From Desulfonatronum lacustre DSM 10312 (GTDB lineage: Bacteria > Desulfobacterota > Desulfovibrionia > Desulfovibrionales > Desulfonatronaceae), in assembly GCF_000519265.1 (NCBI RefSeq), contig NZ_KI912608.1, forward strand, positions 1,067,665 through 1,131,664: a stretch of 64,000 nt of DNA, in the 5' to 3' direction. The notes under the pieces were generated by a model. It saw nothing but the letters and a program-made list of their open reading frames with translations. It was not told where the DNA came from and searched no databases. The position numbers were made by a program, and so were the translations under genes. This document shows, one piece after another, positions 1 through 64,000 of the stretch; within the stretch, counting starts at the first letter, position 1; the number at the start of each line of letters is the position of its first letter.

Positions 1-1
1 C

Positions 2-274
2 TGCTTCATCTCCCATACCGGCCAGGTCCAGCCCTGCGGCTATCTGGAATTGGACTGCGGTCAGGTCCGGACTACGCCGTTTCCGGAAATTTGGAAAAAA
101 TCCCCGCAGTTTCTGGAGTTTCGCGACCAGAAGACCTACCACGGCAAGTGCGGGGTCTGCGAATTTCACAAGGTCTGCGCCGGCTGCCGGGCCCGGGCCC
201 AGACCATGAGCGGTCACTACCTGGCCGAGGAACCGCTGTGCACCTATCAGCCGAAAAAGGCTGAAGCCAAGTGA
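2..274 (+). CDS. Radical SAM/SPASM heme-biosynthesis protein (AhbC/AhbD type), C-terminal part
   Basis: The gene enters from the left edge in frame 2, so only about 90 residues are visible. They form a SPASM-type cysteine-rich tail: PCGYLELDCG, then CGVCEFHKVCAGCRARA and a final Cys in EEPLCTYQP. This spacing is typical of AhbC/AhbD/NirJ radical SAM enzymes, where the C-terminal cysteines bind an auxiliary [4Fe-4S] cluster. In sulfate reducers these enzymes process didecarboxysiroheme (AhbC) or convert Fe-coproporphyrin to heme (AhbD). The next gene, 46 bp downstream on the same strand, is a siroheme decarboxylase, which supports the pathway. The visible part cannot separate AhbC from AhbD. 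Confidence 0.85.
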   Translation, partial: CFISHTGQVQPCGYLELDCGQVRTTPFPEIWKKSPQFLEFRDQKTYHGKCGVCEFHKVCAGCRARAQTMSGHYLAEEPLCTYQPKKAEAK

Positions 275-320
275 CCAGCACCGAAAGAGCCCCCAAAATA
301 CAGCCCGAGATAAAACCACC

Positions 321-785
321 ATGGACGCGACTGACAAGAAAATCCTGGACCTGATCCAGACCGACTTCCCCCTGGACCCGCGGCCCTACGCCCGGATCGG
401 CGAACAATTCGGCCTGACCGAGGCCGAGGCCTTGGCCCGAGTGCGGGCCCTCAAGGGCAAGGGCATCATCCGCCGCATCGGCGCCAATTTCCAGTCCCGC
501 AAGCTGGGCTGGACCAGCACCCTCTGCGCGGCCCAGGTCCCGGAAGACAAGCTGGATCAGTTCACTTCCGAAGTGAACCGCCACCCCGGCGTGACCCACA
601 ACTACCTGCGCCAGCACATGTACAACGTCTGGTTCACCATGATCGCGCCCAGCGTGGACAAGGTCCGCGAAACCCTGGCCGAGATCACGGCCAGAACCGG
701 CATCGAAATCCTGAACCTGCCCGCGGAAAAGACCTTTAAGATCAAGGTGGACTTTCCCATGTCCGACGAGAGCGAGCAAGAGTGA
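321..785 (+). CDS. Siroheme decarboxylase subunit (AhbA/AhbB, Lrp/AsnC-like)
   Basis: A 154-residue protein with an AsnC-like N-terminal helix-turn-helix (about 1-60, starting MDATDKKILDLIQ) and a C-terminal ligand-binding fold containing VTHNYLRQ and YNVWFT motifs, as in the NirD/AhbA/AhbB family. These paired subunits decarboxylate siroheme to 12,18-didecarboxysiroheme in the cytoplasm, the first step of the siroheme-dependent heme route. It follows the radical SAM gene in a likely operon and ends at a strong terminator (849-887). I cannot assign AhbA versus AhbB. The 3' end (676-766) is repeated almost exactly at 9464-9554, so this gene end marks one border of an insert-like segment. Confidence 0.88.
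   Translation: MDATDKKILDLIQTDFPLDPRPYARIGEQFGLTEAEALARVRALKGKGIIRRIGANFQSRKLGWTSTLCAAQVPEDKLDQFTSEVNRHPGVTHNYLRQHMYNVWFTMIAPSVDKVRETLAEITARTGIEILNLPAEKTFKIKVDFPMSDESEQE
676..766 (+). repeat. 91-bp direct repeat, copy 1 (inside the siroheme decarboxylase gene)
   Basis: Bases 676-766 match 9464-9554 with one difference (C at 722, T at 9510). The copy codes for the last third of the decarboxylase up to FPMS, after which the two sequences diverge. It marks the left border of an 8.8-kb segment. Confidence 0.95.
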
Positions 786-848
786 TTCGCCAGCGGAATA
801 CTGTTCAGCCTGGCCAGGCAAGGCGCGACATGTGCAAAAATGAATCGG

Positions 849-887
849 AAAAACGTCTGAACAGGTCCGACCTGTTCAGACGTTTTT
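849..887 (+). terminator. Rho-independent terminator of the heme operon
   Basis: A perfect 17-bp inverted repeat (849-865 with 871-887) with a 5-nt loop. The right arm ends in a T-run (CGTTTTT). It lies 64 bp after the decarboxylase stop codon and can end transcription of the ahb genes before the opposing LVIVD gene. Confidence 0.85.
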
Positions 888-944
888 CATTGACGTCCCG
901 ATAGTTAGATTGCTGTGTGGCCATGCAACCCATCCGGCATGATT

Positions 945-1904
945 CTAATTGCTTACAAGGTGTTGAAGATCAATAACCGTCAATTCATCTTTGTCGGCCA
1001 TGCTCAAGTAGGCCACGTTCTCACTTATGCACATGGCCAGACAGATGCCTTCCAATTCTTTTTTGCCGACTTCGACGATACGCTCAGGATTACTAATATC
1101 GAACACCAGAAATCCATCGTCCAGACTTGCAATGTAAGCACGGTCGCCCGCAATGGCAGCGACTGGCGACCTGCCGATGTCTATGGAGGTGACCATTCGA
1201 GGACTCGTGGGTGAAGCGATGTCTATGATGTGCATCCGACGCTCTGAAGTGTTCATATACAGATGTGTCCCCGAAACACCCAGCCCGCGGGGGCGTCCCG
1301 GCAAGTCGATAAATACCGTTTCCACCGGTCTGGCTGGATTCTGAAGATCAAAAACATGCAACCCTCCGTTGAAGTTGGCTACATATGCAAACTGATCAAC
1401 AACCGCCAGGGACTGCACCTGGGCTGGCGCGTCTATCCTTGATATTTCCTGCGGTACGGCGGGAGTGGAAATATCGAAAACACGCAATCCCTGTCCGGAC
1501 ACGGCCGCCAGCGCATATTGGCCGAAAATCTTGAAAGACTTAATCCCGCCGCCGTATTTGTGATACTTGCCGACAGTGGCGCATCGCTCCGGATTGCTGA
1601 CGTCGATGATCAGCAAGCCTTCTTGGTCGTCCACCACATAAGCGAATCCATTGGCAAAATCCATGTCCAGGACACACCCCTTGGTTTCCATGCAGCCGAC
1701 CATTTTCGGTTTTCCCGATTCAGACATTTCAAAAATCTTCAATCCTTGATCCGTATTGGACAAAAATGCATTTTCCCCCTCCAGGCGTACACATGCGCGC
1801 CCGGTGACCCCGATACATCCCGCATGGGCGATTACCGATATAAACGTTACCAAAACAAAGCAAAATAGAACACCAGTCAGACACTTCATTTTGAATGATT
1901 TCAT
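945..1904 (-). CDS. Secreted LVIVD-repeat beta-propeller protein
   Basis: A 319-residue protein with a signal peptide (about 1-28, hydrophobic core GVLFCFVLVTFISVIA) followed by repeats of the form GLxxxDxxNPxxP: GLLIIDVSNPE, GLRVFDISTP, GLHVFDLQNPARP, MHIIDIASPTSP and FLVFDISNPE. These are LVIVD repeats, which fold as beta-propellers in exported proteins, usually of unknown role. GGAGG upstream of the chosen ATG supports the start. It lies inside the segment bounded by the 91-bp repeats and is transcribed in the same direction as the other genes there. No catalytic residues are recognisable, so a binding or scaffold role is only an inference. Confidence 0.8.
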   Translation of the reverse strand: MKSFKMKCLTGVLFCFVLVTFISVIAHAGCIGVTGRACVRLEGENAFLSNTDQGLKIFEMSESGKPKMVGCMETKGCVLDMDFANGFAYVVDDQEGLLIIDVSNPERCATVGKYHKYGGGIKSFKIFGQYALAAVSGQGLRVFDISTPAVPQEISRIDAPAQVQSLAVVDQFAYVANFNGGLHVFDLQNPARPVETVFIDLPGRPRGLGVSGTHLYMNTSERRMHIIDIASPTSPRMVTSIDIGRSPVAAIAGDRAYIASLDDGFLVFDISNPERIVEVGKKELEGICLAMCISENVAYLSMADKDELTVIDLQHLVSN

Positions 1905-2074
1905 AATCCATGACCTCCATTTTACATTGTAAAGAAAATCTGACTACATTTTTGAAAGTCCATTACGCCATGCTTTCTTCATGATCACCTCCCTTCACGG
2001 ATGTCTTTCATGGAATTATATTGTCAGAATAATATGAATTAATTTTGCACATTACAATTATGATCTCATACAAA

Positions 2075-3142
2075 TTAATGAACAGCATTCCAATGCTGCA
2101 ATGCGTTTTGAGACGCACTCAAAATAGCCATGTTGCCAAGAGAAGTTCTTGAAACCATGGCCAGCATTTCACCTCTTATCGAGTAATCGCTAACTGATAT
2201 GTCTGCATACTCTGCATAGTAATCCGTACAGTTCTGACATGCGTTCATACCCCTCGAATTTGACCCTTCGCTGCAGAAAACTCCGATTTTGATGCTGAAA
2301 TGTTCTGATGGCATAAGGCCGAGATATTCCATTTTGCGTAGCGAGAGGACCTGGCATGGTTTCCCGACAAATCCTAATCTTTTTGAGCCGTTGGAAGATG
2401 TTGTCGACTTTTTTTCCACTGCGTGTTCATCAGACAAATTCGGTTGAAACCCATAAAGCATCGACCCCAAAGTCGGATTGTTGATCCGATCACTCAAGTT
2501 GAGTATATCTTCGCTATTATATGCAATGACTGGAGATTTTTTTTTGTTATGTTCACAGGGGACAATGACCCCATCAATAAATCCTGCATCCATCATGTGC
2601 AGAAGCAAAGCTGTCAGCGCTCCACTTTTGATATCTTTTTTCTGTAATTCAGAATCTGAAGCTTTGTATATTCCTGCACTCATAACTCGTCCGCTCGGCT
2701 CTTCCCATGAAACCATACCCCTTATTTTTTCATTTAATAATTCATTTGCTGAGCAAATTGCGTAACATATACCACATTCAATACATCTTGTTTTCTCGGA
2801 AAAAGATGGATAACCGTTAACATCGAATTCTATGGCATCATATTTCATTGACTTGCAATATGTGACACAACCTCCACATCGACGACATAATTGTTCTGGT
2901 TGATACTCTTCAAGAAGATCAGAAAAGCATTTCAATCTCCTTGGAGTACTTTCCTTGTGCACTAAGGCATTCAAATCAAATTTTTTTTTGAATGCCTCAT
3001 TCCCATTACCTTTCTCGACCTTCCCTTGAATCAATGAACCGGATGAATTCTGTTTCTGATTCAAATTGTCTTTCTTCTTCAAATCTTTTTCATTTTTCAC
3101 CGAAGCATTCACCCTTGACGATGCACGTTCTAACCTTGACAT
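2075..3142 (-). CDS. FrhB-like iron-sulfur protein (coenzyme F420 hydrogenase/dehydrogenase beta family)
   Basis: The 355-residue protein starts with a lysine- and asparagine-rich, probably disordered stretch (1-60). Two complete [4Fe-4S] motifs follow (C86xxCxxCxxxC96 and C120xxCxxCxxxC130), then a domain with GKPCQV, GVFCSEG and CQNCTDYYAEYADISVSDYS, as in the C-terminal half of FrhB/FpoF-type proteins. Members transfer electrons between ferredoxin-like clusters, flavin and a partner oxidoreductase; many outside methanogens act on other substrates. No flavoenzyme partner is adjacent. The gene is clearly more AT-rich than the region, which suggests transfer. AAGGAG lies just upstream of the start. 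Confidence 0.75.
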   Translation of the reverse strand: MSRLERASSRVNASVKNEKDLKKKDNLNQKQNSSGSLIQGKVEKGNGNEAFKKKFDLNALVHKESTPRRLKCFSDLLEEYQPEQLCRRCGGCVTYCKSMKYDAIEFDVNGYPSFSEKTRCIECGICYAICSANELLNEKIRGMVSWEEPSGRVMSAGIYKASDSELQKKDIKSGALTALLLHMMDAGFIDGVIVPCEHNKKKSPVIAYNSEDILNLSDRINNPTLGSMLYGFQPNLSDEHAVEKKSTTSSNGSKRLGFVGKPCQVLSLRKMEYLGLMPSEHFSIKIGVFCSEGSNSRGMNACQNCTDYYAEYADISVSDYSIRGEMLAMVSRTSLGNMAILSASQNALQHWNAVH

Positions 3143-3294
3143 GACAAATCTCCTTATAGCTGTAGTGCAGTTCCCGAAAAACGACGTAAATATCTTGGAC
3201 GTCGTGCCTCAAAAAAACTTCTCCGTATTAACTGAATGTTCGCCTTATACCAATTCTACTTCGGCAATGCGTTTTTCGCTTGAGAAAATGCAGT

Positions 3295-3391
3295 TATCGG
3301 GGTCGGCGTCGGCATCGGTATCGGGATAGATACTGTTTGTTCGCCAATAATCCTAATTCGACCCCGATACCGATACCGATACCGATACCGA
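3295..3391. repeat. Palindromic element built from CCGATA/TATCGG hexamers
   Basis: Within the 487-bp gene-free gap 3143-3629. The left arm (3295-3326) reads as imperfect TCGGTA/TCGGCG hexamers, and the right arm (3363-3391) is five tandem CCGATA-type units of opposite sense. The arms can pair around a 36-nt AT-rich centre. It resembles in architecture, but not in unit sequence, the elements at 12324-12442 and 53543-53654. Confidence 0.75.
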
Positions 3392-3548
3392 AAGAGAAGC
3401 TTTGAATTAGAAATGGTATTACAAGGTCATCATCAGTATCCAGGAACTTTTTTTTAATACTGTGACGTTCTTGCGGTCATCATCAAGGCCGGGAGGTTTC
3501 GAGAAGATTACAACTGAGGGTACAGAAATTTTTTTTCTTAACTTCCAA

Positions 3549-3597
3549 ATTGAAAAACTCCCAATTGCTGCCTCGCAGCAATTGGGAGTTTTTCAAT
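3549..3597 (-). terminator. Perfect 23-bp inverted repeat, probable terminator
   Basis: Arms 3549-3571 and 3575-3597 are perfectly complementary with a 3-nt loop. On the minus strand the core stem ends in GGGAG followed by TTTTT, a standard intrinsic terminator 33 bp after the stop of the BTAD regulator. The outer A/T parts make it work in either direction. The core TTGAAAAACTCCCAATTGCTGC recurs in altered form near 33929, so it may belong to a dispersed family. Confidence 0.75.
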
Positions 3598-3629
3598 TAC
3601 TCATTGAACTTGATATCGCTTTGCCAATA

Positions 3630-5726
3630 TCAACTGACTTCATGTGCCTGTCGAGCCAGTGAGAGCAAAATAGGACCGGGAAGAGTGTCCACTTCTTTTT
3701 TCAAAACCACGCGGGCCTGCTGAAATGTTCGAAGCGCTTCGGAGGGAAACCCCATATCTATGAATACATGCATAAGCATCGCAAACACCTGTTCGTTCGC
3801 AACCGACAACGCCCTGGCCTTCTGAAGGTAATACAGCGCCTCCTCTGATCGATTCAACTGAAGGCACATTCTGGACATCAGCAGAGCTCCTTGGACATAT
3901 TCTTCTCTCAATCGGCAACGATACCTCTCCACCCAGGGATCTGCGACATGTTCCGGCAAAAAATCGCCCGTATATACATCCAAAATTTCCTTCATCTTCT
4001 CGATTGAGCAGTCTCTTTTCCTTGCTGCACGCATCTGCTCTCTGAATCGCAAACAGTCCACGGTACAAAATGCATTGTCCAGCGTGATACACCCTTGCTC
4101 CACAACCAACCAGGGGAATTGCCGTCCCAAGGCTTGATTCATGGCTTTCCTCAGCCGAGAGATCATGACTTTCAGGTTATTGACAGCCATGTCTCCATCC
4201 GTATCAGGCCATAACAAATCAAGAAGCAGATCACGGGAAACTCTGACTCCGCCATGCACGATCAAAGCCTTCAGCAGCAGTTGTGATCGAATGCCTTTTC
4301 GTTTTTGATCAAATACAAGCCGATCTCCCGCAAACATTTCAAACCCGCCAAAAGTCTGGATGCGGATGACCGCATTCTCCTGATCTTTCCATAAATGACA
4401 CTCCTCCTGTCTCGCCTGGATTTCCTGGCGCAAGGACTCCACAAATCCCGCGGGTCTGTTCACTACGTTCAACTCCGATCCCATCGGCGTGAAGTGAATA
4501 GCCCGCTCGTAATATTCACCGGCTCGATCCAGCCTTCCTTGATCCAAAAGAGCCCTTGCCATCTCCATGGCACCGCAAGCGGCAAAATACCTAAACCCCG
4601 TGGCGCACCAAGTATTGATCCAATCATTGAGAAACGACCCCGCTTCATCCGTTCGCTTCAAGTCCACCAGTGACTGGGCGACAACCAATGCATTTTGCAG
4701 TTCGGGCAATGGGCTACCGCTGAGTCTGCCATATTCCATTCCTTCCATTCCGTGCAGGTACGCCTCGTAGGCTTTTTGACGCATCAGTTCGTAAACGCCG
4801 TGACAATAATGTACACATGACCAAAAAAGATAGTTTTTCTCGGGAATGGCTCTCAATCGGATTTGCTCCGACAATTTTTCCGCTTCGCTGGTTCTTCCAA
4901 GTTCGGATATCGTCATGAGCAGAGAACCAGACGCCATCAGCCATGCATAAGGGGGAAGTTCAAGCGCATGGGGGTGATCAAGCACGTTTCTAAAAATGAC
5001 TTCCGCTTTTTCACCTCTGCCTTCGAAGTAGTGGTACAGTCCCGTCAGGGTCTGCATTTGCAAAACAGCGTTTGATGAAGCCTCCTTTGCCTCCAATAAT
5101 GGCTGGATATCGTCTACGATGATGCGGAGTGCTGGAAAATCTCCAGTATAGGTCAGCGCAAATCCTGCGGCCCATGCGGCCCGGATGGACAATGAAACGG
5201 AACCGGTTTTGAACGCATGGCCTCTTGCGAGACGACCAAAGTACAATGAGGAATCAAAATCACCACTTCCGACTATTTTTGTAAAAGACCTGGAAATACA
5301 GAAGCTTGTCATGGCACATGCCTGATTGCCGGCCGTTCCCATAACTTCCTCGATCAAGTCGTCCAATTTTTGCAAATCACGGAGAGAATTCCCGGTGTTC
5401 ATGACAAGCATGACAGCCCCTTCCAGGGCTCCGGCAGCGGCAATGTGATCGCCTGCCGAACAAAATTCTCGGCAATACTGGATCAGTTCTTCAACAGGAG
5501 TCGATGCCCGCACCACTTCCACAAGAAACCGCAGGCGCGGCGTCCACTCAAACCCTGAATCGACATGGCACAGAGGGTGAACATGAAGGGCGAGTCTTTG
5601 CAACCGCAGTTCAAGCAGCCACTCAGGCCCCCACTTGTCGAGAGCTTGAGCGTACTGATCCCATCTACCGTATCGATAGAATGTTTGAAAAGGCTCCAGC
5701 AGATTCGTGACCCGGATAGTCCGCAA
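3630..5726 (-). CDS. BTAD/SARP-type transcriptional regulator with TPR-like N-terminus
   Basis: A 698-residue protein. Residues about 1-440 are helical, TPR-like repeats. Residues about 450-545 form an OmpR-like winged helix (FGGFEMFAGDRLVFD, RKGIRSQLLLKALIVHGG, LLDLLWPDTDGDMAVNNLK, ISRLRKAM), and the rest is a bacterial transcriptional activator domain (YTGDFLPE, DPWVERYRCRLREEY, EALRTFQQ). The layout is that of SARP/BTAD activators without an ATPase domain. The neighbouring 1080-residue regulator has the same C-terminal architecture preceded by an ATPase, so the two look like paralogs. Targets are unknown; the adjacent LVIVD and FrhB-like genes are candidates. The start is the first in-frame Met and is not certain. 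Confidence 0.8.
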   Translation of the reverse strand: MRTIRVTNLLEPFQTFYRYGRWDQYAQALDKWGPEWLLELRLQRLALHVHPLCHVDSGFEWTPRLRFLVEVVRASTPVEELIQYCREFCSAGDHIAAAGALEGAVMLVMNTGNSLRDLQKLDDLIEEVMGTAGNQACAMTSFCISRSFTKIVGSGDFDSSLYFGRLARGHAFKTGSVSLSIRAAWAAGFALTYTGDFPALRIIVDDIQPLLEAKEASSNAVLQMQTLTGLYHYFEGRGEKAEVIFRNVLDHPHALELPPYAWLMASGSLLMTISELGRTSEAEKLSEQIRLRAIPEKNYLFWSCVHYCHGVYELMRQKAYEAYLHGMEGMEYGRLSGSPLPELQNALVVAQSLVDLKRTDEAGSFLNDWINTWCATGFRYFAACGAMEMARALLDQGRLDRAGEYYERAIHFTPMGSELNVVNRPAGFVESLRQEIQARQEECHLWKDQENAVIRIQTFGGFEMFAGDRLVFDQKRKGIRSQLLLKALIVHGGVRVSRDLLLDLLWPDTDGDMAVNNLKVMISRLRKAMNQALGRQFPWLVVEQGCITLDNAFCTVDCLRFREQMRAARKRDCSIEKMKEILDVYTGDFLPEHVADPWVERYRCRLREEYVQGALLMSRMCLQLNRSEEALYYLQKARALSVANEQVFAMLMHVFIDMGFPSEALRTFQQARVVLKKEVDTLPGPILLSLARQAHEVS

Positions 5727-5778
5727 GATTCTCGCCTCGGGAAGATGTTTCGGGAAGGAATGTGCTCTTTCATTTGCA

Positions 5779-5837
5779 AGAAGGGGGCGCCGCGGGAGGC
5801 ACCGTGGAGGGAAGCTGGTGCCGCGGCGCCCCCTTCT
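5779..5837. other. GC-rich 17-bp perfect inverted repeat between the two BTAD regulators
   Basis: Arms 5779-5795 (AGAAGGGGGCGCCGCGG) and 5821-5837 are perfectly complementary. The 25-nt interval can pair further (GAGGCACC with GGTG). It sits between the stop of the ATPase-regulator and the start of the downstream regulator, both on the minus strand. It may attenuate or terminate read-through. No long T-run follows, so a classic terminator is not certain. Confidence 0.55.
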
Positions 5838-5985
5838 TTTGGTGGGTTACGTGTCCAGTATACCCAACTTTGGTCACGGATTGGTCACAATCTGCAATGA
5901 TTGAGATTTTTTTTTGAACCGGAGGGATGAACTGTCGACGAAAGAAAGCCTGGGGCAGGATAGGAAAAAGAATATGTCGGAATGT

Positions 5986-8900
5986 TCAATCCGGGCACCC
6001 AAGAGAACGGGCAAGTTTTTGAATTTCAAGGGAGGGTTTTATGTCGAAGACTTCTCTCAGCCGCCCCCTGCAACGGTGATAGGTGGCTACCACCTCTTTT
6101 TTTCGGTTCATTTTCTGCGCGCAAACCATCAATCGGCCATAAAAGTCCTCGTGCAGGTCATCCACTTCGAGCGCTCTCAAATAACACTGCCGGGCCTGCT
6201 CAAGGTCGCCGGATCGCTCGAGGACGTCACCAAGGCTGGCGATCAGATCATGAAATTTGTTGCGCAACCGCTCCCGCGTGGGAATGGTCCAGGGATAGTT
6301 CAGGTCCATTTGCAGAAAGTGTCCGCGGTAGAGGTCCTGGGCCTGGCTGGCCAAACTATAGAAGTTTATCCTGACTTCGTTGGTCTTATCATCGCCTTCC
6401 TCCAGTCGATTTCGACTGGCCAGCTCAAAGACGCGTCCGCACAGCTCCATAAACGTCCAGGCATCCACCCAGCAGATCCGGTCATTCAAGAAAACACCGT
6501 TTCCCTGGACCACCAGGAACTCCCTGGCGCCAAGCAGTTTTCGCAGACGGGACAACGTGGTCGTAAAAACACTATGCGCCCTGTCACCATCTGAATCCGG
6601 CCACAACAGATCAGCCAGTTCATTTTCGCTCGCACCGTTTCTGCCCGCCACGACCAGAGTCTTTAACAGGGCCAAGGGCCTGTGCTGCAATTTACCTCCA
6701 AAATACAGAACCTGTTCTTCCTTGACCAGTTCGAACCTGCCCAGGGTATGGATACGCAGTATCCATGGCCAATTGAATATTTCCAGGGGAGGCGGATCGG
6801 GAAACAATTTCCTGCGGCGGATCAAAAGCCTCGCATACTCCACCTCAATGCCGTGTTTCAGGGCTGTGGCGCATAGACGAGCCATCATATCGGGTCTCCA
6901 CCACCAAAACATATTCAGATATCCTTCCCGGCGACCCAGATGAAATGCCATGCGCAGATAGTCCAAGCCATGCGTCCTGAGATTAGAGTCCACCAAGCCG
7001 AAATGCGCCTTGCAGATCAACCGCATGAACTCCAGGATTCTGCTGCCGGACCCGGCAATATTGTTTTCCAACATTACCATGATCTGTTCGCGACCTTCAC
7101 GATCCCCCATTTCATGGCAGATATGGGCCTTCACCAGGGCAAAAAATGGTAAAGCATAGCGGGCCCCAGTCTGCTCGGCGGTTATCAGGGCTTTTTCAAT
7201 ATCCAGTTCAGCCGGAACGAGGTTGTCGCGATACAGGTGATACGTGGCGGCGGTGTAATGGTAATGCGCCCGTGCAAGCCGCATGCTCCTGGGGGTAACC
7301 GTCTGCATTTCAGCGAGATGTTTTTTCGCTGTACGGACATCCCCATGAGTCAAAGCCGCAAAAACACCCTGCCCCAGAAGCTTTGAACTCCATAACGTCA
7401 AGTTATGTCGTCGGGCCAAGCTCAATGCCCCCTCTACAATCTCCAGAGCCTGATCCCCGCGGGCGAAACACAAGGAAAACACAAGCGCCTCCAGGCAATT
7501 CGCGTTCAAGACGTCAGCAAGTGGGGTCTCAGGAGTCCGAACTGCTCGTTGAATGTTTTCCGAAAGGATTCGCAAGCGATTGAGATCTCCTGTCCACAAG
7601 GCGTGGTAGGCTGCATGAAAACCGACATGAAGAAGATTATACCCGGTGAATTGTTGGTGGGGCTGCCGCAAGGCAAGTTCCAGCCAGACTCGGATTCGTT
7701 CCGCTTGCTCGGGGCGCACGGACACCAGCGCCCCGAGCATGCAGACGGCGGTTCTCGTTCCCAACTCAGAGCGTGAAATCGCCAGTCCTTCCTCCAGTAG
7801 CGTTTCCAGGGCTGCTATCCAACCGTCAAGAAAGAGTAAATCGTTTCCGTCATAAATACAGGTGTCCACCGCTCCGCACCACGCCGAAAGCATCCCCTCC
7901 TCGTCCCGAACGGCCCGGAACCCCTCAAAAGCGAGTTCATAATAGCCTCTGCTGCGCACGGGATCCGTGAACAGCAGGCAGGTCGCCATCCAGTAAGCCA
8001 GCCAGGGCTCTTTATCCAAAAAACTTTGCTGGACAGCGGATATCCATTTTTCCAGGGTCCTAAAACGCCCCTCGGACACCATCTTTTCAGCATGTTTCAA
8101 GATGACCTCGACTATCCGTTTCGTCTCGCCCACGCTTCGAAACAGACTCACAGCCTCTTCGAGCTGTCCTGACGACTCCAGGATTGCGGCTGAACGACAT
8201 ATCAGCCTCTTTAACTCCTCAGGCGCGCTTTCCTTCCCGGCCATGAATCGGAGAAACTGCGAAAACAGTGGGTGATATTCGTATTCAGGGATTGATGAAA
8301 GATGTCGGGTGGTAAAATAGTTATTTTGAAAAAGACGGATGAGGATATTCTCTGCCTGTTCAGAGCCGGTCAAGGTGGAGGCCATGTCCACGGTCATCTT
8401 GGACAAAAATGCTGTTTTGATCAGAAAATCTCTGATTTCAGGCTGAATTTTATGGAAAACCTCCAAAGCCAAATAATTAAACACGTCCTCCATCGGGACC
8501 CAAGGCGTTGTATCAGCAATTCGTCCTCCCCGGCGAAGGCTTTCTCCAAGCAGGACCAATCCAGCGGCCCAGCCATCGGTTTTTTGATGAAGCAAATTGA
8601 TCACTTCATCAGAAAAGTTGTCTGAGCCCAGCAGGGACTTGCTCTCTTCCAAAGTGAACCGGAGTTCGTTCCAGAAAAGAAAACTCACTCGTTGTTCGAC
8701 CAACATTTTGACGGATGCATCCGGCGGACAATTACGACTGACGATGAACATGTTCACTTCCTTCGGCGAGAAGGAAGTCAGCATGTCCATTGCAAAGGCA
8801 TGTACACTGCTGCCCTGATCAAGGAGATGATAGTTGTCCAGGACAATATCGAACGCGGCGGGAAGATTGAGGACAAATCGTTCAAAAAAAATGCCGGAAA

Positions 8901-9228
8901 AAGTGGCGAGATTCTGGAGGTGCTCAGGCGTCAACGTGGAAACAACGGCGTCCTGCACCTTGGAAATCGGCTTTGCAGCCGTTGCCAAGCCAGTAAAAAA
9001 AGAGGCTGGGTCGTTGTCCGTTTCATCCAGTTGATACCATATAAACGGCTTATTGCGTCGCTGGACATACGTAGCAATGAGCGAGGTCTTTCCGGAGCCG
9101 GGTGGCCCGGTTATCCAGATCACTGAACGCAGACAGGCCTCATCCAGCCTATCGAACAACCGTGGACGAAGAACGAATCTGTCGATTTCCGGCGGAGTGC
9201 ACTTGGAGACAGAAAATGAGTTCGTCAT
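5986..9228 (-). CDS. MalT-like ATPase regulator with C-terminal BTAD DNA-binding module
   Basis: A 1080-residue STAND-type regulator. The N-terminus carries a P-loop (GPPGSGKTS, about 41-49), a Walker B-like IVLDNYHLLD and the MalT-style segment KTDGWAAGLVLLG. The middle (about 350-790) is TPR-like. From about 805 a winged helix follows (LGRFELV, LKTLVVAGRNGASENELADLLW, TTTLSRLRKLLG), ending in a BTAD domain. Such proteins bind an inducer in the repeat region and switch on transcription in an ATP-dependent way. It lies just inside the right 91-bp repeat and is the largest gene of the insert-like segment. The inducer is unknown. Confidence 0.85.
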   Translation of the reverse strand: MTNSFSVSKCTPPEIDRFVLRPRLFDRLDEACLRSVIWITGPPGSGKTSLIATYVQRRNKPFIWYQLDETDNDPASFFTGLATAAKPISKVQDAVVSTLTPEHLQNLATFSGIFFERFVLNLPAAFDIVLDNYHLLDQGSSVHAFAMDMLTSFSPKEVNMFIVSRNCPPDASVKMLVEQRVSFLFWNELRFTLEESKSLLGSDNFSDEVINLLHQKTDGWAAGLVLLGESLRRGGRIADTTPWVPMEDVFNYLALEVFHKIQPEIRDFLIKTAFLSKMTVDMASTLTGSEQAENILIRLFQNNYFTTRHLSSIPEYEYHPLFSQFLRFMAGKESAPEELKRLICRSAAILESSGQLEEAVSLFRSVGETKRIVEVILKHAEKMVSEGRFRTLEKWISAVQQSFLDKEPWLAYWMATCLLFTDPVRSRGYYELAFEGFRAVRDEEGMLSAWCGAVDTCIYDGNDLLFLDGWIAALETLLEEGLAISRSELGTRTAVCMLGALVSVRPEQAERIRVWLELALRQPHQQFTGYNLLHVGFHAAYHALWTGDLNRLRILSENIQRAVRTPETPLADVLNANCLEALVFSLCFARGDQALEIVEGALSLARRHNLTLWSSKLLGQGVFAALTHGDVRTAKKHLAEMQTVTPRSMRLARAHYHYTAATYHLYRDNLVPAELDIEKALITAEQTGARYALPFFALVKAHICHEMGDREGREQIMVMLENNIAGSGSRILEFMRLICKAHFGLVDSNLRTHGLDYLRMAFHLGRREGYLNMFWWWRPDMMARLCATALKHGIEVEYARLLIRRRKLFPDPPPLEIFNWPWILRIHTLGRFELVKEEQVLYFGGKLQHRPLALLKTLVVAGRNGASENELADLLWPDSDGDRAHSVFTTTLSRLRKLLGAREFLVVQGNGVFLNDRICWVDAWTFMELCGRVFELASRNRLEEGDDKTNEVRINFYSLASQAQDLYRGHFLQMDLNYPWTIPTRERLRNKFHDLIASLGDVLERSGDLEQARQCYLRALEVDDLHEDFYGRLMVCAQKMNRKKEVVATYHRCRGRLREVFDIKPSLEIQKLARSLGCPD

Positions 9229-9463
9229 TCTTGTTCCCCGCCGGGTAACTGGTTGGTCTTCGCAAAGAGTAATAATGCCCGTGGTCGGGCTTGTCTCGAT
9301 TTTTGGCTCTTCGCGTCATCACCATATAGCCAAAATTTTCATTCGATGTAAACACCCTCACAGGTTGTATTTATAGTTTTTTTCCCAGACGTCTCCTCAG
9401 CATGATAACCTCTCGAAAGAAATGAAAAAAAACGACCATTTCATGCAACCTGCAAGCATTGTT

Positions 9464-9554
9464 TGGCCGAGATCACGGCCAGAACCGGCATCGAAATCCT
9501 GAACCTGCCTGCGGAAAAGACCTTTAAGATCAAGGTGGACTTTCCCATGTCCGA
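9464..9554 (+). repeat. 91-bp direct repeat, copy 2
   Basis: Second copy of 676-766 with a single mismatch at 9510. Reading continues in frame to FPMSENDQD and a TGA at 9568-9570, so this is a displaced decarboxylase 3' end with a slightly different tail. It has no start codon or upstream coding part. Confidence 0.95.
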
Positions 9555-9570
9555 GAACGATCAGGACTGA
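9465..9570 (+). pseudogene. 3' fragment of the siroheme decarboxylase gene
   Basis: Bases 9465-9570 encode about 34 residues (AEITARTGIEILNLP onward) identical to the C-terminus of the intact gene at 321-785 until the last few residues. Upstream sequence has no matching coding part. It is best read as the original gene end displaced by an insertion that carried its own copy, or as a recombination product. It should not make a functional protein. Confidence 0.85.
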
Positions 9571-9591
9571 GGTCACCCCCCGAGGGAGGGT

Positions 9592-9816
9592 CTACGAGTC
9601 TTTGCCCTCCCCCTTCCGGCTTTTTTGCCATTCGTCCAAGCTGTCCAGGATGGCGACGATTCCCTCCAGCACATCCCCGGATTTGCTCTCTCCACCGACA
9701 CCATCCAAGGCCCCCGGCGCGTCCCGGCCTTCCCGCCCGTCGGCGTTCTTTTCTTCTGGCTGAGTATTCAGCAAACCAGGATGATCCGCGAGTTGAGCGG
9801 AGTTTGTTTTTGGCAT
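9592..9816 (-). CDS. Small hypothetical protein
   Basis: A 74-residue acidic, hydrophilic protein with no family I recognise. It has a Gly/Asp/Glu-rich middle and a C-terminal helix-like stretch (VLEGIVAILDSLDEWQKSR). A good ribosome-binding site (GAAGGAAA) precedes the ATG. It lies 60 bp downstream of the sugar dehydrogenase gene on the same strand, so the two may share a transcript. Confidence 0.5.
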   Translation of the reverse strand: MPKTNSAQLADHPGLLNTQPEEKNADGREGRDAPGALDGVGGESKSGDVLEGIVAILDSLDEWQKSRKGEGKDS

Positions 9817-9876
9817 GTTGTTTCCTTCAGGGCTTTGATCTTGAGATTTTCCCTCGCGATGGTTCAGAACCCACTG

Positions 9877-11100
9877 CTACGGTCCGGCGCTTTCCAGCCG
9901 CCAGATTTCCCCTCCATCAATGGCGACATAGAGCGCACCATCCGGACCCAGGACCAGGGAGCGCATGCGCTGTGACGGCAGACCGGGGATGACGCTCGCT
10001 TCCATGGTCATGTCGTCCGCGTCCAACTGCAACAGTTCGATGCGCGCCCCGCGCAGAAACCCCACGGCCAGCCGCCCTTCCCAGGCCTCCCAGTGCGGCC
10101 CTTCCAGAAAGACGCACGGCCCCATTCCCTCGGAAGCGCCGCGGTTGTTCCAGGACGGTTCGAGCGCGTCGGGAAACCGGGCCAGATCCGTCATGGGCGT
10201 AGGCCTGCCTTCGGGGTTGTTGGAGGTATATCCGCAGTAGTCGCTCATGCAGGATACCCCAGACATGGGCGCGGGGTCCCAGCCGCCGTTGCGGCCCGGA
10301 GCAAGGGGCGTCACTTCGTCGTCATGACCGGGACCGTGTTCGCAGGCGAACACTCGGCCCGTTCCGGGACGAAATGCGAGGCCCTGCACGTTGCGGTGCC
10401 CATAAGTAAAGATGCGTGGATCTCCCCCGGTCGGGGTAGTATTGCCCGGTGCGGCCTGGCCGTCGCGGTCGACGCGCAGCACCTTGCCGCCCAGACGGGA
10501 AAGGTCCTGGGGCAGCGGCCCATCGTGGTTGTCGCCGGTGGCGACGTACAGAAAGCCGTCAAACGGGCTGAACCGGATTCGCCCGCCGCTGTGCGCACCC
10601 GCCCGCCCCCAGCGGTTAAAGGACTGTTTGAAGGAAATATCGTCAATAATGTCCACGCGGTTCGCGACAACGGCATACGCATCGTCCACGGTGAGACGCA
10701 CGACGCGGTTGGTCTTCATCCCGCCGGAGTCCGAGGCCATGTACACGTAAACGCGGCGATTCTCAGCGAACGCCGGATCCAGGGCCACCCCCAGCATGCC
10801 GCTTTGCCCTTGGCAGAAAAAGTCGTCCGCCTCCAGAGCTGCGCCGTTTGCTCCGAACAAATGGCGGACCGTCCCCTCCGGCGTGCGCACGGACAGCCCC
10901 CGGCATTTTTCCGTGAACAGCATGGCCCCATCCGGCGCAAAGGCCATGTCCCACGGATTACTCAAGCCGGACATGATCACCGTGCGGTGGATGCGAGGTT
11001 CTCCAGCATCCGCAACGGACTGATTGTCGCCGCAATGGGCGTAAAAGGCCACGACCAGAACCGTAAGCAGCAAGGGCAGTGCGTTTGTCTTCCGTTTCAT
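9877..11100 (-). CDS. PQQ-dependent sugar dehydrogenase (glucose/sorbosone dehydrogenase family)
   Basis: A 407-residue exported protein. The chosen ATG starts a signal peptide (MKRKTNALPLLLTVLVVAFYAHC), possibly of lipoprotein type, and has GGAGGT upstream; an in-frame ATG further 5' would block secretion. Family motifs are NPWDMAFAPDG, the His in AGAHSGGRIRF, and YGHRNVQGLAF, where His and Arg bind PQQ in aldose sugar dehydrogenases of the YliI type. It would oxidise sugars in the periplasm and pass electrons to quinone or cytochrome. No PQQ synthesis genes are in the window, so the cofactor may come from elsewhere. Confidence 0.85.
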   Translation of the reverse strand: MKRKTNALPLLLTVLVVAFYAHCGDNQSVADAGEPRIHRTVIMSGLSNPWDMAFAPDGAMLFTEKCRGLSVRTPEGTVRHLFGANGAALEADDFFCQGQSGMLGVALDPAFAENRRVYVYMASDSGGMKTNRVVRLTVDDAYAVVANRVDIIDDISFKQSFNRWGRAGAHSGGRIRFSPFDGFLYVATGDNHDGPLPQDLSRLGGKVLRVDRDGQAAPGNTTPTGGDPRIFTYGHRNVQGLAFRPGTGRVFACEHGPGHDDEVTPLAPGRNGGWDPAPMSGVSCMSDYCGYTSNNPEGRPTPMTDLARFPDALEPSWNNRGASEGMGPCVFLEGPHWEAWEGRLAVGFLRGARIELLQLDADDMTMEASVIPGLPSQRMRSLVLGPDGALYVAIDGGEIWRLESAGP

Positions 11101-11179
11101 GGATTCACCTCCGGATGTATGAAAACTGAATGGTGACCGGCAATTGACACTGAAAGCAGCAGAGGGGACAATCGTACTC

Positions 11180-11443
11180 ATGAAAATCTTTGCTGATACC
11201 TGTTCCCAGGCGCGTCAAGCATTGGCAACGGTCCTCAATACCGCCCGCACCGAGCGGGTTTTGATCACGCGCCGCGGCGGAGAAACTTTTGAGGTCACCT
11301 TCAGGCCCATCCCAAAATCTCCCTTTGACGTACCCGGAGTGACAACACGGGCTTCCACTGGGGATATCCTGGCGGCGGTTCGTGAATCAAGGTCGCGGGG
11401 AGACGACCAGGACGTTTCCCCGACTGACCAGGCTTCCCCCTGA
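11180..11443 (+). CDS. Orphan Phd/YefM-type antitoxin-like protein
   Basis: An 87-residue protein read from the internal ATG at 11180. The N-terminal half (SQARQALATVLNTARTERVL, then ITRRGGETFEVTFRPI) matches the Phd/YefM antitoxin pattern, in which a short dimer fold is followed by a VLITRRG hairpin. The C-terminal tail is hydrophilic and would bind a toxin. No toxin gene follows: the next gene is on the other strand. It is either an orphan antitoxin or an autonomous small repressor. It is divergent from the sugar dehydrogenase gene. Confidence 0.6.
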   Translation: MKIFADTCSQARQALATVLNTARTERVLITRRGGETFEVTFRPIPKSPFDVPGVTTRASTGDILAAVRESRSRGDDQDVSPTDQASP

Positions 11444-11524
11444 TGCCCCGCCCGTAACCATATTTCTCCTTAGAATGCCCATTTTCCCCTCATAAATGTC
11501 GTTCTTGATTTCCTCTGGGGAGAA

Positions 11525-11722
11525 CTACTTCACTGCCGTGTCGGTCGCGTTCTCTTTTTTGAACATGGTCGGATTGATGTTTTGGGAATCCGGGCCGCCG
11601 CATTCCGGAGTGTAGCAGGTCACATCCACGAATGAACACTTTTGCGAGCATGCCGGGCAGGTTTCCGGGGGCGTCATTGCTTCAAGGGTGTTTCCGCAGT
11701 TGTCGCACTTGAAATAGGCCAT
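11525..11722 (-). CDS. Small rubredoxin-like zinc/iron protein
   Basis: A 65-residue protein with two CxxC knuckles (C6DNC9 and C22PAC25) and further cysteines in [16 protein letters not shown]. The N-terminus [11 protein letters not shown] is like the rubredoxin-like domains of rubrerythrin relatives in sulfate reducers. It could bind Fe or Zn and take part in oxidative stress electron transfer. AAGGAG precedes the ATG. It lies 29 bp downstream of the pentapeptide-repeat gene, on the same strand. Confidence 0.75.
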
Positions 11723-11751
11723 CGTATTGCTCCTTGTGTCATGTTGGCGGT

Positions 11752-12171
11752 TCAATCGCATACCCCCATGGAGCCTTCGGCGCATTCGCGTCCGTCGGTC
11801 CAGGTGGCCCCGCTGAGTTTGGCCCCTGTCAGGTTGGCTCGGGTCAGCGTTGCTTCGGTCAGGTTCGCTCCGCTCAGGTCGGACCAGCTCAAGTTGGCGC
11901 TGCTCAGGTCGGCATGGCTCAGATCGGCTCCCATCAGCCCGGCGCCGTTGAGGTTGGCCCAAGTCAGGTTGGCGTTACGCAGATTCGCTTCGTTGAGGTC
12001 GGCCCTGTTCAATCTTGCTCCGCTCAGGTTCGCTCCGCTTAAATCGCATTTCGGGCACTGGTTGCTCCCCCGCAAGTGATCCAGGTCGGCTTGATCAAAA
12101 GCCGCAGGAGTTCCAATCGTGCTCAGGAGCACAAAGACGGTGATGATCGGTACGGCAAAGTACATGGTCAT
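11752..12171 (-). CDS. Secreted pentapeptide-repeat protein
   Basis: A 139-residue protein read from the ATG at 12171 (a second ATG is two codons on). A signal peptide ([25 protein letters not shown]) precedes [20 protein letters not shown] and about 16 A(D/N)LxX pentapeptides, which fold as a right-handed quadrilateral beta-helix. The C-terminus closes with [13 protein letters not shown]. The four Cys may form disulfides or a metal site. A paralog with the same plan is at 52507-53112. Role unknown; pentapeptide proteins that mimic DNA are cytoplasmic, so export argues for another function. Confidence 0.8.
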
Positions 12172-12323
12172 TGGTGTGTTCTTCTCATGTGTGCAGGTGG
12201 CTCCTTGTTCGGCACGCTCACAATCCGGAGAGGCTCCAGAGAGTGATCCAGATTGAAGAATGTATATCACGCCCCTTGACCTGTCCATGAGAGATTCCAC
12301 CCGCAGCAGGAGATTTCTTTCTC

Positions 12324-12442
12324 ATCGAAATCCAAATCGAGATCGAGATCGAAATCGAAACGTAAATGACGTGTATCAGCCCGTGATGACGTCGTCATCT
12401 TGGAAATGACGTTCGATTTCGATCTCGATCTCGATACCGATT
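12324..12442. repeat. Palindromic element with GATCGAAATCGA hexamer arms, copy 1
   Basis: It fills most of the 296-bp gap 12172-12467. The left arm (12324-12360) is tandem ATCGAA/ATCGAG hexamers and the right arm (12411-12442) the complementary series. The centre contains CCCGTGATGACG and ATGACGTTCGATTTCGAT, which recur in reverse orientation at 53543-53654. It is thus a member of a dispersed family and not a simple microsatellite. Confidence 0.85.
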
Positions 12443-12467
12443 CACATGGTACCGGATCGTAATAAAA

Positions 12468-13900
12468 TTACTCCCCGACCAATTCCTGACTGACCCCGCG
12501 AAACTGTTCCAGGGCCGCTTCCAGATTTTCGACGATGGCCGCGGCGAGCACGGCCGGTTCGGGCAGGCTGTCCATGTCTTCCAGGCTGTCGTCCTTGAGC
12601 CAGAAGATGTCCAGATTCAGCTTGTCCCGCCCAGTTCCTCGTAGCTGAAGCGTCGGAAGCGTTCGGTTTCCGTGCGCTCGTGAAAGCAGCGCACGAAGTC
12701 GTCGAAATCGTCGTCGGTCAGGCGCTTGGTCTTCAGGGTCTTGTGAATGTTGGTCCGGTAGTCGTAGACCCAGAGTTCCCGGGTCTGGACCTCCCGTGAG
12801 GCCGGGCGTTTGTCGAAGAACAGCACGTTGGCCTTCACGCCCGGACTGTACCAGATGCCCGTGGGCAGGCGCAGCAGGGTGTGGAAGTTGAAGCCCTCCA
12901 AGAGCCGCTTGCGGATGCCCTCCCCTGCCCGGCCCGCCTCGAAGAGCACATTGTCCGGCAGGACAACGCCCGCGCGGCCGTGGGTGTCCAGGATGGTCAT
13001 GATGTGCTGCAGGAAGTTGAATTGCTTGTTCGAGGTGGTGAACTTGAAGTCCTCGCGCTCGTAGTGCTCGCGCTCCGTGGTCACCGCGCCGTCCTCGCCC
13101 ACCACCTTGTAGCTGGACTTCTTGCCGAAGGGCGGATTGGTCAGCACCACGCCAAAGCGTCTGCCCCCGTCGCCGGCCAGGGCGTCGCCCTGGACCACGG
13201 GGCTGGCGCTGTTGCCCAGGCCGTGCAGATAGAGGTTCATGGCGCAGAGCCGGACCACCTCGTCCACGATATCCACGCCGGTGAAGGCGTCGTGGCGCAA
13301 GGCGCGCAGCCTGTCCCGGTCCTGGGTCTGGGTCTTCATGTGGTCGTAGGCCGCCAGCAGAAAGCCCCCGGTGCCGCAGGCCGGGTCGCACACAGTCTCG
13401 CCGATTGTGGGGTTCACGCAGTTGACAATGGCCTCGATCACCGGGCGCGGGGTGAAGTACTGCCCTGCCCCGGACTTCACCTCCGAGGCGTTGCGCTCCA
13501 GCAGCCCCTCGTAAATCTCGCCCTTCACGTCCACCTGCAAGCCCACCCAAGGCCCTTCCTTGTCGATCAGACTGACCACGCGCTTCAGCTTGGCCGGATC
13601 GGACAGCTTGTTTTGGGCCTTGCGAAAAATCGTACCGATCAGCCCATCCTCCCGGCCCAGGGCCTCCAACGTGCGCCGGTACTGCAACTCCAGCGCGTCA
13701 CCGTCCTTGTTCGCCAGTTGCGCCCAGTTCCACTGCGGCGGAATGGCCGAAGCCTCGCCCAGCAATTCCTCACGCTCCAGATCCATTTTCAGGAACAGCA
13801 AATACGTGATCTGTTCGATGTAATCGCCATAGGAAATGCCCTGATCGCGAAGCACGTGGGCGTAGTTCCAGACTTTGGAGACGAGTTGTTCGTTGCTCAT
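12468..13900 (-). CDS. hsdM: Type I restriction-modification DNA methyltransferase HsdM, frameshifted near the 3' end
   Basis: The reading frame from 13900 gives 427 residues with an N-terminal helical HsdM domain, SAM-binding motif DPACGTGGF (172-180) and catalytic NPPF (255-258). The natural end (RDKLNLDIFWLKDDSLED to FRGVSQELVGE) lies in another frame. Adding one G in the GGGCGGG run at 12625-12633 restores a 477-residue protein, the usual HsdM length. The uninterrupted frame stops at 12617 and would lose about 50 C-terminal residues. N6-adenine methylation needs HsdM with HsdS, so the break may impair complex assembly unless it is a sequencing error or slippage site. Last gene of the hsd operon. 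Confidence 0.85.
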
Positions 13901-13918
13901 GGGGCTTACAGTTCCTCT

Positions 13919-14230
13919 TCAGCGATGCCCGCCTGCTTCATTATGGTGCGTTGCAGATCGATTTTCAGGTTTTGATCTCGTTGACGGCATTTCCTGGCCA
14001 TGGCGCCACAATTCATATTCACTGATATCAATCTCATTATTCCAAGCAACTGCATAGCCTCCTTGCTCTACTCGTACAGCCTTGAAGAATGCCGGATTCT
14101 TCAGAGGGGCAAACATTTCTTTTTTAAGCAACGGAGTGACATCATATTTTCTCTTCTCGTTGTTATCGAACTCAACTACCAGAGTATGGTTGTCTATTGC
14201 CGTCGCGGATACGACCTTTGGATATTGCAT
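13919..14230 (-). CDS. DUF2442 protein
   Basis: A 103-residue protein with the DUF2442 pattern: YPKVVSATAIDNHTLVVEFDN, KRKYDVTPLL, FFKAVRVEQGGYAVAWNNEIDIS and a C-terminal ELW. The family is often encoded beside DUF4160 and has been linked by context to toxin-antitoxin-like pairs. The DUF4160 gene ends 3 bp upstream, so the two are translated together. The pair sits between hsdS and hsdM. The last 25 residues are not part of the domain. Confidence 0.8.
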   Translation of the reverse strand: MQYPKVVSATAIDNHTLVVEFDNNEKRKYDVTPLLKKEMFAPLKNPAFFKAVRVEQGGYAVAWNNEIDISEYELWRHGQEMPSTRSKPENRSATHHNEAGGHR

Positions 14231-14233
14231 GAC

Positions 14234-14626
14234 TTACTCCAGAGGTGGAAGTTTACGAAATTCTTGAGCATCCCACATCTTCTTCATTTCTTCCTGATTC
14301 ACCCTGGCCCACTCAAGAACCAGCTTCATTGCTCGCTTTGGCAAATCACCTTCAATCATTTCCAGTGTCTCAATATTGAACAGGCCGACATATTCACCGT
14401 ATACTGCATGAAAATGAGCTGGAAGATGATCACTGAAAAAAAGCTTTATGATTATCCCATAAAATCTTGCTATTTCTGGCATATTATCACCCAATTCATT
14501 TCCTGGTTTGGACGAATTTTCAGATGCCTCGGCCAACTTCCGCAGGAGATCCGCGGAAGGTTCCTCCAGCTTCAATTCGCCACGGTCGCAGGTTTCCGAA
14601 ATCAGCTTCTCTTCCTTGTCGTTCAT
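14234..14626 (-). CDS. DUF4160 protein with N-terminal extension
   Basis: The domain MPEIARFYGIIIKLFFSDHL, followed by PAHFHAVYGEY, is the DUF4160 signature with a conserved DHLPAHFH histidine motif. The ORF starts 48 codons earlier at an ATG that overlaps the hsdS stop (ATGA at 14623-14626), which suggests translational coupling and an extended protein of 130 residues. The canonical domain start would be 14482. With DUF2442 it forms a likely functional pair; no enzymatic activity is established. Confidence 0.78.
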   Translation of the reverse strand: MNDKEEKLISETCDRGELKLEEPSADLLRKLAEASENSSKPGNELGDNMPEIARFYGIIIKLFFSDHLPAHFHAVYGEYVGLFNIETLEMIEGDLPKRAMKLVLEWARVNQEEMKKMWDAQEFRKLPPLE

Positions 14627-16008
14627 TGCTTGCCCCTCTTCTTCGACCCACCCCCCCGCGCGGCCCTGATGCGGGCCAGCAGCTCCGATGCCGGTTCATC
14701 ACTGGGGTCTTGCGGCACCAGGCGGCCAGCGAAGGCGTCTTTGAGGATGGATTGGCGTAAGGCGGTGGAGCGGGTGAGTTCGGTTTTGCATGATTCCTCG
14801 ATAACTCCGGAATTAGCAAACTCCGCATCCACACGAGCCATGATCTCTTCTTGCTCGGTTGGTGGGGGCAAGGGAATAAGAGTTGAGTTCAAAGCTTCCT
14901 GATTAACAAACGGTTGCGCCCCTCCCTTGGATTTTTCCCCGAGTTTTGCATTTCGGAAAATCATCACCAGATAGCGCAGATTGCAAAAGCTTGGCGCTTG
15001 CGTGGCGTAGATGGCGTTATCAGTCACCCATGCCGGACCTATTGTTAGATGGACATTTCCACAGTGTGCGCCAACTCGGCCGACCACCATCGTCGGCTCA
15101 TCAACTAAAGCGCAGTTGTGATAACCGTTCACGCCATTACCGCCGTAAACGGGGATGCCTCCTCCTGTTTGACTTTTATTTGGGAGAAATTTGCCACTTG
15201 ACCATGAAAACAGTTGGCTGCCATTCGCCCACACCCACCCCTCCGGCAATTCCGGCAACCCTGTAGTATCAGGCGCGACAGGTTCCTTGTATTTACCTCT
15301 ACCTTCCCAGGTTTCGCGGCGGGTTTGCAGGATGCGGGTGAGCAGGTCGCGGCCGTGTTCCAGGCGGTGGGCGTTTTCGGCGCGCCAGTCGGTTGTGAGC
15401 TGGCCGGTGACGGCGGATTTCAGAACGGATTGGCGATAGCGCACGAGCAGCTTCTGCACGTCGCGCAGCGTCTCTTCGCCCTTATCCAGCCGGGAGAACA
15501 GCGTTTCAATCTTTTCGATGATACGGCGTTGTTCGTTGAGGGGAGCTACTGGAATTTCGATTTGCGATAGCTTCGATGCGTTTACATTGGGAATTGCGAT
15601 GCCTGAAGATTTATCTTCAATCTGCTCCCAATAGCGTCGTGACTGCATGAAAAAGTCGATGTATTCTGGTTCGATTTGCGGAGTAAACCTCACCAAATAT
15701 GACGCGAAAACAGCATCAGTGACATTCTCTTTTATCAAAAACGATTTTCCAACAGACCCGGCCCTGGCGACGACAATATCACCGGCTTTAAGAAAGTATT
15801 TTTCTGGATCATTTGGCTCAGTCACGCATGTTGGGACAGCCTGCCAATTAACTCGCCCTGAGGTGATATCAGACGTTCGGAGCAGCTTTAACTTTTCGCC
15901 ATAGTTGGCAGCTTTGGTGGTCCAGCCATACTGTGGTTTGGTCGTAACATCGCCTAATGATGATAAAAACCAGGAAGTCGGCAAAGCATTATTCAAGATG
16001 TCCATCAC
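14623..16008 (-). CDS. hsdS: Type I restriction-modification specificity subunit HsdS
   Basis: A 461-residue protein with two target-recognition domains, each followed by a conserved helical spacer: IEIPVAPLNEQRRIIEKIET with LFSRLDKGEETLRDVQKLL, and STLIPLPPPTEQEEIMARVD. HsdS reads the bipartite DNA target and docks HsdM and HsdR. The start codon overlaps the hsdR stop (ATGA), and its own stop overlaps the DUF4160 start. Both recognition domains appear intact, so specificity should be complete. Confidence 0.92.
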   Translation of the reverse strand: MMDILNNALPTSWFLSSLGDVTTKPQYGWTTKAANYGEKLKLLRTSDITSGRVNWQAVPTCVTEPNDPEKYFLKAGDIVVARAGSVGKSFLIKENVTDAVFASYLVRFTPQIEPEYIDFFMQSRRYWEQIEDKSSGIAIPNVNASKLSQIEIPVAPLNEQRRIIEKIETLFSRLDKGEETLRDVQKLLVRYRQSVLKSAVTGQLTTDWRAENAHRLEHGRDLLTRILQTRRETWEGRGKYKEPVAPDTTGLPELPEGWVWANGSQLFSWSSGKFLPNKSQTGGGIPVYGGNGVNGYHNCALVDEPTMVVGRVGAHCGNVHLTIGPAWVTDNAIYATQAPSFCNLRYLVMIFRNAKLGEKSKGGAQPFVNQEALNSTLIPLPPPTEQEEIMARVDAEFANSGVIEESCKTELTRSTALRQSILKDAFAGRLVPQDPSDEPASELLARIRAARGGGSKKRGKQ

Positions 16009-18773
16009 GCCACCAACACTCCTTGCAAATCATCCAACATATCATTCAATCCTGGCCCCAAGGCCTTCCGCGCCTGCAAAATACCGCCCTTGTCCGCAAG
16101 GATGGGCGCTTCCTGGAAATCACGCGGGGTGATTTCGGCGTTGGCGGCGATGAAGGCGGTGATGGCGCGGAGCCAGTCTTCCTGGTCGGGTGTGTATTCC
16201 CGGCCGACCTTCTTTTCCCGCCCCATCCAGAGATTGAACCGCCGTTCCACCACCGCGCTGAAGGATTCCAGCACCTCGGTCTGGCCCAGGGCGAAGCGGA
16301 CCAGGCTGACCACCTCGGTCAGTTGTTCATCCACCGGCGCGCCGCGGACCTTGGCGGCATCCAGGCGCTTGTAGGCCTGCCAGATGGTGGCCGTGGTCAG
16401 GTAGAGCGGCGGGTCGGTCATGCGGCGGACCAGTTCGCGGATCGCGGCGTATGTCAGGCGCTGGCGGCCCTGGGGCTGGTTGTAGAGGATTTGCAGGGCG
16501 GTCAGTTCGTCGCGGTTATCTTCGATGAATTGCTTGAAATTGGTGACGGTTTCCTCGGCCCGCTTTTTGTCGAAGCCCGCGCCGGTGAGTTCATCAATGG
16601 TGATCTCGTCGATCACGATTTCGGTCTTGCGCTTGATGTCCTTGAGCAGATTGCGCACGGTCGGCTTGTCGAAGGGACGGCAGGCCGTTTCGGTCAATTC
16701 CTCGATCACCGCGCGTTCCTGTTCCGGCGTGGGATTCCGGCCGTGGCGCAGGAGGATGGCGGCCTGGCGGGCGTCCGGGTCGATGGCGTCCAGCAGGGCG
16801 TTGGCCAGATCCCGCGGGGTTTGGCCGTTCGTGGCCTCGACGATGCGGGCGCGGTCCTCGGGGTCCAGCTTGCGGTCCAGCATGGCCAGGCGTCCGGCCA
16901 GGGAGGACAGCGCGTCCTCATCCCGGCGGCCCATGGCGATTTGTTCGAGCAGGGCGTCGAAGCTGATGGACTTCTTGCGCTCCAGGGGCTGGGAGGCGTT
17001 CTTTTTGGTCTCGGACACGCCCACGGCGTCGATGAGGATGAAGCGGGTTTTGGTCTTGGCGTCCGGGGTGACCGCCCGGAGGTCGGCATCCGGAATGGTC
17101 CGCACGCCGCGGCCCTTCATCTGCTCATAGTAACCCTCGGACTTCACGTCGCGCATGAAGATCACCACCTCCACCGGCTTGATGTCCGTGCCCGTGGCGA
17201 TCATGTCCACGGTCACAGCGATGCGGGGGAAGGGATCGACCCGGAAGGCCTTGATCAGCGTCTTGGGGTCTTCGCCGGTGTTGCGATAGGTGATCTTCTT
17301 GGCAAAGTCGTTGCCCTCGCCGAAGACTTCGCGCACGGCATGGACGATCTCCTCGGCGTGGTTGTCGTCCTTGGCGAAGATCAGGGTCTTGGGCAGCCAC
17401 TGGCCGGAGCGGTCCGGGAAAAGTTCGGTGAAGACCCGGTCCTTGTAAGTTTGCAGGACCGTCCGGATCTGGTTCGGATTGACCACGGAGCGGTCCAGAT
17501 CCTTGCCGGTGTATTCCAGGTCCGCGTCAAGCTGTTCGTAGCGGACCTTGCGGGTCCGCTTGTCCCGCACGGGCACCTGAAAGCCCTGCCCGCCCACCTC
17601 CACCTTGCCGCCATCCTCGGTGACCAGGGTGCGGATGCGGTAGATTTCATAGCCCACGTTCACGCCGTCGGCAACGGAGCGTTCGTAGGGGTACTCGGCC
17701 ACCAGGTTCCGGTTGAAGAAGCCCAGGGTGTGCTTGGACGGCGTGGCGGTCAGGCCGATGATGTGGGCGTCGAAATACTCCAGCACCTGCCGCCAGAGCC
17801 CGTAGATGGAGCGGTGGCATTCGTCGGTGATGATGAAATCAAAGGTCTCGATGGGGATGACCGGGTTGTAGGCCAGCGGCAACGGCTCGGCCTCCCCACC
17901 CCACTGTTCAAAGCCGGACGCCTCCTCCGCTTCCTCGGGCAGATCCTGGCCCTTGAGCAGGGAAAAGAGACGCTGGATGGTGGTGATCACAACCTTGGCG
18001 TCCGGATCAATCCGGTGGGAATGGAGATGCTGGACAATGTAGGTGTCGGTGAAGCGGTTCGCCGCGCCGGGCGGATGATAGTTCTGGAACTCCTTCAAGG
18101 TCTGGTCGCCCAGGTTGTTCCGGTCCACCAGAAACAGGATGCGCCTGGCCCCGGCATAGCGGATCAGCCGATAGGACGACGAGCAGGCCATGTAAGTCTT
18201 GCCCGCGCCGGTGGCCAACTGAACCAGGGACCGAGGCCGGTCCTCGGCCAACGACGCCTCCAGCCCGGTAATCGCCTCAATCTGGCAATCCCGCAGCCCC
18301 TTGCGGTCCAAGGGGTCCTGGGTCGGCATCCGGCGCAACCGGGCACGCAACGTCTCCGGCTGACGCAGCCATTCATGCAGCGTTTCCGGACGATGAAAGG
18401 CAAACAAACGGCGCGAACGGGGCTTGGGGTCGCACTGGTTACAAAAAAAAGTCTCCTCGCCCGTACTCTCGTAATCAAAAGCCAGCACCTCGTCCCACCG
18501 AGCCAAATGCTCCGGCAACCCACCCATATACCGCCCCGCCTGATCCGCCACTCCACTCAACGTCACCCCAACCCTCTTCGCCTCAATCACCCCGGCGGCC
18601 TTCCCCCCGACAAACAACAGATAATCGCAGAACCCACCGGACAGGGAGAACTCGCGAACGGCAACGCCCAGGGCCGCATGGCGGTCGAGTTCGTGCCGGT
18701 CCTGGAGTACCCAACCGGCGTCAGTCAGAAGCTGGTCGATTTTTGTTCGGGCTTGGCGTTCGTCGTCAGTCAT
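16005..18773 (-). CDS. hsdR: Type I restriction endonuclease subunit HsdR
   Basis: A 922-residue motor-nuclease. The N-terminal PD-(D/E)xK nuclease has D50 and E64-A-K66 (CDYLLF and GVIEAKR). The SF2 helicase core has the P-loop LATGAGKTYM (about 186-195) and a DECH box (IITDECHRSIYG), with later motifs such as DMIATGTDIKPVEVV and MKGRGVRT. The C-terminus resembles the EcoEI R-type domain. It translocates DNA and cleaves far from the HsdS site. It has no good ribosome-binding site of its own, but a short leader ORF ends over its start codon. First gene of the hsd operon. Confidence 0.93.
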   Translation of the reverse strand: MTDDERQARTKIDQLLTDAGWVLQDRHELDRHAALGVAVREFSLSGGFCDYLLFVGGKAAGVIEAKRVGVTLSGVADQAGRYMGGLPEHLARWDEVLAFDYESTGEETFFCNQCDPKPRSRRLFAFHRPETLHEWLRQPETLRARLRRMPTQDPLDRKGLRDCQIEAITGLEASLAEDRPRSLVQLATGAGKTYMACSSSYRLIRYAGARRILFLVDRNNLGDQTLKEFQNYHPPGAANRFTDTYIVQHLHSHRIDPDAKVVITTIQRLFSLLKGQDLPEEAEEASGFEQWGGEAEPLPLAYNPVIPIETFDFIITDECHRSIYGLWRQVLEYFDAHIIGLTATPSKHTLGFFNRNLVAEYPYERSVADGVNVGYEIYRIRTLVTEDGGKVEVGGQGFQVPVRDKRTRKVRYEQLDADLEYTGKDLDRSVVNPNQIRTVLQTYKDRVFTELFPDRSGQWLPKTLIFAKDDNHAEEIVHAVREVFGEGNDFAKKITYRNTGEDPKTLIKAFRVDPFPRIAVTVDMIATGTDIKPVEVVIFMRDVKSEGYYEQMKGRGVRTIPDADLRAVTPDAKTKTRFILIDAVGVSETKKNASQPLERKKSISFDALLEQIAMGRRDEDALSSLAGRLAMLDRKLDPEDRARIVEATNGQTPRDLANALLDAIDPDARQAAILLRHGRNPTPEQERAVIEELTETACRPFDKPTVRNLLKDIKRKTEIVIDEITIDELTGAGFDKKRAEETVTNFKQFIEDNRDELTALQILYNQPQGRQRLTYAAIRELVRRMTDPPLYLTTATIWQAYKRLDAAKVRGAPVDEQLTEVVSLVRFALGQTEVLESFSAVVERRFNLWMGREKKVGREYTPDQEDWLRAITAFIAANAEITPRDFQEAPILADKGGILQARKALGPGLNDMLDDLQGVLVA

Positions 18774-18810
18774 GGGTGGCAGGGTATGTCTTGATATTTA
18801 TCTTAAGCAT
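18766..18810 (-). CDS. Putative 14-residue leader peptide overlapping the hsdR start
   Basis: ATG at 18810 preceded by AGGAGG, encoding MLKINIKTYPATHD. Its stop TGA overlaps the hsdR ATG region (hsdR starts at 18773, leader ends at 18766). hsdR lacks a clear Shine-Dalgarno, so translation of hsdR is probably coupled to this leader. The role is inferred from layout only. Confidence 0.45.
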   Translation of the reverse strand: MLKINIKTYPATHD

Positions 18811-18820
18811 TTATCCTCCT

Positions 18821-18849
18821 GAACTTCAGGCCGGTTGCGGCAAAAATTT
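18821..18849. repeat. 29-bp direct repeat, copy 1 (upstream of hsdR)
   Basis: Identical over 29 bases to 23512-23540, which is coding sequence of the AAA+ ATPase gene (IFAATGLKF). Here it lies in the 161-bp gap upstream of hsdR, directly beside the leader ORF ribosome-binding site. It is probably a scar of rearrangement. Confidence 0.85.
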
Positions 18850-18934
18850 CATTTCAAGGCCTTACAGACAACCTTTGTCGTGAAATATTTCAGACTTCCT
18901 ATTCAACATGCTGATATAATTTAATAATGATAGA

Positions 18935-19927
18935 TTACAACCGTCCATGCTCGACGTCGAGAATGAACTGCACAAGGCCGCCAAAGTAGACCTCTTGATC
19001 ATCGTACAGCGCCATATGACTCCCATCCGGGCAGAGCAAATACCGTGACTTCGGGATCTGACGAGCCATCCATGCCATGTGTTCAGGATCCATGGTATCA
19101 TGCCTGGATCCGACCACAAGTGTCGGCACCGTAACGTTCTGGAGGTCTGAACTCCGATCCCACTTGGCCAACTTTCCGCTTGCGCCCAGTTCGCTCGGCC
19201 CCTGCATGGGAATATAAACCTTTGGATTGAGATGCTTGAACGCGCGATTCACTGGATCCGGCCACTGGTCATGTGGCATGCGGAGAACGTGGTGGACGTA
19301 ATGGTGCTGCATGAGCAGTTCCATATAGCGGGGATTCTCGAAGTCTTCTTCCGCCTCCATGTTCTTGATATCAGCCAGGACAGCCTGATCCATGGAAGGG
19401 ATCAACACCTTTGCGGCGTACTCGTTATAGGCCGGCATACTTGACATCATATTGGAGATAATCATCCCCTTCAGGTGTTCCTGGTATTTCAATGCATACT
19501 CAAGAGCCAGGATTCCTCCCCATGATTGCCCATAAAGATAGAAGTTTTGCCTGTGGAGTCCAAGGGCCTGACGGACCTGTTCAACCTCGTCCACAAACCG
19601 CTGGATATCCCAGAGTTCGGGTATGTCCGGCTGATCACTGTAGTACGATCCCAGTTGGTCGTAATAGTAGTACTCGATGCCGGAGGCAGGGAGATAGCTG
19701 TCAAAAGCTTCCAGGTACTCGTGCGTCCCACCAGGCCCGCCATGCAGCAGGAGGACCTTGACGTCCGGATTGTTCCCCACCCGCTTGGTCCAGACCCGAA
19801 ATTTCCCACTTGGCGTGTCCACGGGCACTACCTTCACGCCTCCGCTCAGCACATCGTCTCGCCCCGTATAGTCCAAGTATGTCGAAGGCCCCCCGACGCT
19901 GTTTACTGTCGATTTTATCATAATCAT
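18935..19927 (-). CDS. Proline iminopeptidase-like alpha/beta hydrolase
   Basis: A 330-residue cytoplasmic alpha/beta hydrolase. It has the oxyanion motif HGGPGG (62-67), nucleophile elbow GQSWGG (Ser135), an acid in GSRHDTMDPEH and the catalytic His in DGSHMALYDD. These are the features of peptidase family S33, which removes N-terminal proline from peptides. Variants in other bacteria hydrolyse amides or lactones, so the exact substrate is uncertain. AAAGGA lies upstream of the first ATG. It stands alone, in the same direction as the hsd operon. Confidence 0.85.
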   Translation of the reverse strand: MIMIKSTVNSVGGPSTYLDYTGRDDVLSGGVKVVPVDTPSGKFRVWTKRVGNNPDVKVLLLHGGPGGTHEYLEAFDSYLPASGIEYYYYDQLGSYYSDQPDIPELWDIQRFVDEVEQVRQALGLHRQNFYLYGQSWGGILALEYALKYQEHLKGMIISNMMSSMPAYNEYAAKVLIPSMDQAVLADIKNMEAEEDFENPRYMELLMQHHYVHHVLRMPHDQWPDPVNRAFKHLNPKVYIPMQGPSELGASGKLAKWDRSSDLQNVTVPTLVVGSRHDTMDPEHMAWMARQIPKSRYLLCPDGSHMALYDDQEVYFGGLVQFILDVEHGRL

Positions 19928-19984
19928 GATGTCATTTTCCTTTGTCGTCGTACAATCGAAAAATGCGGAATTGGTAAAGTAATC

Positions 19985-20593
19985 CTAATGTCGATCCCTC
20001 AACAACCTTGCTATCGCGATGTCTATTACCTCAAGACGCATTTTGTCCGGATGTTTTGACGCTTCCAGATTTATGAGTCTTTCCGCGGCATGCTTGTCGC
20101 CTGAAACCATGACAACAAGCTCTCGATATCTATTGTTCGTCGTATCAATTTTTCCGTAGAAGATATTTTTTATTACGCCACTAATTTTTTTTTGATTTGA
20201 TATATCTTTTTCAACGAAACTTTTTATTTCAGTTTCAACATAACTTTTCCTTTCAGTTTCAACGTTCTTTATCTGAATTTCATACATATTAAACATTGGA
20301 TAAAAAACAATAATTATAAAAAAAATGAAGGATAATGCCAGAATTAAAGAGGAAGTAGTCGGAGAATTGAAATAATAAGAATGCCTCACAATGCCGATAT
20401 TCGCTTCATAAACGTAGAATGAAATGATATCTTGAGAAAAATGAATATCAAACGGCATAAAATGATTGGAGTGCTTTTCATAAAATGGCTTCCATCCTCC
20501 AATATTCGCAAGCACGAAAGGAGAAGCAAAGAGAAATGGAAGCTTCATCCAGGAAGTGTTCCACAGTGAAGGTAAGTTCTTAAGGTACGACAT
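19985..20593 (-). CDS. AT-rich hypothetical membrane protein
   Basis: A 202-residue protein with a hydrophobic segment near 18-32 (LPFLFASPFVLANIGG) and a strong transmembrane helix near 82-98 (LILALSFIFFIIIVFYP), then a charged, coiled-coil-like stretch (VETERKSYVETEIKSFVEKD) and a soluble tail. Not recognised. The gene is much richer in A and T than its neighbours, pointing to recent acquisition. It lies 58 bp upstream of the iminopeptidase gene on the same strand. Confidence 0.6.
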   Translation of the reverse strand: MSYLKNLPSLWNTSWMKLPFLFASPFVLANIGGWKPFYEKHSNHFMPFDIHFSQDIISFYVYEANIGIVRHSYYFNSPTTSSLILALSFIFFIIIVFYPMFNMYEIQIKNVETERKSYVETEIKSFVEKDISNQKKISGVIKNIFYGKIDTTNNRYRELVVMVSGDKHAAERLINLEASKHPDKMRLEVIDIAIARLLRDRH

Positions 20594-20712
20594 AATATTC
20601 CAAAAGATGCGGCACTAACTTGGTGGGGGTGGGCATCTAAGATCAGTAACTACTCATTTTATTGAATTTAGACATCAAATAACCGTTTCAGGGCATTCCA
20701 GACAACCCTTTT

Positions 20713-21048
20713 TCAGCATGCAGCTAGAAAATGGCTCCAACTCAATTGTCGTGACAGTGTTACGACAATCTCATCACCATAGACGGCTCTTTCGTTTCCC
20801 AGAATATCCCCGTGTATGCGCTTCCCCAGTCGCCAGTAGAGCAGAGTCATCCCAGGATTGACCGCGGTCGCGACAGCCAAGCGGGTCTTTTCAACCATCG
20901 CCCGGATGTCACTCACCAAGGCGTTGGTGGAAGGGGGGCTGTTTTCAGCAAATCCACCCTTCTCCGAAGCGCCTTTTCCTTCTTCACCCTGGACTGGAGC
21001 CGGAGCAGGATGCTGCTGACCGTGCTGTAGGTCCATATTTTCGTGCAT
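20713..21048 (-). pseudogene. Truncated DUF1016 (YhcG-type) nuclease remnant
   Basis: The 111-residue ORF holds the start of a DUF1016/YhcG protein (VEKTRLAVATAVNPGMTLLY, then WRLGKRIHGDILGNERAVYG) and then jumps directly to IVVTLSRQLSWSHFLAA, normally found about 50 residues later, before it ends. The PD-(D/E)xK catalytic domain is missing. The gene has therefore suffered an internal deletion and a 3' truncation. Intact members are putative nucleases associated with restriction loci, which fits the nearby hsd operon. Confidence 0.75.
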
Positions 21049-21130
21049 GACAACTGTTGGGGCCGGACAGAGTTAATCTACTGAATTTTCGAATGATTCG
21101 TCCCAAAATGATGTGTTGTTCTCTCCTGGC

Positions 21131-21232
21131 TCAGTCAGAAGCGCGACATTCTTCTTCCCAATTCTCAAGGCGCAGCCCGTGAACTCTTTCGAATTCTCGA
21201 CTGTTGCGGGTAATCAGAACGCAGTCGCGGGA
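21131..21232 (-). pseudogene. C-terminal fragment of a VapC-like PIN toxin
   Basis: The minus strand reads CVSRDCVLITRNSREFERV then HGLRLENWEEE up to a stop at 21131-21133. This is the typical end of VapC toxins (LITRN-x-x-xF-x-x-V-x-GL-x-x-E-x-W). A stop codon lies directly upstream, and the catalytic N-terminus and any antitoxin are missing. It is a remnant of a toxin-antitoxin locus. Confidence 0.7.
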
Positions 21233-21400
21233 CACACACGGTCAGCAAAAGAGAGGGGTCAAATCTGCTCTTGGCTCGCAAGTCCAACCCTTCTCACGCG
21301 TTCAAATCTTATTTCTCTGCTAATGATTTTTTTCATAATACTAAATCCTTAAATAAATATTGCTACTGCTCAATAAGGCATGGCAAGCAAACCAGATTAT

Positions 21401-21823
21401 TCATGGACAGTTAAAAACACAGACATCTTCGGCGTGAACCTTCCCTCCACAGTTCTGGTAGCAAATCCGGTATTGTGCGTCACAACGTTCCGTGTCCGTG
21501 GTACATGAAACATAAAAATTGCATTCGCTGGATTTTGGCTCCCGTCCTTGTCTTCGAATATTATCCCTGCATCGATCCTGTTCAAGCCTGTTACGGTTGT
21601 TGCAGTTTTCAGCCTTCATCATCTCAAGTTGCTCACACTGCATCTTCATATTTTCGCATTGAAAAATGCACGATTGGCCTTGAGGATCGTGCGGGGGACT
21701 GTAGTAGTACCGTGTATCGTAAATAGGACCACAGCCGCTTAACGGAAGCAATACCGCCAAGACTATAAACCCGACAAGCACACACTGTGGAGTGAAACCT
21801 TTTCTTTTGAGCATGTCTTTCAT
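21401..21823 (-). CDS. Cysteine-rich lipoprotein, unknown function
   Basis: A 140-residue protein with a lipoprotein signal (VLAVLLPLSGC, Cys at about 31) and then a mature part with about 13 cysteines, many in pairs spaced as in CIFQCENMKMQCEQL and CYQNCGGK. It would be anchored in the envelope and stabilised by disulfides. No family is recognised. It faces no clear operon partner: the next gene on this strand is over 200 bp away. Confidence 0.65.
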   Translation of the reverse strand: MKDMLKRKGFTPQCVLVGFIVLAVLLPLSGCGPIYDTRYYYSPPHDPQGQSCIFQCENMKMQCEQLEMMKAENCNNRNRLEQDRCRDNIRRQGREPKSSECNFYVSCTTDTERCDAQYRICYQNCGGKVHAEDVCVFNCP

Positions 21824-22028
21824 CCTTAATAAATAATGTCATTGTGACGTTACCCTTGCCATGGTTGCCGACGATGGCGACATGATTCATGATCGATCCT
21901 CCATGTCCCTCTGGATTCCTCGCCCTGTCCCGACTACCGGGGACGGGGCGAGGATGGTGATTCGAGGTGACGGCGTAGTTGAGGATCTGGAGCTGATGTC
22001 GCTTCCTGGCGATTGACAAAAGCTTGGA

Positions 22029-22397
22029 CTATTTCCTGTTGACAATGGAGATGAGGCAATCCTGCATCAATTTTCCCGACTGCATGTCCATCCACGGGCT
22101 TTGCACCGTGACGTCCACCTCGTCGGCCTTCCTGAACATGGCGGACTCATCGCTGACAATCACCTCCCGGATGCCGTCCTGTGCTCTGTAAAACTCCACC
22201 ACCGCGGCCACGGAGTCGCCGGTGTGGAAGGCCATGCCTTGCATGCCGAGTTCTTCATTCAGGAATTTCGTGGTGCCGGGATGTTCCTTGGCGCCGGGAT
22301 ATACGGCCACCCCGAATTGTTCCGCGGCCGGGGCGATGCAGGGCACGAATGCAACGGCAAGGATGAGGAAAGTACAGACAAGCAATTTCGTTCGCAT
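22029..22397 (-). CDS. Small secreted protein, unknown function
   Basis: A 122-residue protein. The ATG at 22397 has a strong AGGAGG and starts a signal peptide (MRTKLLVCTFLILAVAFVPC, cleavage near APAAEQ). The mature part has GVAVYPGAKEHPGTTKFL and VVEFYRAQDGIREVIVS, a pattern seen in small periplasmic proteins that begin with xxYPGA and have a FYR/FYK helix. Function unknown. It lies 109 bp upstream of nothing obvious and just after the AAA+ gene, possibly on the same transcript. Confidence 0.7.
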   Translation of the reverse strand: MRTKLLVCTFLILAVAFVPCIAPAAEQFGVAVYPGAKEHPGTTKFLNEELGMQGMAFHTGDSVAAVVEFYRAQDGIREVIVSDESAMFRKADEVDVTVQSPWMDMQSGKLMQDCLISIVNRK

Positions 22398-22506
22398 GAC
22401 AGGGCCTCCTTGAAGTTTGTGTTGGTTTTTCCAGTTTGAACGCATCTCGCGGCAACTGGGCAAGTATCCCGGATTCCGGTTGTTCCGCATATTTCCGCGG
22501 TTCCAC

Positions 22507-23649
22507 TCACACCCTGGTGTATTCCGCGCTGTCCTCCTGAAACTCGGTGATTATTTCCTCGGTAAGGGTCGGTCGAAGCGAAGGGAGAATTTCCAAGAAT
22601 GTCTCCGTGGTGACCCGATAATCATGCTGCAGGTTCAATTCCTGTTCAAAGGCGTGCTGCCGCACTTTCTGGAAAAGATACTCGATGTCCGCCGGAGTGA
22701 AGAGCGGGGTGAGGGAAACCAGTCTGTCCAGGTCGACAGATCCGCAATTTGTGCGCGCGATATAGTGCTCGAATATGGTTTTGCGCCCCTGCTCGTCGAG
22801 GCTGCCCACGGGAATGACGCAGTCGAAGCGGCCGGGTCTGAGCAGCGCCGCGTCCAGTTGCCGGATATAATTGGTTGCGCAAATGAGAAGATTTTTTCGG
22901 TTCCTCGCTTTGAGCAAAGGGACCTGCTTGAGAAATTCATTGGTGATGGACTTGTCGACCCGGGAGGCATGGTCGCGGCTGCCCGCAATTTCCTCGAACT
23001 CATCGATGAAGACAACCGTCTCATCCAAGTCATAGACCTTTTCCATGATATTCTTCAGGTTGGCCCCCAAACGGTCTTGACCGTCGGCCATCAAAACGCT
23101 CGGGCTGATTTCGATGTACCACCATTGAAGAATGCCGGCGATGGCCTTGACGAAATGGGTTTTTCCCGTGCCCGGGGGACCGAAAAAGATAATGGCCCTC
23201 GGCGGCGTAACCCCGTGCTTGCGGGCGAGGTCTGCTTGTTGGAGAGTACGGATAATCCTGTTATTCACCACCTGTTTCGGGGGTTGGGAGTCGGAAATGG
23301 TCTCCCAGACTGCCCGATCGATAACCTGCGCGCCGAGTTCCCGGAGACACTGGATACGCTTACTCTCCCTGGCGTCCTTGGTAACCGGATCAATGTTTTC
23401 AATGAAGTCGATACATGCCAGTTTGAGCCCCACGTCGCGTCCCAATCTTTCAGAAAGTACCCACTTGTGCTGAAGAATTCTGGACCAAAGCAGGGCAGTT
23501 GTTTCAGGATCGAACTTCAGGCCGGTTGCGGCAAAAATTTGCGCAGCGCCATCCCCCTGGTCAGAGATGGAACTGTCACCTGGGGCATCCTCGCTGTGGG
23601 AATTCACAGCATCTTTTTCGTCTGTTGATTCCTTTGCTCCATTGTTCAT
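22507..23649 (-). CDS. AAA+ ATPase of the FtsH/Cdc48 type with an unusual N-terminal domain
   Basis: A 380-residue protein read from the ATG at 23649, which has AAGGA upstream. After an acidic, Ser/Asp-rich start comes a helical part (LQHKWVLSERLGRDVGLKLA) reminiscent of a stretch in DUF4032-type proteins. The AAA+ core has Walker A GPPGTGKT, Walker B VVFIDEFEEIAG, sensor LLICATNYI, and arginine-finger-like LLRPGRFDCVIPVG. It lacks a protease domain and so may be an unfoldase or remodeller. The 29 bp encoding IFAATGLKF are repeated at 18821. Confidence 0.8.
   Translation of the reverse strand: MNNGAKESTDEKDAVNSHSEDAPGDSSISDQGDGAAQIFAATGLKFDPETTALLWSRILQHKWVLSERLGRDVGLKLACIDFIENIDPVTKDARESKRIQCLRELGAQVIDRAVWETISDSQPPKQVVNNRIIRTLQQADLARKHGVTPPRAIIFFGPPGTGKTHFVKAIAGILQWWYIEISPSVLMADGQDRLGANLKNIMEKVYDLDETVVFIDEFEEIAGSRDHASRVDKSITNEFLKQVPLLKARNRKNLLICATNYIRQLDAALLRPGRFDCVIPVGSLDEQGRKTIFEHYIARTNCGSVDLDRLVSLTPLFTPADIEYLFQKVRQHAFEQELNLQHDYRVTTETFLEILPSLRPTLTEEIITEFQEDSAEYTRV
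23512..23540. repeat. 29-bp direct repeat, copy 2 (inside the AAA+ gene)
   Basis: Exact match to 18821-18849. Here the sequence is coding, so this is presumably the source copy. Confidence 0.85.
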
Positions 23650-24007
23650 GGTCGTTCCTTCTGAAGGCTGTTTGCTGTTTGGGGGGCGGACGATACCGTA
23701 TAAGGTAGCATCCCGCATATCAAGTCATCAAACGGAATCCCGAAATCAAATTCATCTCACCCCGGCTGTCTTCTTGACTTCCTCAAAAGCCGCTGTATCG
23801 TAAATTATTCGTTCCTACTCAGCACATTTCACGAGATGACACAGAGATCCGATTTGACGATTTTCGGCATCTCTCAGCTTTCCAGATTTCGCTCATCCCG
23901 CGCCTATCTCATGCATGTCGAGGCCGTACCAGCACGCCGGGAGAGGTGCGACGAGCAGCCGCGGGCAGAAAAGCCCAGAACAAGTCGGTCCACGCGGGAG
24001 GAATGAT

Positions 24008-25108
24008 ATGAAAGATTCAATGCGGCTGCTCTGGATTGACCTGTTAAAAATACTCGCGATCTTCGGTGTCATTCTGCTGCATGCGTCCGCCCCATTTCTG
24101 GTGCCCTTCGAAGACTCCGGGCAGTGGTGGACGGGGAACGTCTATGACTCCCTCTCCCGGTGGAGCGTGCCCCTGTTTATCATGGCCAGTGGGGCTTTGG
24201 TGCTTCCGGGGGCGGACAAGGTGGTATTGCGGGATTTTCTGTTGGTGCGCATGCGGCACATTCTCATTCCTTTTCTGGCCTGGAGCTTCATCTATTTTAT
24301 CTACTCCATCCATGTAAAAGGCCAAGACCACGGTCTCCTTGACTTTTTTCCCATGGTGATTGCCGGACCGATCTACTATCACCTCTGGTTCATCTATATG
24401 CTGATCACCTTGTATCTCTTCGCCCCGGTGATCAGCGCCCTGCTGAATCTGGCTCCCCGTAAATTCGCCTGGTATCTTGTCGGAATCTGGCTGTGCTGGG
24501 CGTCGCTTTTGCCTGCGGTCCATGAACTGTTAAACCTGGAAACATATTTTGTTTCCGACTTGAACGAATACTCGGCCCTTAAGCTCTGCGGCTACTTTTT
24601 TCTGGGATACATGCTCAAGGAGAACGTTATCCACTCAAAGGGAGGATTGGTTATCCTGTTGCTCCTGTTTCTCATCGGTGGCGCCGCGACCATGACTGGG
24701 ACCTATATGCTGAGTTCAAGAGCTGGGGAGTTCGTGCATTTCTTTTACGATTATTTCAGCATTACCGTCATGACCATGACGCTTGCCCTGTTTCTGTTTC
24801 TAAAAAGCGTCTTCCATACCCCTAAGGAGGAGGCGGAGGACGACAATGGTCGCAAGCACATGAATTCTCGGAAGCTGCTTCGAAAAATCTCAATGAGTGT
24901 TTTCGGCATCTACCTGGTACATGCCTTGATACTGGAGCTGTTGCGGGACGGCCGCCTGGGTTTTACAATCAACCATGGCAGCGCTTTCGGGATCGAAATA
25001 CCCATTGCCGCGGGAATTCCCCTTTTTGCGGCAAGCATTTTTGTCGTATCGTTGGGCCTGATTCTTATCTTCAGCCACATTCCCGTTATAAGGAAGATAA
25101 TCACATGA
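24008..25108 (+). CDS. Acyltransferase family 3 membrane protein
   Basis: A 366-residue polytopic membrane protein from the ATG at 24008 (GGAGGA upstream). It has about ten hydrophobic helices, the N-terminal RLLWIDLLKILAIFGVILLH with the family His, and RLSRWSVPLFIMASG-like and HLWFIYMLITLY segments, as in WecH/OafA-like O-acyltransferases. These transfer acetyl or other acyl groups to envelope polysaccharide or peptidoglycan. The stop overlaps the start of the next gene (ATGA), so it forms an operon with a secreted hydrolase. Confidence 0.82.
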   Translation: MKDSMRLLWIDLLKILAIFGVILLHASAPFLVPFEDSGQWWTGNVYDSLSRWSVPLFIMASGALVLPGADKVVLRDFLLVRMRHILIPFLAWSFIYFIYSIHVKGQDHGLLDFFPMVIAGPIYYHLWFIYMLITLYLFAPVISALLNLAPRKFAWYLVGIWLCWASLLPAVHELLNLETYFVSDLNEYSALKLCGYFFLGYMLKENVIHSKGGLVILLLLFLIGGAATMTGTYMLSSRAGEFVHFFYDYFSITVMTMTLALFLFLKSVFHTPKEEAEDDNGRKHMNSRKLLRKISMSVFGIYLVHALILELLRDGRLGFTINHGSAFGIEIPIAAGIPLFAASIFVVSLGLILIFSHIPVIRKIIT

Positions 25109-26181
25109 CCACCACCAACCGGGTACCCGGCATTTTCATTGCTTGCGGCTGTTTTTTGTTCGCGATCGGAATCTGGACCGCTGCCCACGCGGAGATTCAA
25201 TTTGTCGAGGACTATATCTCTTTCACGCAAATGGCCAAACGTCCCTTGCGCAACCTCCCCGAACGGGAAGCCTGGAAAAAGGCCGCCCCGGAGATTGTCG
25301 AGATTGCCATTCCTCGGCCAAATGAAGACTCCGGCCAGCCCGCGCTCTGGTACAATTCGCAATCAGACCAACCAAAACCCTTGCTGATCGTACTGCACAG
25401 CTGGAGCGACAATTACCTTCAGCACTACGGCATTCCGTACGCGGTCTTCGCCGTGAAGAACGATTGGATTTTCATGCATCCTGATTTTTACGGCCGATTC
25501 AATAATAAAGACGCGACAGGTTCGGAAAAGGCGGTCCAGGATGTGCTCCTGGCTCTGGAGTACGCCAAGGCCAATGCATCCGTCGACGAAAGTCGGATTT
25601 ACCTGGCAGGATTCTCGGGAGGGGCGATGATGTCGTTGATCATGGTCGGCCGGCACCCGGAGTTGTTCACGGCAGCCCTGGCATCGGTACCGGTGTATGA
25701 TCTCAAGGACTGGTACGCATACCTGAGCGGGTCTCAACTCAGGTATGCGGACGGCTACCAAAACGACATCAGAGCGTCCTGCGGCGGCAACCCCGTTTCG
25801 GCAGACCAAGCCGGCGAAGAATGCCGTCGGCGCAGCCCTTCGGCGTATCTGCCGGATGCACGCGGCAGAGAGGTGCAGGTCTATCTCTGCGGAGGCACGA
25901 GAGATCCTTTTGTTCCCCCCTCCCATGCCATCCGGGCCTTCAACGATCTGGCCGAGGAAAATGACCGAATTTCCGAGGAGGATTTCAGATACATCGATAA
26001 AACCAAGTCCCTGCCGGAAAATCTTCAAGGACAGGGCAAAACAGACCCGTTTTTCGAGAAGGCTGGTCTGCCGTTGGTTTTTAAGCGCAAATCAAACAAT
26101 GCGACCATCGCTCTTTTCGACGGCGGCCACGATATTGTCTTCAATCAGGGGTTGCACTGGCTTGCGCAACAGCAGCGATGA
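25105..26181 (+). CDS. Secreted alpha/beta hydrolase (S9/esterase-like)
   Basis: A 358-residue exported protein with a signal peptide (about 1-29, GIFIACGCFLFAIGIWTAAHA). The fold is that of a prolyl-oligopeptidase/PHB-depolymerase-like alpha/beta hydrolase: LLIVLHSWSDNY, nucleophile elbow GFSGGA, an acid near CGGTRDPFVPP and a His in FDGGHDIVF. Translation is coupled to the acyltransferase gene. It may remove an acyl group or cut a peptide in the periplasm; the substrate is not shown. Confidence 0.75.
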   Translation: MTTTNRVPGIFIACGCFLFAIGIWTAAHAEIQFVEDYISFTQMAKRPLRNLPEREAWKKAAPEIVEIAIPRPNEDSGQPALWYNSQSDQPKPLLIVLHSWSDNYLQHYGIPYAVFAVKNDWIFMHPDFYGRFNNKDATGSEKAVQDVLLALEYAKANASVDESRIYLAGFSGGAMMSLIMVGRHPELFTAALASVPVYDLKDWYAYLSGSQLRYADGYQNDIRASCGGNPVSADQAGEECRRRSPSAYLPDARGREVQVYLCGGTRDPFVPPSHAIRAFNDLAEENDRISEEDFRYIDKTKSLPENLQGQGKTDPFFEKAGLPLVFKRKSNNATIALFDGGHDIVFNQGLHWLAQQQR

Positions 26182-26341
26182 ACATTTCTCATCCGGCTGC
26201 GCGCCGATGCGACTCATCATCACTGTTCACACTTCAACATCAGGTATCTGCTCAGTACAATTTGCAGGTTTGCGAGCCTGTAAAACCCGGACATGTCAGC
26301 GGACCCCGGTGAGTGGTTACCGGAGTTATGAGGAAAAAAAT

Positions 26342-27118
26342 ATGGAATACGTTTCAGGAAAGGATACGATCTCTTTGCGGACCGCGATGATCCTTGTTTT
26401 GGGGATGCTTGCGACAGTTTTTGCGTCATCAATTGCACACTCGCAAGAACCGGATTCTCTTGGCGAGCACTATACCATGCTGCAGCCGAATGAGAAATTC
26501 GACGGGAGAATGTCCGCACTCGAACTGAAGTTGATCAAAGAAGGTCTTGTGGATGTACAGATGCTTGATCCAGACATCCTCGTGGACCTGAAATATGCCC
26601 GGAAAAACAATTTCATGGGTATGAACGTCTACGGCGATTTCACACGGGCCTATCTGCGCCCCGAACCTGCAATGATGCTCGTCCGGGCGAACACCATACT
26701 CCAAGAGCGTCACCCTGACCTGCGCATCCAGGTCGGCGATGCTTTGAGACCGCGTTCCATCCAACATAGAATGTGGGATCTTGTCGTGGACACGCCCATG
26801 CAGCCCTACGTGGCCAATCCTTTTACCGGTTCGATGCACAATCACGGAGCCGCGGTGGACGTAACGCTGGTCAATGTGCGTACCGGCAAAGAGTTCGACA
26901 TGGGAACACCCATGGATCACTTCGGGCCTTTGGCGCAACCGCGCTTGGAAAATAAGTTTCTCCAGCAGGGCGAACTGACGGCGGAGCAGATCGCGAACCG
27001 CCATATTCTGCGGGACGTCATGGTTGATGCGGGATGGCATCCGCTGGCCATCGAATGGTGGCATTTCGATGCGTTTGCCAAGGATATCGTTCGAAAAAAA
27101 TATTCCATCATTGAGTAG
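26342..27118 (+). CDS. D-alanyl-D-alanine dipeptidase (VanX/DdpX family, M15D)
   Basis: A 258-residue protein from the ATG at 26342 (GAGGAA upstream) with a signal peptide (about 1-34). Zinc-site motifs of M15D are present: SMHNHGAAVD (SxHxxGxAxD) and IEWWHFD (ExWH). It has ARKNNFMG and the conserved ALRPRS segment. These enzymes cleave D-Ala-D-Ala, here probably in the periplasm during wall peptide recycling, as in DdpX. The vancomycin-resistance partner genes are absent. It lies 160 bp after the hydrolase gene. Confidence 0.88.
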   Translation: MEYVSGKDTISLRTAMILVLGMLATVFASSIAHSQEPDSLGEHYTMLQPNEKFDGRMSALELKLIKEGLVDVQMLDPDILVDLKYARKNNFMGMNVYGDFTRAYLRPEPAMMLVRANTILQERHPDLRIQVGDALRPRSIQHRMWDLVVDTPMQPYVANPFTGSMHNHGAAVDVTLVNVRTGKEFDMGTPMDHFGPLAQPRLENKFLQQGELTAEQIANRHILRDVMVDAGWHPLAIEWWHFDAFAKDIVRKKYSIIE

Positions 27119-27282
27119 CTTTCATCCGGGCCTGGTGATTTCTGCCGGGGCCGGACCAAGGGGCTTTTCTCTCCTGTTTCAATGTCTCCCGGGCGCGCTG
27201 ATCAAGCGGATTGCGCCGTTTCTGTCGGTATGCGAAAGATTGCCCGCCACGGTTTCATCCATTCCCTTTGCCCAGGACATCC

Positions 27283-29076
27283 ATGACCGCCACCGACCAC
27301 TGCGCCTTCCCCCCCCACACCCGCCTGGACTACAGTTTGGCCGACCTTCTGCCGATTCTGGAGCAGACCGGGGAACTGGATTCTCCCCGAACACAGGTTG
27401 TTCTGGATCAGGCCCGGCAGCGGGATATTGATCCAGCGGACCCCAAGTCCGGGCTGGATCTGCTGCTGGGCCTGAAGTTGACCCGGGCCAAGGCTCCGCG
27501 GGAGCGCCTGACCGAGGAATGCGTGCTCCGGGCCGTGGCAACGCGGTTCGGCTTGGAATTCAAGCGGCTGGACGTGCTGGAACTGGATTTGGAGGTCAGC
27601 ACCCGGACCATTTCCGAGGGCTTTGCCCGGACCAACCTGCTGGTTCCGCTGCGCATCGTGGACGGACATCTGGAGATTCTGGCCCACAACCCGTTTCGTC
27701 CGGAACTCCGGGAAGACATGTGCCGGGTCACGACCCTGCCGCTGCGGTTGTTCCTGGGTACCCGGGCCGAGATCACCCGGCTGATCGACGATTTCTACCA
27801 GTTTCGTCAGGCCGTGAAGGCCGCGGAACAGGAGTTTCTCAGTGCGTCGGAATCCCTGGCCAACCAGGAGCAGCGGGTCCGGGTCGGGGAGCGGTCGGAT
27901 CCCGGCTCCCAGAAGCATGTCAGCAAGGCCGTGGACTATCTGCTGCACACGGCCCTGCGGGAACGGGCCAGCGACATCCACCTGGAACCCAAGCGCGAAG
28001 CCTCCCTGGTCCGGTTCCGCATCGACGGCGTGCTCCATCCCCTCTACCGCCTTCCGCTGACCGTGCATCAGGCCATGATCAGCCGCCTCAAAGGCCTCAG
28101 CCGCCTGGACATTTCCGAAAAACGGCGGCCCCAGGACGGACGGGTGCAGCTCGTTTTGGACGACATCCGGACAGATGTCCGGATCTCCACCATTCCGGTG
28201 GCCTTTGGGGAAAAGATGGTTCTGCGACTGCTCTCCAGCGACACCACGCTGAAGAAGCTGGACGAGTTGGGCATGGAGCCGGATCAGCTTCATCTCTTCC
28301 GCTCCTTCCTGGCCCGCTCCAACAGCCTGGTACTGGTCACCGGCCCCACGGGCAGCGGCAAGTCCACCACCCTGTATTCGGCCATGAAGACCCTGGCTCA
28401 TCCTGGCGTGAACGTGCTCACCCTGGAGGACCCCATCGAAATGGTGGTGGACGAGTTCAACCAGATCGGGGTTCAGCCCAAAATTGGAGTGGATTTCGGC
28501 CAGGTGCTCCGGCACATCCTGCGCCAGGACCCGGACATCGTGATGATCGGAGAAATGCGCGACCTGAACACGGCCCAGGAAGCGGTCCAGGCCGCCCTGA
28601 CCGGCCATCTGGTCCTCTCCACCCTGCACACCAACGACGCGGCCTCTTCCATCACCCGGCTGTTGGATCTGGGGCTGGACGCCTTTCTGATCAACGCGGC
28701 CCTGGCCGGAATCGTGGCCCAACGCCTGGTGCGCACCCTCTGCCCGCACTGCAAGGTGCCGATCCAAACCCCGGAGGACCAGGCCGTACTATGGCGAAGC
28801 AGTGGCCTGGACGTACCGGAAACGGTCTGGGCCGGACCGGGCTGCGAATTCTGCCGCAACACCGGCTACCTCGGCCGCACCGGCATCCACGAAATTTTGC
28901 CCTTTGACGAGGAGATCCAGGACGCCGTGCGCCGGGACACGAACCTCACCGCCCTGCGCCGCCTGGTTCGCTCCAAGGGCGTGGCCAACCTGTTCCAGAG
29001 CGGGATCGTCAAGGTGCTGGCCGGGCTGACCACCTTGGACGAGGTCGTGCGTGTCACCGGTGGGGTCGAGGGCTGA
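27283..29076 (+). CDS. Type II secretion/type IV pilus assembly ATPase (GspE/PilB family)
   Basis: A 597-residue cytoplasmic ATPase. An N-terminal MshEN/GspE-N-like part (about 1-190) is followed by the ATPase core: ERASDIHLEPKRE, RIDGVLHPLY, Walker A GPTGSGKSTT, Asp box TLEDPIE, Walker B DIVMIGEMRD, and His box STLHTNDAASS. A four-cysteine zinc site CPHC...CEFC lies near the end. It would power pseudopilus or pilus assembly. No other secretion genes are adjacent, so it belongs to a dispersed system. The start is the ATG at 27283; a longer frame begins upstream. Confidence 0.88.
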   Translation: MTATDHCAFPPHTRLDYSLADLLPILEQTGELDSPRTQVVLDQARQRDIDPADPKSGLDLLLGLKLTRAKAPRERLTEECVLRAVATRFGLEFKRLDVLELDLEVSTRTISEGFARTNLLVPLRIVDGHLEILAHNPFRPELREDMCRVTTLPLRLFLGTRAEITRLIDDFYQFRQAVKAAEQEFLSASESLANQEQRVRVGERSDPGSQKHVSKAVDYLLHTALRERASDIHLEPKREASLVRFRIDGVLHPLYRLPLTVHQAMISRLKGLSRLDISEKRRPQDGRVQLVLDDIRTDVRISTIPVAFGEKMVLRLLSSDTTLKKLDELGMEPDQLHLFRSFLARSNSLVLVTGPTGSGKSTTLYSAMKTLAHPGVNVLTLEDPIEMVVDEFNQIGVQPKIGVDFGQVLRHILRQDPDIVMIGEMRDLNTAQEAVQAALTGHLVLSTLHTNDAASSITRLLDLGLDAFLINAALAGIVAQRLVRTLCPHCKVPIQTPEDQAVLWRSSGLDVPETVWAGPGCEFCRNTGYLGRTGIHEILPFDEEIQDAVRRDTNLTALRRLVRSKGVANLFQSGIVKVLAGLTTLDEVVRVTGGVEG

Positions 29077-29117
29077 TGGTATAAGAAAACCGCCCGCTTC
29101 GCTCAGGGCACGAAGCC

Positions 29118-29453
29118 TCAGAACGAGCCCCGCAACCGATGTGGCCGTACCCACCCGGCCTCACGGAAAGTATCCACAAAATAGACTTTCACTTCGCTCG
29201 CATCGACGGACACGAAAGAGAGCCGGACTGTCGCGTCCGCGGAATCCCTCGTGACAAACCATACCGCATCACCGAGCGCCAAAGCCCGAGAACTCACGCG
29301 ATACACGAGGAGATCCGCCATACCGCGATCACGCACGATCGCCACTCGAATATTGGCTTCATCCGGATTGTATACCTGATAAATCTTAGCTGCGGAGGCA
29401 GTGGTGATGGTGGCGACCAGTACAATGCCGGCAAGCAAAAGACGCAATATCAC
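29118..29453 (-). CDS. Small secreted protein (DUF6150-like)
   Basis: A 111-residue protein with a signal peptide (MILRLLLAGIVLVATITTASA). The mature part has AKIYQVYNPDEANIRVAIV and VRLSFVSVDASEVKVYFVD, repeats of a KxYxVxxxxEAxxxVxxV pattern reminiscent of DUF6150-type proteins. Function unknown. It sits alone between convergent genes. Confidence 0.6.
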   Translation of the reverse strand: MILRLLLAGIVLVATITTASAAKIYQVYNPDEANIRVAIVRDRGMADLLVYRVSSRALALGDAVWFVTRDSADATVRLSFVSVDASEVKVYFVDTFREAGWVRPHRLRGSF

Positions 29454-29492
29454 GGTGCCCTACCTTTTTAAGAACGTGAGAGTTTGAGCTTT

Positions 29493-30746
29493 TCACGAAG
29501 ACGCTTGAGAGTTTTCCAACGGACTGCTTCTCTCCTGCTCCCGGTCCCGCGCCCCCTGATAGACCTTGGCCAATCCGCCCTGGGCCGTTTCCCGGTAGAG
29601 ACTGGGCAGGTCGTGGCCGGTTTGCTGCATGGCTTCCACCACCTGATCGAAGCTGATCAGATGGCGTCCGTCCGAGAGCATCGCGAATTCCGCCGCGGCC
29701 AAGCCGCGAATAGCCGCAAAGGCGTTGCGCTCAATGCAGGGGACCTGGACCAGCCCAAGAATCGGATCGCAGGTCAGCCCCAGGTGGTGTTCCAGACCGA
29801 TTTCCGCCGCGTATTCGATCTGATGCGGCGATCCTCCCAAGAGCTGCGCCGCGGCGGCCGCGGCCATGGCGCAGGCCACGCCCACTTCCCCCTGACATCC
29901 CACCTCGGCTCCGGAAATGGAGGCATTGTGCTTGACCACGTTGCCCACCAGACCGGCGGTGGCCAGGGCCCGCAGCAGGTACTCGTCTTCCAGGCCGAGG
30001 TCCCGTTGCAGGTAAAACAGCACAGCGGGCAGCACGCCGCAGGAACCGCACGTCGGCGCGGTGACCACGAAGCCGCCGGCGGCGTTGTGCTCGGACACGG
30101 CCAGGGCATAGGCCGAAAGAAGCCCGGTCCGACCGGCGGAGCGGCGCAATTGCTTGGCCCGGGTCAAAAAGCCCCGGGCCTTGCGTTGCAGATTCAATCC
30201 TCCGGGCAGCGACCCTTCCTCGTCCAACCCGGCGGCGATGGCCTCCTGCATCTTCAACCAGACAAAACCCAGATGGTCCCACAGGTCCGACCCTTCCACC
30301 GCCTCGGCCAGGGCCCAGAGAGGCTTGCCGCGAGACCCGGCCTGGTCCAGGATTTCCTTCATGGTTGTCTGGACATACCGACTCGGAGTTTCAGCCTTCC
30401 CCCGTCCGGCCTCCCGCAACTCGCCCCCGCCGATACTGAAGACGGTCCAGGAGCCCAAAGAGCTCCCGTCCGCGGCCAAGGCCTCGAACAACATCCCGTT
30501 GGGATGTTCATCCAGCGCTTGGTCGCTCCAAACCACGTCGCAAGGCAAAGGCGACAAGCCCTGGGTCACCGCCTGGTCCGTCAAGTGACCGCGCCCGGTC
30601 AGGCTCAGGCTGCCGTACAGCGTGACCCGGACCCTGGCGGCTTGAGAATGACGCGCCCGAAACGCCTCCGCGGCCCGGCGCGGCCCCATGGTATGACTGC
30701 TGGACGGCCCCATCCCGTAGCGGTACAACTCGCGTAATGACTGCAT
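29493..30746 (-). CDS. sdaA: L-serine ammonia-lyase, iron-sulfur dependent
   Basis: A 417-residue single-chain L-serine dehydratase (beta domain then alpha domain). It starts LRELYRYGMGPSSSHTMGPR, the hallmark of the family, and carries the three cluster cysteines in TCGSCGVLPAV, TCDPILGLVQVPC and the following IERNAFAAIR. It deaminates L-serine to pyruvate and ammonia in the cytoplasm; the [4Fe-4S] cluster makes it oxygen sensitive, which fits an anaerobe. GGGGAG precedes the start. Confidence 0.93.
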   Translation of the reverse strand: MQSLRELYRYGMGPSSSHTMGPRRAAEAFRARHSQAARVRVTLYGSLSLTGRGHLTDQAVTQGLSPLPCDVVWSDQALDEHPNGMLFEALAADGSSLGSWTVFSIGGGELREAGRGKAETPSRYVQTTMKEILDQAGSRGKPLWALAEAVEGSDLWDHLGFVWLKMQEAIAAGLDEEGSLPGGLNLQRKARGFLTRAKQLRRSAGRTGLLSAYALAVSEHNAAGGFVVTAPTCGSCGVLPAVLFYLQRDLGLEDEYLLRALATAGLVGNVVKHNASISGAEVGCQGEVGVACAMAAAAAAQLLGGSPHQIEYAAEIGLEHHLGLTCDPILGLVQVPCIERNAFAAIRGLAAAEFAMLSDGRHLISFDQVVEAMQQTGHDLPSLYRETAQGGLAKVYQGARDREQERSSPLENSQASS

Positions 30747-30765
30747 ATCCGTTCTCCCCTGGTCT

Positions 30766-30948
30766 TCAATGTCGATATGGCTTCTGAGCCGGGATCGAAA
30801 TCAAAACGGCAACACCTTCATCTCTCTCCACCCGCTCCCGCATCTTCCCGTCGGCCGGCAAGACCAGGGAAGAAATGTTCTCCCGCGAAATGTTCAGGAA
30901 TTCATCGGCCCCTCTCAGGTCGCAAGGTTCCATGGGCATGACCGGCAT
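30766..30948 (-). CDS. Possible small protein upstream of sdaA
   Basis: A 60-residue frame (MPVMPMEPCDLRGADEFLNI onwards, including VLPADGKMRERVERDEG) ends 19 bp before sdaA on the same strand. The composition looks coding, but the family is not recognised, and the ribosome-binding site is too close to the ATG (GGGAG directly adjacent). It could be a leader or a gene remnant. Confidence 0.3.
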   Translation of the reverse strand: MPVMPMEPCDLRGADEFLNISRENISSLVLPADGKMRERVERDEGVAVLISIPAQKPYRH

Positions 30949-31137
30949 CTCCCGGAAGATGAAATGAAACAGGGTATTAATCGGACTTGATACCCTTCGA
31001 CATGGAATTTGACAATGCCTTGATCTGAGCCGGCTCCGCGCCAAATACAGCGATAAACGACAACAAACGACGGAACCGTGAAACGATCAGGATCAGTCTC
31101 AGGCTCAGGATATTATTGCATCCATTCCAAATGTCGC

Positions 31138-31272
31138 TTAAAAATTTCTCACAACAGGCACTTGGTCGGTTTCCCGAAGCCTGTTCCGGAATTTGACGAT
31201 GGCTTCCCGATATGCCTGATATCGAACCCCGGGGGCACGGGCCTTCAAGGCCTGCTCCCAATCATCAAAAAA
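31138..31272 (-). pseudogene. Fragment resembling the N-terminus of a tyrosine integrase
   Basis: The minus strand reads FFDDWEQALKARAPGVRYQ then AYREAIVKFRNRLRE and stops after about 45 codons. The pattern W-E-x-A-L-x-A-R...Y-x-x-A-I-x-x-F-x-x-x-x-R is that of the SAM-like N-terminal domain of phage and integron integrases. The catalytic domain is absent. It points away from the cassettes that begin at 31560, the orientation intI has next to a cassette array. It lies in the 611-bp stretch 30949-31559, which has no intact gene. Confidence 0.45.
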
Positions 31273-31348
31273 TCATCACGGATGTGTCCATCAGTTCCTC
31301 CGAGGTTGGCTTTATGTCCCGCATTTGTCGTGATCGTTTGACTGCCGC

Positions 31349-31386
31349 ATAAAGCTGACCTCAATGCAAAGTATAAAGCTGACCTC
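31349..31386. repeat. 14-bp direct repeat pair ATAAAGCTGACCTC
   Basis: Copies at 31349-31362 and 31373-31386, a 24-bp period. Located between the integrase-like fragment and the first cassette, where attI-type binding sites would lie in an integron. It may also be a transposon-end relic. Confidence 0.6.
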
Positions 31387-31526
31387 GGAGTCAAAAGGCG
31401 GCTTGCCAATATAATCTTAGCATTCTGAAAAAAATGAGTTAATGATGTTTTTACAGTCGAAAAAAATGGGCCGAATCAATAGGTTCTAAGGTCTGAAATT
31501 GAGAGGTCAGGATTTTTTGAATTCCG

Positions 31527-31546
31527 TATAATAACACTGTTAGGGC
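31527..31546 (+). promoter_or_regulatory. -10 box and GTTAGGGC recombination-core-like sequence before the first cassette
   Basis: TATAAT at 31527-31532 is a good -10 element; I see no convincing -35 at normal spacing. GTTAGGGC (31539-31546) follows and matches the GTTRRRY integron core with one extra base. A ribosome-binding site and the GTG of the first cassette gene come 5-14 bases later. Confidence 0.5.
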
Positions 31547-31559
31547 AAAGGAGAAAATC

Positions 31560-32216
31560 GTGCTTCAAAAACTATCTGATAGATTTGATCAGCTTTTATC
31601 TGAATTACCCGCGATTGAATCAACTATTCAGCGGAGACAAAGCGAATATGGTGACTACACAGTAATGGATGATGAAAAAGCTTTGACATGGAAAGTTAAA
31701 GCGAAAAATTTGTTAGTTGCCACTTGCGGAGAAGAGTCCCAGCATTATCGCGAATTCACAAAAGCTGAAGAGATAAATTCTTATGAATCTATATCTGATC
31801 CGTTCAAAAGAATGAAAGCAGTATTTATAGCTGCAATGGACGATTATAAAGGCGGTTATCTAACATCAATTAAAAACCTCATTCAGGCTGATGTTTTTGA
31901 TAGCGAACTGGAACAAGCAAGCGAGCTTCTTTCTAGCGGGTACAAGTTGGCTGCAGCAGTAATTGCCGGTGTAGTATTAGAAACAACCCTTAGGGATTTA
32001 TGTAACAGGGAAGGTATTATAACTGGAAAGCTTGACAAAATGAATGCTGATTTAGCGAAAGCAGGGATTTACAATAAACTTCAGCAAAAACGAATTACTG
32101 CTCTTGCTGACATTAGAAATAGCGCAGCCCACGGAAAACCAGAAGAATTTACTGAATCCGATGTAGAAAATATGATTCGAGATATTGAGCAGTTCTTAGC
32201 TATACAACTTGCCTAA
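31560..32216 (+). CDS. DUF4145-like (HEPN-type) protein, first cassette gene
   Basis: A 218-residue AT-rich gene with a GTG start behind AAAGGAG. The C-terminal half (AAAVIAGVVLETTLRDLCNR, QQKRITALADIRNSAAHGKP) is the DUF4145 pattern. RNxxAHG resembles the RxxxxH signature of HEPN RNases, so a nuclease role in a defence or toxin context is possible but unproven. Composition differs sharply from the host genes. The stop codon TAA (32214-32216) lies within the 5' arm of an attC-like hairpin. Confidence 0.7.
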   Translation: MLQKLSDRFDQLLSELPAIESTIQRRQSEYGDYTVMDDEKALTWKVKAKNLLVATCGEESQHYREFTKAEEINSYESISDPFKRMKAVFIAAMDDYKGGYLTSIKNLIQADVFDSELEQASELLSSGYKLAAAVIAGVVLETTLRDLCNREGIITGKLDKMNADLAKAGIYNKLQQKRITALADIRNSAAHGKPEEFTESDVENMIRDIEQFLAIQLA

Positions 32217-32286
32217 CAAATGCGTTAACGCGGATTGCTTTTTCCGCTGACGCTCCAAAAGCAACCGGTTACGCTCGCGTTGGGGC
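32211..32286 (+). repeat. attC-like hairpin 1
   Basis: Starts with GCCTAAC (RYYYAAC) and ends with GTTGGGGC (close to GTTRRRY). Inner arms TTGCTTTT and AAAAGCAA pair exactly, and the flanking GTTAACGCGG and CCGGTTAC pair with bulged bases, as in integron attC sites. It separates the first and second cassette genes. Confidence 0.6.
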
Positions 32287-32296
32287 TTTAACAAAT

Positions 32297-33220
32297 ATGA
32301 AACTTAAGCCGCTTTTTTCTTCAACGAAAATCTTATCCAGGACGGACGAATGGGCGCCTGTGTCTTTCAAGGAATTTGTAGAGGAGGTTGAGCACGTTAT
32401 ATCCCATTGCAAGTTGCTTGATCATTACCTTTTATTTCGAGGGCATGGGTCTGCTTCATGGCTCCTTGATTCTACATTTGCAAGATTTGTTAAACAACAC
32501 ATTCTTGGGATAAACATCACTGAAACCATTATAGAGGATTATCGTCATTCTCTGGATTTTTATCGTTTAGTCAGTAGTCTTTTTTTATGTAAGTTTGGGA
32601 CTTTAATAAAACCCTCTCTTGAATTGACGCACGTCGCTGATGAAAATCCAGGTATAGATCCTTGGTTCGAGCTTATGAAGCGATTTCAACAATATCCAGA
32701 GGAAGACATGTCTAATCTAAAAGGCACATTTCTACTGGATTGGACGCAAGATTGGCGAGTTGCACTGTACTTCGCTAATAATGGGCGCAATGATCAGGAA
32801 AATGGCGTATTGTTTTTAGCAGATATGAGTCAGTCTGGATCAGTCCTTCATCGAGACCTGATGGTTGGAGAGATTATTGGAAGGCTCCATGAGGCCTTCA
32901 TGAATGACCAGCAATTTGGACCACCTCTGATATTTAGTCCTCGCAAGCAAATAACTTGTGACCGAGCTAAACAACAAGACGCAATATACGTCGCCCAGAT
33001 GGATCTTCGTTTAGATCTATCTGAATATTGGCGTGTTTTAGACCAAAAGCGTGATGATGGTAGCAGAATTCTTAACCGAATTTATCTGCCGAAAGATACG
33101 AAAAAAGAAATAAATGAATGGTTAGCTGATCAGGGCGTAACGGAAAGATTTATATATCCGGATAAAGAGACAACCCGAACATCGGCGTGTACGGGACGGC
33201 GAGGGGCATGCCGCCCGTAA
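32297..33220 (+). CDS. FRG-domain protein, second cassette gene
   Basis: A 307-residue AT-rich gene. The FRG domain (named for its Phe-Arg-Gly motif) is seen at YLLFRGHGSASWLLDSTFAR, followed by FLLDWTQDWRVALYFA and a basic C-terminal part. FRG proteins are found in mobile and defence-associated loci; their activity is not established. The last residues (TRTSACTGRRGACRP) are encoded by the 5' part of the next hairpin, where the stop TAA (33218-33220) lies. The start follows the first hairpin by 10 bases. Confidence 0.78.
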   Translation: MKLKPLFSSTKILSRTDEWAPVSFKEFVEEVEHVISHCKLLDHYLLFRGHGSASWLLDSTFARFVKQHILGINITETIIEDYRHSLDFYRLVSSLFLCKFGTLIKPSLELTHVADENPGIDPWFELMKRFQQYPEEDMSNLKGTFLLDWTQDWRVALYFANNGRNDQENGVLFLADMSQSGSVLHRDLMVGEIIGRLHEAFMNDQQFGPPLIFSPRKQITCDRAKQQDAIYVAQMDLRLDLSEYWRVLDQKRDDGSRILNRIYLPKDTKKEINEWLADQGVTERFIYPDKETTRTSACTGRRGACRP

Positions 33221-33235
33221 CGCCAAATGTTCGGT
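33173..33235 (+). repeat. attC-like hairpin 2
   Basis: 5' arm ACCCGAACATCGGCG (33173-33187) pairs with 3' arm CGCCAAATGTTCGGT (33221-33235) with small bulges, and inner GTACGGGACGGC pairs with GCCCGTAAC-side bases. The cores (CCGAAC, GTTCGG) differ from the classical consensus but keep the paired-arm layout of hairpin 1. Confidence 0.5.
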
Positions 33236-33276
33236 GAGCAGGTCCGCAGCATCGCGACAAGGAGATGACTGACCTT

Positions 33277-33711
33277 ATGAAGCTCTATCTGGATAATTGC
33301 TGCTTCAATAGGCCGTTCGACGACCAATCCAACATCCGAATCCGACTAGCGGCGGAAGCTAAGTTGCGGATTCAAAAGGATATTCGTTCTGGTTTATATG
33401 CGCTGGTGTGGTCATACATTATGGATTACGATAATGGCAGGAATCCTTTCCTGGAGAGAAAGGAGCAGATCGCTTTATGGAGTGAGTACTCGGTAAACGA
33501 TGTCGAGGAAGATAACGAAGTATTACGAATTGCTCGATTGCTTAATGATAAAGGTATTAAGAAGATCGATTCCCTGCATATTGCCTGTGCCATTGTTGCG
33601 AAAGCTGATTATTTCCTGACAACCGACAAGGGCATTCTCAAGAAAGCCATGCTTGTAAACGATATTACGATCATAGATCCGATTGGGTTTATAATGGAGA
33701 CAGTGCAATGA
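33277..33711 (+). CDS. PIN-domain toxin-like protein, third cassette
   Basis: A 144-residue protein from the ATG at 33277. An alternative ATG at 33265 touches the AAGGAG directly, so it is less likely. It has the PIN acidic residues in LYLDNCCFNRPFDDQ, an internal Asp/Glu and the IDSLHIACAIVAKADYFLTT and DKGIL segments near the C-terminus. PIN toxins cut RNA with Mg2+. The stop overlaps the start of the small gene that follows (ATGA), the usual toxin-antitoxin coupling although here the toxin comes first. Confidence 0.8.
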   Translation: MKLYLDNCCFNRPFDDQSNIRIRLAAEAKLRIQKDIRSGLYALVWSYIMDYDNGRNPFLERKEQIALWSEYSVNDVEEDNEVLRIARLLNDKGIKKIDSLHIACAIVAKADYFLTTDKGILKKAMLVNDITIIDPIGFIMETVQ

Positions 33712-33920
33712 TTACCGATACAGAAATCAAGTCCAAGGGATTGCGGATACTCACGCGGAGTCTCGGCAATGTAGAGGCGGAGCGGTTTATGGCGCTGATT
33801 CAAAGGGAGCCTTTTGACTACACGAAGTGGCGACAGGATATGGACGAAGAATACGGCCTTGAAGAGATAAGCAGCAAAGCTATGGCGCTGAGATCGAAAA
33901 CCACCGAACAAGGCGTTTAA
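33708..33920 (+). CDS. Small partner (putative antitoxin) of the PIN protein
   Basis: A 70-residue hydrophilic protein that starts inside the PIN gene stop (ATGA). It contains AERFMALIQREPFDYTKWRQ, a pattern that recurs next to this kind of PIN protein. The likely role is antitoxin; no DNA-binding motif is evident. Its TAA (33918-33920) lies within the 5' arm of the third hairpin. Confidence 0.7.
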   Translation: MITDTEIKSKGLRILTRSLGNVEAERFMALIQREPFDYTKWRQDMDEEYGLEEISSKAMALRSKTTEQGV

Positions 33921-34003
33921 CAGTCCGTTGAAAAACCCCCAATTGCTGCGTCGCTACAAAAAGTTCAAACTCTTACAGCAGTTGGTTAGCGCTGTCGTTT
34001 GGT
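33903..34003 (+). repeat. attC-like hairpin 3 with an inserted repeat
   Basis: The 5' arm ACCGAACAAGGCGTTTAAC (33903-33921) pairs imperfectly with GGTTAGCGCTGTCGTTTGGT (33984-34003). Between them is a GTTGAAAAACCCCCAATTGC sequence related to the hairpin at 3549-3597, so a dispersed repeat seems to have entered the loop. Confidence 0.45.
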
Positions 34004-34161
34004 GCAACAGGATCAGATGATGCCAACGGTCTACATCGAGACGTCGATCGACAGCTGTCTTCGGCGGAAACAGCGCCCAACAAGTGCGCAACCTCCGACC
34101 GGGAGCCGGCTGATCGTCGCACTCGTTCCGCCCGGCCAGCCCTCGACGGGGTGGGCGTGAC

Positions 34162-35109
34162 GTGACAACACCCCCCACTCCCCCCTCCTCCCCCGCCCTG
34201 CACCCCTGGATGGACCTGTTTCTGGAATACATCCTGGTGGAAAAGGGACTTGCGGAAAACAGCGTGGCCGCCTACACCACGGACCTGGAATCTCTGCAGC
34301 GATTTCTGACCCGCGAAAGCCTGGATCTGGAGCGGTTTTCCAGCCGACACGGCCTGCTCTACCTGCTGCATCTGCGCCAGACCGGACTGCAAAACCGCTC
34401 CCTGGCCCGGCACCTGGCCACGTTGCGCGGCCTGTTCGCGTTTTTGGTCCGGGAGCGGCTGATCGCTGAAAATCCACTGGAAAAGCTGGAAAACCCCAAG
34501 CTGCCCCGCCATCTTCCGGACGTACTCAGTCGGGAGGAGGTCACGGCCCTGCTGGCCCAGCCGAACAGCAACGACAAGCTGGGGTTCCGGGACCGGACCA
34601 TGCTCGAACTGCTCTACGCCGCGGGGTTGCGGGTCTCGGAGTTGATCGGCCTGCGTCCCGGGGACGTGGATTTGCAGGCCGGATTGCTGCGGGTCTTCGG
34701 CAAGGGCCGCAAGGAGCGGGTGGTGCCGATGCACGCCTCGGCCGGGAAATATCTGGAGATCTATATCCAGAACTGGCGTCCGGCCTTTTCGCCGAAAGCG
34801 GAGGTTCTGTTTCTGAACCGTTCCGGCAAGGGGCTGACCCGGCAGGGAGTCTGGAAGCTGATCAAGGCCTACGCCCGAAAGGCCGGAATCCACCACCCCA
34901 TCTCCCCGCATACCCTGCGTCATTCCTTTGCCACGCACCTGCTGGAAGGCGGGGCCGACCTGCGCACCGTGCAGATTCTCCTGGGCCACGCGGACATCCT
35001 GGCCACGGAAATCTACACCCATGTCCAGACTTCGCGCCTGAAGAGCCAGCACCAGAAACATCATCCAAGAAGCCGTCCCCCGGCCTCCCAGAACCAAACT
35101 TCCAAATAG
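34162..35109 (+). CDS. xerD: Tyrosine recombinase XerD-like
   Basis: A 315-residue site-specific recombinase with a GTG start. The core-binding N-terminal domain (about 15-100) precedes a catalytic domain with all active-site residues: Arg in LLYAAGLRVSELIGL, Lys in FGKGRKERVVP, HTLRHSFATHLLEGG (HxxR), LGHADILATEIYTHV (His and Tyr). This is the XerD arrangement used for chromosome dimer resolution at dif with XerC. It starts 159 bp after the third attC-like hairpin, but its GC content matches the core genome, so it is probably a housekeeping gene. Confidence 0.88.
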   Translation: MTTPPTPPSSPALHPWMDLFLEYILVEKGLAENSVAAYTTDLESLQRFLTRESLDLERFSSRHGLLYLLHLRQTGLQNRSLARHLATLRGLFAFLVRERLIAENPLEKLENPKLPRHLPDVLSREEVTALLAQPNSNDKLGFRDRTMLELLYAAGLRVSELIGLRPGDVDLQAGLLRVFGKGRKERVVPMHASAGKYLEIYIQNWRPAFSPKAEVLFLNRSGKGLTRQGVWKLIKAYARKAGIHHPISPHTLRHSFATHLLEGGADLRTVQILLGHADILATEIYTHVQTSRLKSQHQKHHPRSRPPASQNQTSK

Positions 35110-35169
35110 CTCCGAAACCACTCCCCTGCCCCCGTCTCCAAAATCCTTAACCTAAACCGCGACCACAAA

Positions 35170-37854
35170 ATGCCCACATCCCCCAAAACCCTGATCACCG
35201 CCCACAACAATGCCGACTTCGACGCCCTGGCGGCCATGGTGGCCGCGGGCAAGCTGTATCCGGACGCGGCGCTGATTTTTCCGGGCAGTCAGGAAAAGAA
35301 CCTGCGCAATTTTTTCATTCAGAGCGCGACCTATCTTTTCAATTTCCAGTCCATGAAGGAGATCGACACCTCGGCCGTGGAGCGGTTGGTGGTGGTGGAC
35401 ACCCGACAGCGCTCCCGGGTGGAGCATGTCCGCTCCGTGCTGGACCTGCCCGGTCTGACCATTCACCTCTACGACCACCATCCTGACTCGGAGGAGGATC
35501 TGCCGGCCCAGAAAAGCGTGGTCCAGCCCTGGGGATCGACCACGGCCATCCTGATCCGGGAAATCCGGGACTTGGGATTGTCCGTGTGCCCGGACGAGGC
35601 CACGATCATGGGGCTGGGCATTTACGAGGACACCGGAGCCTTCACTTTTTCCTCCACCACCACCCACGACTTCGACGCGGCCTCCTGGCTTCTGGCCCAG
35701 GGCATGGACCTGGACACCATTTCGGACCTGATCACCCGGGACCTGAGCGCGCAGCAGATCAATCTGCTGCACGCCATGCTCGGCACTGCCGCGGTGCACG
35801 ACATCAACGGGATCGAGGTGGTGATCACCGAGGTCAGCGTGGACGAGTACGTGGGAGATTTCGCCGTGCTGGTGCACAAGCTGGTGGACATGGAGAACAT
35901 CCGGGTACTCTTCGCCCTGGCCCGGATGAACGACCGGGTGCACCTCATCGCCCGCAGTCGGCGGCCGGAGGTGGACGTGGGGCGGATCTGCGGCTTTTTC
36001 GGCGGCGGGGGCCATGTCTACGCCGCCTCCGCGACCATCAAGGACCGCACCCTGTCCGAAATCAAGGAAGAGCTGTTCGCCCTGCTCTACTCGCACATCA
36101 ACCCGCAGATCCTGGTCCGGAGCTTCATGTCCAAGCCCGCGGTCACCGTGCCCCAGGGCACGACCCTGATCCAGGCCACGGAAATCATGACCCGCTATGG
36201 GCTGAAGGCCATTCCCGTGGTCCGGGAGGACGGGGGCTGCGTCGGCATCCTGGAGCATCAGCTTTCGGACCGGGCCGTGGGCCACGGCCTAGGCGAGCTG
36301 ACCGTGGACGAGTACATGCAGCGGGACGTGGCCGTGCTCACGCCCGAGGACGATCTCTACGCGGTGATGGAGATCATCCTGGGCCAGAAGCAGCGGTTGG
36401 TGCCGGTGCTGGAGGACGGGCACGTGACCGCGGTGATCACCCGTACGGACCTGATCACCATCTTCATCCAGGAATCCGCGCGGATTCCGGAATTCCTGCT
36501 GCCCGAGCGCAAGAGCGAGCGCAACATCAAGAGCATGCTCCGCTCCCGGCTGCCGGAACCGATCCTGAATCTGTTGGAACACGCCGGGGCCCTGGGCCAG
36601 GCCATGGGTGTGAACGTCTATGCCGTGGGCGGCTTTGTCCGGGACATCCTGCTGAACCGCCCGAACCTGGACATCGACCTGGTGGTGGAAGGCGACGGGA
36701 TCGGCTTTGCCCAGCTCTTCAGCCGCGAACTGGACGGACGGATCCGGATGCACAAGAAATTCCAGACCGCCGTGGTCATCCTTCCGGACGGCCAGAAGGT
36801 GGACGTGGCCACGGCCCGCCTGGAATATTACCAATACCCCACGGCCCTGCCCACGGTGGAACTCTCCTCCATCAAGATGGATCTCTACCGCCGGGACTTC
36901 ACCATCAACGCCCTGGCAGTGCGCCTGACGCCGGACAATTTCGGCAATCTGGTGGACTTCTTCTCGGCCCAGAAGGACATCAAGGAGAAGAGCATCCGCG
37001 TCCTGCACTCCCTAAGCTTCGTGGAGGACCCGACCCGCATCCTGCGGGCCATCCGCTTCGAGCAGCGCTTTCACTTCCGGATGGACCGCCAGACCGAACG
37101 GCTGATCAAGAACGCCATGAACCTGAACCTGTTCCAGAAGCTCTCCGGTCGCCGACTGTTCCAGGAACTGCGGCTGATCATGGAGGAACGCGAAGTCCTG
37201 GCCTGTTTTCGGCGCATGGACGGCTTCACCCTGCTCCAGGTGCTCCATCCCCTGCTCAAGCTCACCGACCAGTTGGAAACCACCCTGGACGAAGTGGAGC
37301 AGGTTCTGAACTGGTACCGCCTGCTCTACCTGGAACCCACGGCCCAGTCCTGGAAACTCTATTTCCTCGGCCTGGCTTCGGCCCTGGACGACGCCCAGTT
37401 TCAAATCCTGATGCGACGCTTGAACTTTTCGGACAAAGACGAAGCATCCCTTTGGGGCATGCGCCGGACCCTGGATGCAACCATTCACCTCCTGAGCCAG
37501 TGGCAAGGCCGCGGCGGGCCCGTGAGCGAGCTGTTCTTCATCCTCAACCAACTGCCCCTGGAGTCGGTTCTGTTCCTGATGGCCCGGGGCCAGAAAGAGG
37601 AAATGCGCCGGAACATCTCTCTGTTTCTGACCCAACTCAGAACCCAGAAGGTCGCGGTGACCGGCAAGGACCTCAAAGCCATGGGTTTGCCTCCCGGGCC
37701 GCACTACTCCGAGATCCTGCGGGCCGTCCAGGCGGCCATGATCGACGGCGTGGCCCCGGACCGGGGCAGCCAGTTGGTTCTGGCCGGGAAGCTGGTGGAT
37801 GAGTATAAACGGATCGCGCCTTCACGGAGTGCAAATGGAAAGATCATTCAGTAA
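35170..37854 (+). CDS. DHH-CBS-poly(A) polymerase fusion (tRNA CCA/A-adding type enzyme)
   Basis: An 894-residue three-part protein. Residues 1-310: DHH/DHHA1 phosphoesterase (ITAHNNADFDALAAMVAAGK, HLYDHHPDSEEDL, GGGGHVYAASA). About 315-440: two CBS domains. About 470-890: class II nucleotidyltransferase (VYAVGGFVRDILL, LDIDLVVEGDG, RRDFTINALAV, EDPTRILRAIRFEQRF). This fusion is known from deltaproteobacteria and Aquificae, where it adds CCA or the terminal A to tRNA. The DHH part is thought to act on nucleotides or oligoRNA, and CBS domains bind adenosine nucleotides. Cytoplasmic. Confidence 0.88.
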   Translation: MPTSPKTLITAHNNADFDALAAMVAAGKLYPDAALIFPGSQEKNLRNFFIQSATYLFNFQSMKEIDTSAVERLVVVDTRQRSRVEHVRSVLDLPGLTIHLYDHHPDSEEDLPAQKSVVQPWGSTTAILIREIRDLGLSVCPDEATIMGLGIYEDTGAFTFSSTTTHDFDAASWLLAQGMDLDTISDLITRDLSAQQINLLHAMLGTAAVHDINGIEVVITEVSVDEYVGDFAVLVHKLVDMENIRVLFALARMNDRVHLIARSRRPEVDVGRICGFFGGGGHVYAASATIKDRTLSEIKEELFALLYSHINPQILVRSFMSKPAVTVPQGTTLIQATEIMTRYGLKAIPVVREDGGCVGILEHQLSDRAVGHGLGELTVDEYMQRDVAVLTPEDDLYAVMEIILGQKQRLVPVLEDGHVTAVITRTDLITIFIQESARIPEFLLPERKSERNIKSMLRSRLPEPILNLLEHAGALGQAMGVNVYAVGGFVRDILLNRPNLDIDLVVEGDGIGFAQLFSRELDGRIRMHKKFQTAVVILPDGQKVDVATARLEYYQYPTALPTVELSSIKMDLYRRDFTINALAVRLTPDNFGNLVDFFSAQKDIKEKSIRVLHSLSFVEDPTRILRAIRFEQRFHFRMDRQTERLIKNAMNLNLFQKLSGRRLFQELRLIMEEREVLACFRRMDGFTLLQVLHPLLKLTDQLETTLDEVEQVLNWYRLLYLEPTAQSWKLYFLGLASALDDAQFQILMRRLNFSDKDEASLWGMRRTLDATIHLLSQWQGRGGPVSELFFILNQLPLESVLFLMARGQKEEMRRNISLFLTQLRTQKVAVTGKDLKAMGLPPGPHYSEILRAVQAAMIDGVAPDRGSQLVLAGKLVDEYKRIAPSRSANGKIIQ

Positions 37855-37882
37855 GCAGAGCAACACAAGGAGACACAGCATC

Positions 37883-38818
37883 ATGATCCGATCTCGTTTT
37901 CGGCGCATCTCGCGCCTGTGGGTTCACGCCGCGTGCGTCTTTGCGGCCATGATCACGGTTTTTGCACCACTCTTTTTGGCCGGTCCGGCTCAAGCCCGGT
38001 CTTTTCAGGACATTCTGGACAGCGGAGAACTGCGGGTTTGCTTCGCGCCGATCCATCCATCCGTGGTCCAGGCCGAACCCGAGGGATGTCGGGAGGACTG
38101 CCGTTTTTCCGGCCCGGCTTTCGAGGCGGCGCAGGCATTCACGGCTTTTCTTGGAGACTCGATGACCATGCGCGCCCTGCGCATCGATTGGGACGAGCAG
38201 TTTTTCAACGACCAGGGACGCACCGACCGGGACGCGGAATACGTGCCGGCCTTGCTGGATTCCGGGCACTGCGACCTGTACCCCAACAACCTGACCAAAA
38301 ATTCCTGGCGGCTCCAAAAAATGGACATCGTGACCATGTTCACCAACCGGATGATGGTGCTGGTCAATGCAGAAAGTCAAAGCACGATCCGTGGTCCGTC
38401 CGAACTGGGCGGGAAGGTCGCGGTGGTGGAAAAAGACACCTCCTACCACACCTGGCTTCAGGACCGAAACCAAACGACTTTCAAAGACGAACCAGTGGAT
38501 ATCCGCCTCCAGCCCACCGCCGACGGTCTGAATAATCTGGCTCAGGGGCGGGCCGACTTCACGGTGATCGACGCGGATGCGGCGTTCTGGATTATCCGTC
38601 ATCAGTTTCCCGACCTGATCATGGCTTTTCCCGTGGGGTCCATGGAAGAGGTGGGCTGGGGGATTCGCAAGGAGAGTCCGGAATTGCGCCAAGCCTTGCA
38701 GAATTTTTTCGACCAGCAACGCGCCGGACGCGATTCAGCCCTGAACGCGACATGGAACCGCCATTTCGGCATGAATCTGAACCAATTCATCAGCCTGCTC
38801 GGCTCGATGCAGGAATAG
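37883..38818 (+). CDS. Periplasmic solute-binding protein family 3-like, paralog 1
   Basis: A 311-residue exported protein read from the ATG at 37883 (AAGGAG upstream); signal peptide about 1-38. The fold is family 3 (SBP_bac_3): SFQDILDSGELRVCFAPI, DLYPNNLTKNSWRLQKMDIV, LGGKVAVVEKDTSYHTWL and LAQGRADFTVIDADAAFWII. There are no ABC transporter genes nearby; instead a second paralog and a hybrid kinase follow, so it probably acts as a sensory binding protein. Cysteine pair CREDC suggests a disulfide. Confidence 0.82.
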   Translation: MIRSRFRRISRLWVHAACVFAAMITVFAPLFLAGPAQARSFQDILDSGELRVCFAPIHPSVVQAEPEGCREDCRFSGPAFEAAQAFTAFLGDSMTMRALRIDWDEQFFNDQGRTDRDAEYVPALLDSGHCDLYPNNLTKNSWRLQKMDIVTMFTNRMMVLVNAESQSTIRGPSELGGKVAVVEKDTSYHTWLQDRNQTTFKDEPVDIRLQPTADGLNNLAQGRADFTVIDADAAFWIIRHQFPDLIMAFPVGSMEEVGWGIRKESPELRQALQNFFDQQRAGRDSALNATWNRHFGMNLNQFISLLGSMQE

Positions 38819-38835
38819 CCTCAGGAGAGTCCGCC

Positions 38836-39765
38836 ATGCCCACCCAGATCATGCCCGCATCCCGCAAGTTCACCTGGAAAGGCCTTGCCATCGCTCTGCT
38901 TTTCCTCCTGCTCTGCCCGCTCCCTTCCGTCTCCTCGGCCCAGGCCCGCGGCCTGGAGGAAATCCGGGAGTCCGGAGAACTGCGGGCCTGTATCGTCCCG
39001 GCGACCCCGGCCTATGTGACTTTTGCCGATCCGGCCTGCCTGGAGGATTGCCGGGTCTCCGGGCCGGTCCCCAGAGTGGTGGAGGCCGTGGCCGCGGCCT
39101 TGGGATCTGACGTCCGTCCGATTTTTCATCGTCTGGAGTGGGATGAACAGTTTCATAACGCCGAAGGCCGGACCGCCCTGGAGGCCGAATACACTCCGTA
39201 CCACCTGGAAACCGGACGTTGCGACGTCTACCCCACCCACCTGACCAAGAATGAATGGCGGCTGAAAAAATTGGATTTCGCCATCCTGTTTCTCAACCGG
39301 ATCATGGTCATCGTCCATCAGGACCGGCTGCCCGAGTTCACATCCATGGACGATCTGGCCGGAAAAACAGCCGGGGTGGCGTTGAACACCAGTCTGCACA
39401 CCTGGGTCCTGGAGCAAAATCAGGAGGCGTTCCGGGACGACCCGATCCAGATACGGCTGATCGACTTCGGAGCAGAACTGGGTTCCGTGGAGTCCGGGCT
39501 CGCGGACTTCACGCTGTTGGACGCGGAAGTTTCCCTGTGGGAGTCCGTGAACCGCTTCCAGGATCTGAATGTGGCCTTTCCTGTGGGACCGATGGAAGAA
39601 ATCGGCTGGGCCTTCAGTCGCCAAAACCAGGATCTGCGGGATGTTGTGCAAGCCTTCTTCACCGAACAAGTCAGGACCGAAACCTCGGCCTTGAACAGCA
39701 TCTGGAAAGAGGAGTACGGACTGACCCTGAGCCAGTTCCGGGCTTTGATCCAGGCTACCCAGTAG
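38836..39765 (+). CDS. Periplasmic solute-binding protein family 3-like, paralog 2
   Basis: A 309-residue exported protein (signal peptide about 1-39) with the same plan as the preceding gene: GLEEIRESGELRACIVPA, CDVYPTHLTKNEWRLKKLDF, LAGKTAGVALNTSLHTWVL, VESGLADFTLLDAEVSLWES and MEEIGWAF. It arose by tandem duplication. It lies 17 bp downstream of paralog 1 and 15 bp upstream of the hybrid kinase, in one transcription unit. Ligand unknown. Confidence 0.82.
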   Translation: MPTQIMPASRKFTWKGLAIALLFLLLCPLPSVSSAQARGLEEIRESGELRACIVPATPAYVTFADPACLEDCRVSGPVPRVVEAVAAALGSDVRPIFHRLEWDEQFHNAEGRTALEAEYTPYHLETGRCDVYPTHLTKNEWRLKKLDFAILFLNRIMVIVHQDRLPEFTSMDDLAGKTAGVALNTSLHTWVLEQNQEAFRDDPIQIRLIDFGAELGSVESGLADFTLLDAEVSLWESVNRFQDLNVAFPVGPMEEIGWAFSRQNQDLRDVVQAFFTEQVRTETSALNSIWKEEYGLTLSQFRALIQATQ

Positions 39766-39780
39766 GATAACCGAATTCAT

Positions 39781-42700
39781 ATGCTCAAGAGCGTCGCGGC
39801 GTTGTCCGCCTCTTCCATTAAAACCCGCCTGTTGCTCATGACCGCCGGCATCGTGCTTCTGGTGGTCCTGGTGCTTTCCCTGGTCACCGCCTACCGGGCC
39901 GTGAGTCTCCTGGAAGGGGAATCTCGAAGGGAATTGCGGCATTCCCTGGCCCTGACCTCAGACATCTTCAAGGAATTCATCAACGTCCGTCAGGCCAACC
40001 TGTACGTCTGGCGGAGCAACCCGCTGGTGGAGTTCGTGGGCGCCGACCCGCGGCTCGGCTCGGTGTTCGTTCCCAGCCTGCGCGACTTTTTCGCCCAGAT
40101 CAAAACCCAAGAGCCCTGGATCGAGAACATCCTGATCACCAAGAACAACGAGGCTCTGTACGAGGATACGCCCTACCTGCGCTGGCTGGACCAACCGGAG
40201 CGCGACCGCCTGATGCATTTTCTGGGCGAGGTCGGCGAACAAACCCCCTTGCTGCTGGCCCTGCCCCGCACCCCGAACATGATCAGCCAGCGGCACGTGC
40301 TGGTTTTCAGGCAGGCCATCCTCAACCAGGGCGCACCCTTGGACGACACGCACCTGGTGACAATGATCAACCTGGAAACGGCCGGACAGGCCCTGTTCGG
40401 TGCGACCAGGATCGGCAACCAGGGCTTTGTGAGCCTGGCCTACCAGCCGCATCAGCGCTCCTTTTTCACTCCGGAACAAGTCGTGGAAGAAGGTGAGCCG
40501 TCATCGGCACGGGCCGAACTCAATACATTGTCCCAGCAGTGGAACCAACCCGGGGACATTCCTTCCCGGACGTCCATGCTGCTCCTGGACCAGCTTCAGA
40601 TGAACGACTTGCCCATCTGGCTGATCGGCGTGGCCGCGGTGGACGACATCAACAGCCCGGTCCGCGAACTCTTGCTGTACATGGTGGGCGTGGGCACCCT
40701 GACGCTGCTTTTGGGCATTGCCGCAGCTGCCTTTTTCTCCGGGCGCATCGCCGGGCCGATCCGGGAACTGACCGACAAGGTCCAGCGCTTCACCCTGGCC
40801 TGGAGGGAGAGCAAGGCCACGGAAGGTGAACCTTTGCTGCCCTCGGATGTACACATTGATTTCTCGCCGGAAGACCAAGGCCACCCTCCCTCATCCCGGG
40901 ATGAACTGGCCGTGCTGACCAGGTCCTTCCACCTGATGGCTAGGGAAATCCACGAGCTATTTTCCAAGACCCAGCAATACGCCCAGGAATTGGAACAGCA
41001 CAGTCTGCACCTGGAAAATCTCGTGGAAGAGCGAACCATGGAATTGGCCGATGCCAACGTCCATTTGCTGGAAGCCAAGGAAATCGCGGAAGCCGCCACC
41101 CAGGCCAAGAGTCTCTTTTTGGCCAATATGAGCCATGAAATCCGCACGCCCATGAACATCGTCATCGGCCTCAGCCACCTGGCGTTAAAGACCGACCTCA
41201 CCGAACAGCAGCGGGACTATCTGACCAAAATTCGCGGCGCGTCCCAGAATCTTTTGGGCATCATCAACGACATCCTGGACTTCTCCAAGATCGAGGCCGG
41301 ACGGCTGGACTTCGAGCAGATCCCCTTTGATCTGGACGCGGTGGTGAGCAACCTGTCCACCCTGTTCTCGGAAAAAGCCGGTGCCAAGGGTGTGGAGTTT
41401 TTGCTGGCCTACACCTCGGATATCCCGAACTATCTCATTGGTGATCCCCTGCGCCTGGGTCAGGTGTTGACCAACCTCACGGGCAATGCCCTGAAGTTCA
41501 CCGAACACGGGGAAGTGAAAGTCGGCGTGAGCCTGGTGGAGGAGTCGGATGACTCCGTGACGCTGCGCTTTGCCGTCCGGGATACGGGCATCGGGATGAC
41601 CGAGGAGCAGATCGGCAAGCTGTTCAGCGCCTTCAGCCAGGCCGACGCCTCCACCACGCGACGTTTCGGCGGCACCGGGCTGGGGCTGACCATTTCCCAA
41701 CGCCTGGTGGAGAGGATGCACGGCCGGATCGAGGTTCACTCCACCCCGGACCGGGGCAGCGAGTTTTCCTTCATCGCCCGGTTCGGCAGGCAAAAGGAAC
41801 GCCCGACCCATTGCCTGACCAAGGCGGATTTCGGCCATCGTCGGGTCCTGGTGGTGGACGACAGCCTCAGCGCCCGGGAAATCCTGCGCGATATGCTGAT
41901 CAGCTTCAATCTGCACGTGGATACGGCGGCCTCGGCCGAGGAAGGCCTGCGCCTCGTTCAGCAGGCAAAAGCCCAGGGCCTTCCCTATGCTCTGGTGCTC
42001 ATGGACTGGCAGATGCCGGGCATGGACGGCATTGAGGCCATCCGCCGAATTCGCTCTGAACCGCAAAGCGAGGCCTTGCCCCTGATGGTCATGGTCACCG
42101 GCTATGGCCGCGAGGAGGTCATGAGCCGGGTCAGCGACCGTGAACTGGACGGGCTGCTGCTCAAGCCGGTCAATCCTTCCATGCTCTTCGACGCTCTGAC
42201 CAGCTTCTTCGCTAATCCGTCATGCGCCTCGACCGTCAGGAAGCAGGACCGCGTCGAATCCTCTCCGACCCCGCCGGATAAACTGCATGGCCACGTCCTG
42301 GTCGCCGAAGACAATCCCATCAATCAGCAAGTAGCCAGGGAACTGCTGGAAGGCTTCGGCCTGACAGTGCGCCTGGCCGACAATGGCCGGAAAGCCGTGG
42401 AACTGATCGCCGCGGAGCGCTTCGACCTGGTGCTGATGGACATTCAAATGCCGGAAATGGACGGGTATGAGGCGACGCGGCGCATTCGAGCTTTTGAGGT
42501 TGAACCTTCAACAACCGTGAACCGTGATCGGCGAACGCCGATCATCGCCATGACCGCCCACGCCATGACAGGCGATCGGGAGAAGTCCTTGAACGCCGGA
42601 ATGGACGACCATGTGTCCAAGCCCATCGACCCGGACCTGTTGCTGCGCACCCTGGCTCAATGGCTGCCGCCGGGCGATGGAGAACGAAAAACGGATGAGC

Positions 42701-43497
42701 AACCCAGGGCGACCCCGCTAACCGCTCCAGCAAGCACGGCTCCTTCACCGACCACCCAGCCGTCCGTCCCGTCGTCCGCCCCGCTATCCACTCTGTTGCC
42801 CGACCAGTTGTCCGGCTTCGACCTTGCCCAGGGCCTGTCCAGGCTGCGCGGCAATGAGAAGCTGTATCTGAAATTGCTGTTGGATTTTCGGGGCAGTTAC
42901 GCGGACGGTTTGGAAAAAATCGAACAGGGCGTCCAGGCCGGAGAACGCGAGCAGGCCGCCCGCACCGTACACGCCATCAAGGGCGTGGCCGGCAACTTGG
43001 CGGCCAACGCGGTCTTTGAAGCGGCCCAGGGCCTGGAACACTCGCTCAAGGTCGATCCGGACACCGATCCGGACGGCCAAGCCACGGCCCTTGCCGATTT
43101 TTCCACCGCGTTCCAGACCGTGATGACCAGTCTTGCCGCCCTGGTCCCACCGAATGCCTCGCCGGAAGCATCACCGGAAGCATCACCGGAAGCCTCGATT
43201 CCGGCCTCGGGAACCGTCCCTTCCCCCGTCGAAACGGCGCAAAAAAAGAGTGCGGCATCGCATCCGGACGTTGACGTGATTGCCCTCCACTCCCTGATCA
43301 ATGATCTGCGAGAACTCCTGGAGGACGGCAATCCCAGGGCCGAGGAACTGGCCGAGGGGTTGCTAAACCGACTTGATGGACGATATTCGGACCTGACCGG
43401 TCAATTGCTGCAAGCAATTCATGACTTTCAATTCGAAAAAGCCGCGGAGACCATCGCGGAACTGGCAGGGCGGCTTGGACCGTCGGAGACAAAATGA
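39781..43497 (+). CDS. Hybrid sensor histidine kinase (HAMP-HisKA-HATPase-REC-REC-HPt)
   Basis: A 1238-residue membrane kinase. TM1 (about 18-40) and TM2 (about 298-318, [19 protein letters not shown]) bracket a periplasmic sensor domain; HAMP follows, then HisKA with [19 protein letters not shown], HATPase with [33 protein letters not shown], and two receiver domains (VVDDSL.., [33 protein letters not shown]). The C-terminal HPt has [10 protein letters not shown]. Before the last part is a repeat [12 protein letters not shown] linker. The two upstream binding proteins may feed it ligand, like the BvgS/SBP plan split into separate proteins. Confidence 0.92.
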
Positions 43498-45563
43498 CTG
43501 AACGGAAATCCCGCATCCTGATCGTGGACGACGAGCGAACGAACATCCAGGTCCTCAACGCCATCCTCCAGGAAAATTATGAAATCAGCGTGGCCCTGAG
43601 CGGCGAACAGGCTCTGAAACGGGCCTTTGGCGATAAAAAGCCGGACCTGGTCCTGCTGGACATCCAGATGCCGGACCTGGACGGGTTCGAGGTCTGCCGA
43701 AGATTGCAGGAACATCCGGAAACCAGAGACATACCGGTGATCTTCATCACGGCCAAGTCCAATGAAAAAGACGAGGAGCAAGGTCTGGCCGTGGGCGCGG
43801 TGGACTATATCACCAAGCCTTTCGGCCCGTCCGTGGTTCTGGCCCGGATTCGGGTCCATCTGGAACTGAAGCGCAAGCGGGACATCCTCCGGAACCTCTC
43901 CAACAAGGACGGCCTGACCTGCATCGCCAACCGCCGCCGGTTCGAGGAATTCCTGGAATTCGAATGGCAGCGCGGCATCCGAAGCGGCGAGCCTTTGTCG
44001 CTGATCATGGCGGACATCGATCATTTCAAACTGTACAACGACCATTACGGCCATGCAGCGGGGGACGAGTGCCTGCGGGAAGTGGCCAGAAGCCTGAGTG
44101 GCGTCGTTTCACGACAAACCGATCTGGTAGCCCGGTACGGGGGGGAGGAATTCATCTGCCTGCTCACCGGCACGAACCAGGACGGAGCCAGGGAAGTGGC
44201 CCGGAAAATGCGCGAGGCTGTCGAGGCCCTGGGAATCCCCCATGCCTTCAGCCCCGTGGCGCCGACGATCACCCTGAGCCTTGGCGTGGCCACTCTGGTT
44301 CCCCAGCGGGACGGCAAGACGGCTCACGATCTCTTTCTGGCCGCGGACAAAGCCCTGTACAAGGCCAAAAGCACCGGCAGGAACAAAGTCGCCGCGCTGG
44401 ACGGACTGGACGAGGCCCACGAGCCGTTCACCGCTCCGCGACCAGTCCGGGAACACCAACGCATCCTGATCGTCGACGACGAGCAGATCAACCTGAACGT
44501 GCTCAAGGCCATCTTCCAGGACACCTACCAGACCATCAGCGCCGCGTCCGGAAGCCAAGCCCTGGAACTAGCCCGGGCCGACCCCGCGCCGGACATTATT
44601 CTTTTGGACATCCAGATGCCGGACATGGACGGCTACGAGGTCTGCGAGACCCTGAAGGACGACCCACGTACCAGGGACATCCCGATCCTGTTCATCACCG
44701 TCATGTCCAAGGAAACGGACGAGGCCAAGGGCTTGCGACTGGGCGCGGTGGACTACATCCCCAAGCCCTTCGACCCGTCCGTGGTCCACGCCAGGGTGAA
44801 CACCCACCTGACTTTGCGCCGTACCCTGACCGACCTGGCCCGGCGCAACTCAATCCTTGAAGACGCCCTGAACATGCGCGACAGCGTGGAACGCATCGTG
44901 CGCAACGACCTCAAACGCCCGCTGATGGACATTCTGAACAGATCGGATCGCCTGCTCGCGACCCGTGATCTTCCGGCTTCGTTGCGGGAAACCGTACGCG
45001 ACATTGAACGATCCGGCTTCGAACTTCTGGAAATGATCGCCGCGTCCATCGACTTGTGGAAACTGGAACGGGGCGTCTATCAGCTCGACCCCCATCCGGT
45101 GAACCTGACCCGCATCGTTCAAACCGTGCTCAGAGCCTTGTCGCCCCTGGAAGCGATGGAGAACAAGGCCGTCCGGTTCATCACCGAAGACGCCCCGGCC
45201 TCGATTATGATCCGCGGCGAGGAGTTGCTCTGCTATTCCATGCTCCTGCACCTGATCAAAAACGCCCTGGAAGCCGACCCGCCGGACCGGCCGGTAACCG
45301 TTGCCCTGGAGCACCCTCCGCGACAAGACACGGACCAGGAAGGCCGATCCCGAATCCGGGTCCGCATCGCCAACAGCGGCGTCGTTCCCTTGGAAATCCG
45401 CACCCGGTTCATGGAAAAAGGCGCCACCTGGGGCAAGCCCGACGGCAAGGGCCTGGGCGCCTACTCCGCCCGCCTCATCGCCGAAACCCTCGGCGCGACC
45501 CTCCAGGTCCACATCGATGACGAAAACCAACGTACCGAAATCGTTCTGGAGTTTCCAGGGTAA
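43494..45563 (+). CDS. REC-GGDEF-REC-HATPase signalling protein
   Basis: A 689-residue cytoplasmic protein whose ATG overlaps the kinase stop (ATGA). REC1 (1-120; [18 protein letters not shown]); GGDEF (about 135-300; [26 protein letters not shown] with an RQTD inhibitory site five residues before), so an active, product-inhibited diguanylate cyclase is expected. REC2 (about 325-440). The C-terminal part resembles a kinase ([29 protein letters not shown]), but the phosphorylatable His is replaced ([11 protein letters not shown]), so it is likely degenerate. It would turn phosphorelay input into c-di-GMP. Confidence 0.9.
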
Positions 45564-45707
45564 CAGGAAAAACGATACAACTGACTGAAGAAATTGTCGT
45601 ATTCGTACGATGCCGAGGCGGATCGAGCGGGAAAAGAGGCACGTCCTAATCCGGAACGCGCAATGCTTCCCCTCCAGGGGATCGGGTAATCCGGTTCCTT
45701 GCGAACA

Positions 45708-48314
45708 TCAGCGGCCAAAAACTTGCGAAGGCACTTGTTCAAAGGTGTAATTACCTTTGAAGAACTCCTCCGCGTACCACTGGATTTCTCCATCGTCGGT
45801 CAGAACCATGTCCAACAGCCGCACGGAGCCCAACAAGCGCCCGATATGCTCCAGCTTCTCCGTTAGTCGCCCGACATCGTATTTTCGCATTTCAGCCTTG
45901 AGCAGGTCGCCCTTGTGCTCGACCCGAAACCCCATCTTCTTGAGGATCAGGGCCATCAGTTCGGCTCGTCTCGTTCGCCGTCCCACGTCCGCTGCCCCGC
46001 CTTTGAACGAGAAGGTCACGTAGTTGGAGTTGACCTGCTCGGAGCAAAAGGAGTCGATGGTCGCGAAGTGGTAGCCGAGCCGGGCGTTGAAGTTGAGATA
46101 TCTTTTGGAAATAATGGCGTAATTTGGCTCCCCAAGGCCGTCGTGCAAGTGCGGGTCGTTGAGTACGCCTTCCGCAACCACGGCCAAGAGTCCCTGCATG
46201 TTCACCCGGACCGGTCCGGACCAACGCACCTTTTCGTGGGTCACGCCCTTGAGCAGGGCCTGGAACGGTACCGAGACGATCTCCTCCACGGCGACCTCGT
46301 TTGCATCTTCCGCGGAGTTCCCCATCCGCTCGACTCCTCCGCCCAAGTCCAGAACAAAGGCGTTCAGCGGCGTATCGCGCAGCTTCTTTCCGATCCGCCC
46401 GTCCCCGGCTCGCCCCCTGAGCCAGTCTCCCAGGTGAAACATCTCCCGCATCGCCATTTCATGGGCAAAGCGAATCACGTCGTGCAGGGTGGCGCAGCCT
46501 TCCGGGGTGAACTCCGCGCTTCGCGGATCGAGCAGATTCAGCGGAACGACCTTGTTCAACACCCCGCGGACACGGATATGGACCGGGCTGTCCGCGATCA
46601 GGTTGGCCGGAGCCTTCTGCCGGATGACTGCGGGCACTTCACCCTTGTAAATAGTCCTGCGGGTGGCGTCCAAGGTAATGATGTCTCCGGCCTGGATGGT
46701 CCGTGTTCCGGTTTCAATCCCGACCAACGTCGGAACCTTGAATTCCCTGGCCACGGAAGCCATATGCCCGGTGACGCTGCCCACATCCGTCACGATCCCC
46801 TTGACCCTGCTCATGGCCGGGACAAGGGTCGGCGATGTCTGGCGGGCCACGAGGATAGAGCCTTCAGGAATGCCGGCCAGGCTTTGATCATCCTCCAGGA
46901 TATACGCCGGACCGCTGGCCGCGCCGGGGGCGGCGGTCATGCCCGCGTGGATCAGAACGCGGTCGCGGGGCACGTGGACGTCCCTCCCCAGCTCTTCGAA
47001 GGACAAGTCCTCCGTGACCCTCTGCAAGGGGCGGGCTTGCAGGATGATAATCTTGCCGGCTTGATCCAGAGCCCATTCAATATCCAAAGGCGTGCCGAAA
47101 TGCTCTTCTAGCTTCAACCCGTAGTCGGTCAGGACGCGGAGTTGTTCGGAGGTCAGACAGGGAGCGTTCCGCCGGGCCAGGGGCGTCTCACTTAGGCGCA
47201 GCCCCTGTTCCCTATCCATGACAAGCATGGTGTCTTTTCCGGCAATCTCCTGCTCCAGAACCTCCCTGGTCTCCCGGCAGATCCGCCAGTAGTCGGTTCT
47301 CGCCGACCCGTCCACGACGCTCACCCCAAGGCCCCAGTTGGCGTTGACGCAGATGTTGTCGGCCACATGATAGTTCGGGTCAATGGTGTACAGGCAACCG
47401 CTGGACACGGCATCCACCATGGCCACGCACAGAACGCTCATCAGGTCGTCGATGTCCCGATATCCCTTGCCGCGCCGGTAGAATACCGCCCTGGGGTTGA
47501 ATATCCCGGCCACGACCTCTTTATAGGCCGCAAGCAGGTTGTCGACAGGGACGTTCAAGACACTGTCGTACTGTCCGGCAAAGGAAGAAGACGGGGAATC
47601 TTCGGCGCTGGCGCTGCTGCGAACGGCGAAACGCAGATCCTCACCGAGATCGCCGGCCAAAACCCGGGCCTCGTGAAGGATGGCCCTCGCGACGTCGTCG
47701 GGCAGCTGAGAGCCGAGAATCAGAACCTTGATCTCGGCGCAGACCGTTTCGAGACGTTCCATGTCCCGGACATCGAGTTGCCGTAGCTTACGCTTGACCT
47801 TTTCATAGATTCCCGCCTGCTTGAAAAAATGATGACACGAGAAGGCCGTGACCGCGAACCCTTTGGGCGCGGGCAAATACGCCCTGTTTGAAATATCGGC
47901 CAGGTTGGCCGCCTTGTTCCCCACCAACGCGCTTTTCTCGCGACTCAAGTTGGCCAGGGAGATGGTCCAGTTGCTCTTTTCCAGCTTTTGCCGTCCCCGC
48001 AGCTCCTTGAGAACGGACCGGCCGATCCTGTCGGCGACGCTCCTGAGGTTCGCGAACCGATTCCGGGACAACGCATCCAGGTCGGATGAAAGATCCCGAA
48101 CAATGGCCACGAGACGCTCACACAAAACAACGACCTCATCGTAATCGAACGAGTCCGGATTGAGCATCATGTCTTCGATGTCGTTGATCACATGGAGTGA
48201 GGCGGTGTTCTTCTCCAATAGCTCCTTGAAAATATTGTACCGCTCCACGAAAACCTCCGTCTCGGCTTCTGGTTTGACGGCGGGCCTGATCCATTCTTTG
48301 ACATAAGCGATCAT
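45708..48314 (-). CDS. PEP synthase-like protein (PEP/pyruvate-binding and PEP-utilising swivelling domains)
   Basis: An 868-residue protein. Residues 1-120 are helical; about 125-460 is a PPDK_N ATP-grasp part (GNKAANLADISN, LRFAVRSSASAEDSPSSSFAGQ, TPLDIEWALDQAGKIIILQARPLQ). The swivelling domain has the phospho-His motif GSVTGHMASVAREFKVPTLVG. The last 280 residues lack the canonical PEP-binding TIM barrel and instead form an unassigned domain (LGYHFATIDSFCSEQVNSNY). It can probably be phosphorylated from ATP, but the acceptor may not be pyruvate. The gene is monocistronic. Confidence 0.78.
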   Translation of the reverse strand: MIAYVKEWIRPAVKPEAETEVFVERYNIFKELLEKNTASLHVINDIEDMMLNPDSFDYDEVVVLCERLVAIVRDLSSDLDALSRNRFANLRSVADRIGRSVLKELRGRQKLEKSNWTISLANLSREKSALVGNKAANLADISNRAYLPAPKGFAVTAFSCHHFFKQAGIYEKVKRKLRQLDVRDMERLETVCAEIKVLILGSQLPDDVARAILHEARVLAGDLGEDLRFAVRSSASAEDSPSSSFAGQYDSVLNVPVDNLLAAYKEVVAGIFNPRAVFYRRGKGYRDIDDLMSVLCVAMVDAVSSGCLYTIDPNYHVADNICVNANWGLGVSVVDGSARTDYWRICRETREVLEQEIAGKDTMLVMDREQGLRLSETPLARRNAPCLTSEQLRVLTDYGLKLEEHFGTPLDIEWALDQAGKIIILQARPLQRVTEDLSFEELGRDVHVPRDRVLIHAGMTAAPGAASGPAYILEDDQSLAGIPEGSILVARQTSPTLVPAMSRVKGIVTDVGSVTGHMASVAREFKVPTLVGIETGTRTIQAGDIITLDATRRTIYKGEVPAVIRQKAPANLIADSPVHIRVRGVLNKVVPLNLLDPRSAEFTPEGCATLHDVIRFAHEMAMREMFHLGDWLRGRAGDGRIGKKLRDTPLNAFVLDLGGGVERMGNSAEDANEVAVEEIVSVPFQALLKGVTHEKVRWSGPVRVNMQGLLAVVAEGVLNDPHLHDGLGEPNYAIISKRYLNFNARLGYHFATIDSFCSEQVNSNYVTFSFKGGAADVGRRTRRAELMALILKKMGFRVEHKGDLLKAEMRKYDVGRLTEKLEHIGRLLGSVRLLDMVLTDDGEIQWYAEEFFKGNYTFEQVPSQVFGR

Positions 48315-48376
48315 TTTTCCTCTCCTTTCACGATCACGCGTCCATTGAAATCATTCTTTTTGCCAACACAAAAAAT

Positions 48377-48411
48377 AAAATGGGCTCCGGTAAAAAACCG
48401 GAGCCCATTTT
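48377..48411 (-). terminator. Intrinsic terminator downstream of the beta-lactamase-like gene
   Basis: AAAATGGGCTCCGG (48377-48390) pairs perfectly with 48398-48411 over 14 bp, loop 7. On the minus strand a T-rich run (TTTTATTTTTTG) follows. It lies 190 bp after the hydrolase stop and 63 bp before the start of the PEP-synthase-like gene, insulating the two. It falls in the otherwise empty gap 48315-48602. Confidence 0.85.
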
Positions 48412-48602
48412 GGGTACAAAGTACAAAAAGAATGTGTCGCTGAAAATTTTCTTTATATCTACCCCTGCCATTTAGAAAAGGCAAGCTCTTGCATACAGCA
48501 CTGCGAAAAATACCTTCTGGAATGCTTCAAGACATCTATTTAATGGCAATAAATCCGCTTGTCCGCATCTTTTATTCACTGTAGACATTTTCCCAACCTA
48601 CC

Positions 48603-49820
48603 TCAGGGCGTCCTCTCCAGACATTCCGTGACACCTCGCCCCCCCGTGGCCTCCAACCACAGACACACGACGTCCAGGACGAGTTCGTCCCCGTGTTCGC
48701 CATTGGTCAAAACGGCGATGCCCCGTACCTGGGAGCCGTCCGGCTCATGGCCGGGCAGGAATGCCAGAAAGGAATGCCACGCCGGAAGATTGTCGCCGGG
48801 ATGAAAAGCCAACAAGCCTTGGCCGTCCGGGAGATCCAACAATCCCAACCCCAGCCCCCAGCGGCTTCCGGCGAAGACCAGCCCGCTGTTTGCGCCGGGC
48901 TGAGGGGAAAGCATGTCCCGCAAGAGTGAACGTTCCAAACCCAGGCTGGCCCCCCTCCCTCCTTCCTCCGTTGCGCTCGCGGTCAACCCGGCGACGAAGC
49001 GCCCCAGGTCCCCGGCCGTGGCCCACAGCCCGGCCGCGGCCAGGGCCGCGAACCGACGCTCCGGCACGGCGGCGTTGTCCGCGGTATAGGACCGCGCCTT
49101 GCGGCCGTACAGCCGAGGATCGTCGCCAAAGCTGCTTGATTCCATGCCCAGCGGATTCAAAATCAGATCCCGGGCCACCTGGGAAAAAGGCCGTCCGGTA
49201 ACCTCTTCGAGCAGCAATTCCATCAGTGTGTAGCCTCCACCGGAGTAGGCCCACTGCTCCCCGGGCGACAGGATCACGACCACGCCACGATCACCGGCGT
49301 CCGAAGCCGAGGTCAGGGAAGCTTCCAAGGTCTGAACCGGCTGGTCCGACAAAAAGCCCAAGTACCCCGGCACCGAAAGCCCGGCGGTATGGCTGAGAAT
49401 CCGGCGCAACGTCACCTCGTCGGGGTCGAACTCCGATTCCGGGAGTCGCCAGCGGGTCACGTACCGGGAAACCGGTTCATCCAAATCCAACAGCCCGGCC
49501 TGAACCATCCGCAAGACCACCGCCGCGCTCACGGCCTTGGAAATAGAGGCCGCCTGAAAAACCGTATCCGGAAGGGCCGGAAGCCACGCTTCCATCTCCG
49601 CCCACCCATATCCCTCCTCCCAAACGACCATTCCGTCTTCCACCAGCGCCACGGACGCTCCATGCACCTGCCACTTGTCCATCAGGTGGAACATGGCCTT
49701 TTCCAAAGCATCAGGCTGCAGAAAAACAACCTGAGCCGTGCCCGGACCAGCAAGGCCGACGAGCCACAAGCAAAACAGGCTGGGCAGCAGAAAGCGTGAA
49801 ATTTGAAAATGACGTAACAT
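48603..49820 (-). CDS. Beta-lactamase class C/serine hydrolase family protein
   Basis: A 405-residue exported protein from the ATG at 49820 (GGAGG upstream), signal peptide about 1-30. Catalytic motifs of the class C/EstB fold: SxxK in QAASISKAVSAAV, YSG in WAYSGGGYTLMELL, and HPG in FHPGDNLPAWHS. Such proteins act as D-aminopeptidases, esterases or beta-lactamases; the substrate cannot be told from the sequence. It stands alone. Confidence 0.85.
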   Translation of the reverse strand: MLRHFQISRFLLPSLFCLWLVGLAGPGTAQVVFLQPDALEKAMFHLMDKWQVHGASVALVEDGMVVWEEGYGWAEMEAWLPALPDTVFQAASISKAVSAAVVLRMVQAGLLDLDEPVSRYVTRWRLPESEFDPDEVTLRRILSHTAGLSVPGYLGFLSDQPVQTLEASLTSASDAGDRGVVVILSPGEQWAYSGGGYTLMELLLEEVTGRPFSQVARDLILNPLGMESSSFGDDPRLYGRKARSYTADNAAVPERRFAALAAAGLWATAGDLGRFVAGLTASATEEGGRGASLGLERSLLRDMLSPQPGANSGLVFAGSRWGLGLGLLDLPDGQGLLAFHPGDNLPAWHSFLAFLPGHEPDGSQVRGIAVLTNGEHGDELVLDVVCLWLEATGGRGVTECLERTP

Positions 49821-50020
49821 GGGACCTCCATCTCTCTGCATGCAAGAAGTCATGTAAAATCTTCATCTCCGCCTCTTGCAGTATTGTCGCCCTCTCGTCA
49901 ATTTCTCCACTTGTCCGACACATCCTCACGTATCTGGAGAACGGATACGATTTCCGTGCCACCGGACTTGTCGCCCGGTGGCACGGAAACTTTCATTGCA
50001 CTTCACACTTCAGCGTCGGC

Positions 50021-50677
50021 TCACTGTGGGTAATGCCGTGCGATTTCCGACTCCACCAGTTGCTGCAACTGCTTGAAGCCAAAAGTCGTCAAGGGTTTGC
50101 CGTTGACGAAAAAGCCCGGAGTCTTGGTGACGTTGAGCGCCCTGGCGTCGGCGATGTCCTGCTCCAGAATGCGCTGAATCCTTGCTTCGTTCATGTCGCT
50201 TCTGATCGTCTCCAGGTCCACGCCGGCCATGGCCACGAAGTCCCAGAGCAAGTGCGGTTGCGGGTTCTGGTGACTCGCCCAATGGCCCTGGCTTTTATAC
50301 ATGATGTCCAGGGTTTCCCAGTATTTGTCCTGATTGCCCGCGGCTTCGAGTATGCGCACGAAGTCTTCGGCCCCGTCATGGAACGGAGCGTACCGCAACA
50401 CCAGCCTGATTTTGCCGGGATTGTCATCCATCAGTTTCTTCACAAAGGGCGAGAACGCGGCGCATGTCTCGCAGGCCGGGTCCATGAACTCCACCAGGGT
50501 GACCCGGGCATCCGGATTGCCCAGGGTGGGCGAGTGAGGTCGGACAAAGATTTCAGCATCTTCCCGTGCCAGAAAGTCCAGCTTCTGCGATTGCTGCGTC
50601 TGGTAGACATGGGTTGCAATGATAAAGAGCAGCCCCAGGGACAGTCCGGCCGCGACAACGAGATATTGTTTCCTCAT
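50021..50677 (-). CDS. DsbA-like thiol oxidoreductase
   Basis: A 218-residue membrane-anchored thioredoxin-fold protein (TM about 5-24, then YQTQQSQKLD). The active site is C69-E-T-C72 (DPACETCAAF), and a cis-Pro is in KTPGFFVNG. Canonical DsbA has CPHC. It would oxidise cysteines in exported proteins. The ATG overlaps the stop of the dsbB-like gene (ATGA), so the pair forms one unit. Confidence 0.88.
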   Translation of the reverse strand: MRKQYLVVAAGLSLGLLFIIATHVYQTQQSQKLDFLAREDAEIFVRPHSPTLGNPDARVTLVEFMDPACETCAAFSPFVKKLMDDNPGKIRLVLRYAPFHDGAEDFVRILEAAGNQDKYWETLDIMYKSQGHWASHQNPQPHLLWDFVAMAGVDLETIRSDMNEARIQRILEQDIADARALNVTKTPGFFVNGKPLTTFGFKQLQQLVESEIARHYPQ

Positions 50678-51111
50678 TGAGAAATTCTCCTGTTGAAAAT
50701 GTTGAGTAGCACCAGAATGATCGTGAAAGCCAACAATGAAAGCATGGGAATCGTCAGAAAACCGAGAATGTCGAAATGGATGTCCGTGCAGGAGACTCCC
50801 TGACTGCATGGTTTGATGTTCTCCGGGACTATCCCGTAAATAAGCAAATTCTGGTACAAGGCCACAAGCCAGCCCGCGCCGGCCAGAGGCAGGGCGTAAC
50901 GCACCACGCTTTTGTCGCAAAAAAAGAGACCCGTGGTGAATATAAACGCCAAGGGAAAGAGAAAAATGCGCTGGTACCAGCAGAGAACACAGGGGGGCAG
51001 CTGCATCACGGCACTGAAAAAAATGCTCGTCAGTGCGGACGCAATGGTCAGCAGCCAAGCCAGAAAGAGAATATTCCAGCCTGGCTTCGAAACGCTATCC
51101 GTAGAAGGCAT
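50674..51111 (-). CDS. DsbB/BdbC-like disulfide oxidoreductase
   Basis: A 145-residue protein from the ATG at 51111 (GGGAG nine bases upstream) with four transmembrane helices. Redox pairs are C41VLC44 (LPPCVLCWYQR) and PCSQGVSC in the second periplasmic loop. It reoxidises the DsbA-like partner and passes electrons to quinone. A longer start at 51156 is possible but adds residues outside the family. Confidence 0.88.
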   Translation of the reverse strand: MPSTDSVSKPGWNILFLAWLLTIASALTSIFFSAVMQLPPCVLCWYQRIFLFPLAFIFTTGLFFCDKSVVRYALPLAGAGWLVALYQNLLIYGIVPENIKPCSQGVSCTDIHFDILGFLTIPMLSLLAFTIILVLLNIFNRRISQ

Positions 51112-51231
51112 GCGGATTGATCTCCCATGAATGTAATGGAGCGGCACAATCGCCAAGGGCCTGGGCGACCCGCGGGAACAGCCGACAAAAAGCCGTTTAA
51201 GCCGTCAGTTCGGCTAGGAGGGCAAGCAAGA

Positions 51232-51585
51232 TCAGGAAAATTCAGGCGGAAAGTCGATACGATGGACCAAGTCCGAGGGAGGGCGCGCAAAAGGTGGGAG
51301 AGCGAAGGTAATGGTCAACGGAAGGCCGGAGGTGGCCTCGGGAAGGAGGGACGTGAGCAGCTTCAGGCAGAAGAGACAGAGACACCCCTGCTCCGTGCAA
51401 GGGGCTGGGTTCGCGGGTTCACCAGAGCTGTCATCCGGGCTGTCATCATGGCTGAACGGCATGCAGCAGGAATCCGCTCCACCGGAGTGAAACAACGCCG
51501 AAACAACAGCCCCCATCCCGGTTGCGGCAAAAGAGGTCGTCAACAAAACGGCCAAAAGAAGTCCTCTTGCAAGCAGCGCATGCAT
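51232..51585 (-). CDS. Small secreted His/Cys-containing protein, unknown
   Basis: A 117-residue protein if begun at the ATG at 51585 (an upstream ATG at 51615 is also possible, no clear ribosome-binding site for either). A signal-peptide-like start (LLARGLLLAVLLTTSFAATG) is followed by DSCCMPFSHDDSPDDSSGEP and CTEQGCLCLFCLKLL. The Cys and His cluster suggests metal binding or disulfides, in line with the Dsb pair 121 bp downstream. No family recognised. Confidence 0.5.
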   Translation of the reverse strand: MHALLARGLLLAVLLTTSFAATGMGAVVSALFHSGGADSCCMPFSHDDSPDDSSGEPANPAPCTEQGCLCLFCLKLLTSLLPEATSGLPLTITFALPPFARPPSDLVHRIDFPPEFS

Positions 51586-51887
51586 TTTTAATAGATACCG
51601 CGCCGATGTCCGCATGTCAAAAAACATAGATTTTGAACTTTTATTTGACAATCCCTCTACACGAACATAGCATTTTCCTCTGTCAATAGGCCAACGAAAG
51701 AATATGACATTCGTCGTTCTGTTCGAAATGTTGTTTACCGTAAGCGGATTCGATTGTATTGCCATGGACATTGGTCCCCAGGCTCTTCCGATTCCTCTTG
51801 TTACTCCCTCCCTCGATCACTCCAAACACATCCGGTTCACGGGGCGGGTACGGCATCATGGATGTTCAACCACGACAAGGAGAAGCG

Positions 51888-52463
51888 ATGATGAAAGCAC
51901 TGAGTCTCATGACGTTCTGGATGCCCCTTACGGTCTTGAGCATGCTGTTCATGGCCGGTTCGCACGGCCCGGCGGATGCGGCGGAGCATGAACATCAACA
52001 TCAAGTGGGCAGTGAGTTGGAATTTCTCGTGGAAATGATCCCTCACCATCAGGAAGCCGTGGACAGCGCCAAGCAGATCCTGGCCGTGACCGAACGCCAG
52101 GAACTGCGCGACTTTGCCAAGGAGGTGATGGACGATCAGACCGGGGAAATCGCGAAGATGCGCCAGTGGATCGAGCAGTGGTATCCCGACGCGTCCACAC
52201 AGGCGGCCTATCAGCCCATGATGCGGGACATCGAAGGCCTGCCCGCGGAGGAAGCGGACACCGTCTTCCTGGAGGACATGATTGAACATCACCTCGGCGC
52301 CGTGCATATGGCCCGGGATGTTCTGGACAAAAATCTGGCCGTGCACCCCGAAGTGCGGACTCTGGCCGAAGAAATCGTCGCCGCCCAAAATCGAGAGATC
52401 GACCAGATGCGCGAATGGCTGGAGCAATGGGGCGGCGCTCCGACGGACCACCACGGTCATTGA
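51888..52463 (+). CDS. DUF305 protein, exported
   Basis: A 191-residue protein from the ATG at 51888 (AAGGAG upstream) with a signal peptide (about 1-31) and a His-rich mature start (EHEHQHQ). It has two DUF305 units: MIPHHQEAVDSAKQIL and MIEHHLGAVHMARDVL, each ending in MRxWLEQW. The family is ferritin-like and often linked to copper resistance. It is convergent with the pentapeptide-repeat gene. Confidence 0.85.
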   Translation: MMKALSLMTFWMPLTVLSMLFMAGSHGPADAAEHEHQHQVGSELEFLVEMIPHHQEAVDSAKQILAVTERQELRDFAKEVMDDQTGEIAKMRQWIEQWYPDASTQAAYQPMMRDIEGLPAEEADTVFLEDMIEHHLGAVHMARDVLDKNLAVHPEVRTLAEEIVAAQNREIDQMREWLEQWGGAPTDHHGH

Positions 52464-52506
52464 TCATCTGACGCAGAGAAGCACCCCGGTTCCAGGGCAC
52501 GTTCCT

Positions 52507-53112
52507 TCAGTCCAACCTGCACTCGCCCCTGGAACCGGGGCCGCATGTCCGCCCGTCGATCCACACGGCGCCGATCAGGTTGGCTCCGTTCCATTCCACG
52601 CCGTCGATCTCGGCCCCTCTCAGATCGGCTCGGCTCAGGTCCGCCAGGAACAGGTTCGCGCGAACCAAGCGCGCGTTCTTCAGGTCCGCCCTGTGCAAGT
52701 TGGCCTTGAACAGGACGGCTTCGGTCAGGTCGGCTCCGGCAAGAACGGCCCTGTACAGATTGGCCCCGGTCGCGTCCGCGGTGGTCAGGTTGGCGACCTT
52801 GAGATCGACCCGGATCAGGTTGGTCATAAGGAGGTCGGCCCCGTGCAGATCGGCTTCGCGCAGATCCGCTTCGAGCAGATTGGCTTCCGCCAGATTCGCG
52901 AACCGCAAATCCGCGCCCCACAGATCAGCCTTGGTCAGATCGGCTTTGCTCAAATCCGCCCGGCTGAGGTCGCATCCCGGACAGGACCGAGTGTCCAACA
53001 GTCGCTCCAGGCCCGCCTGGTCAAATGTAAAACCAGGGAGTGCCCCCAGCCAAAACAGTACGGCCGTCATCGCCAAGGCGACAACGGCCGTGTTCGCGGC
53101 GTTATTGTTCAC
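52507..53112 (-). CDS. Exported pentapeptide-repeat protein, paralog 2
   Basis: A 201-residue protein with an N-terminal hydrophobic segment (AVVALAMTAVLFWLGALPGF), then CPGCDLSRADLSKADLTKAD and about 25 A(D/N)LxX units ending with GAVWIDGRTCGPGS. The plan, from FDQA-L and CPGC to the closing WIDGR-C motif, is that of the protein at 11752-12171, so the two are paralogs. It begins 9 bp after the stop of the cytochrome gene, suggesting cotranscription. Confidence 0.85.
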   Translation of the reverse strand: MNNNAANTAVVALAMTAVLFWLGALPGFTFDQAGLERLLDTRSCPGCDLSRADLSKADLTKADLWGADLRFANLAEANLLEADLREADLHGADLLMTNLIRVDLKVANLTTADATGANLYRAVLAGADLTEAVLFKANLHRADLKNARLVRANLFLADLSRADLRGAEIDGVEWNGANLIGAVWIDGRTCGPGSRGECRLD

Positions 53113-53121
53113 AAAACCGCC

Positions 53122-53388
53122 CTACCGGTTGGCCAAATATTCCACCACGGCGTCCCGCTCCTCGGCGTTGAGCAATCCGGCTCGCTTGCCGATCATCCGG
53201 TCCACCGTGGTTTCCCAGCCAGCCTGGTCTTTGGTGGCCCGCTCAACCCGCCCCAACCCGTGGCACTGGGAACACCGCTCCTGATAGAGTTTCTCCCCGT
53301 CCAGGGCTACAGCGGAAACGGCCGCCGTGCCGGCGAACAACAAAAACCCGCTCAGAGCCAGGCTGGTTATGATGGTATTCTTCTTCAT
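53122..53388 (-). CDS. Monoheme cytochrome c
   Basis: An 88-residue exported protein (signal peptide about 1-26) with one heme site CSQCH and a distal Met in RMIGKRAGLL. AAGGAGGGAGC precedes the ATG. It is a small periplasmic electron carrier. The downstream gene on the same strand encodes the pentapeptide-repeat protein. Confidence 0.88.
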   Translation of the reverse strand: MKKNTIITSLALSGFLLFAGTAAVSAVALDGEKLYQERCSQCHGLGRVERATKDQAGWETTVDRMIGKRAGLLNAEERDAVVEYLANR

Positions 53389-53542
53389 GATGCTCCCTCC
53401 TTGGTTTGACGGACACCCTCGTCATTCCGGGTCCGTCCGTTATGGAACCAACTTTCTGACAAGGTGACAGCAGTCCCCAAAAAGATCAATCCCCGGTCGA
53501 CAGCCTTCCCTGGGCAGATGTGATCTCTCGATTTTCACGCAC

Positions 53543-53654
53543 TATCGGATCGGTATCGAAATCGAAATCGAAATCGTGATCGAAATCGAACGTCATATCA
53601 AGAAGATGGCGTCATCACGGCGTGAAGCACGTATTTTCCGATTTCGATTTCGAT
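53543..53654. repeat. Palindromic element with ATCGAA hexamer arms, copy 2 (reverse)
   Basis: The left arm (53543-53590) is tandem ATCGAA units, the right arm (53638-53654) their complement. The centre, read on the minus strand, contains CCGTGATGACG and ATGACGTTCGATTTCGAT as in copy 1 at 12324-12442. It lies in the 386-bp gap 53389-53774 upstream of feoB. The remaining sequence in this gap shows no gene. Confidence 0.85.
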
Positions 53655-53774
53655 GCCCTTGAACCAAGCAAGGGTAACTTGACGGCCTTCGGAAAGCTTG
53701 GGAAGGAAAGCGACCACCGGCGGGAACGGACGAAGTACCTTTCCCGCCACCCATATGACGAACGTGAGACGACC

Positions 53775-55769
53775 ATGACCATCTGTGACCAATGCGACAC
53801 CTCCTGCCGTGCCGACGCCCACAAGGGGCCCAGCCCCCATTATGTGTTCATCGGCACGATGAAAGTCGGCAAGAGCACCTTGTACGACCGGTTGACCGCT
53901 TCCGACTGCGCTGAAATCGCGATCCCCGGCATCGCGGTCTCCATTCCTCGGGGACGGCTCAAGGGGCGAGACGGAACGGCCCTGGACACGCCGGGCATCC
54001 ATTCTCTGTTCTCCACCAACGAGGATGAACGGGCCTCCCGGGACATTCTGCTGTCCCCGGAAATCCCGGGCGAAGACCTGCGTCTCGTCCTGGTGGCGGA
54101 CGCCAAAAACCTGAAGCGGACCATCGCCATCGCCCTGCAGTTCGCGGAATACGGGCTGCCCATGCTTCTGGTCGTGAACATGGTCGACGAGGCCGCATCC
54201 CGAGGCATTGAGATCGACTACGCCAAGCTTTCAGAAAAGCTGGGCATGCGCGTAATGACCACCATTGCCCGGGAAGGAATCGGGGTGCGGGAGCTCGGCC
54301 GGGCTTTGGACGACGTCCGGCCGATGAAGCCTCTTGTGACGTACTCCCAGCGGGTCGAACAGTTTCTTTCGGTGGTGCAGAAATTGATGCCTTCAAGCCC
54401 GTTTTCTTCCAGGGCCTTGGGCATCCTGCTGCTCACCGAGGACACGGCCGTGGAACGATACATCCTGGATAAATACGGGGCCGGAATGCTCGACCAGCTT
54501 CACCGACTCGCCGAGGAAGCCCGTCGGGAAAGGCCCCTTGCCGTGGATATCGAGTTGAGCAACCTCTACCAGGCCGAGGCCGCCAGGATCGCCGAACAGG
54601 TTCAAAAGGTCGAACCGCCAACCAAAAGTTCGCTGATCCTCTCCTTCGGCGACTGGTGCACCCAACTTTCCACCGGCATTCCCATTGCCCTGGGTATTCT
54701 CGTGCTCCTGTACTATTTCATCGGGGCCTTTGGGGCCACCTTCCTGGTGGATACGATCCACGACCAACTCTTCGAGGCCCACCTGATTCCGCTGCTCGCG
54801 GCCCTGGTGGACTTCATTCCCAGCGCCTTGATCCGGGAGATGCTCATGGACCCGGATTTCGGCGTGTTTCCCACCGGGGTCTTTCTGGCCCTGGGGCTGG
54901 TCATGCCGGTGATCTTCTGCTTCTACATCGCCTTCGGTTTTCTGCAGGACTCCGGATACCTGGTCCGGATTTCCATTCTTCTGGACCGGGTCTTCCGCCT
55001 GATCGGCCTGAACGGCAAGGGCGTGATCCCTCTGGTCATGGGCTTTTCCTGCGTGACCATGTCCATCCTGACCACACGGGTACTCAGTACGGACAAGGAA
55101 AAAAACATCGCCTCGTTCCTGGTCTTTCTGTGCCTGCCGTGCGCCCCGCTGCTGGCGGTGATGATGATCATTCTGGCCAAGATGCCCGTCTCCGCCTCCA
55201 TCACGGTTTATGGATTGATTTTTTCGCAACTGCTCCTGGCCGGCTGGCTGGCGAACAAGGTCATTCCGGGCAAGCGCTCTCACCTGATCCTGGAAATCCC
55301 GACCATGCGCCTGCCCAAGCCCTGGCCGGTGATCAAAATGGCCTCTCAGAAGACCTTTTTTTTCATCAAGGAGGCTTTGCCGATCTTTGTCCTGGCCTCG
55401 ATGTTCATCTTCCTCTTCCAGCGCGTGGGCGGGCTGAACGCCCTGGAAGCCGCCCTGGGGCCGGTGATCAACACGGTCATGGGCCTTCCGGAACAGAGCA
55501 TCCAGGTGTTCATCAAGACCATGATCCGCCGGGAAAGCGGCGTGGCCGAACTGGAGCACCTCAGCCCCCTGTTCACCAACCTGCAAATCGTGGTCAACCT
55601 GGTGCTGATGACCTTTCTGGCCCCATGCATCAACGCGACCATCGTCCTGTTCAAGGAACGCGGCGCCCGGGCCGGGGCCTTGATCTTGGGCACGGTAACG
55701 GTCTACGCCATCGTCCTGGCCGGCCTGCTGAACCACGTGTGTCGCTTGGCCGGGATCACCTTCACATAG
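53775..55769 (+). CDS. feoB: Ferrous iron transporter FeoB
   Basis: A 664-residue inner-membrane Fe(II) transporter from the ATG at 53775. An N-terminal CDQCDTSC motif is followed by a G domain: G1 FIGTMKVGKSTL, G3 DTPG, G4 NMVDEA. After a helical linker come about 9-10 transmembrane segments with two gate regions (GLVMPVIFCFYIAFGFLQDSG region, VMGFSCVTMSILTTRVLSTD, NLQIVVNLVLMTFLAPCINA). The G1 sequence is slightly unlike the usual GNPNSGKT. A DtxR-FeoA regulator follows 26 bp downstream, forming an iron uptake operon. Confidence 0.92.
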   Translation: MTICDQCDTSCRADAHKGPSPHYVFIGTMKVGKSTLYDRLTASDCAEIAIPGIAVSIPRGRLKGRDGTALDTPGIHSLFSTNEDERASRDILLSPEIPGEDLRLVLVADAKNLKRTIAIALQFAEYGLPMLLVVNMVDEAASRGIEIDYAKLSEKLGMRVMTTIAREGIGVRELGRALDDVRPMKPLVTYSQRVEQFLSVVQKLMPSSPFSSRALGILLLTEDTAVERYILDKYGAGMLDQLHRLAEEARRERPLAVDIELSNLYQAEAARIAEQVQKVEPPTKSSLILSFGDWCTQLSTGIPIALGILVLLYYFIGAFGATFLVDTIHDQLFEAHLIPLLAALVDFIPSALIREMLMDPDFGVFPTGVFLALGLVMPVIFCFYIAFGFLQDSGYLVRISILLDRVFRLIGLNGKGVIPLVMGFSCVTMSILTTRVLSTDKEKNIASFLVFLCLPCAPLLAVMMIILAKMPVSASITVYGLIFSQLLLAGWLANKVIPGKRSHLILEIPTMRLPKPWPVIKMASQKTFFFIKEALPIFVLASMFIFLFQRVGGLNALEAALGPVINTVMGLPEQSIQVFIKTMIRRESGVAELEHLSPLFTNLQIVVNLVLMTFLAPCINATIVLFKERGARAGALILGTVTVYAIVLAGLLNHVCRLAGITFT

Positions 55770-55795
55770 CGTCTTCGACACAAGGATCATCAACC

Positions 55796-56476
55796 ATGGA
55801 ACACAAACACGAGGAAATTCTGGAGGCCGTGCTCTGCGCCAGCGAATGCGGAAAGTACGCTCTGGAGGACGTCAGAAAGTACTGTTGCGTGGATTTTTCG
55901 GATGAGGATGTTTCTGAACTGGAACGCCAAGGTCTGCTCGTCCGCGGCGAGGGCAAGATCCTGTTTTCCCGGGAGGGCAAGGCCCATGCCGAAAAGATCA
56001 TGCGTCGGCACCGCCTGGCCGAGGTGTTGCTCAAGAGCATTCTGAAACTCAAAAACTCGGAAATGGAAAAGATCGCCTGCGAGGTGGAGCACGCCCTGCT
56101 GCCCGAAGTGGAGGAATCCATCTGCACCTTGCTGGGCCATCCGGAAATCTGTCCGGACGGCAAGCCCATCCCCAAAGGCCCGTGCTGTCACGCCGGACAG
56201 CGGACCATCAGCAACACGGTGGTCGGCCTGGACGAACTGCAACCCGGCGAGAAAGGCACCATCACCTACATCAAGCCCGGCAGCCACTCCAACCTGCAAC
56301 AGCTCATCTCGCTGGGCCTGAATCCGGGAACAGTGGTCACGGTCCACCGCAAGACCCCGGCCTTCTGCATCAAATACGAGCAGACCGAACTGGCCTTGGA
56401 CGACGAAATCGCCAAGAATATTTTTGTCTGGAAAGTGCTGGGAGAAGAAGGCCGGGCTACTGAGGCGCGGGCCTGA
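55796..56476 (+). CDS. DtxR-family metalloregulator with C-terminal FeoA domain
   Basis: A 226-residue protein. Residues 1-70 are winged helix (VRGEGKILFSREGKAHAEKI), 75-135 the dimer/metal domain (RHRLAEVLL, CEVEHALLPEVEESICTLLG, HPEICPDGKPIPKG), and about 150-220 a FeoA/SH3-like domain (LQPGEKGTITYIKPG, LISLGLNPGTVVTVHRKTPA). It probably represses the feo genes in the presence of Fe(II); the FeoA part may bind FeoB. The order feoB-dtxR/feoA is typical in Desulfovibrionales. Confidence 0.9.
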   Translation: MEHKHEEILEAVLCASECGKYALEDVRKYCCVDFSDEDVSELERQGLLVRGEGKILFSREGKAHAEKIMRRHRLAEVLLKSILKLKNSEMEKIACEVEHALLPEVEESICTLLGHPEICPDGKPIPKGPCCHAGQRTISNTVVGLDELQPGEKGTITYIKPGSHSNLQQLISLGLNPGTVVTVHRKTPAFCIKYEQTELALDDEIAKNIFVWKVLGEEGRATEARA

Positions 56477-56494
56477 ATACCGAAAAACTTTGCG

Positions 56495-57700
56495 CTATCC
56501 GTTTCCCATCGGCAAACGTACGCGCAACGTCGTTCCCTGGCCGACGACGCTCTCCAAACGGACTTCGCCTCCGTGGGCTTGGACAATTCGTTTGACGATG
56601 CTCAGGCCCAGGCCGGTGCTGCGTTCTCCGGCGGTGGGCCGGGCCGAGGCCTTGGCAAAAGGCTGGAAGAGCTTGGCCTGGTCTTCCGGGCTGATGCCCG
56701 GTCCATGATCCTGGACCGTTAACAGCAGATCCTTCTCTTTCCGGGCCAGGCTGATTTCGACCCGGCTCTCCGCGCTGCTGAACTTCACGGCGTTGCTGAC
56801 CAGGTTGTCCACCACCTGGGTCAGGCGACCGCGATCCCCTTGGATGACGTGCGGCCCCTCTCCCTGGACGGCGAACACCAGCTCCACGCCCTTGGCCTCG
56901 GCCGAGGTCCGGGCGTAGGATATCTGCTGGGAGATCAACGCTTCCAGGTCCACGGTTTCCAGTTCCAGGGTCAACTTGCCGGACTCGATCTGGGAAAAGT
57001 CCAGTAGGTCCGAGATCAATTGCAGCAGAAAGCCGCAGCTCGAATCGATCAATTGGAAATACAGCGCGGAGTCTTCATTGAGTTTGCCTTGAAGCTCACC
57101 CTGGAGCAGTTGGCTCAGATTCCGGATATTCCCGATGGGATTGCGCAGGTCGTGGGCCGCGATGCCCAGAAATAGGTTCTTCTGCTGATCCAAGGCTTCC
57201 AGTGCACGGGTCTTCTTGACCAGATCCCGCTGCATGGTCACCAACTCGTTGTTCAGCCGGGTGACCTCCTCGTAACCTTCCAGATTCATCAAATGCAGTT
57301 CGTCGGCCAGTTCCTTGCGCCTCTTGACCTCGGCCCGGAGCAAGGTGATCTGGTCGCCGTGCATGCTGAGGATCTCTTCATAAAGTTCCATGACCGAGTT
57401 GATGTCCTCGGCCCCGACTATGACCGTTTGCTTCTCATGGCGGATTCCGGTGAACCGGAGAATGGTCACCGTGTTGTTGGTAGACACGCCCAGCTCCCAG
57501 TCCAGGACAATGCCGCTTTTTCGAATTTCCTCCAGAAAGTTCCGGGCTTTAATCAGGGACGTGGGATGGACGAAGGCCGTGAACGGCAACCCGGCGGGAA
57601 CATTCTCGAACCGGTTGCGCTCGTCGGCGAGCACTTCCCGGACAACCCCCATGTCGTCGCAAAGCAGAGCGATGACGTTGCGGTGTTCGGTTCGCTTCAT
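56495..57700 (-). CDS. Sensor histidine kinase, coupled to the B12-binding protein
   Basis: A 401-residue soluble kinase. An N-terminal PAS-like part (1-115) is followed by a coiled coil (about 120-175, HLMNLEGYEEVTRLNNELV), HisKA with GIAAHDLRNPIGNIRNLSQL, and a HATPase with NLVSNAVKFSSAESR, DHGPGISPED, STGLGLSIVKRIV. It has no membrane segment. Its ATG overlaps the stop of the B12-binding gene (ATGA at 57697-57700), so the two are made together; the cobalamin protein may be its sensor input. No response regulator is adjacent. Confidence 0.9.
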   Translation of the reverse strand: MKRTEHRNVIALLCDDMGVVREVLADERNRFENVPAGLPFTAFVHPTSLIKARNFLEEIRKSGIVLDWELGVSTNNTVTILRFTGIRHEKQTVIVGAEDINSVMELYEEILSMHGDQITLLRAEVKRRKELADELHLMNLEGYEEVTRLNNELVTMQRDLVKKTRALEALDQQKNLFLGIAAHDLRNPIGNIRNLSQLLQGELQGKLNEDSALYFQLIDSSCGFLLQLISDLLDFSQIESGKLTLELETVDLEALISQQISYARTSAEAKGVELVFAVQGEGPHVIQGDRGRLTQVVDNLVSNAVKFSSAESRVEISLARKEKDLLLTVQDHGPGISPEDQAKLFQPFAKASARPTAGERSTGLGLSIVKRIVQAHGGEVRLESVVGQGTTLRVRLPMGNG

Positions 57701-58404
57701 GGTCGTCTCCCGGAATCCAGGAGACGATCGGCCACCGCAATGGCCTGATGGGCGTCCGCGGCAAAGGCATGCGCTCCCACGCCCTTCCAAAGCTGCTGAT
57801 TGGCCAGAAAAGGATATCCGCCGACCATGATCTTGACGTCGCGGCATTCCGGACGGCTGCGAATGCGCAGGATCAAGCGACCCACGAGGTGCAGGTGGAA
57901 GGTCATGGTCACGGAGATGCCCACCACGCCGGCCTTCTGCTCGACGATGGTCCGGATTACGTCCTCGTCCGGGGTATTGGCTCCCATATAGTAGGTGTCC
58001 CAGCCTTCCATTTCAAAAAAGTCCGTGACCATGCGCATCCCGATCTCGTGCAACTCCCCACCCACGCAGCAGCCCACGAACCTGTGCCCGGTCTGCTTAC
58101 CGCTGAAAATGTAAGGATAAAGCAAGGACATGGCGAACTGCGTCGCCGCGGTGCAGTAATGCTCCTGGGCCACGGAGACCTGGTTGCGTTGCCAGAGGTC
58201 GCCAACCTCGTAGAGAACAGGCTGAAATACCCGCAGATAGACGTCCTTGACGGAAACCCCGTTCTCCACGGCCTTCAGCACCACTTCCGTCGCTTCCTTG
58301 CGTTTGGCCGCCAGCAACAAACGCAGGTAGTCACGGGCCAACTCGGCATGCTCGCCGGCCATCTCCGAAAGGCCGACAAATAAAGGCATACGCTCCTGAT
58401 TCAT
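57697..58404 (-). CDS. Cobalamin-binding protein with B12-photoreceptor signature (Wx9EH)
   Basis: A 235-residue protein: helical B12-binding cap (about 15-100) and Rossmann-like B12 domain (about 105-235). W71QRNQVSVAQE81H82 fits the W-x9-EH signature known from adenosylcobalamin light sensors (CarH/LitR type). The base-off motif is E117-L-H119-E-I-G (ExHxxG), with GVVGISVTM and VGGYPF further on. It lacks a DNA-binding domain. Its stop overlaps the start of a histidine kinase, implying that light or cobalamin state is signalled through the kinase. Known of the family: light cleaves the cobalt-carbon bond. Inferred here. Confidence 0.85.
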   Translation of the reverse strand: MNQERMPLFVGLSEMAGEHAELARDYLRLLLAAKRKEATEVVLKAVENGVSVKDVYLRVFQPVLYEVGDLWQRNQVSVAQEHYCTAATQFAMSLLYPYIFSGKQTGHRFVGCCVGGELHEIGMRMVTDFFEMEGWDTYYMGANTPDEDVIRTIVEQKAGVVGISVTMTFHLHLVGRLILRIRSRPECRDVKIMVGGYPFLANQQLWKGVGAHAFAADAHQAIAVADRLLDSGRRP

Positions 58405-58446
58405 GACGACTTCCGTCCTGTAGACAGGTTGATGACTCTCTCCAGT

Positions 58447-59301
58447 TTAGCCATCCTTGGTACTGTAAAAACCGTTATAGGTCCAGGTCAGGGCCAGGGC
58501 GAAAAGGGCCGCGGCCACGCCGATTCCGGCGTCGTAATACGGCGGCGCGGTCAGGGACAGGCGCAGCAACAGGGTGGATACGGCATATCCGGAGTTGCGC
58601 AGTACTGCGTGAAAGGTCGGCAGGAATCGATGGGAAACCAGAACCAACAGGATATCGCTGAAGATCAGGACCGTGTAAAAAGTGGCGAAAAAGGCAAAAG
58701 CACGGTCTCCGAAGAAAAAGTCCCAACCCCCATAGACCGCCAGGGCGATGAACACCGCCAGCAGGCCCAGGGCCACCAGCTTCTTGGCCGCCACGAAACG
58801 GTACCGGGTCTCGCCGGTCATCAGTTCGCCGCGCTGCTTCTGCTGGCGGTAGTAAAGACCGAGGATTACGAAGATGGCCAGGGCCCCGAAGCCGTCGGAC
58901 AGAATCCGCAGCACCGGCATCATGTCCGTGCCGAGCTGGATGGGCTCGGGCAGATAGACCAGTTCCTTGAAGGAGTTGCGCAACAAGATCAGCGCCAGAA
59001 TCTCGAACTGCTTGCCCACGGACTTGGAAACCGAGCAGGGCAGCACGAAGATCAGGCTGACCACCTCCACCAGTAAAACCAGGGTAAAGGCCGCGTTGAT
59101 GGCCTGAAAATGGCTCAACCCGACCACCCCTTGCAGGGACGCCGGCAACATTCCTTGCCGGTTCAGTTCGATCAGTCCCAGGGAGACCAGGAACAGGGTC
59201 ACCAGCAAGACCGTGACCACCTTGCGGTTGGCCTCGGACTCCCAGTAGGCGTGCAGGGGGTCGAAGACGTGGGTTGCGGCGTCGTAGACCCGGGTGGTCA
59301 T
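58447..59301 (-). CDS. Polytopic membrane protein of the Mla operon, unknown
   Basis: A 284-residue protein with about seven transmembrane helices, beginning MTTRVYDAATHVFDPLHAY. Notable hydrophobic stretches are VVTVLLVTLFLVSLGLIEL, AINAAFTLVLLVEVVSLIFV, LVALGLLAVFIALAVYGG and VLIFSDILLVLVSHRFLP. No family recognised. Its ATG overlaps the stop of the upstream auxiliary lipoprotein gene (ATGA), so it is the last gene of the Mla-type transcription unit. Confidence 0.75.
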   Translation of the reverse strand: MTTRVYDAATHVFDPLHAYWESEANRKVVTVLLVTLFLVSLGLIELNRQGMLPASLQGVVGLSHFQAINAAFTLVLLVEVVSLIFVLPCSVSKSVGKQFEILALILLRNSFKELVYLPEPIQLGTDMMPVLRILSDGFGALAIFVILGLYYRQQKQRGELMTGETRYRFVAAKKLVALGLLAVFIALAVYGGWDFFFGDRAFAFFATFYTVLIFSDILLVLVSHRFLPTFHAVLRNSGYAVSTLLLRLSLTAPPYYDAGIGVAAALFALALTWTYNGFYSTKDG

Positions 59302-59978
59302 CGATCCGGTTCCTGAAGACGGCTCGAAGCCAACGGCGAAAGCGCCGTGTCCCGCAAGGCGCTCTCCACGTCCGTGAGGATCCCTGCCAAGGCCGAATTC
59401 CAACCGACCACCAGGGAACTGATCGAACCGTCAGGCAGGTCCAAAACCTGGTGATAATCCCGCTGCGCGACCACCTCCATGGCCCCGGAGCGGGTCGGAC
59501 GCAGCAGCAGCATTTGCAGGGCCAGCGCGGCTTGGGGCCTGTCGGAACGCAGATCCCGGTGCAATTCCTGAACATACCCTTCCAGAATCAGGTCCGGCTC
59601 GGTCAGCCCCCCCATGTCCGTGACCAGGCTGAAGAGCCCGGCTTGGCTCAACCAATTCCGAAACTGTCCGGCGAGCATCTCACCCGGAGACAGAAAGAAG
59701 CGTTCGTAAAAATCCCGCTGAACCAGCCCGTCGGCCCGGATGGTCACGATGCCCCTGGAATCGGAAGCCGGAGCGACGCGAAAGGTGCGCACGGCCAGAA
59801 TCGGGGCCTCGGCGGGACGCTCCAGCGCGGGCTCGGGACGCTGGGCTTGGATCAGGTAATGGCGACGATCCGGGTCTGGGCGGTTCAGGGAGGCGCAACC
59901 GGACAGGCCCAGTAAAATGGCCAAGGCAAAAACGCCGAGATACTTCATCGGGTGCAAAAAAAGCGACAAACGGTTCAT
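59298..59978 (-). CDS. ABC-type lipid transport auxiliary lipoprotein (PqiC/DUF330 family)
   Basis: A 226-residue lipoprotein (lipobox LLGLSGC, Cys at about 28) with family features HYLIQAQRPEP, ILAVRTFRVAPASDSRGIV, and FYERFFLSPGEML. PqiC-type lipoproteins sit at the outer membrane and assist MCE bridges. Start overlaps the mlaD stop (ATGA). Confidence 0.82.
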   Translation of the reverse strand: MNRLSLFLHPMKYLGVFALAILLGLSGCASLNRPDPDRRHYLIQAQRPEPALERPAEAPILAVRTFRVAPASDSRGIVTIRADGLVQRDFYERFFLSPGEMLAGQFRNWLSQAGLFSLVTDMGGLTEPDLILEGYVQELHRDLRSDRPQAALALQMLLLRPTRSGAMEVVAQRDYHQVLDLPDGSISSLVVGWNSALAGILTDVESALRDTALSPLASSRLQEPDR

Positions 59979-61123
59979 GGGAAGGACTCCTGGTTCCGAA
60001 AACCGGACGGGGGTTCGCCGAAGAACAGCCTGGAGGGATAATCCCGGGCGTCATCCGTGATTTCCCGAATGTTTTCACTGGATCGTCCAAGGTTGTGCAG
60101 CAGGACGTCGATCTGTTCCAGCTTCGAGGCCAGGCCAAGCTGGATCTGACCCAGGAGCAGTTGGAGGCGTAAAAAACTCTCCTGAGCCGTGTCCGCAGCG
60201 GTGGAAAAATCCTCCACCATCTCCGGGGCCCCGGCCATGGTCCGCCGCAGATCGACGATGGCCAGGCGCACGTCCTCCAGCCCGCCCTGCTCGGCATGGA
60301 CCCATTTATTCACTTCTTCGGCCATGCCCCGCACTTCGCGCATGGCCAGGGAGACGTCCTGGAAGATGGATTGCAGATCCACCCTCTCGCCCTGCCCCGC
60401 GGGATCGTCCGTACCGCCCAGAAGACGAGCCACCTGGGCGTTGGTCCGGCGCAGCTCTTCCATCAGGGCAATGGCCTCGGCGCTGAACTGTTCGGTCTGA
60501 ACCGCGTCGACCTTCTCCATGGCCAGACTCAGGAGTTGCTCCAGGCGCTCCACCGGGCCGCTCAGATTGACCTCTTCCAGGTTCTTCAGAGTGGTGCTGA
60601 CCGACTCGAAGGTTTCCTCGAACCGAGCGATGGTTCCCGGGGCCGAAGGAATGTATGGCGCGGCGGGCGTCCAGTTGATGGGCAGGGCCGGAGCCCGAAA
60701 CGGAATGGTATAGTCCAGTTCCAGATAAGCCGCTCCGGTCAGTCCCTGGGGAGTGATCCGAATCCGCAGCCCGGTAGCGATTTCCTCGGTCAGGAGTTCC
60801 TTGAACCTGTCCCGGGGGAATTCCCCGAACTTGTCGGCCTGCAGGCCGATCTCCACCAGCACGTAGCGGTGTCCGGCCTGAAACGCTTCGGGATATTTGA
60901 GGTAAACAAAGGATATCCGTTCGATATTGCCCACCTGGACGCCGCGCATCTTGACCACGGACCCGGCTTCCAGCCCTTGGGCGGATTCGTCCAGATAGGT
61001 TTCCACAAGGAAGCGCTCGCTCCAGAGCTTGCCGCCGCCCAGCACGATCAGCCCGGCGATGATCAAGGCCGTGGTGATCAAAACGAAGGCCCCGAGTTTG
61101 ACGTAGTTGGTCTGGACGCTCAT
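59975..61123 (-). CDS. mlaD: MCE-family periplasmic lipid-binding protein (MlaD-like)
   Basis: A 382-residue protein with an N-terminal transmembrane anchor (LGAFVLITTALIIAGLIVLG, about 11-30), an MCE domain (about 38-130: VETYLDESAQGLEAGSVVKM, RGVQVGNIERISFVY) and a long helical C-terminal part typical of tube-forming MCE proteins. It carries lipids across the periplasm. The gene overlaps mlaF and pqiC by 4 bp. Confidence 0.88.
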   Translation of the reverse strand: MSVQTNYVKLGAFVLITTALIIAGLIVLGGGKLWSERFLVETYLDESAQGLEAGSVVKMRGVQVGNIERISFVYLKYPEAFQAGHRYVLVEIGLQADKFGEFPRDRFKELLTEEIATGLRIRITPQGLTGAAYLELDYTIPFRAPALPINWTPAAPYIPSAPGTIARFEETFESVSTTLKNLEEVNLSGPVERLEQLLSLAMEKVDAVQTEQFSAEAIALMEELRRTNAQVARLLGGTDDPAGQGERVDLQSIFQDVSLAMREVRGMAEEVNKWVHAEQGGLEDVRLAIVDLRRTMAGAPEMVEDFSTAADTAQESFLRLQLLLGQIQLGLASKLEQIDVLLHNLGRSSENIREITDDARDYPSRLFFGEPPSGFRNQESFP

Positions 61124-61977
61124 GAGAGAAGGGGTTCACGGTTTATGGGTTCAGGTGTTTCACCCTTTAACATTCGCCCTCCAGATACGTGACGGTGGAA
61201 GAAATCCTGGACCAGCGGGTCGGTGGAGTGGTCGCGCAGGGTTCTCGGATCGCCTTGGGCCGCGATGCCTTGCAGGGCTTTGTCCAGCATGATCACCCGG
61301 TCGGCGATGGCGTACACGCTGGCCAGTTCGTGGGTCACGATCACGAAGGTCATGCCCAGACTGCGGGCCAGGTCCAGGATCAGGGCATCCAGCTCGGCGG
61401 AGGTCACGGGGTCCAGCCCGGCTGAGGGTTCGTCCAGGAATAAAATACAGGGGTCGAGGACCATGGCCCGGGCAATGGCCGCCCGCTTGACCATCCCGCC
61501 GCTCAACTCCGAAGGGGCGTGGTTCTCGAACCCGGCCAGCCCCACTTGGGCCAACTTCATTCGCGCCACGCGCAGTCGCAAGGGCTTGGGCAGGTCCGTA
61601 CACTCCTCCAGGGGCAGCAGGACGTTTTCCAGGACGCTCAGGGAACCGAACAAGGCCCCGGTCTGGTAGCTGACCCCGAAGCCATGCAGGATACGCGTTC
61701 GTTCCGCCCCCCGGGCCGCGTGGATATCTCGGCCGCTGATCAATACCGTGCCGGACATGGGCCGCTCCAGGCCGATCATCTGTTTGAGCAACGTACTTTT
61801 CCCGCATCCCGAGCCGCCCAGGAAGATCAATACTTCACCGGGAAAGACGTCCAGGTTCACGTCGCGGAGGATAATTTGTTCTCCATAACCGGCCGTCAAG
61901 GCCCGGACCTGGATCAGCGGAGCGCCCCGGTCACCGGCTTCCATGCCGCAGGCCGTGGCCTCAGTAGTTAAAGACAT
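61120..61977 (-). CDS. mlaF: ABC transporter ATPase (MlaF-like)
   Basis: A 285-residue ATPase: Walker A GGSGCGKST, signature LSGGMVKRAAIARAM, Walker B CILFLDEPSAGLDP and switch His in FVIVTHELASVY. It powers lipid movement by MlaE/MlaD. Its start overlaps the mlaE end by 17 bp, showing one operon. Confidence 0.92.
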   Translation of the reverse strand: MSLTTEATACGMEAGDRGAPLIQVRALTAGYGEQIILRDVNLDVFPGEVLIFLGGSGCGKSTLLKQMIGLERPMSGTVLISGRDIHAARGAERTRILHGFGVSYQTGALFGSLSVLENVLLPLEECTDLPKPLRLRVARMKLAQVGLAGFENHAPSELSGGMVKRAAIARAMVLDPCILFLDEPSAGLDPVTSAELDALILDLARSLGMTFVIVTHELASVYAIADRVIMLDKALQGIAAQGDPRTLRDHSTDPLVQDFFHRHVSGGRMLKGETPEPINREPLLS

Positions 61978-63106
61978 AATACAGCACCGCGAATATGCCG
62001 TCCATGACCGCTATCAGAATAATCCCGCTGACCACCGCGCTGGTGGTCGCCGCGCCCACGGCCCAGGCCCCCTGCCCGGTTTGCAGGCCGCGCACGCACC
62101 CGATCCAGCCCACCAGGAGGCTGAAAACGAAGGATTTGAACAGTCCGTTGGCCAGGTCCCCCACGCCCACGGAAAGCGTCACCTGATTAGTGTAGCTCAC
62201 CAGGGGATAGCCCAGGGAAAGCATGACCACGGCCCCGCCGATGAGGCTGAAGACGATGAACACCATGGTCAACAGCGGCGTCATGCACATGGCGGCCAGC
62301 ATTCGGGGGACCACCAGCAGCCGGACCGGGTCCAGGCCCATGGTGGTCAGGGCGTCCAATTCCTGGTTGATCTTCATGGTGCCCAGTTCCGCGGCAAAGG
62401 ACGCCCCGGACCGCCCGGCCAGGATGATGGCCGTGACCAGCGGGCCGAGTTCCCGGATCATGGACAGACCCAAAAGCCTGGCCACGTAGATTTCCGCGCC
62501 GAACATCCGTAGGGGCATGGCGGACTGGAAGGAGATGATCAAGCCCATCAGAAAGCCGATGAGGATGATGATCAGCACGGCGTTGGCCCCCACGGTTTCG
62601 CAGCTCAGCCAGAAGTCCCGCCACCGGATGCTCCCCGGACGCCTCAGGGCTTGGGCGAACCCGGAAACGAACAGCCCCACGAAGCCCACCAAATCCCGCA
62701 CGTCCCGCCAAAATGCCTGGGCGCCGCGCCCAATCCGCTCCAGCACCCCGCCACGCCGCGCCGGAACGGCGGCGGCCTGACTCTGGGCTTGAAACCGCTC
62801 CAGGCTTTGACGCAGTTCCTCGCGCATCCCGACCAGCTCCAGCCCCCCTCCCCTGCCTCGCAAATCCTCGTCGAGTTCCGCGAACAAGGCCAACCCCGAG
62901 GCGTCCACGTACTCCACCTCTGAAACATCCAGACGCAAAACCACCGACCGGGCCTTGCCCACGAGAACCTGCAACCGCCCCCAGATTGCCCCCGTGCTTC
63001 GGACGTCCAGCCGACCGGTCAGGGTCGCGGAAAGCGTGCCGGAAGCAGTGGAGGGGTGTTCTTCAAGTTTTACTTGAGAGAGGAGTTCGGGCTGCACGTC
63101 GACCAT
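61961..63106 (-). CDS. mlaE: MlaE-like permease with N-terminal STAS domain
   Basis: A 381-residue inner-membrane permease. Residues about 10-105 are a STAS domain (SEVEYVDASGLALFAELDED), normally the separate MlaB protein, here fused. The permease part has five or six helices with family motifs GFLMGLIISFQSAMPLRMFG, IRELGPLVTAIILAGRSGAS, and LGTMKINQELDALTTMG. First gene of the operon mlaE-mlaF-mlaD-pqiC-membrane protein. Confidence 0.9.
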   Translation of the reverse strand: MVDVQPELLSQVKLEEHPSTASGTLSATLTGRLDVRSTGAIWGRLQVLVGKARSVVLRLDVSEVEYVDASGLALFAELDEDLRGRGGGLELVGMREELRQSLERFQAQSQAAAVPARRGGVLERIGRGAQAFWRDVRDLVGFVGLFVSGFAQALRRPGSIRWRDFWLSCETVGANAVLIIILIGFLMGLIISFQSAMPLRMFGAEIYVARLLGLSMIRELGPLVTAIILAGRSGASFAAELGTMKINQELDALTTMGLDPVRLLVVPRMLAAMCMTPLLTMVFIVFSLIGGAVVMLSLGYPLVSYTNQVTLSVGVGDLANGLFKSFVFSLLVGWIGCVRGLQTGQGAWAVGAATTSAVVSGIILIAVMDGIFAVLYYVFNY

Positions 63107-63127
63107 CGTGATTCGAGTTCGCGAATC

Positions 63128-63442
63128 TCAGGAAACCAGTTTCAACCCCAAAATTCCGGATACGATCAGCAGGATACAGCCGATCCGGGCCCAGGTCGCC
63201 GGTTCGGCGAAGAGGATGATCCCCAGGACGGCCGTGCCCACGGCGCCGATGCCGGTCCAGACGGCGTAGCCGGTGCCCACGGGAATAGTTCGCAGGGCCT
63301 GGGCCAGGAAGCCGAAACTGAAGATCATGGCCGTCAGCGTCAGCGCCGTGGGCCAGAGTCGGGTAAAGCCGTTGGAATACTTCAGGCCGATGGCCCAGAT
63401 TATCTCGAAAACACCGGCAACGGCCAGAAAAAACCAAGCCAT
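63128..63442 (-). CDS. SMR-family exporter (SugE/Gdx-like)
   Basis: A 104-residue protein with four transmembrane helices. The active-site Glu is in GVFEIIWAIGLKYSNGF (Glu13), and it has ALRTIPVGTGYAVWTGIGAV. The W-A-I-G-L-K after the Glu and IPVGTGYAVW fit the SugE/Gdx branch, known to export guanidinium. No guanidine riboswitch was recognised. It ends 22 bp before mlaE starts, on the same strand. Confidence 0.88.
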   Translation of the reverse strand: MAWFFLAVAGVFEIIWAIGLKYSNGFTRLWPTALTLTAMIFSFGFLAQALRTIPVGTGYAVWTGIGAVGTAVLGIILFAEPATWARIGCILLIVSGILGLKLVS

Positions 63443-63445
63443 TGT

Positions 63446-64000
63446 TTATCCTCGTGATTGGTTGCGGTTTTTCAGCACGTCGAGAATCGCCCGCCGCAAG
63501 GCCTCGATGCTGAACGGTTTTTGCAAAAACGCCCCGGGACGGTCGGCGGCGAAGCGCTGCTCCGCTTCCCGTGAACTGTATCCACTGCACAGGACCACCG
63601 GGACGTCCGGCGCGATCTTGCGCAGTTTCGTGAACGCCGTGACCCCGTCCATGTTCGGCATCATCAGATCCAGGACCACGCAGCCGATCCGCTGATGGTT
63701 TTCCTGAAAAACCCGGACCGCCTCGACGCCGTCCTTGGCCGTGATCACCGCATACCCAAGATGTCTCAAGGCTTCAACCGAGAGGTCCCGGACCATTTCC
63801 TCGTCGTCCACGACCAGGATCAGTTCCGGCTCTGGATGAACGTCGCTTCCGGCTTCGGCGACCGGATTCGAGGTCAACGACGGCTCCGGAAGCGGGGAGC
63901 TCTTCACTATTGCATCGTCCACCGGAAAAAGCACGTGAAACGTGGTCCCCGAGTCCGGAGCGCTGTCCACGATGATCGCTCCGCGATGACCGCGCACGAT
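63446..64000 (-). CDS. C-terminal part of a hybrid histidine kinase with receiver domain (partial)
   Basis: The 5' end is outside the window. Visible are the end of a HATPase (RGHRGAIIVDSAPDSGTTFH, VLFP) and a receiver domain (VVDDEEMVRDLS, phospho-Asp in CVVLDLMMPNMDG, LCSGYSSREAE, FLQKPF). Hybrid kinases with the C-terminal motif LCSGYS are common in this group. The start lies beyond 64000. It is 4 bp upstream of the SMR gene. Confidence 0.88.
   Translation of the reverse strand: MVRGHRGAIIVDSAPDSGTTFHVLFPVDDAIVKSSPLPEPSLTSNPVAEAGSDVHPEPELILVVDDEEMVRDLSVEALRHLGYAVITAKDGVEAVRVFQENHQRIGCVVLDLMMPNMDGVTAFTKLRKIAPDVPVVLCSGYSSREAEQRFAADRPGAFLQKPFSIEALRRAILDVLKNRNQSRG

Follow-up and report, generated by a model that had tools for sequence, protein, structure and literature searches.

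The 64-kb stretch of DNA analyzed here (the window) carries on its minus strand a gene for a predicted light-type cobalamin-binding sensor protein, hereafter CBD, followed by a gene for a predicted soluble histidine kinase. CBD (235 aa; 57697..58404, minus strand) is an ORF with an ATG start, assigned from Pfam matches and an AlphaFold model; the kinase (401 aa; 56495..57700, minus strand) is assigned from its HisKA and HATPase_c domains, modeled structure and hydropathy. The original prediction described a 235-residue cobalamin protein coupled to a kinase, and the sequence confirms this arrangement: the TGA stop codon of CBD and the ATG start codon of the kinase (57698-57700) overlap by 4 nt, ATGA (57697..57700, minus strand). 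A 450-aa kinase frame can be drawn from 57847, but this is merely the longest open frame, and we take the kinase as 401 aa.

A gene for a 284-aa hydrophobic protein (58447..59301, minus strand), with five hydrophobic segments and no Pfam match, lies 42 nt upstream of CBD and is possibly in the same operon. We rejected this protein as a general partner of CBD; of all loci examined, none outside the window genome, G005 and G003 gave a match to it. Further upstream is a hybrid kinase gene, retained in the three congeners examined. Between the hybrid kinase and the pair, genes resembling those of an Mla-type transporter were seen by eye in the window, in L148/L009 and, at least partly, in L146; none were matched in L147. 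No response regulator gene was recognized beside the CBD–kinase pair, and Pfam recognized no methyltransferase among the five neighborhood proteins scanned.

CBD comprises two Pfam domains, B12-binding_2 (63.6 bits, residues 23-95) and B12-binding (78.5 bits, residues 109-217). No DNA-binding domain scored over cut-off, in agreement with the original prediction. Together with the model, these matches delimit a helical bundle (residues 20-99; 58108..58347, minus strand) and a Rossmann-type B12-binding part (residues 104-233; 57706..58095, minus strand). As given in the SignatureFinder paper (PMC11796333), the signature of light-type CBDs consists of GxxW, EH, GxxH and GxxxP in the AdoCbl pocket. 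CBD has the complete set: G68-W71, E81-H82, G116-H119 and G141-P145. W71 (58192..58194, minus strand) and E81-H82 (58159..58164, minus strand) lie in the helical bundle and form the W-x9-EH motif that had been singled out; the ELHEIG motif (E117-L-H119-E-I-G), likewise claimed earlier, is also present and contains H119 (58048..58050, minus strand), the predicted lower cobalt ligand. GxxW-x9-EH arose in 62 of 100,000 shuffles of CBD's own letters, so the motif is not due to chance. In photocobilin, the Trp equivalent to W71 stacks on the adenosyl group. W71 is followed by Gln, as it is in the photoactive SasPcob, and Gln is also found at the position of CarH His132.

The AlphaFold model of CBD (mean pLDDT 92.5) best matches the photocobilins 8j2w/8j2y (Z 26.0), followed by MtmC (Z 23.0), AerR (Z 20.4), the SCHIC domain of AppA (Z 20.1) and CarH (Z about 20). 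That the fold of a methyl carrier, MtmC, fits nearly as well as that of the photocobilins counts against a light-sensor reading. The top Foldseek hit is CtMerR (8jbs/8jbt, E 1.5e-14). Sequence identity to solved light-type CBDs is 22-25% (24-25% for the photocobilins), and to AerR and AppA SCHIC 14-16%. NCBIfam models left the candidates unseparated, with MtbC, pyl_corrinoid and CarH scoring 62.5, 59.3 and 58.0 bits, all far below cut-off. For the corrinoid methyl carrier model TIGR02370, CBD scored 59.3 bits against a cut-off of 215.3; for the CarH/LitR model NF052513, it scored 58 bits against an equivalog cut-off of 400, which two MerR-type CarH-like proteins miss too (159.7 and 103.5 bits). 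Membership of CarH/LitR was rejected because CBD has no MerR domain, and NF052513 was not reached.

Close relatives were fetched with six peptide patterns from the window's own CBD, and the best 80 of 194 confirmed loci were taken as the close set. When these were aligned with the window protein, the columns of W71, E81, H82 and H119 were identical in 81 of 81 sequences, bearing in mind that W or EH falls within two of the six fetching patterns. All four parts of the signature occur together in 59 of the 81; the G of GxxH varies (64/81), and the P of GxxxP does so slightly (76/81). A phylum sample, obtained by a profile search of 247 genomes that used no peptide patterns, gave 21 loci including the window's own, and all 21 have Wx9EH within the CBD frame. 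W, E and H are also present in 29 of 29 rows of a 'light' set; within the window's order, 17 of 18 rows have them. All 16 methyltransferase/MetH rows lack the EH, and 15 of them lack the Trp as well.

A tree of 63 rows was built, which took in 22 of the 80 close loci and, from a further set of 30, another 18; omitted from the latter were the window's own locus, L092 (a duplicate of L009) and ten weaker loci (L109-L118). Also omitted were L136, L138 and L139, which are without W-x9-EH, and L125-L128 and L144, which are the same genes as earlier loci. Of eight PF02310 loci in the window's own genome, L001, L002 and L006 reached the CBD model, as did 23 of 27 in another locus set. The 16 methyltransferase/MetH rows and L108 form one side of a branch (100/97), with the window on the other side, in a family of 28 related rows (100/98). 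Had the window grouped with the methyltransferase corrinoid proteins, this would, by the criterion set beforehand, have spoken against a light sensor; the outcome favors the light-type reading. The window family, SasPcob/AbDPcob and the methyl carriers meet at one fork, so the photocobilins are not united with the window family against the methyl carriers, and the 'light' set fails to form a single clade (6 changes needed). Tree placement and pocket residues led us to reject the methyltransferase-carrier reading and support CBD as a light-type cobalamin domain. The light-type cobalamin domain claimed earlier is thus supported, but CBD is not a protein of the CarH/LitR type.

The kinase contains a HisKA domain (residues 173-241, 55.0 bits) and an HATPase_c domain (residues 288-398, 108.7 bits), both over cut-offs. 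This core (residues 173-398; 56507..57184, minus strand) includes the predicted phospho-acceptor H183 (57152-57154, minus strand), which is nearly invariant. It is preceded by a predicted signaling helix or coiled coil (residues 118-172; 57185..57349, minus strand), part of a helix that is continuous from 118 to 202 in the model. The N-terminal domain (residues 8-112; 57365..57679, minus strand) matched no Pfam model and no PDB sequence, but its modeled strand/helix order is PAS-like. Foldseek hits of the full-length kinase model include LOV-kinase and bacteriophytochrome entries. There is no obvious membrane segment, since the highest 19-residue hydropathy is 1.23. The kinase is thus predicted to be soluble and is probably of PAS type, as read from the sequence at the outset.

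Within the close set (best 80 of 194), all 80 loci have a kinase and/or the N-terminal partner domain either fused to CBD or within 600 nt downstream of it: 64 have both, 8 have the partner domain without a kinase-model match, 6 have the kinase only, and 2 (L025 and L080) have CBD and kinase in one chain. In 63 of the 78 unfused loci, a start codon lies no more than 30 nt from where CBD ends, and 37 of the 78 have the same -4 spacing as the window pair. The partner domain was found in 63 of 70 CBD-adjacent kinases; of 44 other flanking kinases, 2 have it (L033 and L066), and both belong to CBD gene clusters too. It also recurs beside close CBD relatives with outputs other than a kinase. The partner-domain and globin models were built from these same close loci, so counts for the model-building rows are partly true by construction. 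Rows were picked for spread, length and clear starts: set A1 was the window plus 39 of the 80 loci, A2 the window plus 42 of 76 downstream proteins, and A3 the window plus 19. Pairing was far less regular in the phylum sample: counting the window, just 7 of 21 loci have a kinase overlapping or following CBD, and just 2 (L150, and L155 of the window itself) have the partner domain, within flanks of about 1.5 kb. CBD–kinase pairing is therefore a trait of the closest relatives, the set fetched with the window's own peptides. Relatives of the pair are spread over many bacteria and include some archaea. On these counts we rejected the idea that the partner domain generally accompanies light-type CBDs, and also on its near-absence from a second subfamily, L096-L101, where it gives no match or a marginal one (L100, E 5e-4; a cut neighbor of L096, E 4e-5).

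Most close relatives have something that CBD lacks. An N-terminal extension is present in 71 of the best 80 of 194 and is phycobilisome-like (photocobilin-type) where tested; the window protein and three close congeners are without it. The window CBD is nested among extension-bearing relatives. Of 8 CBD proteins tested, 4 scored over the PF00502 cut-off, and in A1 17 of the 40 rows reached E 0.01 or better; 31 of these 40 carry the extension, so at most 17 of 31 are matched, and diverged globins escape Pfam. The window's own genome gave no Phycobilisome-family (PF00502) match and no heme-oxygenase match. The globin model likewise found nothing in the window or, for three congeners, in the 17-18 kb surrounding the pair. 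Because globin-CBD proteins of photocobilin type make up most of the close relatives, the window CBD has probably lost its bilin-globin domain. With the globin missing, only B12 photochemistry should remain, and no red-light sensing via biliverdin. The absence of heme oxygenase fails as support for such a loss: the enzyme is found in only 2 of 11 globin-bearing genomes (G062 and G153) and in 1 of 4 globin-less ones (G003; the others are G000, the window's own genome, G001 and G005). The 'stand-alone' sensor of the original prediction is thus true of the window protein but is unusual among its best 80 of 194 relatives, most of which carry a photocobilin-type bilin-globin.

The same genome contains dsrA (589 bits, over cut-off), supporting the earlier view of the host as a likely anaerobe. 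CobA- and CobS-family genes are also present, so AdoCbl is likely available. A congener, L009, comes from 'Desulfovibrionales bacterium isolate GEM2.Bin26', which we infer to stem from the soda-lake mat study PMC6748926. Among the matches listed by a literature search on light and sulfate reducers, none was relevant.

On balance we favor, with modest confidence, a two-protein AdoCbl light sensor in which CBD acts in trans on the kinase. We infer cofactor binding, light response, CBD–kinase contact and the direction of effect as follows. In the dark, CBD would hold adenosylcobalamin base-off, His119 serving as lower ligand while Trp71, Glu81 and His82 cap the adenosyl group, and would dimerize head to tail, like CarH and the photocobilins. 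Green light would split the cobalt–carbon bond; the adenosyl group would depart, the Glu/His helix would shift, and the dimer interface would be lost. The changed CBD would then work in trans through the kinase's PAS-like domain, and autophosphorylation would be altered via the long helix into the kinase core. Against such a light sensor stands the oxygen that CarH requires for full conversion, according to PMC10442372, and that a sulfate reducer would rarely meet. Gln in place of CarH His132, the missing bilin-globin, the low identity to solved light-type CBDs, the unresolved fork with the photocobilins, the loose pairing in the phylum sample and the lack of a recognized response regulator gene beside the pair also count against it.

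In the main rival, CBD is a sensor of cobalamin availability or of redox/oxygen that signals to the kinase whether AdoCbl is bound or which state the cobalt is in, with light having no physiological part. Several relatives from groups that are anaerobic or not known to be phototrophic, going by recorded names (Syntrophobacteraceae, Syntrophaceae, Lokiarchaeota, Methanolobus), would fit such a role, as would the shared fold of AerR and AppA SCHIC. These two act in redox as well as light signaling. CarH-type domains, moreover, sense oxygen via cobalt redox state (PMC10442372). Yet the W/E/H triad of the adenosyl pocket is retained throughout the family, and a phycobilisome-like domain on most close relatives is sensible for light; we regard this rival as somewhat improbable. 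A tentative possibility is a refinement that overlaps with the light-sensor reading, namely a coincidence detector whose signaling state needs both light and oxygen. Photolysis without oxygen would halt at an intermediate cobalt state, so an anaerobe would read 'sunlit and oxygenated'. The CarH response is concluded to integrate light and oxygen (PMC10442372), and CtMerR lit without oxygen alters its structure but does not monomerize (PMC11796333). The host's dsrA, and a Desulfonatronum MAG reported in PMC6748926 to express dsrAB in soda-lake mats, also fit. On the other hand, Gln at the CarH His132 position could abolish the oxygen-gated step; the light state of SasPcob is without bis-His ligation (PMC10979010).

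Two further explanations are very improbable. CBD could serve an unlinked methyltransferase as its corrinoid methyl carrier, next to the kinase gene merely by position; it shares the MtmC fold and an E/DxHxxG motif, and the genome does hold corrinoid enzymes (MetH-like L001). But the tree, the EH missing from every carrier, the lack of a methyltransferase among the neighbors scanned, and the kinase or partner domain beside every close relative all argue against this role. Equally hard to credit is a two-piece photocobilin, whose bilin-globin would be encoded at another site of the genome and act in trans. Five relatives do have a separate globin-model match near CBD, strong in L050 and weak in L086, L033, L067 and L066 (the last on the opposite strand), but the negative searches of the window, its genome and the congeners described above speak against one here.

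If the light-sensor reading is correct, B12 light sensing would extend to two-component signaling via a kinase in trans, and to a non-phototrophic anaerobe, a sulfate reducer; small, separable modules for green-light tools would also follow. The recurring partner domain would be a concrete place to seek the route from B12 switch to output. It is doubtful, but conceivable, that the pair represents a whole family of two-protein AdoCbl photoreceptors with its own PAS-like partner domain, coupled to a kinase, diguanylate cyclase, SpoIIE phosphatase or no recognized output, in which part of the genus dropped the bilin domain and kept a light–oxygen alarm. In the cited literature, experimentally supported AdoCbl photoreceptors comprise transcription factors and photocobilins, one of which has a fused cyclase. 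The word 'kinase' is absent from the main text of the photocobilin (PMC10979010) and SignatureFinder (PMC11796333) papers, and a search on the protein type with kinase and archaeal names, whose scope did not extend to the 2022 photoglobin paper, found no publication.

Among known systems, MtmC, MtbC, MttC and MetH share with CBD the cobalamin fold and a DxHxxG-type motif, but differ in their pocket residues and lie across the supported branch. AerR and AppA SCHIC, light/redox regulators with a cobalamin- or heme-binding fold, resemble CBD in fold, at low identity. Their partner is the PpsR/CrtJ repressor, which they antagonize, and not a kinase. CarH/LitR have the AdoCbl pocket signature and the fold in common with CBD, together with a MerR domain and His132 where CBD has no MerR domain and Gln. 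CtMerR of Chloracidobacterium has a similar light-type pocket but is a MerR-family transcription factor without a kinase (PMC11796333). Closest in structure are the photocobilins SasPcob (8j2w/8j2x) and AbDPcob (8j2y) (PMC10979010), which share the CBD fold, W-x9-EH and E/DxH, and whose output, as predicted for CBD, is signaling and not DNA binding. They differ in having a linked biliverdin-binding globin-like domain, where the window protein has CBD domains only, and a fused diguanylate cyclase in place of a separate kinase; nor does the tree show them as sister to CBD. The globin is C-terminal in SasPcob but N-terminal in the window protein's relatives. The photoglobin-B12 proteins (Schneider et al. 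2022, cited in PMC10151467 and mentioned in PMC10979010) show the extension-plus-CBD architecture of those relatives, where tested, and carry the globin that the window protein is without. Comparing this globin-free form with its globin-bearing relatives offers a natural experiment on the contribution of the bilin domain.

The cobalamin-binding domain (CBD) protein of the window, 235 aa long and encoded on the minus strand at 57697-58404, consists of a helical part (B12-binding_2) and a Rossmann-type part (B12-binding). Its signature residues are G68-DL-W71, then after nine residues E81-H82, followed by G116-EL-H119 and G141-ANT-P145. As described in the original prediction, this protein with W71-x9-E81-H82 is paired with a histidine kinase, the CBD stop codon overlapping the kinase start in an ATGA (57697-57700, minus strand). 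The kinase (401 aa) carries HisKA and HATPase_c domains. It was also said to be soluble and PAS-like: no segment of the protein is strongly hydrophobic (19-residue hydropathy peaks at 1.23), and in the AlphaFold model (mean pLDDT 85.4, pTM 0.58) the order of strands and helices in the N-terminal domain suggests a PAS fold. In the same model, a long helix (118-202) runs into the kinase core. The N-terminal domain, termed here the partner domain, gave no match among Pfam models or PDB sequences.

Convergent with the kinase gene, on the other strand, lie feoB and then a regulator that by eye resembles FeoA in its C-terminal half (53622-56476). A hydrophobic 284-aa protein is encoded 42 nt upstream of the CBD gene (58447-59301); it has no Pfam family, and its matches among the loci compared are confined to this genus. 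Farther upstream, the window includes the receiver end (63446-63997) of a hybrid HAMP-PAS-kinase-receiver protein, which is also found upstream in three congener loci (L146, L147 and L148; domains assigned by Pfam in L146, in L147 and in the portion inside the window). In L147, just two genes, one for a 92-aa protein and one for the 284-aa hydrophobic protein, separate the hybrid kinase from the CBD.

Is the CBD of the light-responsive type, or is it a methyl carrier? The AlphaFold model (mean pLDDT 92.5) is closest to photocobilins 8j2w and 8j2y, which superpose with Z 26.0 and an rmsd of 1.8-2.1 across 208-212 residues, followed by a monomethylamine corrinoid protein (Z 23.0), MetH (22.3), CtMerR (21.8), AerR (20.4) and CarH (20.2 and below). 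The fold alone is compatible with a methyl carrier; the light type is decided by residues and tree. PMC11796333 gives GxxW, EH, GxxH and GxxxP as the signature of light-responsive cobalamin domains, and the window CBD has all four parts. Scanning 84,980 species genomes with sequence patterns yielded 194 relatives, the best 80 of which (46-80% identity) were examined. Aligned with the window, they show the complete signature in 59 of 81 rows, and W71, E81, H82 and H119 are kept in all 81.

We compared 63 sequences: a light set of 29 (the window, 22 relatives, two MerR-type CarH-like proteins, SasPcob, AbDPcob, CtMerR and TtCarH), 18 from the window's order, and 16 of methyltransferase or MetH type. 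Trp, Glu and His occur together in 29/29 light rows and 17/18 order rows. EH is absent from all 16 methyl carriers and from the order-row exception, L108, and the Trp position is Phe or Tyr in 15 of the 16 carriers. In the tree of these sequences, a branch with support 100/97 sets the methyl carriers and L108 on one side; the window protein lies outside it, contrary to a grouping with methyltransferase corrinoid proteins, and falls with its congeners in a 28-row family (100/98). The light set does not form one clade. The window family, SasPcob/AbDPcob and the methyl carriers meet at one fork, so that the tree places the window family no nearer to SasPcob/AbDPcob than to the methyl carriers. 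Where CtMerR, the CarH-like L132 and the own-genome paralogue L006 belong is uncertain owing to three long branches, none of them that of the window row.

Pairing with a kinase is widespread among these closest relatives. Taking the first fitting gene beginning within 600 nt after the CBD, we found both partner domain and kinase in 64 of the best 80 of 194, the partner domain with no match to the kinase model used in 8, a kinase without it in 6, and a single frame joining CBD to kinase in 2 (L025, L080). Of the 78 unfused loci, 37 have the 4-nt overlap seen in the window, and 63 have a possible start ≤30 nt from the CBD stop. Across the flanks of CBD loci, the partner-domain model matches 63/70 kinases adjoining a CBD and only 2/44 other kinases (L033, L066), both within CBD gene clusters. 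Other outputs occur as well: L085, L086, L066 and five loci from Adhaeribacter and Rufibacter make up the eight that gave no kinase-model match. Beside CBD genes, the domain is joined to GGDEF (diguanylate cyclase; L085:5642-6652) or to a SpoIIE phosphatase (L066:5585-6943); L086 has it with a HisKA_3 kinase, and in an order member it is joined to GGDEF and paired with a globin-CBD (L093:2226-3290). In Adhaeribacter and Rufibacter (L026, L038, L059, L073, L076), partner-domain proteins of 164-200 aa follow the CBD and give no kinase match; Pfam found no other domain in L026 and L038. Given this range, the partner domain appears to serve as a CBD reader whose outputs can be exchanged, and we infer that it touches the CBD.

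In a profile search of the phylum, 18 of 247 genomes gave a relative with E ≤1e-40, and W-x9-EH lies within the CBD frame in all 21 loci taken from it. Within the short flanks of these loci, 7/21 (L150, L153, L154, L159, L165, L166 and the window, L155) have a kinase match after or overlapping the CBD gene, and 2/21 (L150 and the window) have the partner domain; the neighbour is often something other than a kinase. Kinase pairing therefore characterises the closest family and does not extend to every light-type CBD.

A globin (phycobilisome-like/bilin-globin) domain is missing from the window protein, and its genome has no Phycobilisome-family match. Three of the genus's seven other genomes have the close form of the pair, likewise globin-free (G005, 90% identical; G003, 83%; G001, 80%), with no globin match across 17-18 kb around each. 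The record titles of the best 80 of 194 relatives include Desulfovibrionales, Anaerolineae, Bacteroidetes, Thiomargarita, Planctomycetota, Paenibacillus and Acidobacteriota, plus the archaeal labels Lokiarchaeota and Methanolobus, and 71 carry an N-terminal extension of >100 residues. This part passed the Phycobilisome family cut-off in 4/8 proteins tested (L015, L010, L026, L063). In an alignment of the window and 39 of the 80, 17 of 40 rows match at E 0.01 or better, and 31 have the extension. Extension plus CBD corresponds to the globin-plus-CBD architecture of photoglobins and of photocobilins (PMC10979010; PMC10151467). In another five of the 80, a globin-model match lies separately nearby (strong in L050; weak in L033, L066, L067, L086), and four (L009, L016, L023, L042) have none in the DNA examined.

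At L150, a heme-oxygenase match lies ∼0.3 kb from the photoglobin-CBD gene on the opposite strand (G153:C3:11091-12968), with a kinase after the CBD, an arrangement consistent with use of bilin by the form that carries the globin. The CBD proteins L102-L107, 368-423 aa long, have W-x9-EH and form their own clade; their N-terminal region of ∼150-200 aa shows no clear Pfam domain (four of six scanned). A second, shorter CBD-plus-kinase subfamily in the same order (L096-L101; 211-229 aa, 35-40% identical) keeps W-x9-EH, with Glu after Trp; the partner domain is mostly unmatched there, and one locus has a weak split-globin match.

Work on CarH, photocobilin and CtMerR describes the Trp stacking on the adenosyl group and Glu-His linking across the dimer; on illumination the adenosyl group is lost, the helix bearing Glu/His shifts, and the dimer of SasPcob dissociates (PMC10979010, PMC11796333). 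The window CBD retains these Trp, Glu and His residues. Its illumination would alter contact with the PAS-like domain and hence kinase activity, which may rise or fall. The genome encodes members of the CobA and CobS families, consistent with a supply of AdoCbl. It also has dsrA over cut-off, which makes a sulfate-reducing host very likely, in keeping with the anaerobe originally thought likely. Full conversion of CarH requires oxygen, according to PMC10442372. By way of refinement, the CBD-kinase system would then read light and oxygen jointly. Soda-lake mats are a place where the two come together. A Desulfonatronum MAG with dsrAB expression is reported from such mats (PMC6748926).

The CBD type, fold and motif are already known, and the kinase pairing may have been described in the 2022 photoglobin work. 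Within the reach of the literature searches, two things are new: the occurrence of a form without globin in a genus of sulfate reducers, and a domain with no Pfam family that recurs as partner of the CBD. Compared with CarH, the window CBD has Gln in place of His132, a replacement it shares with SasPcob.
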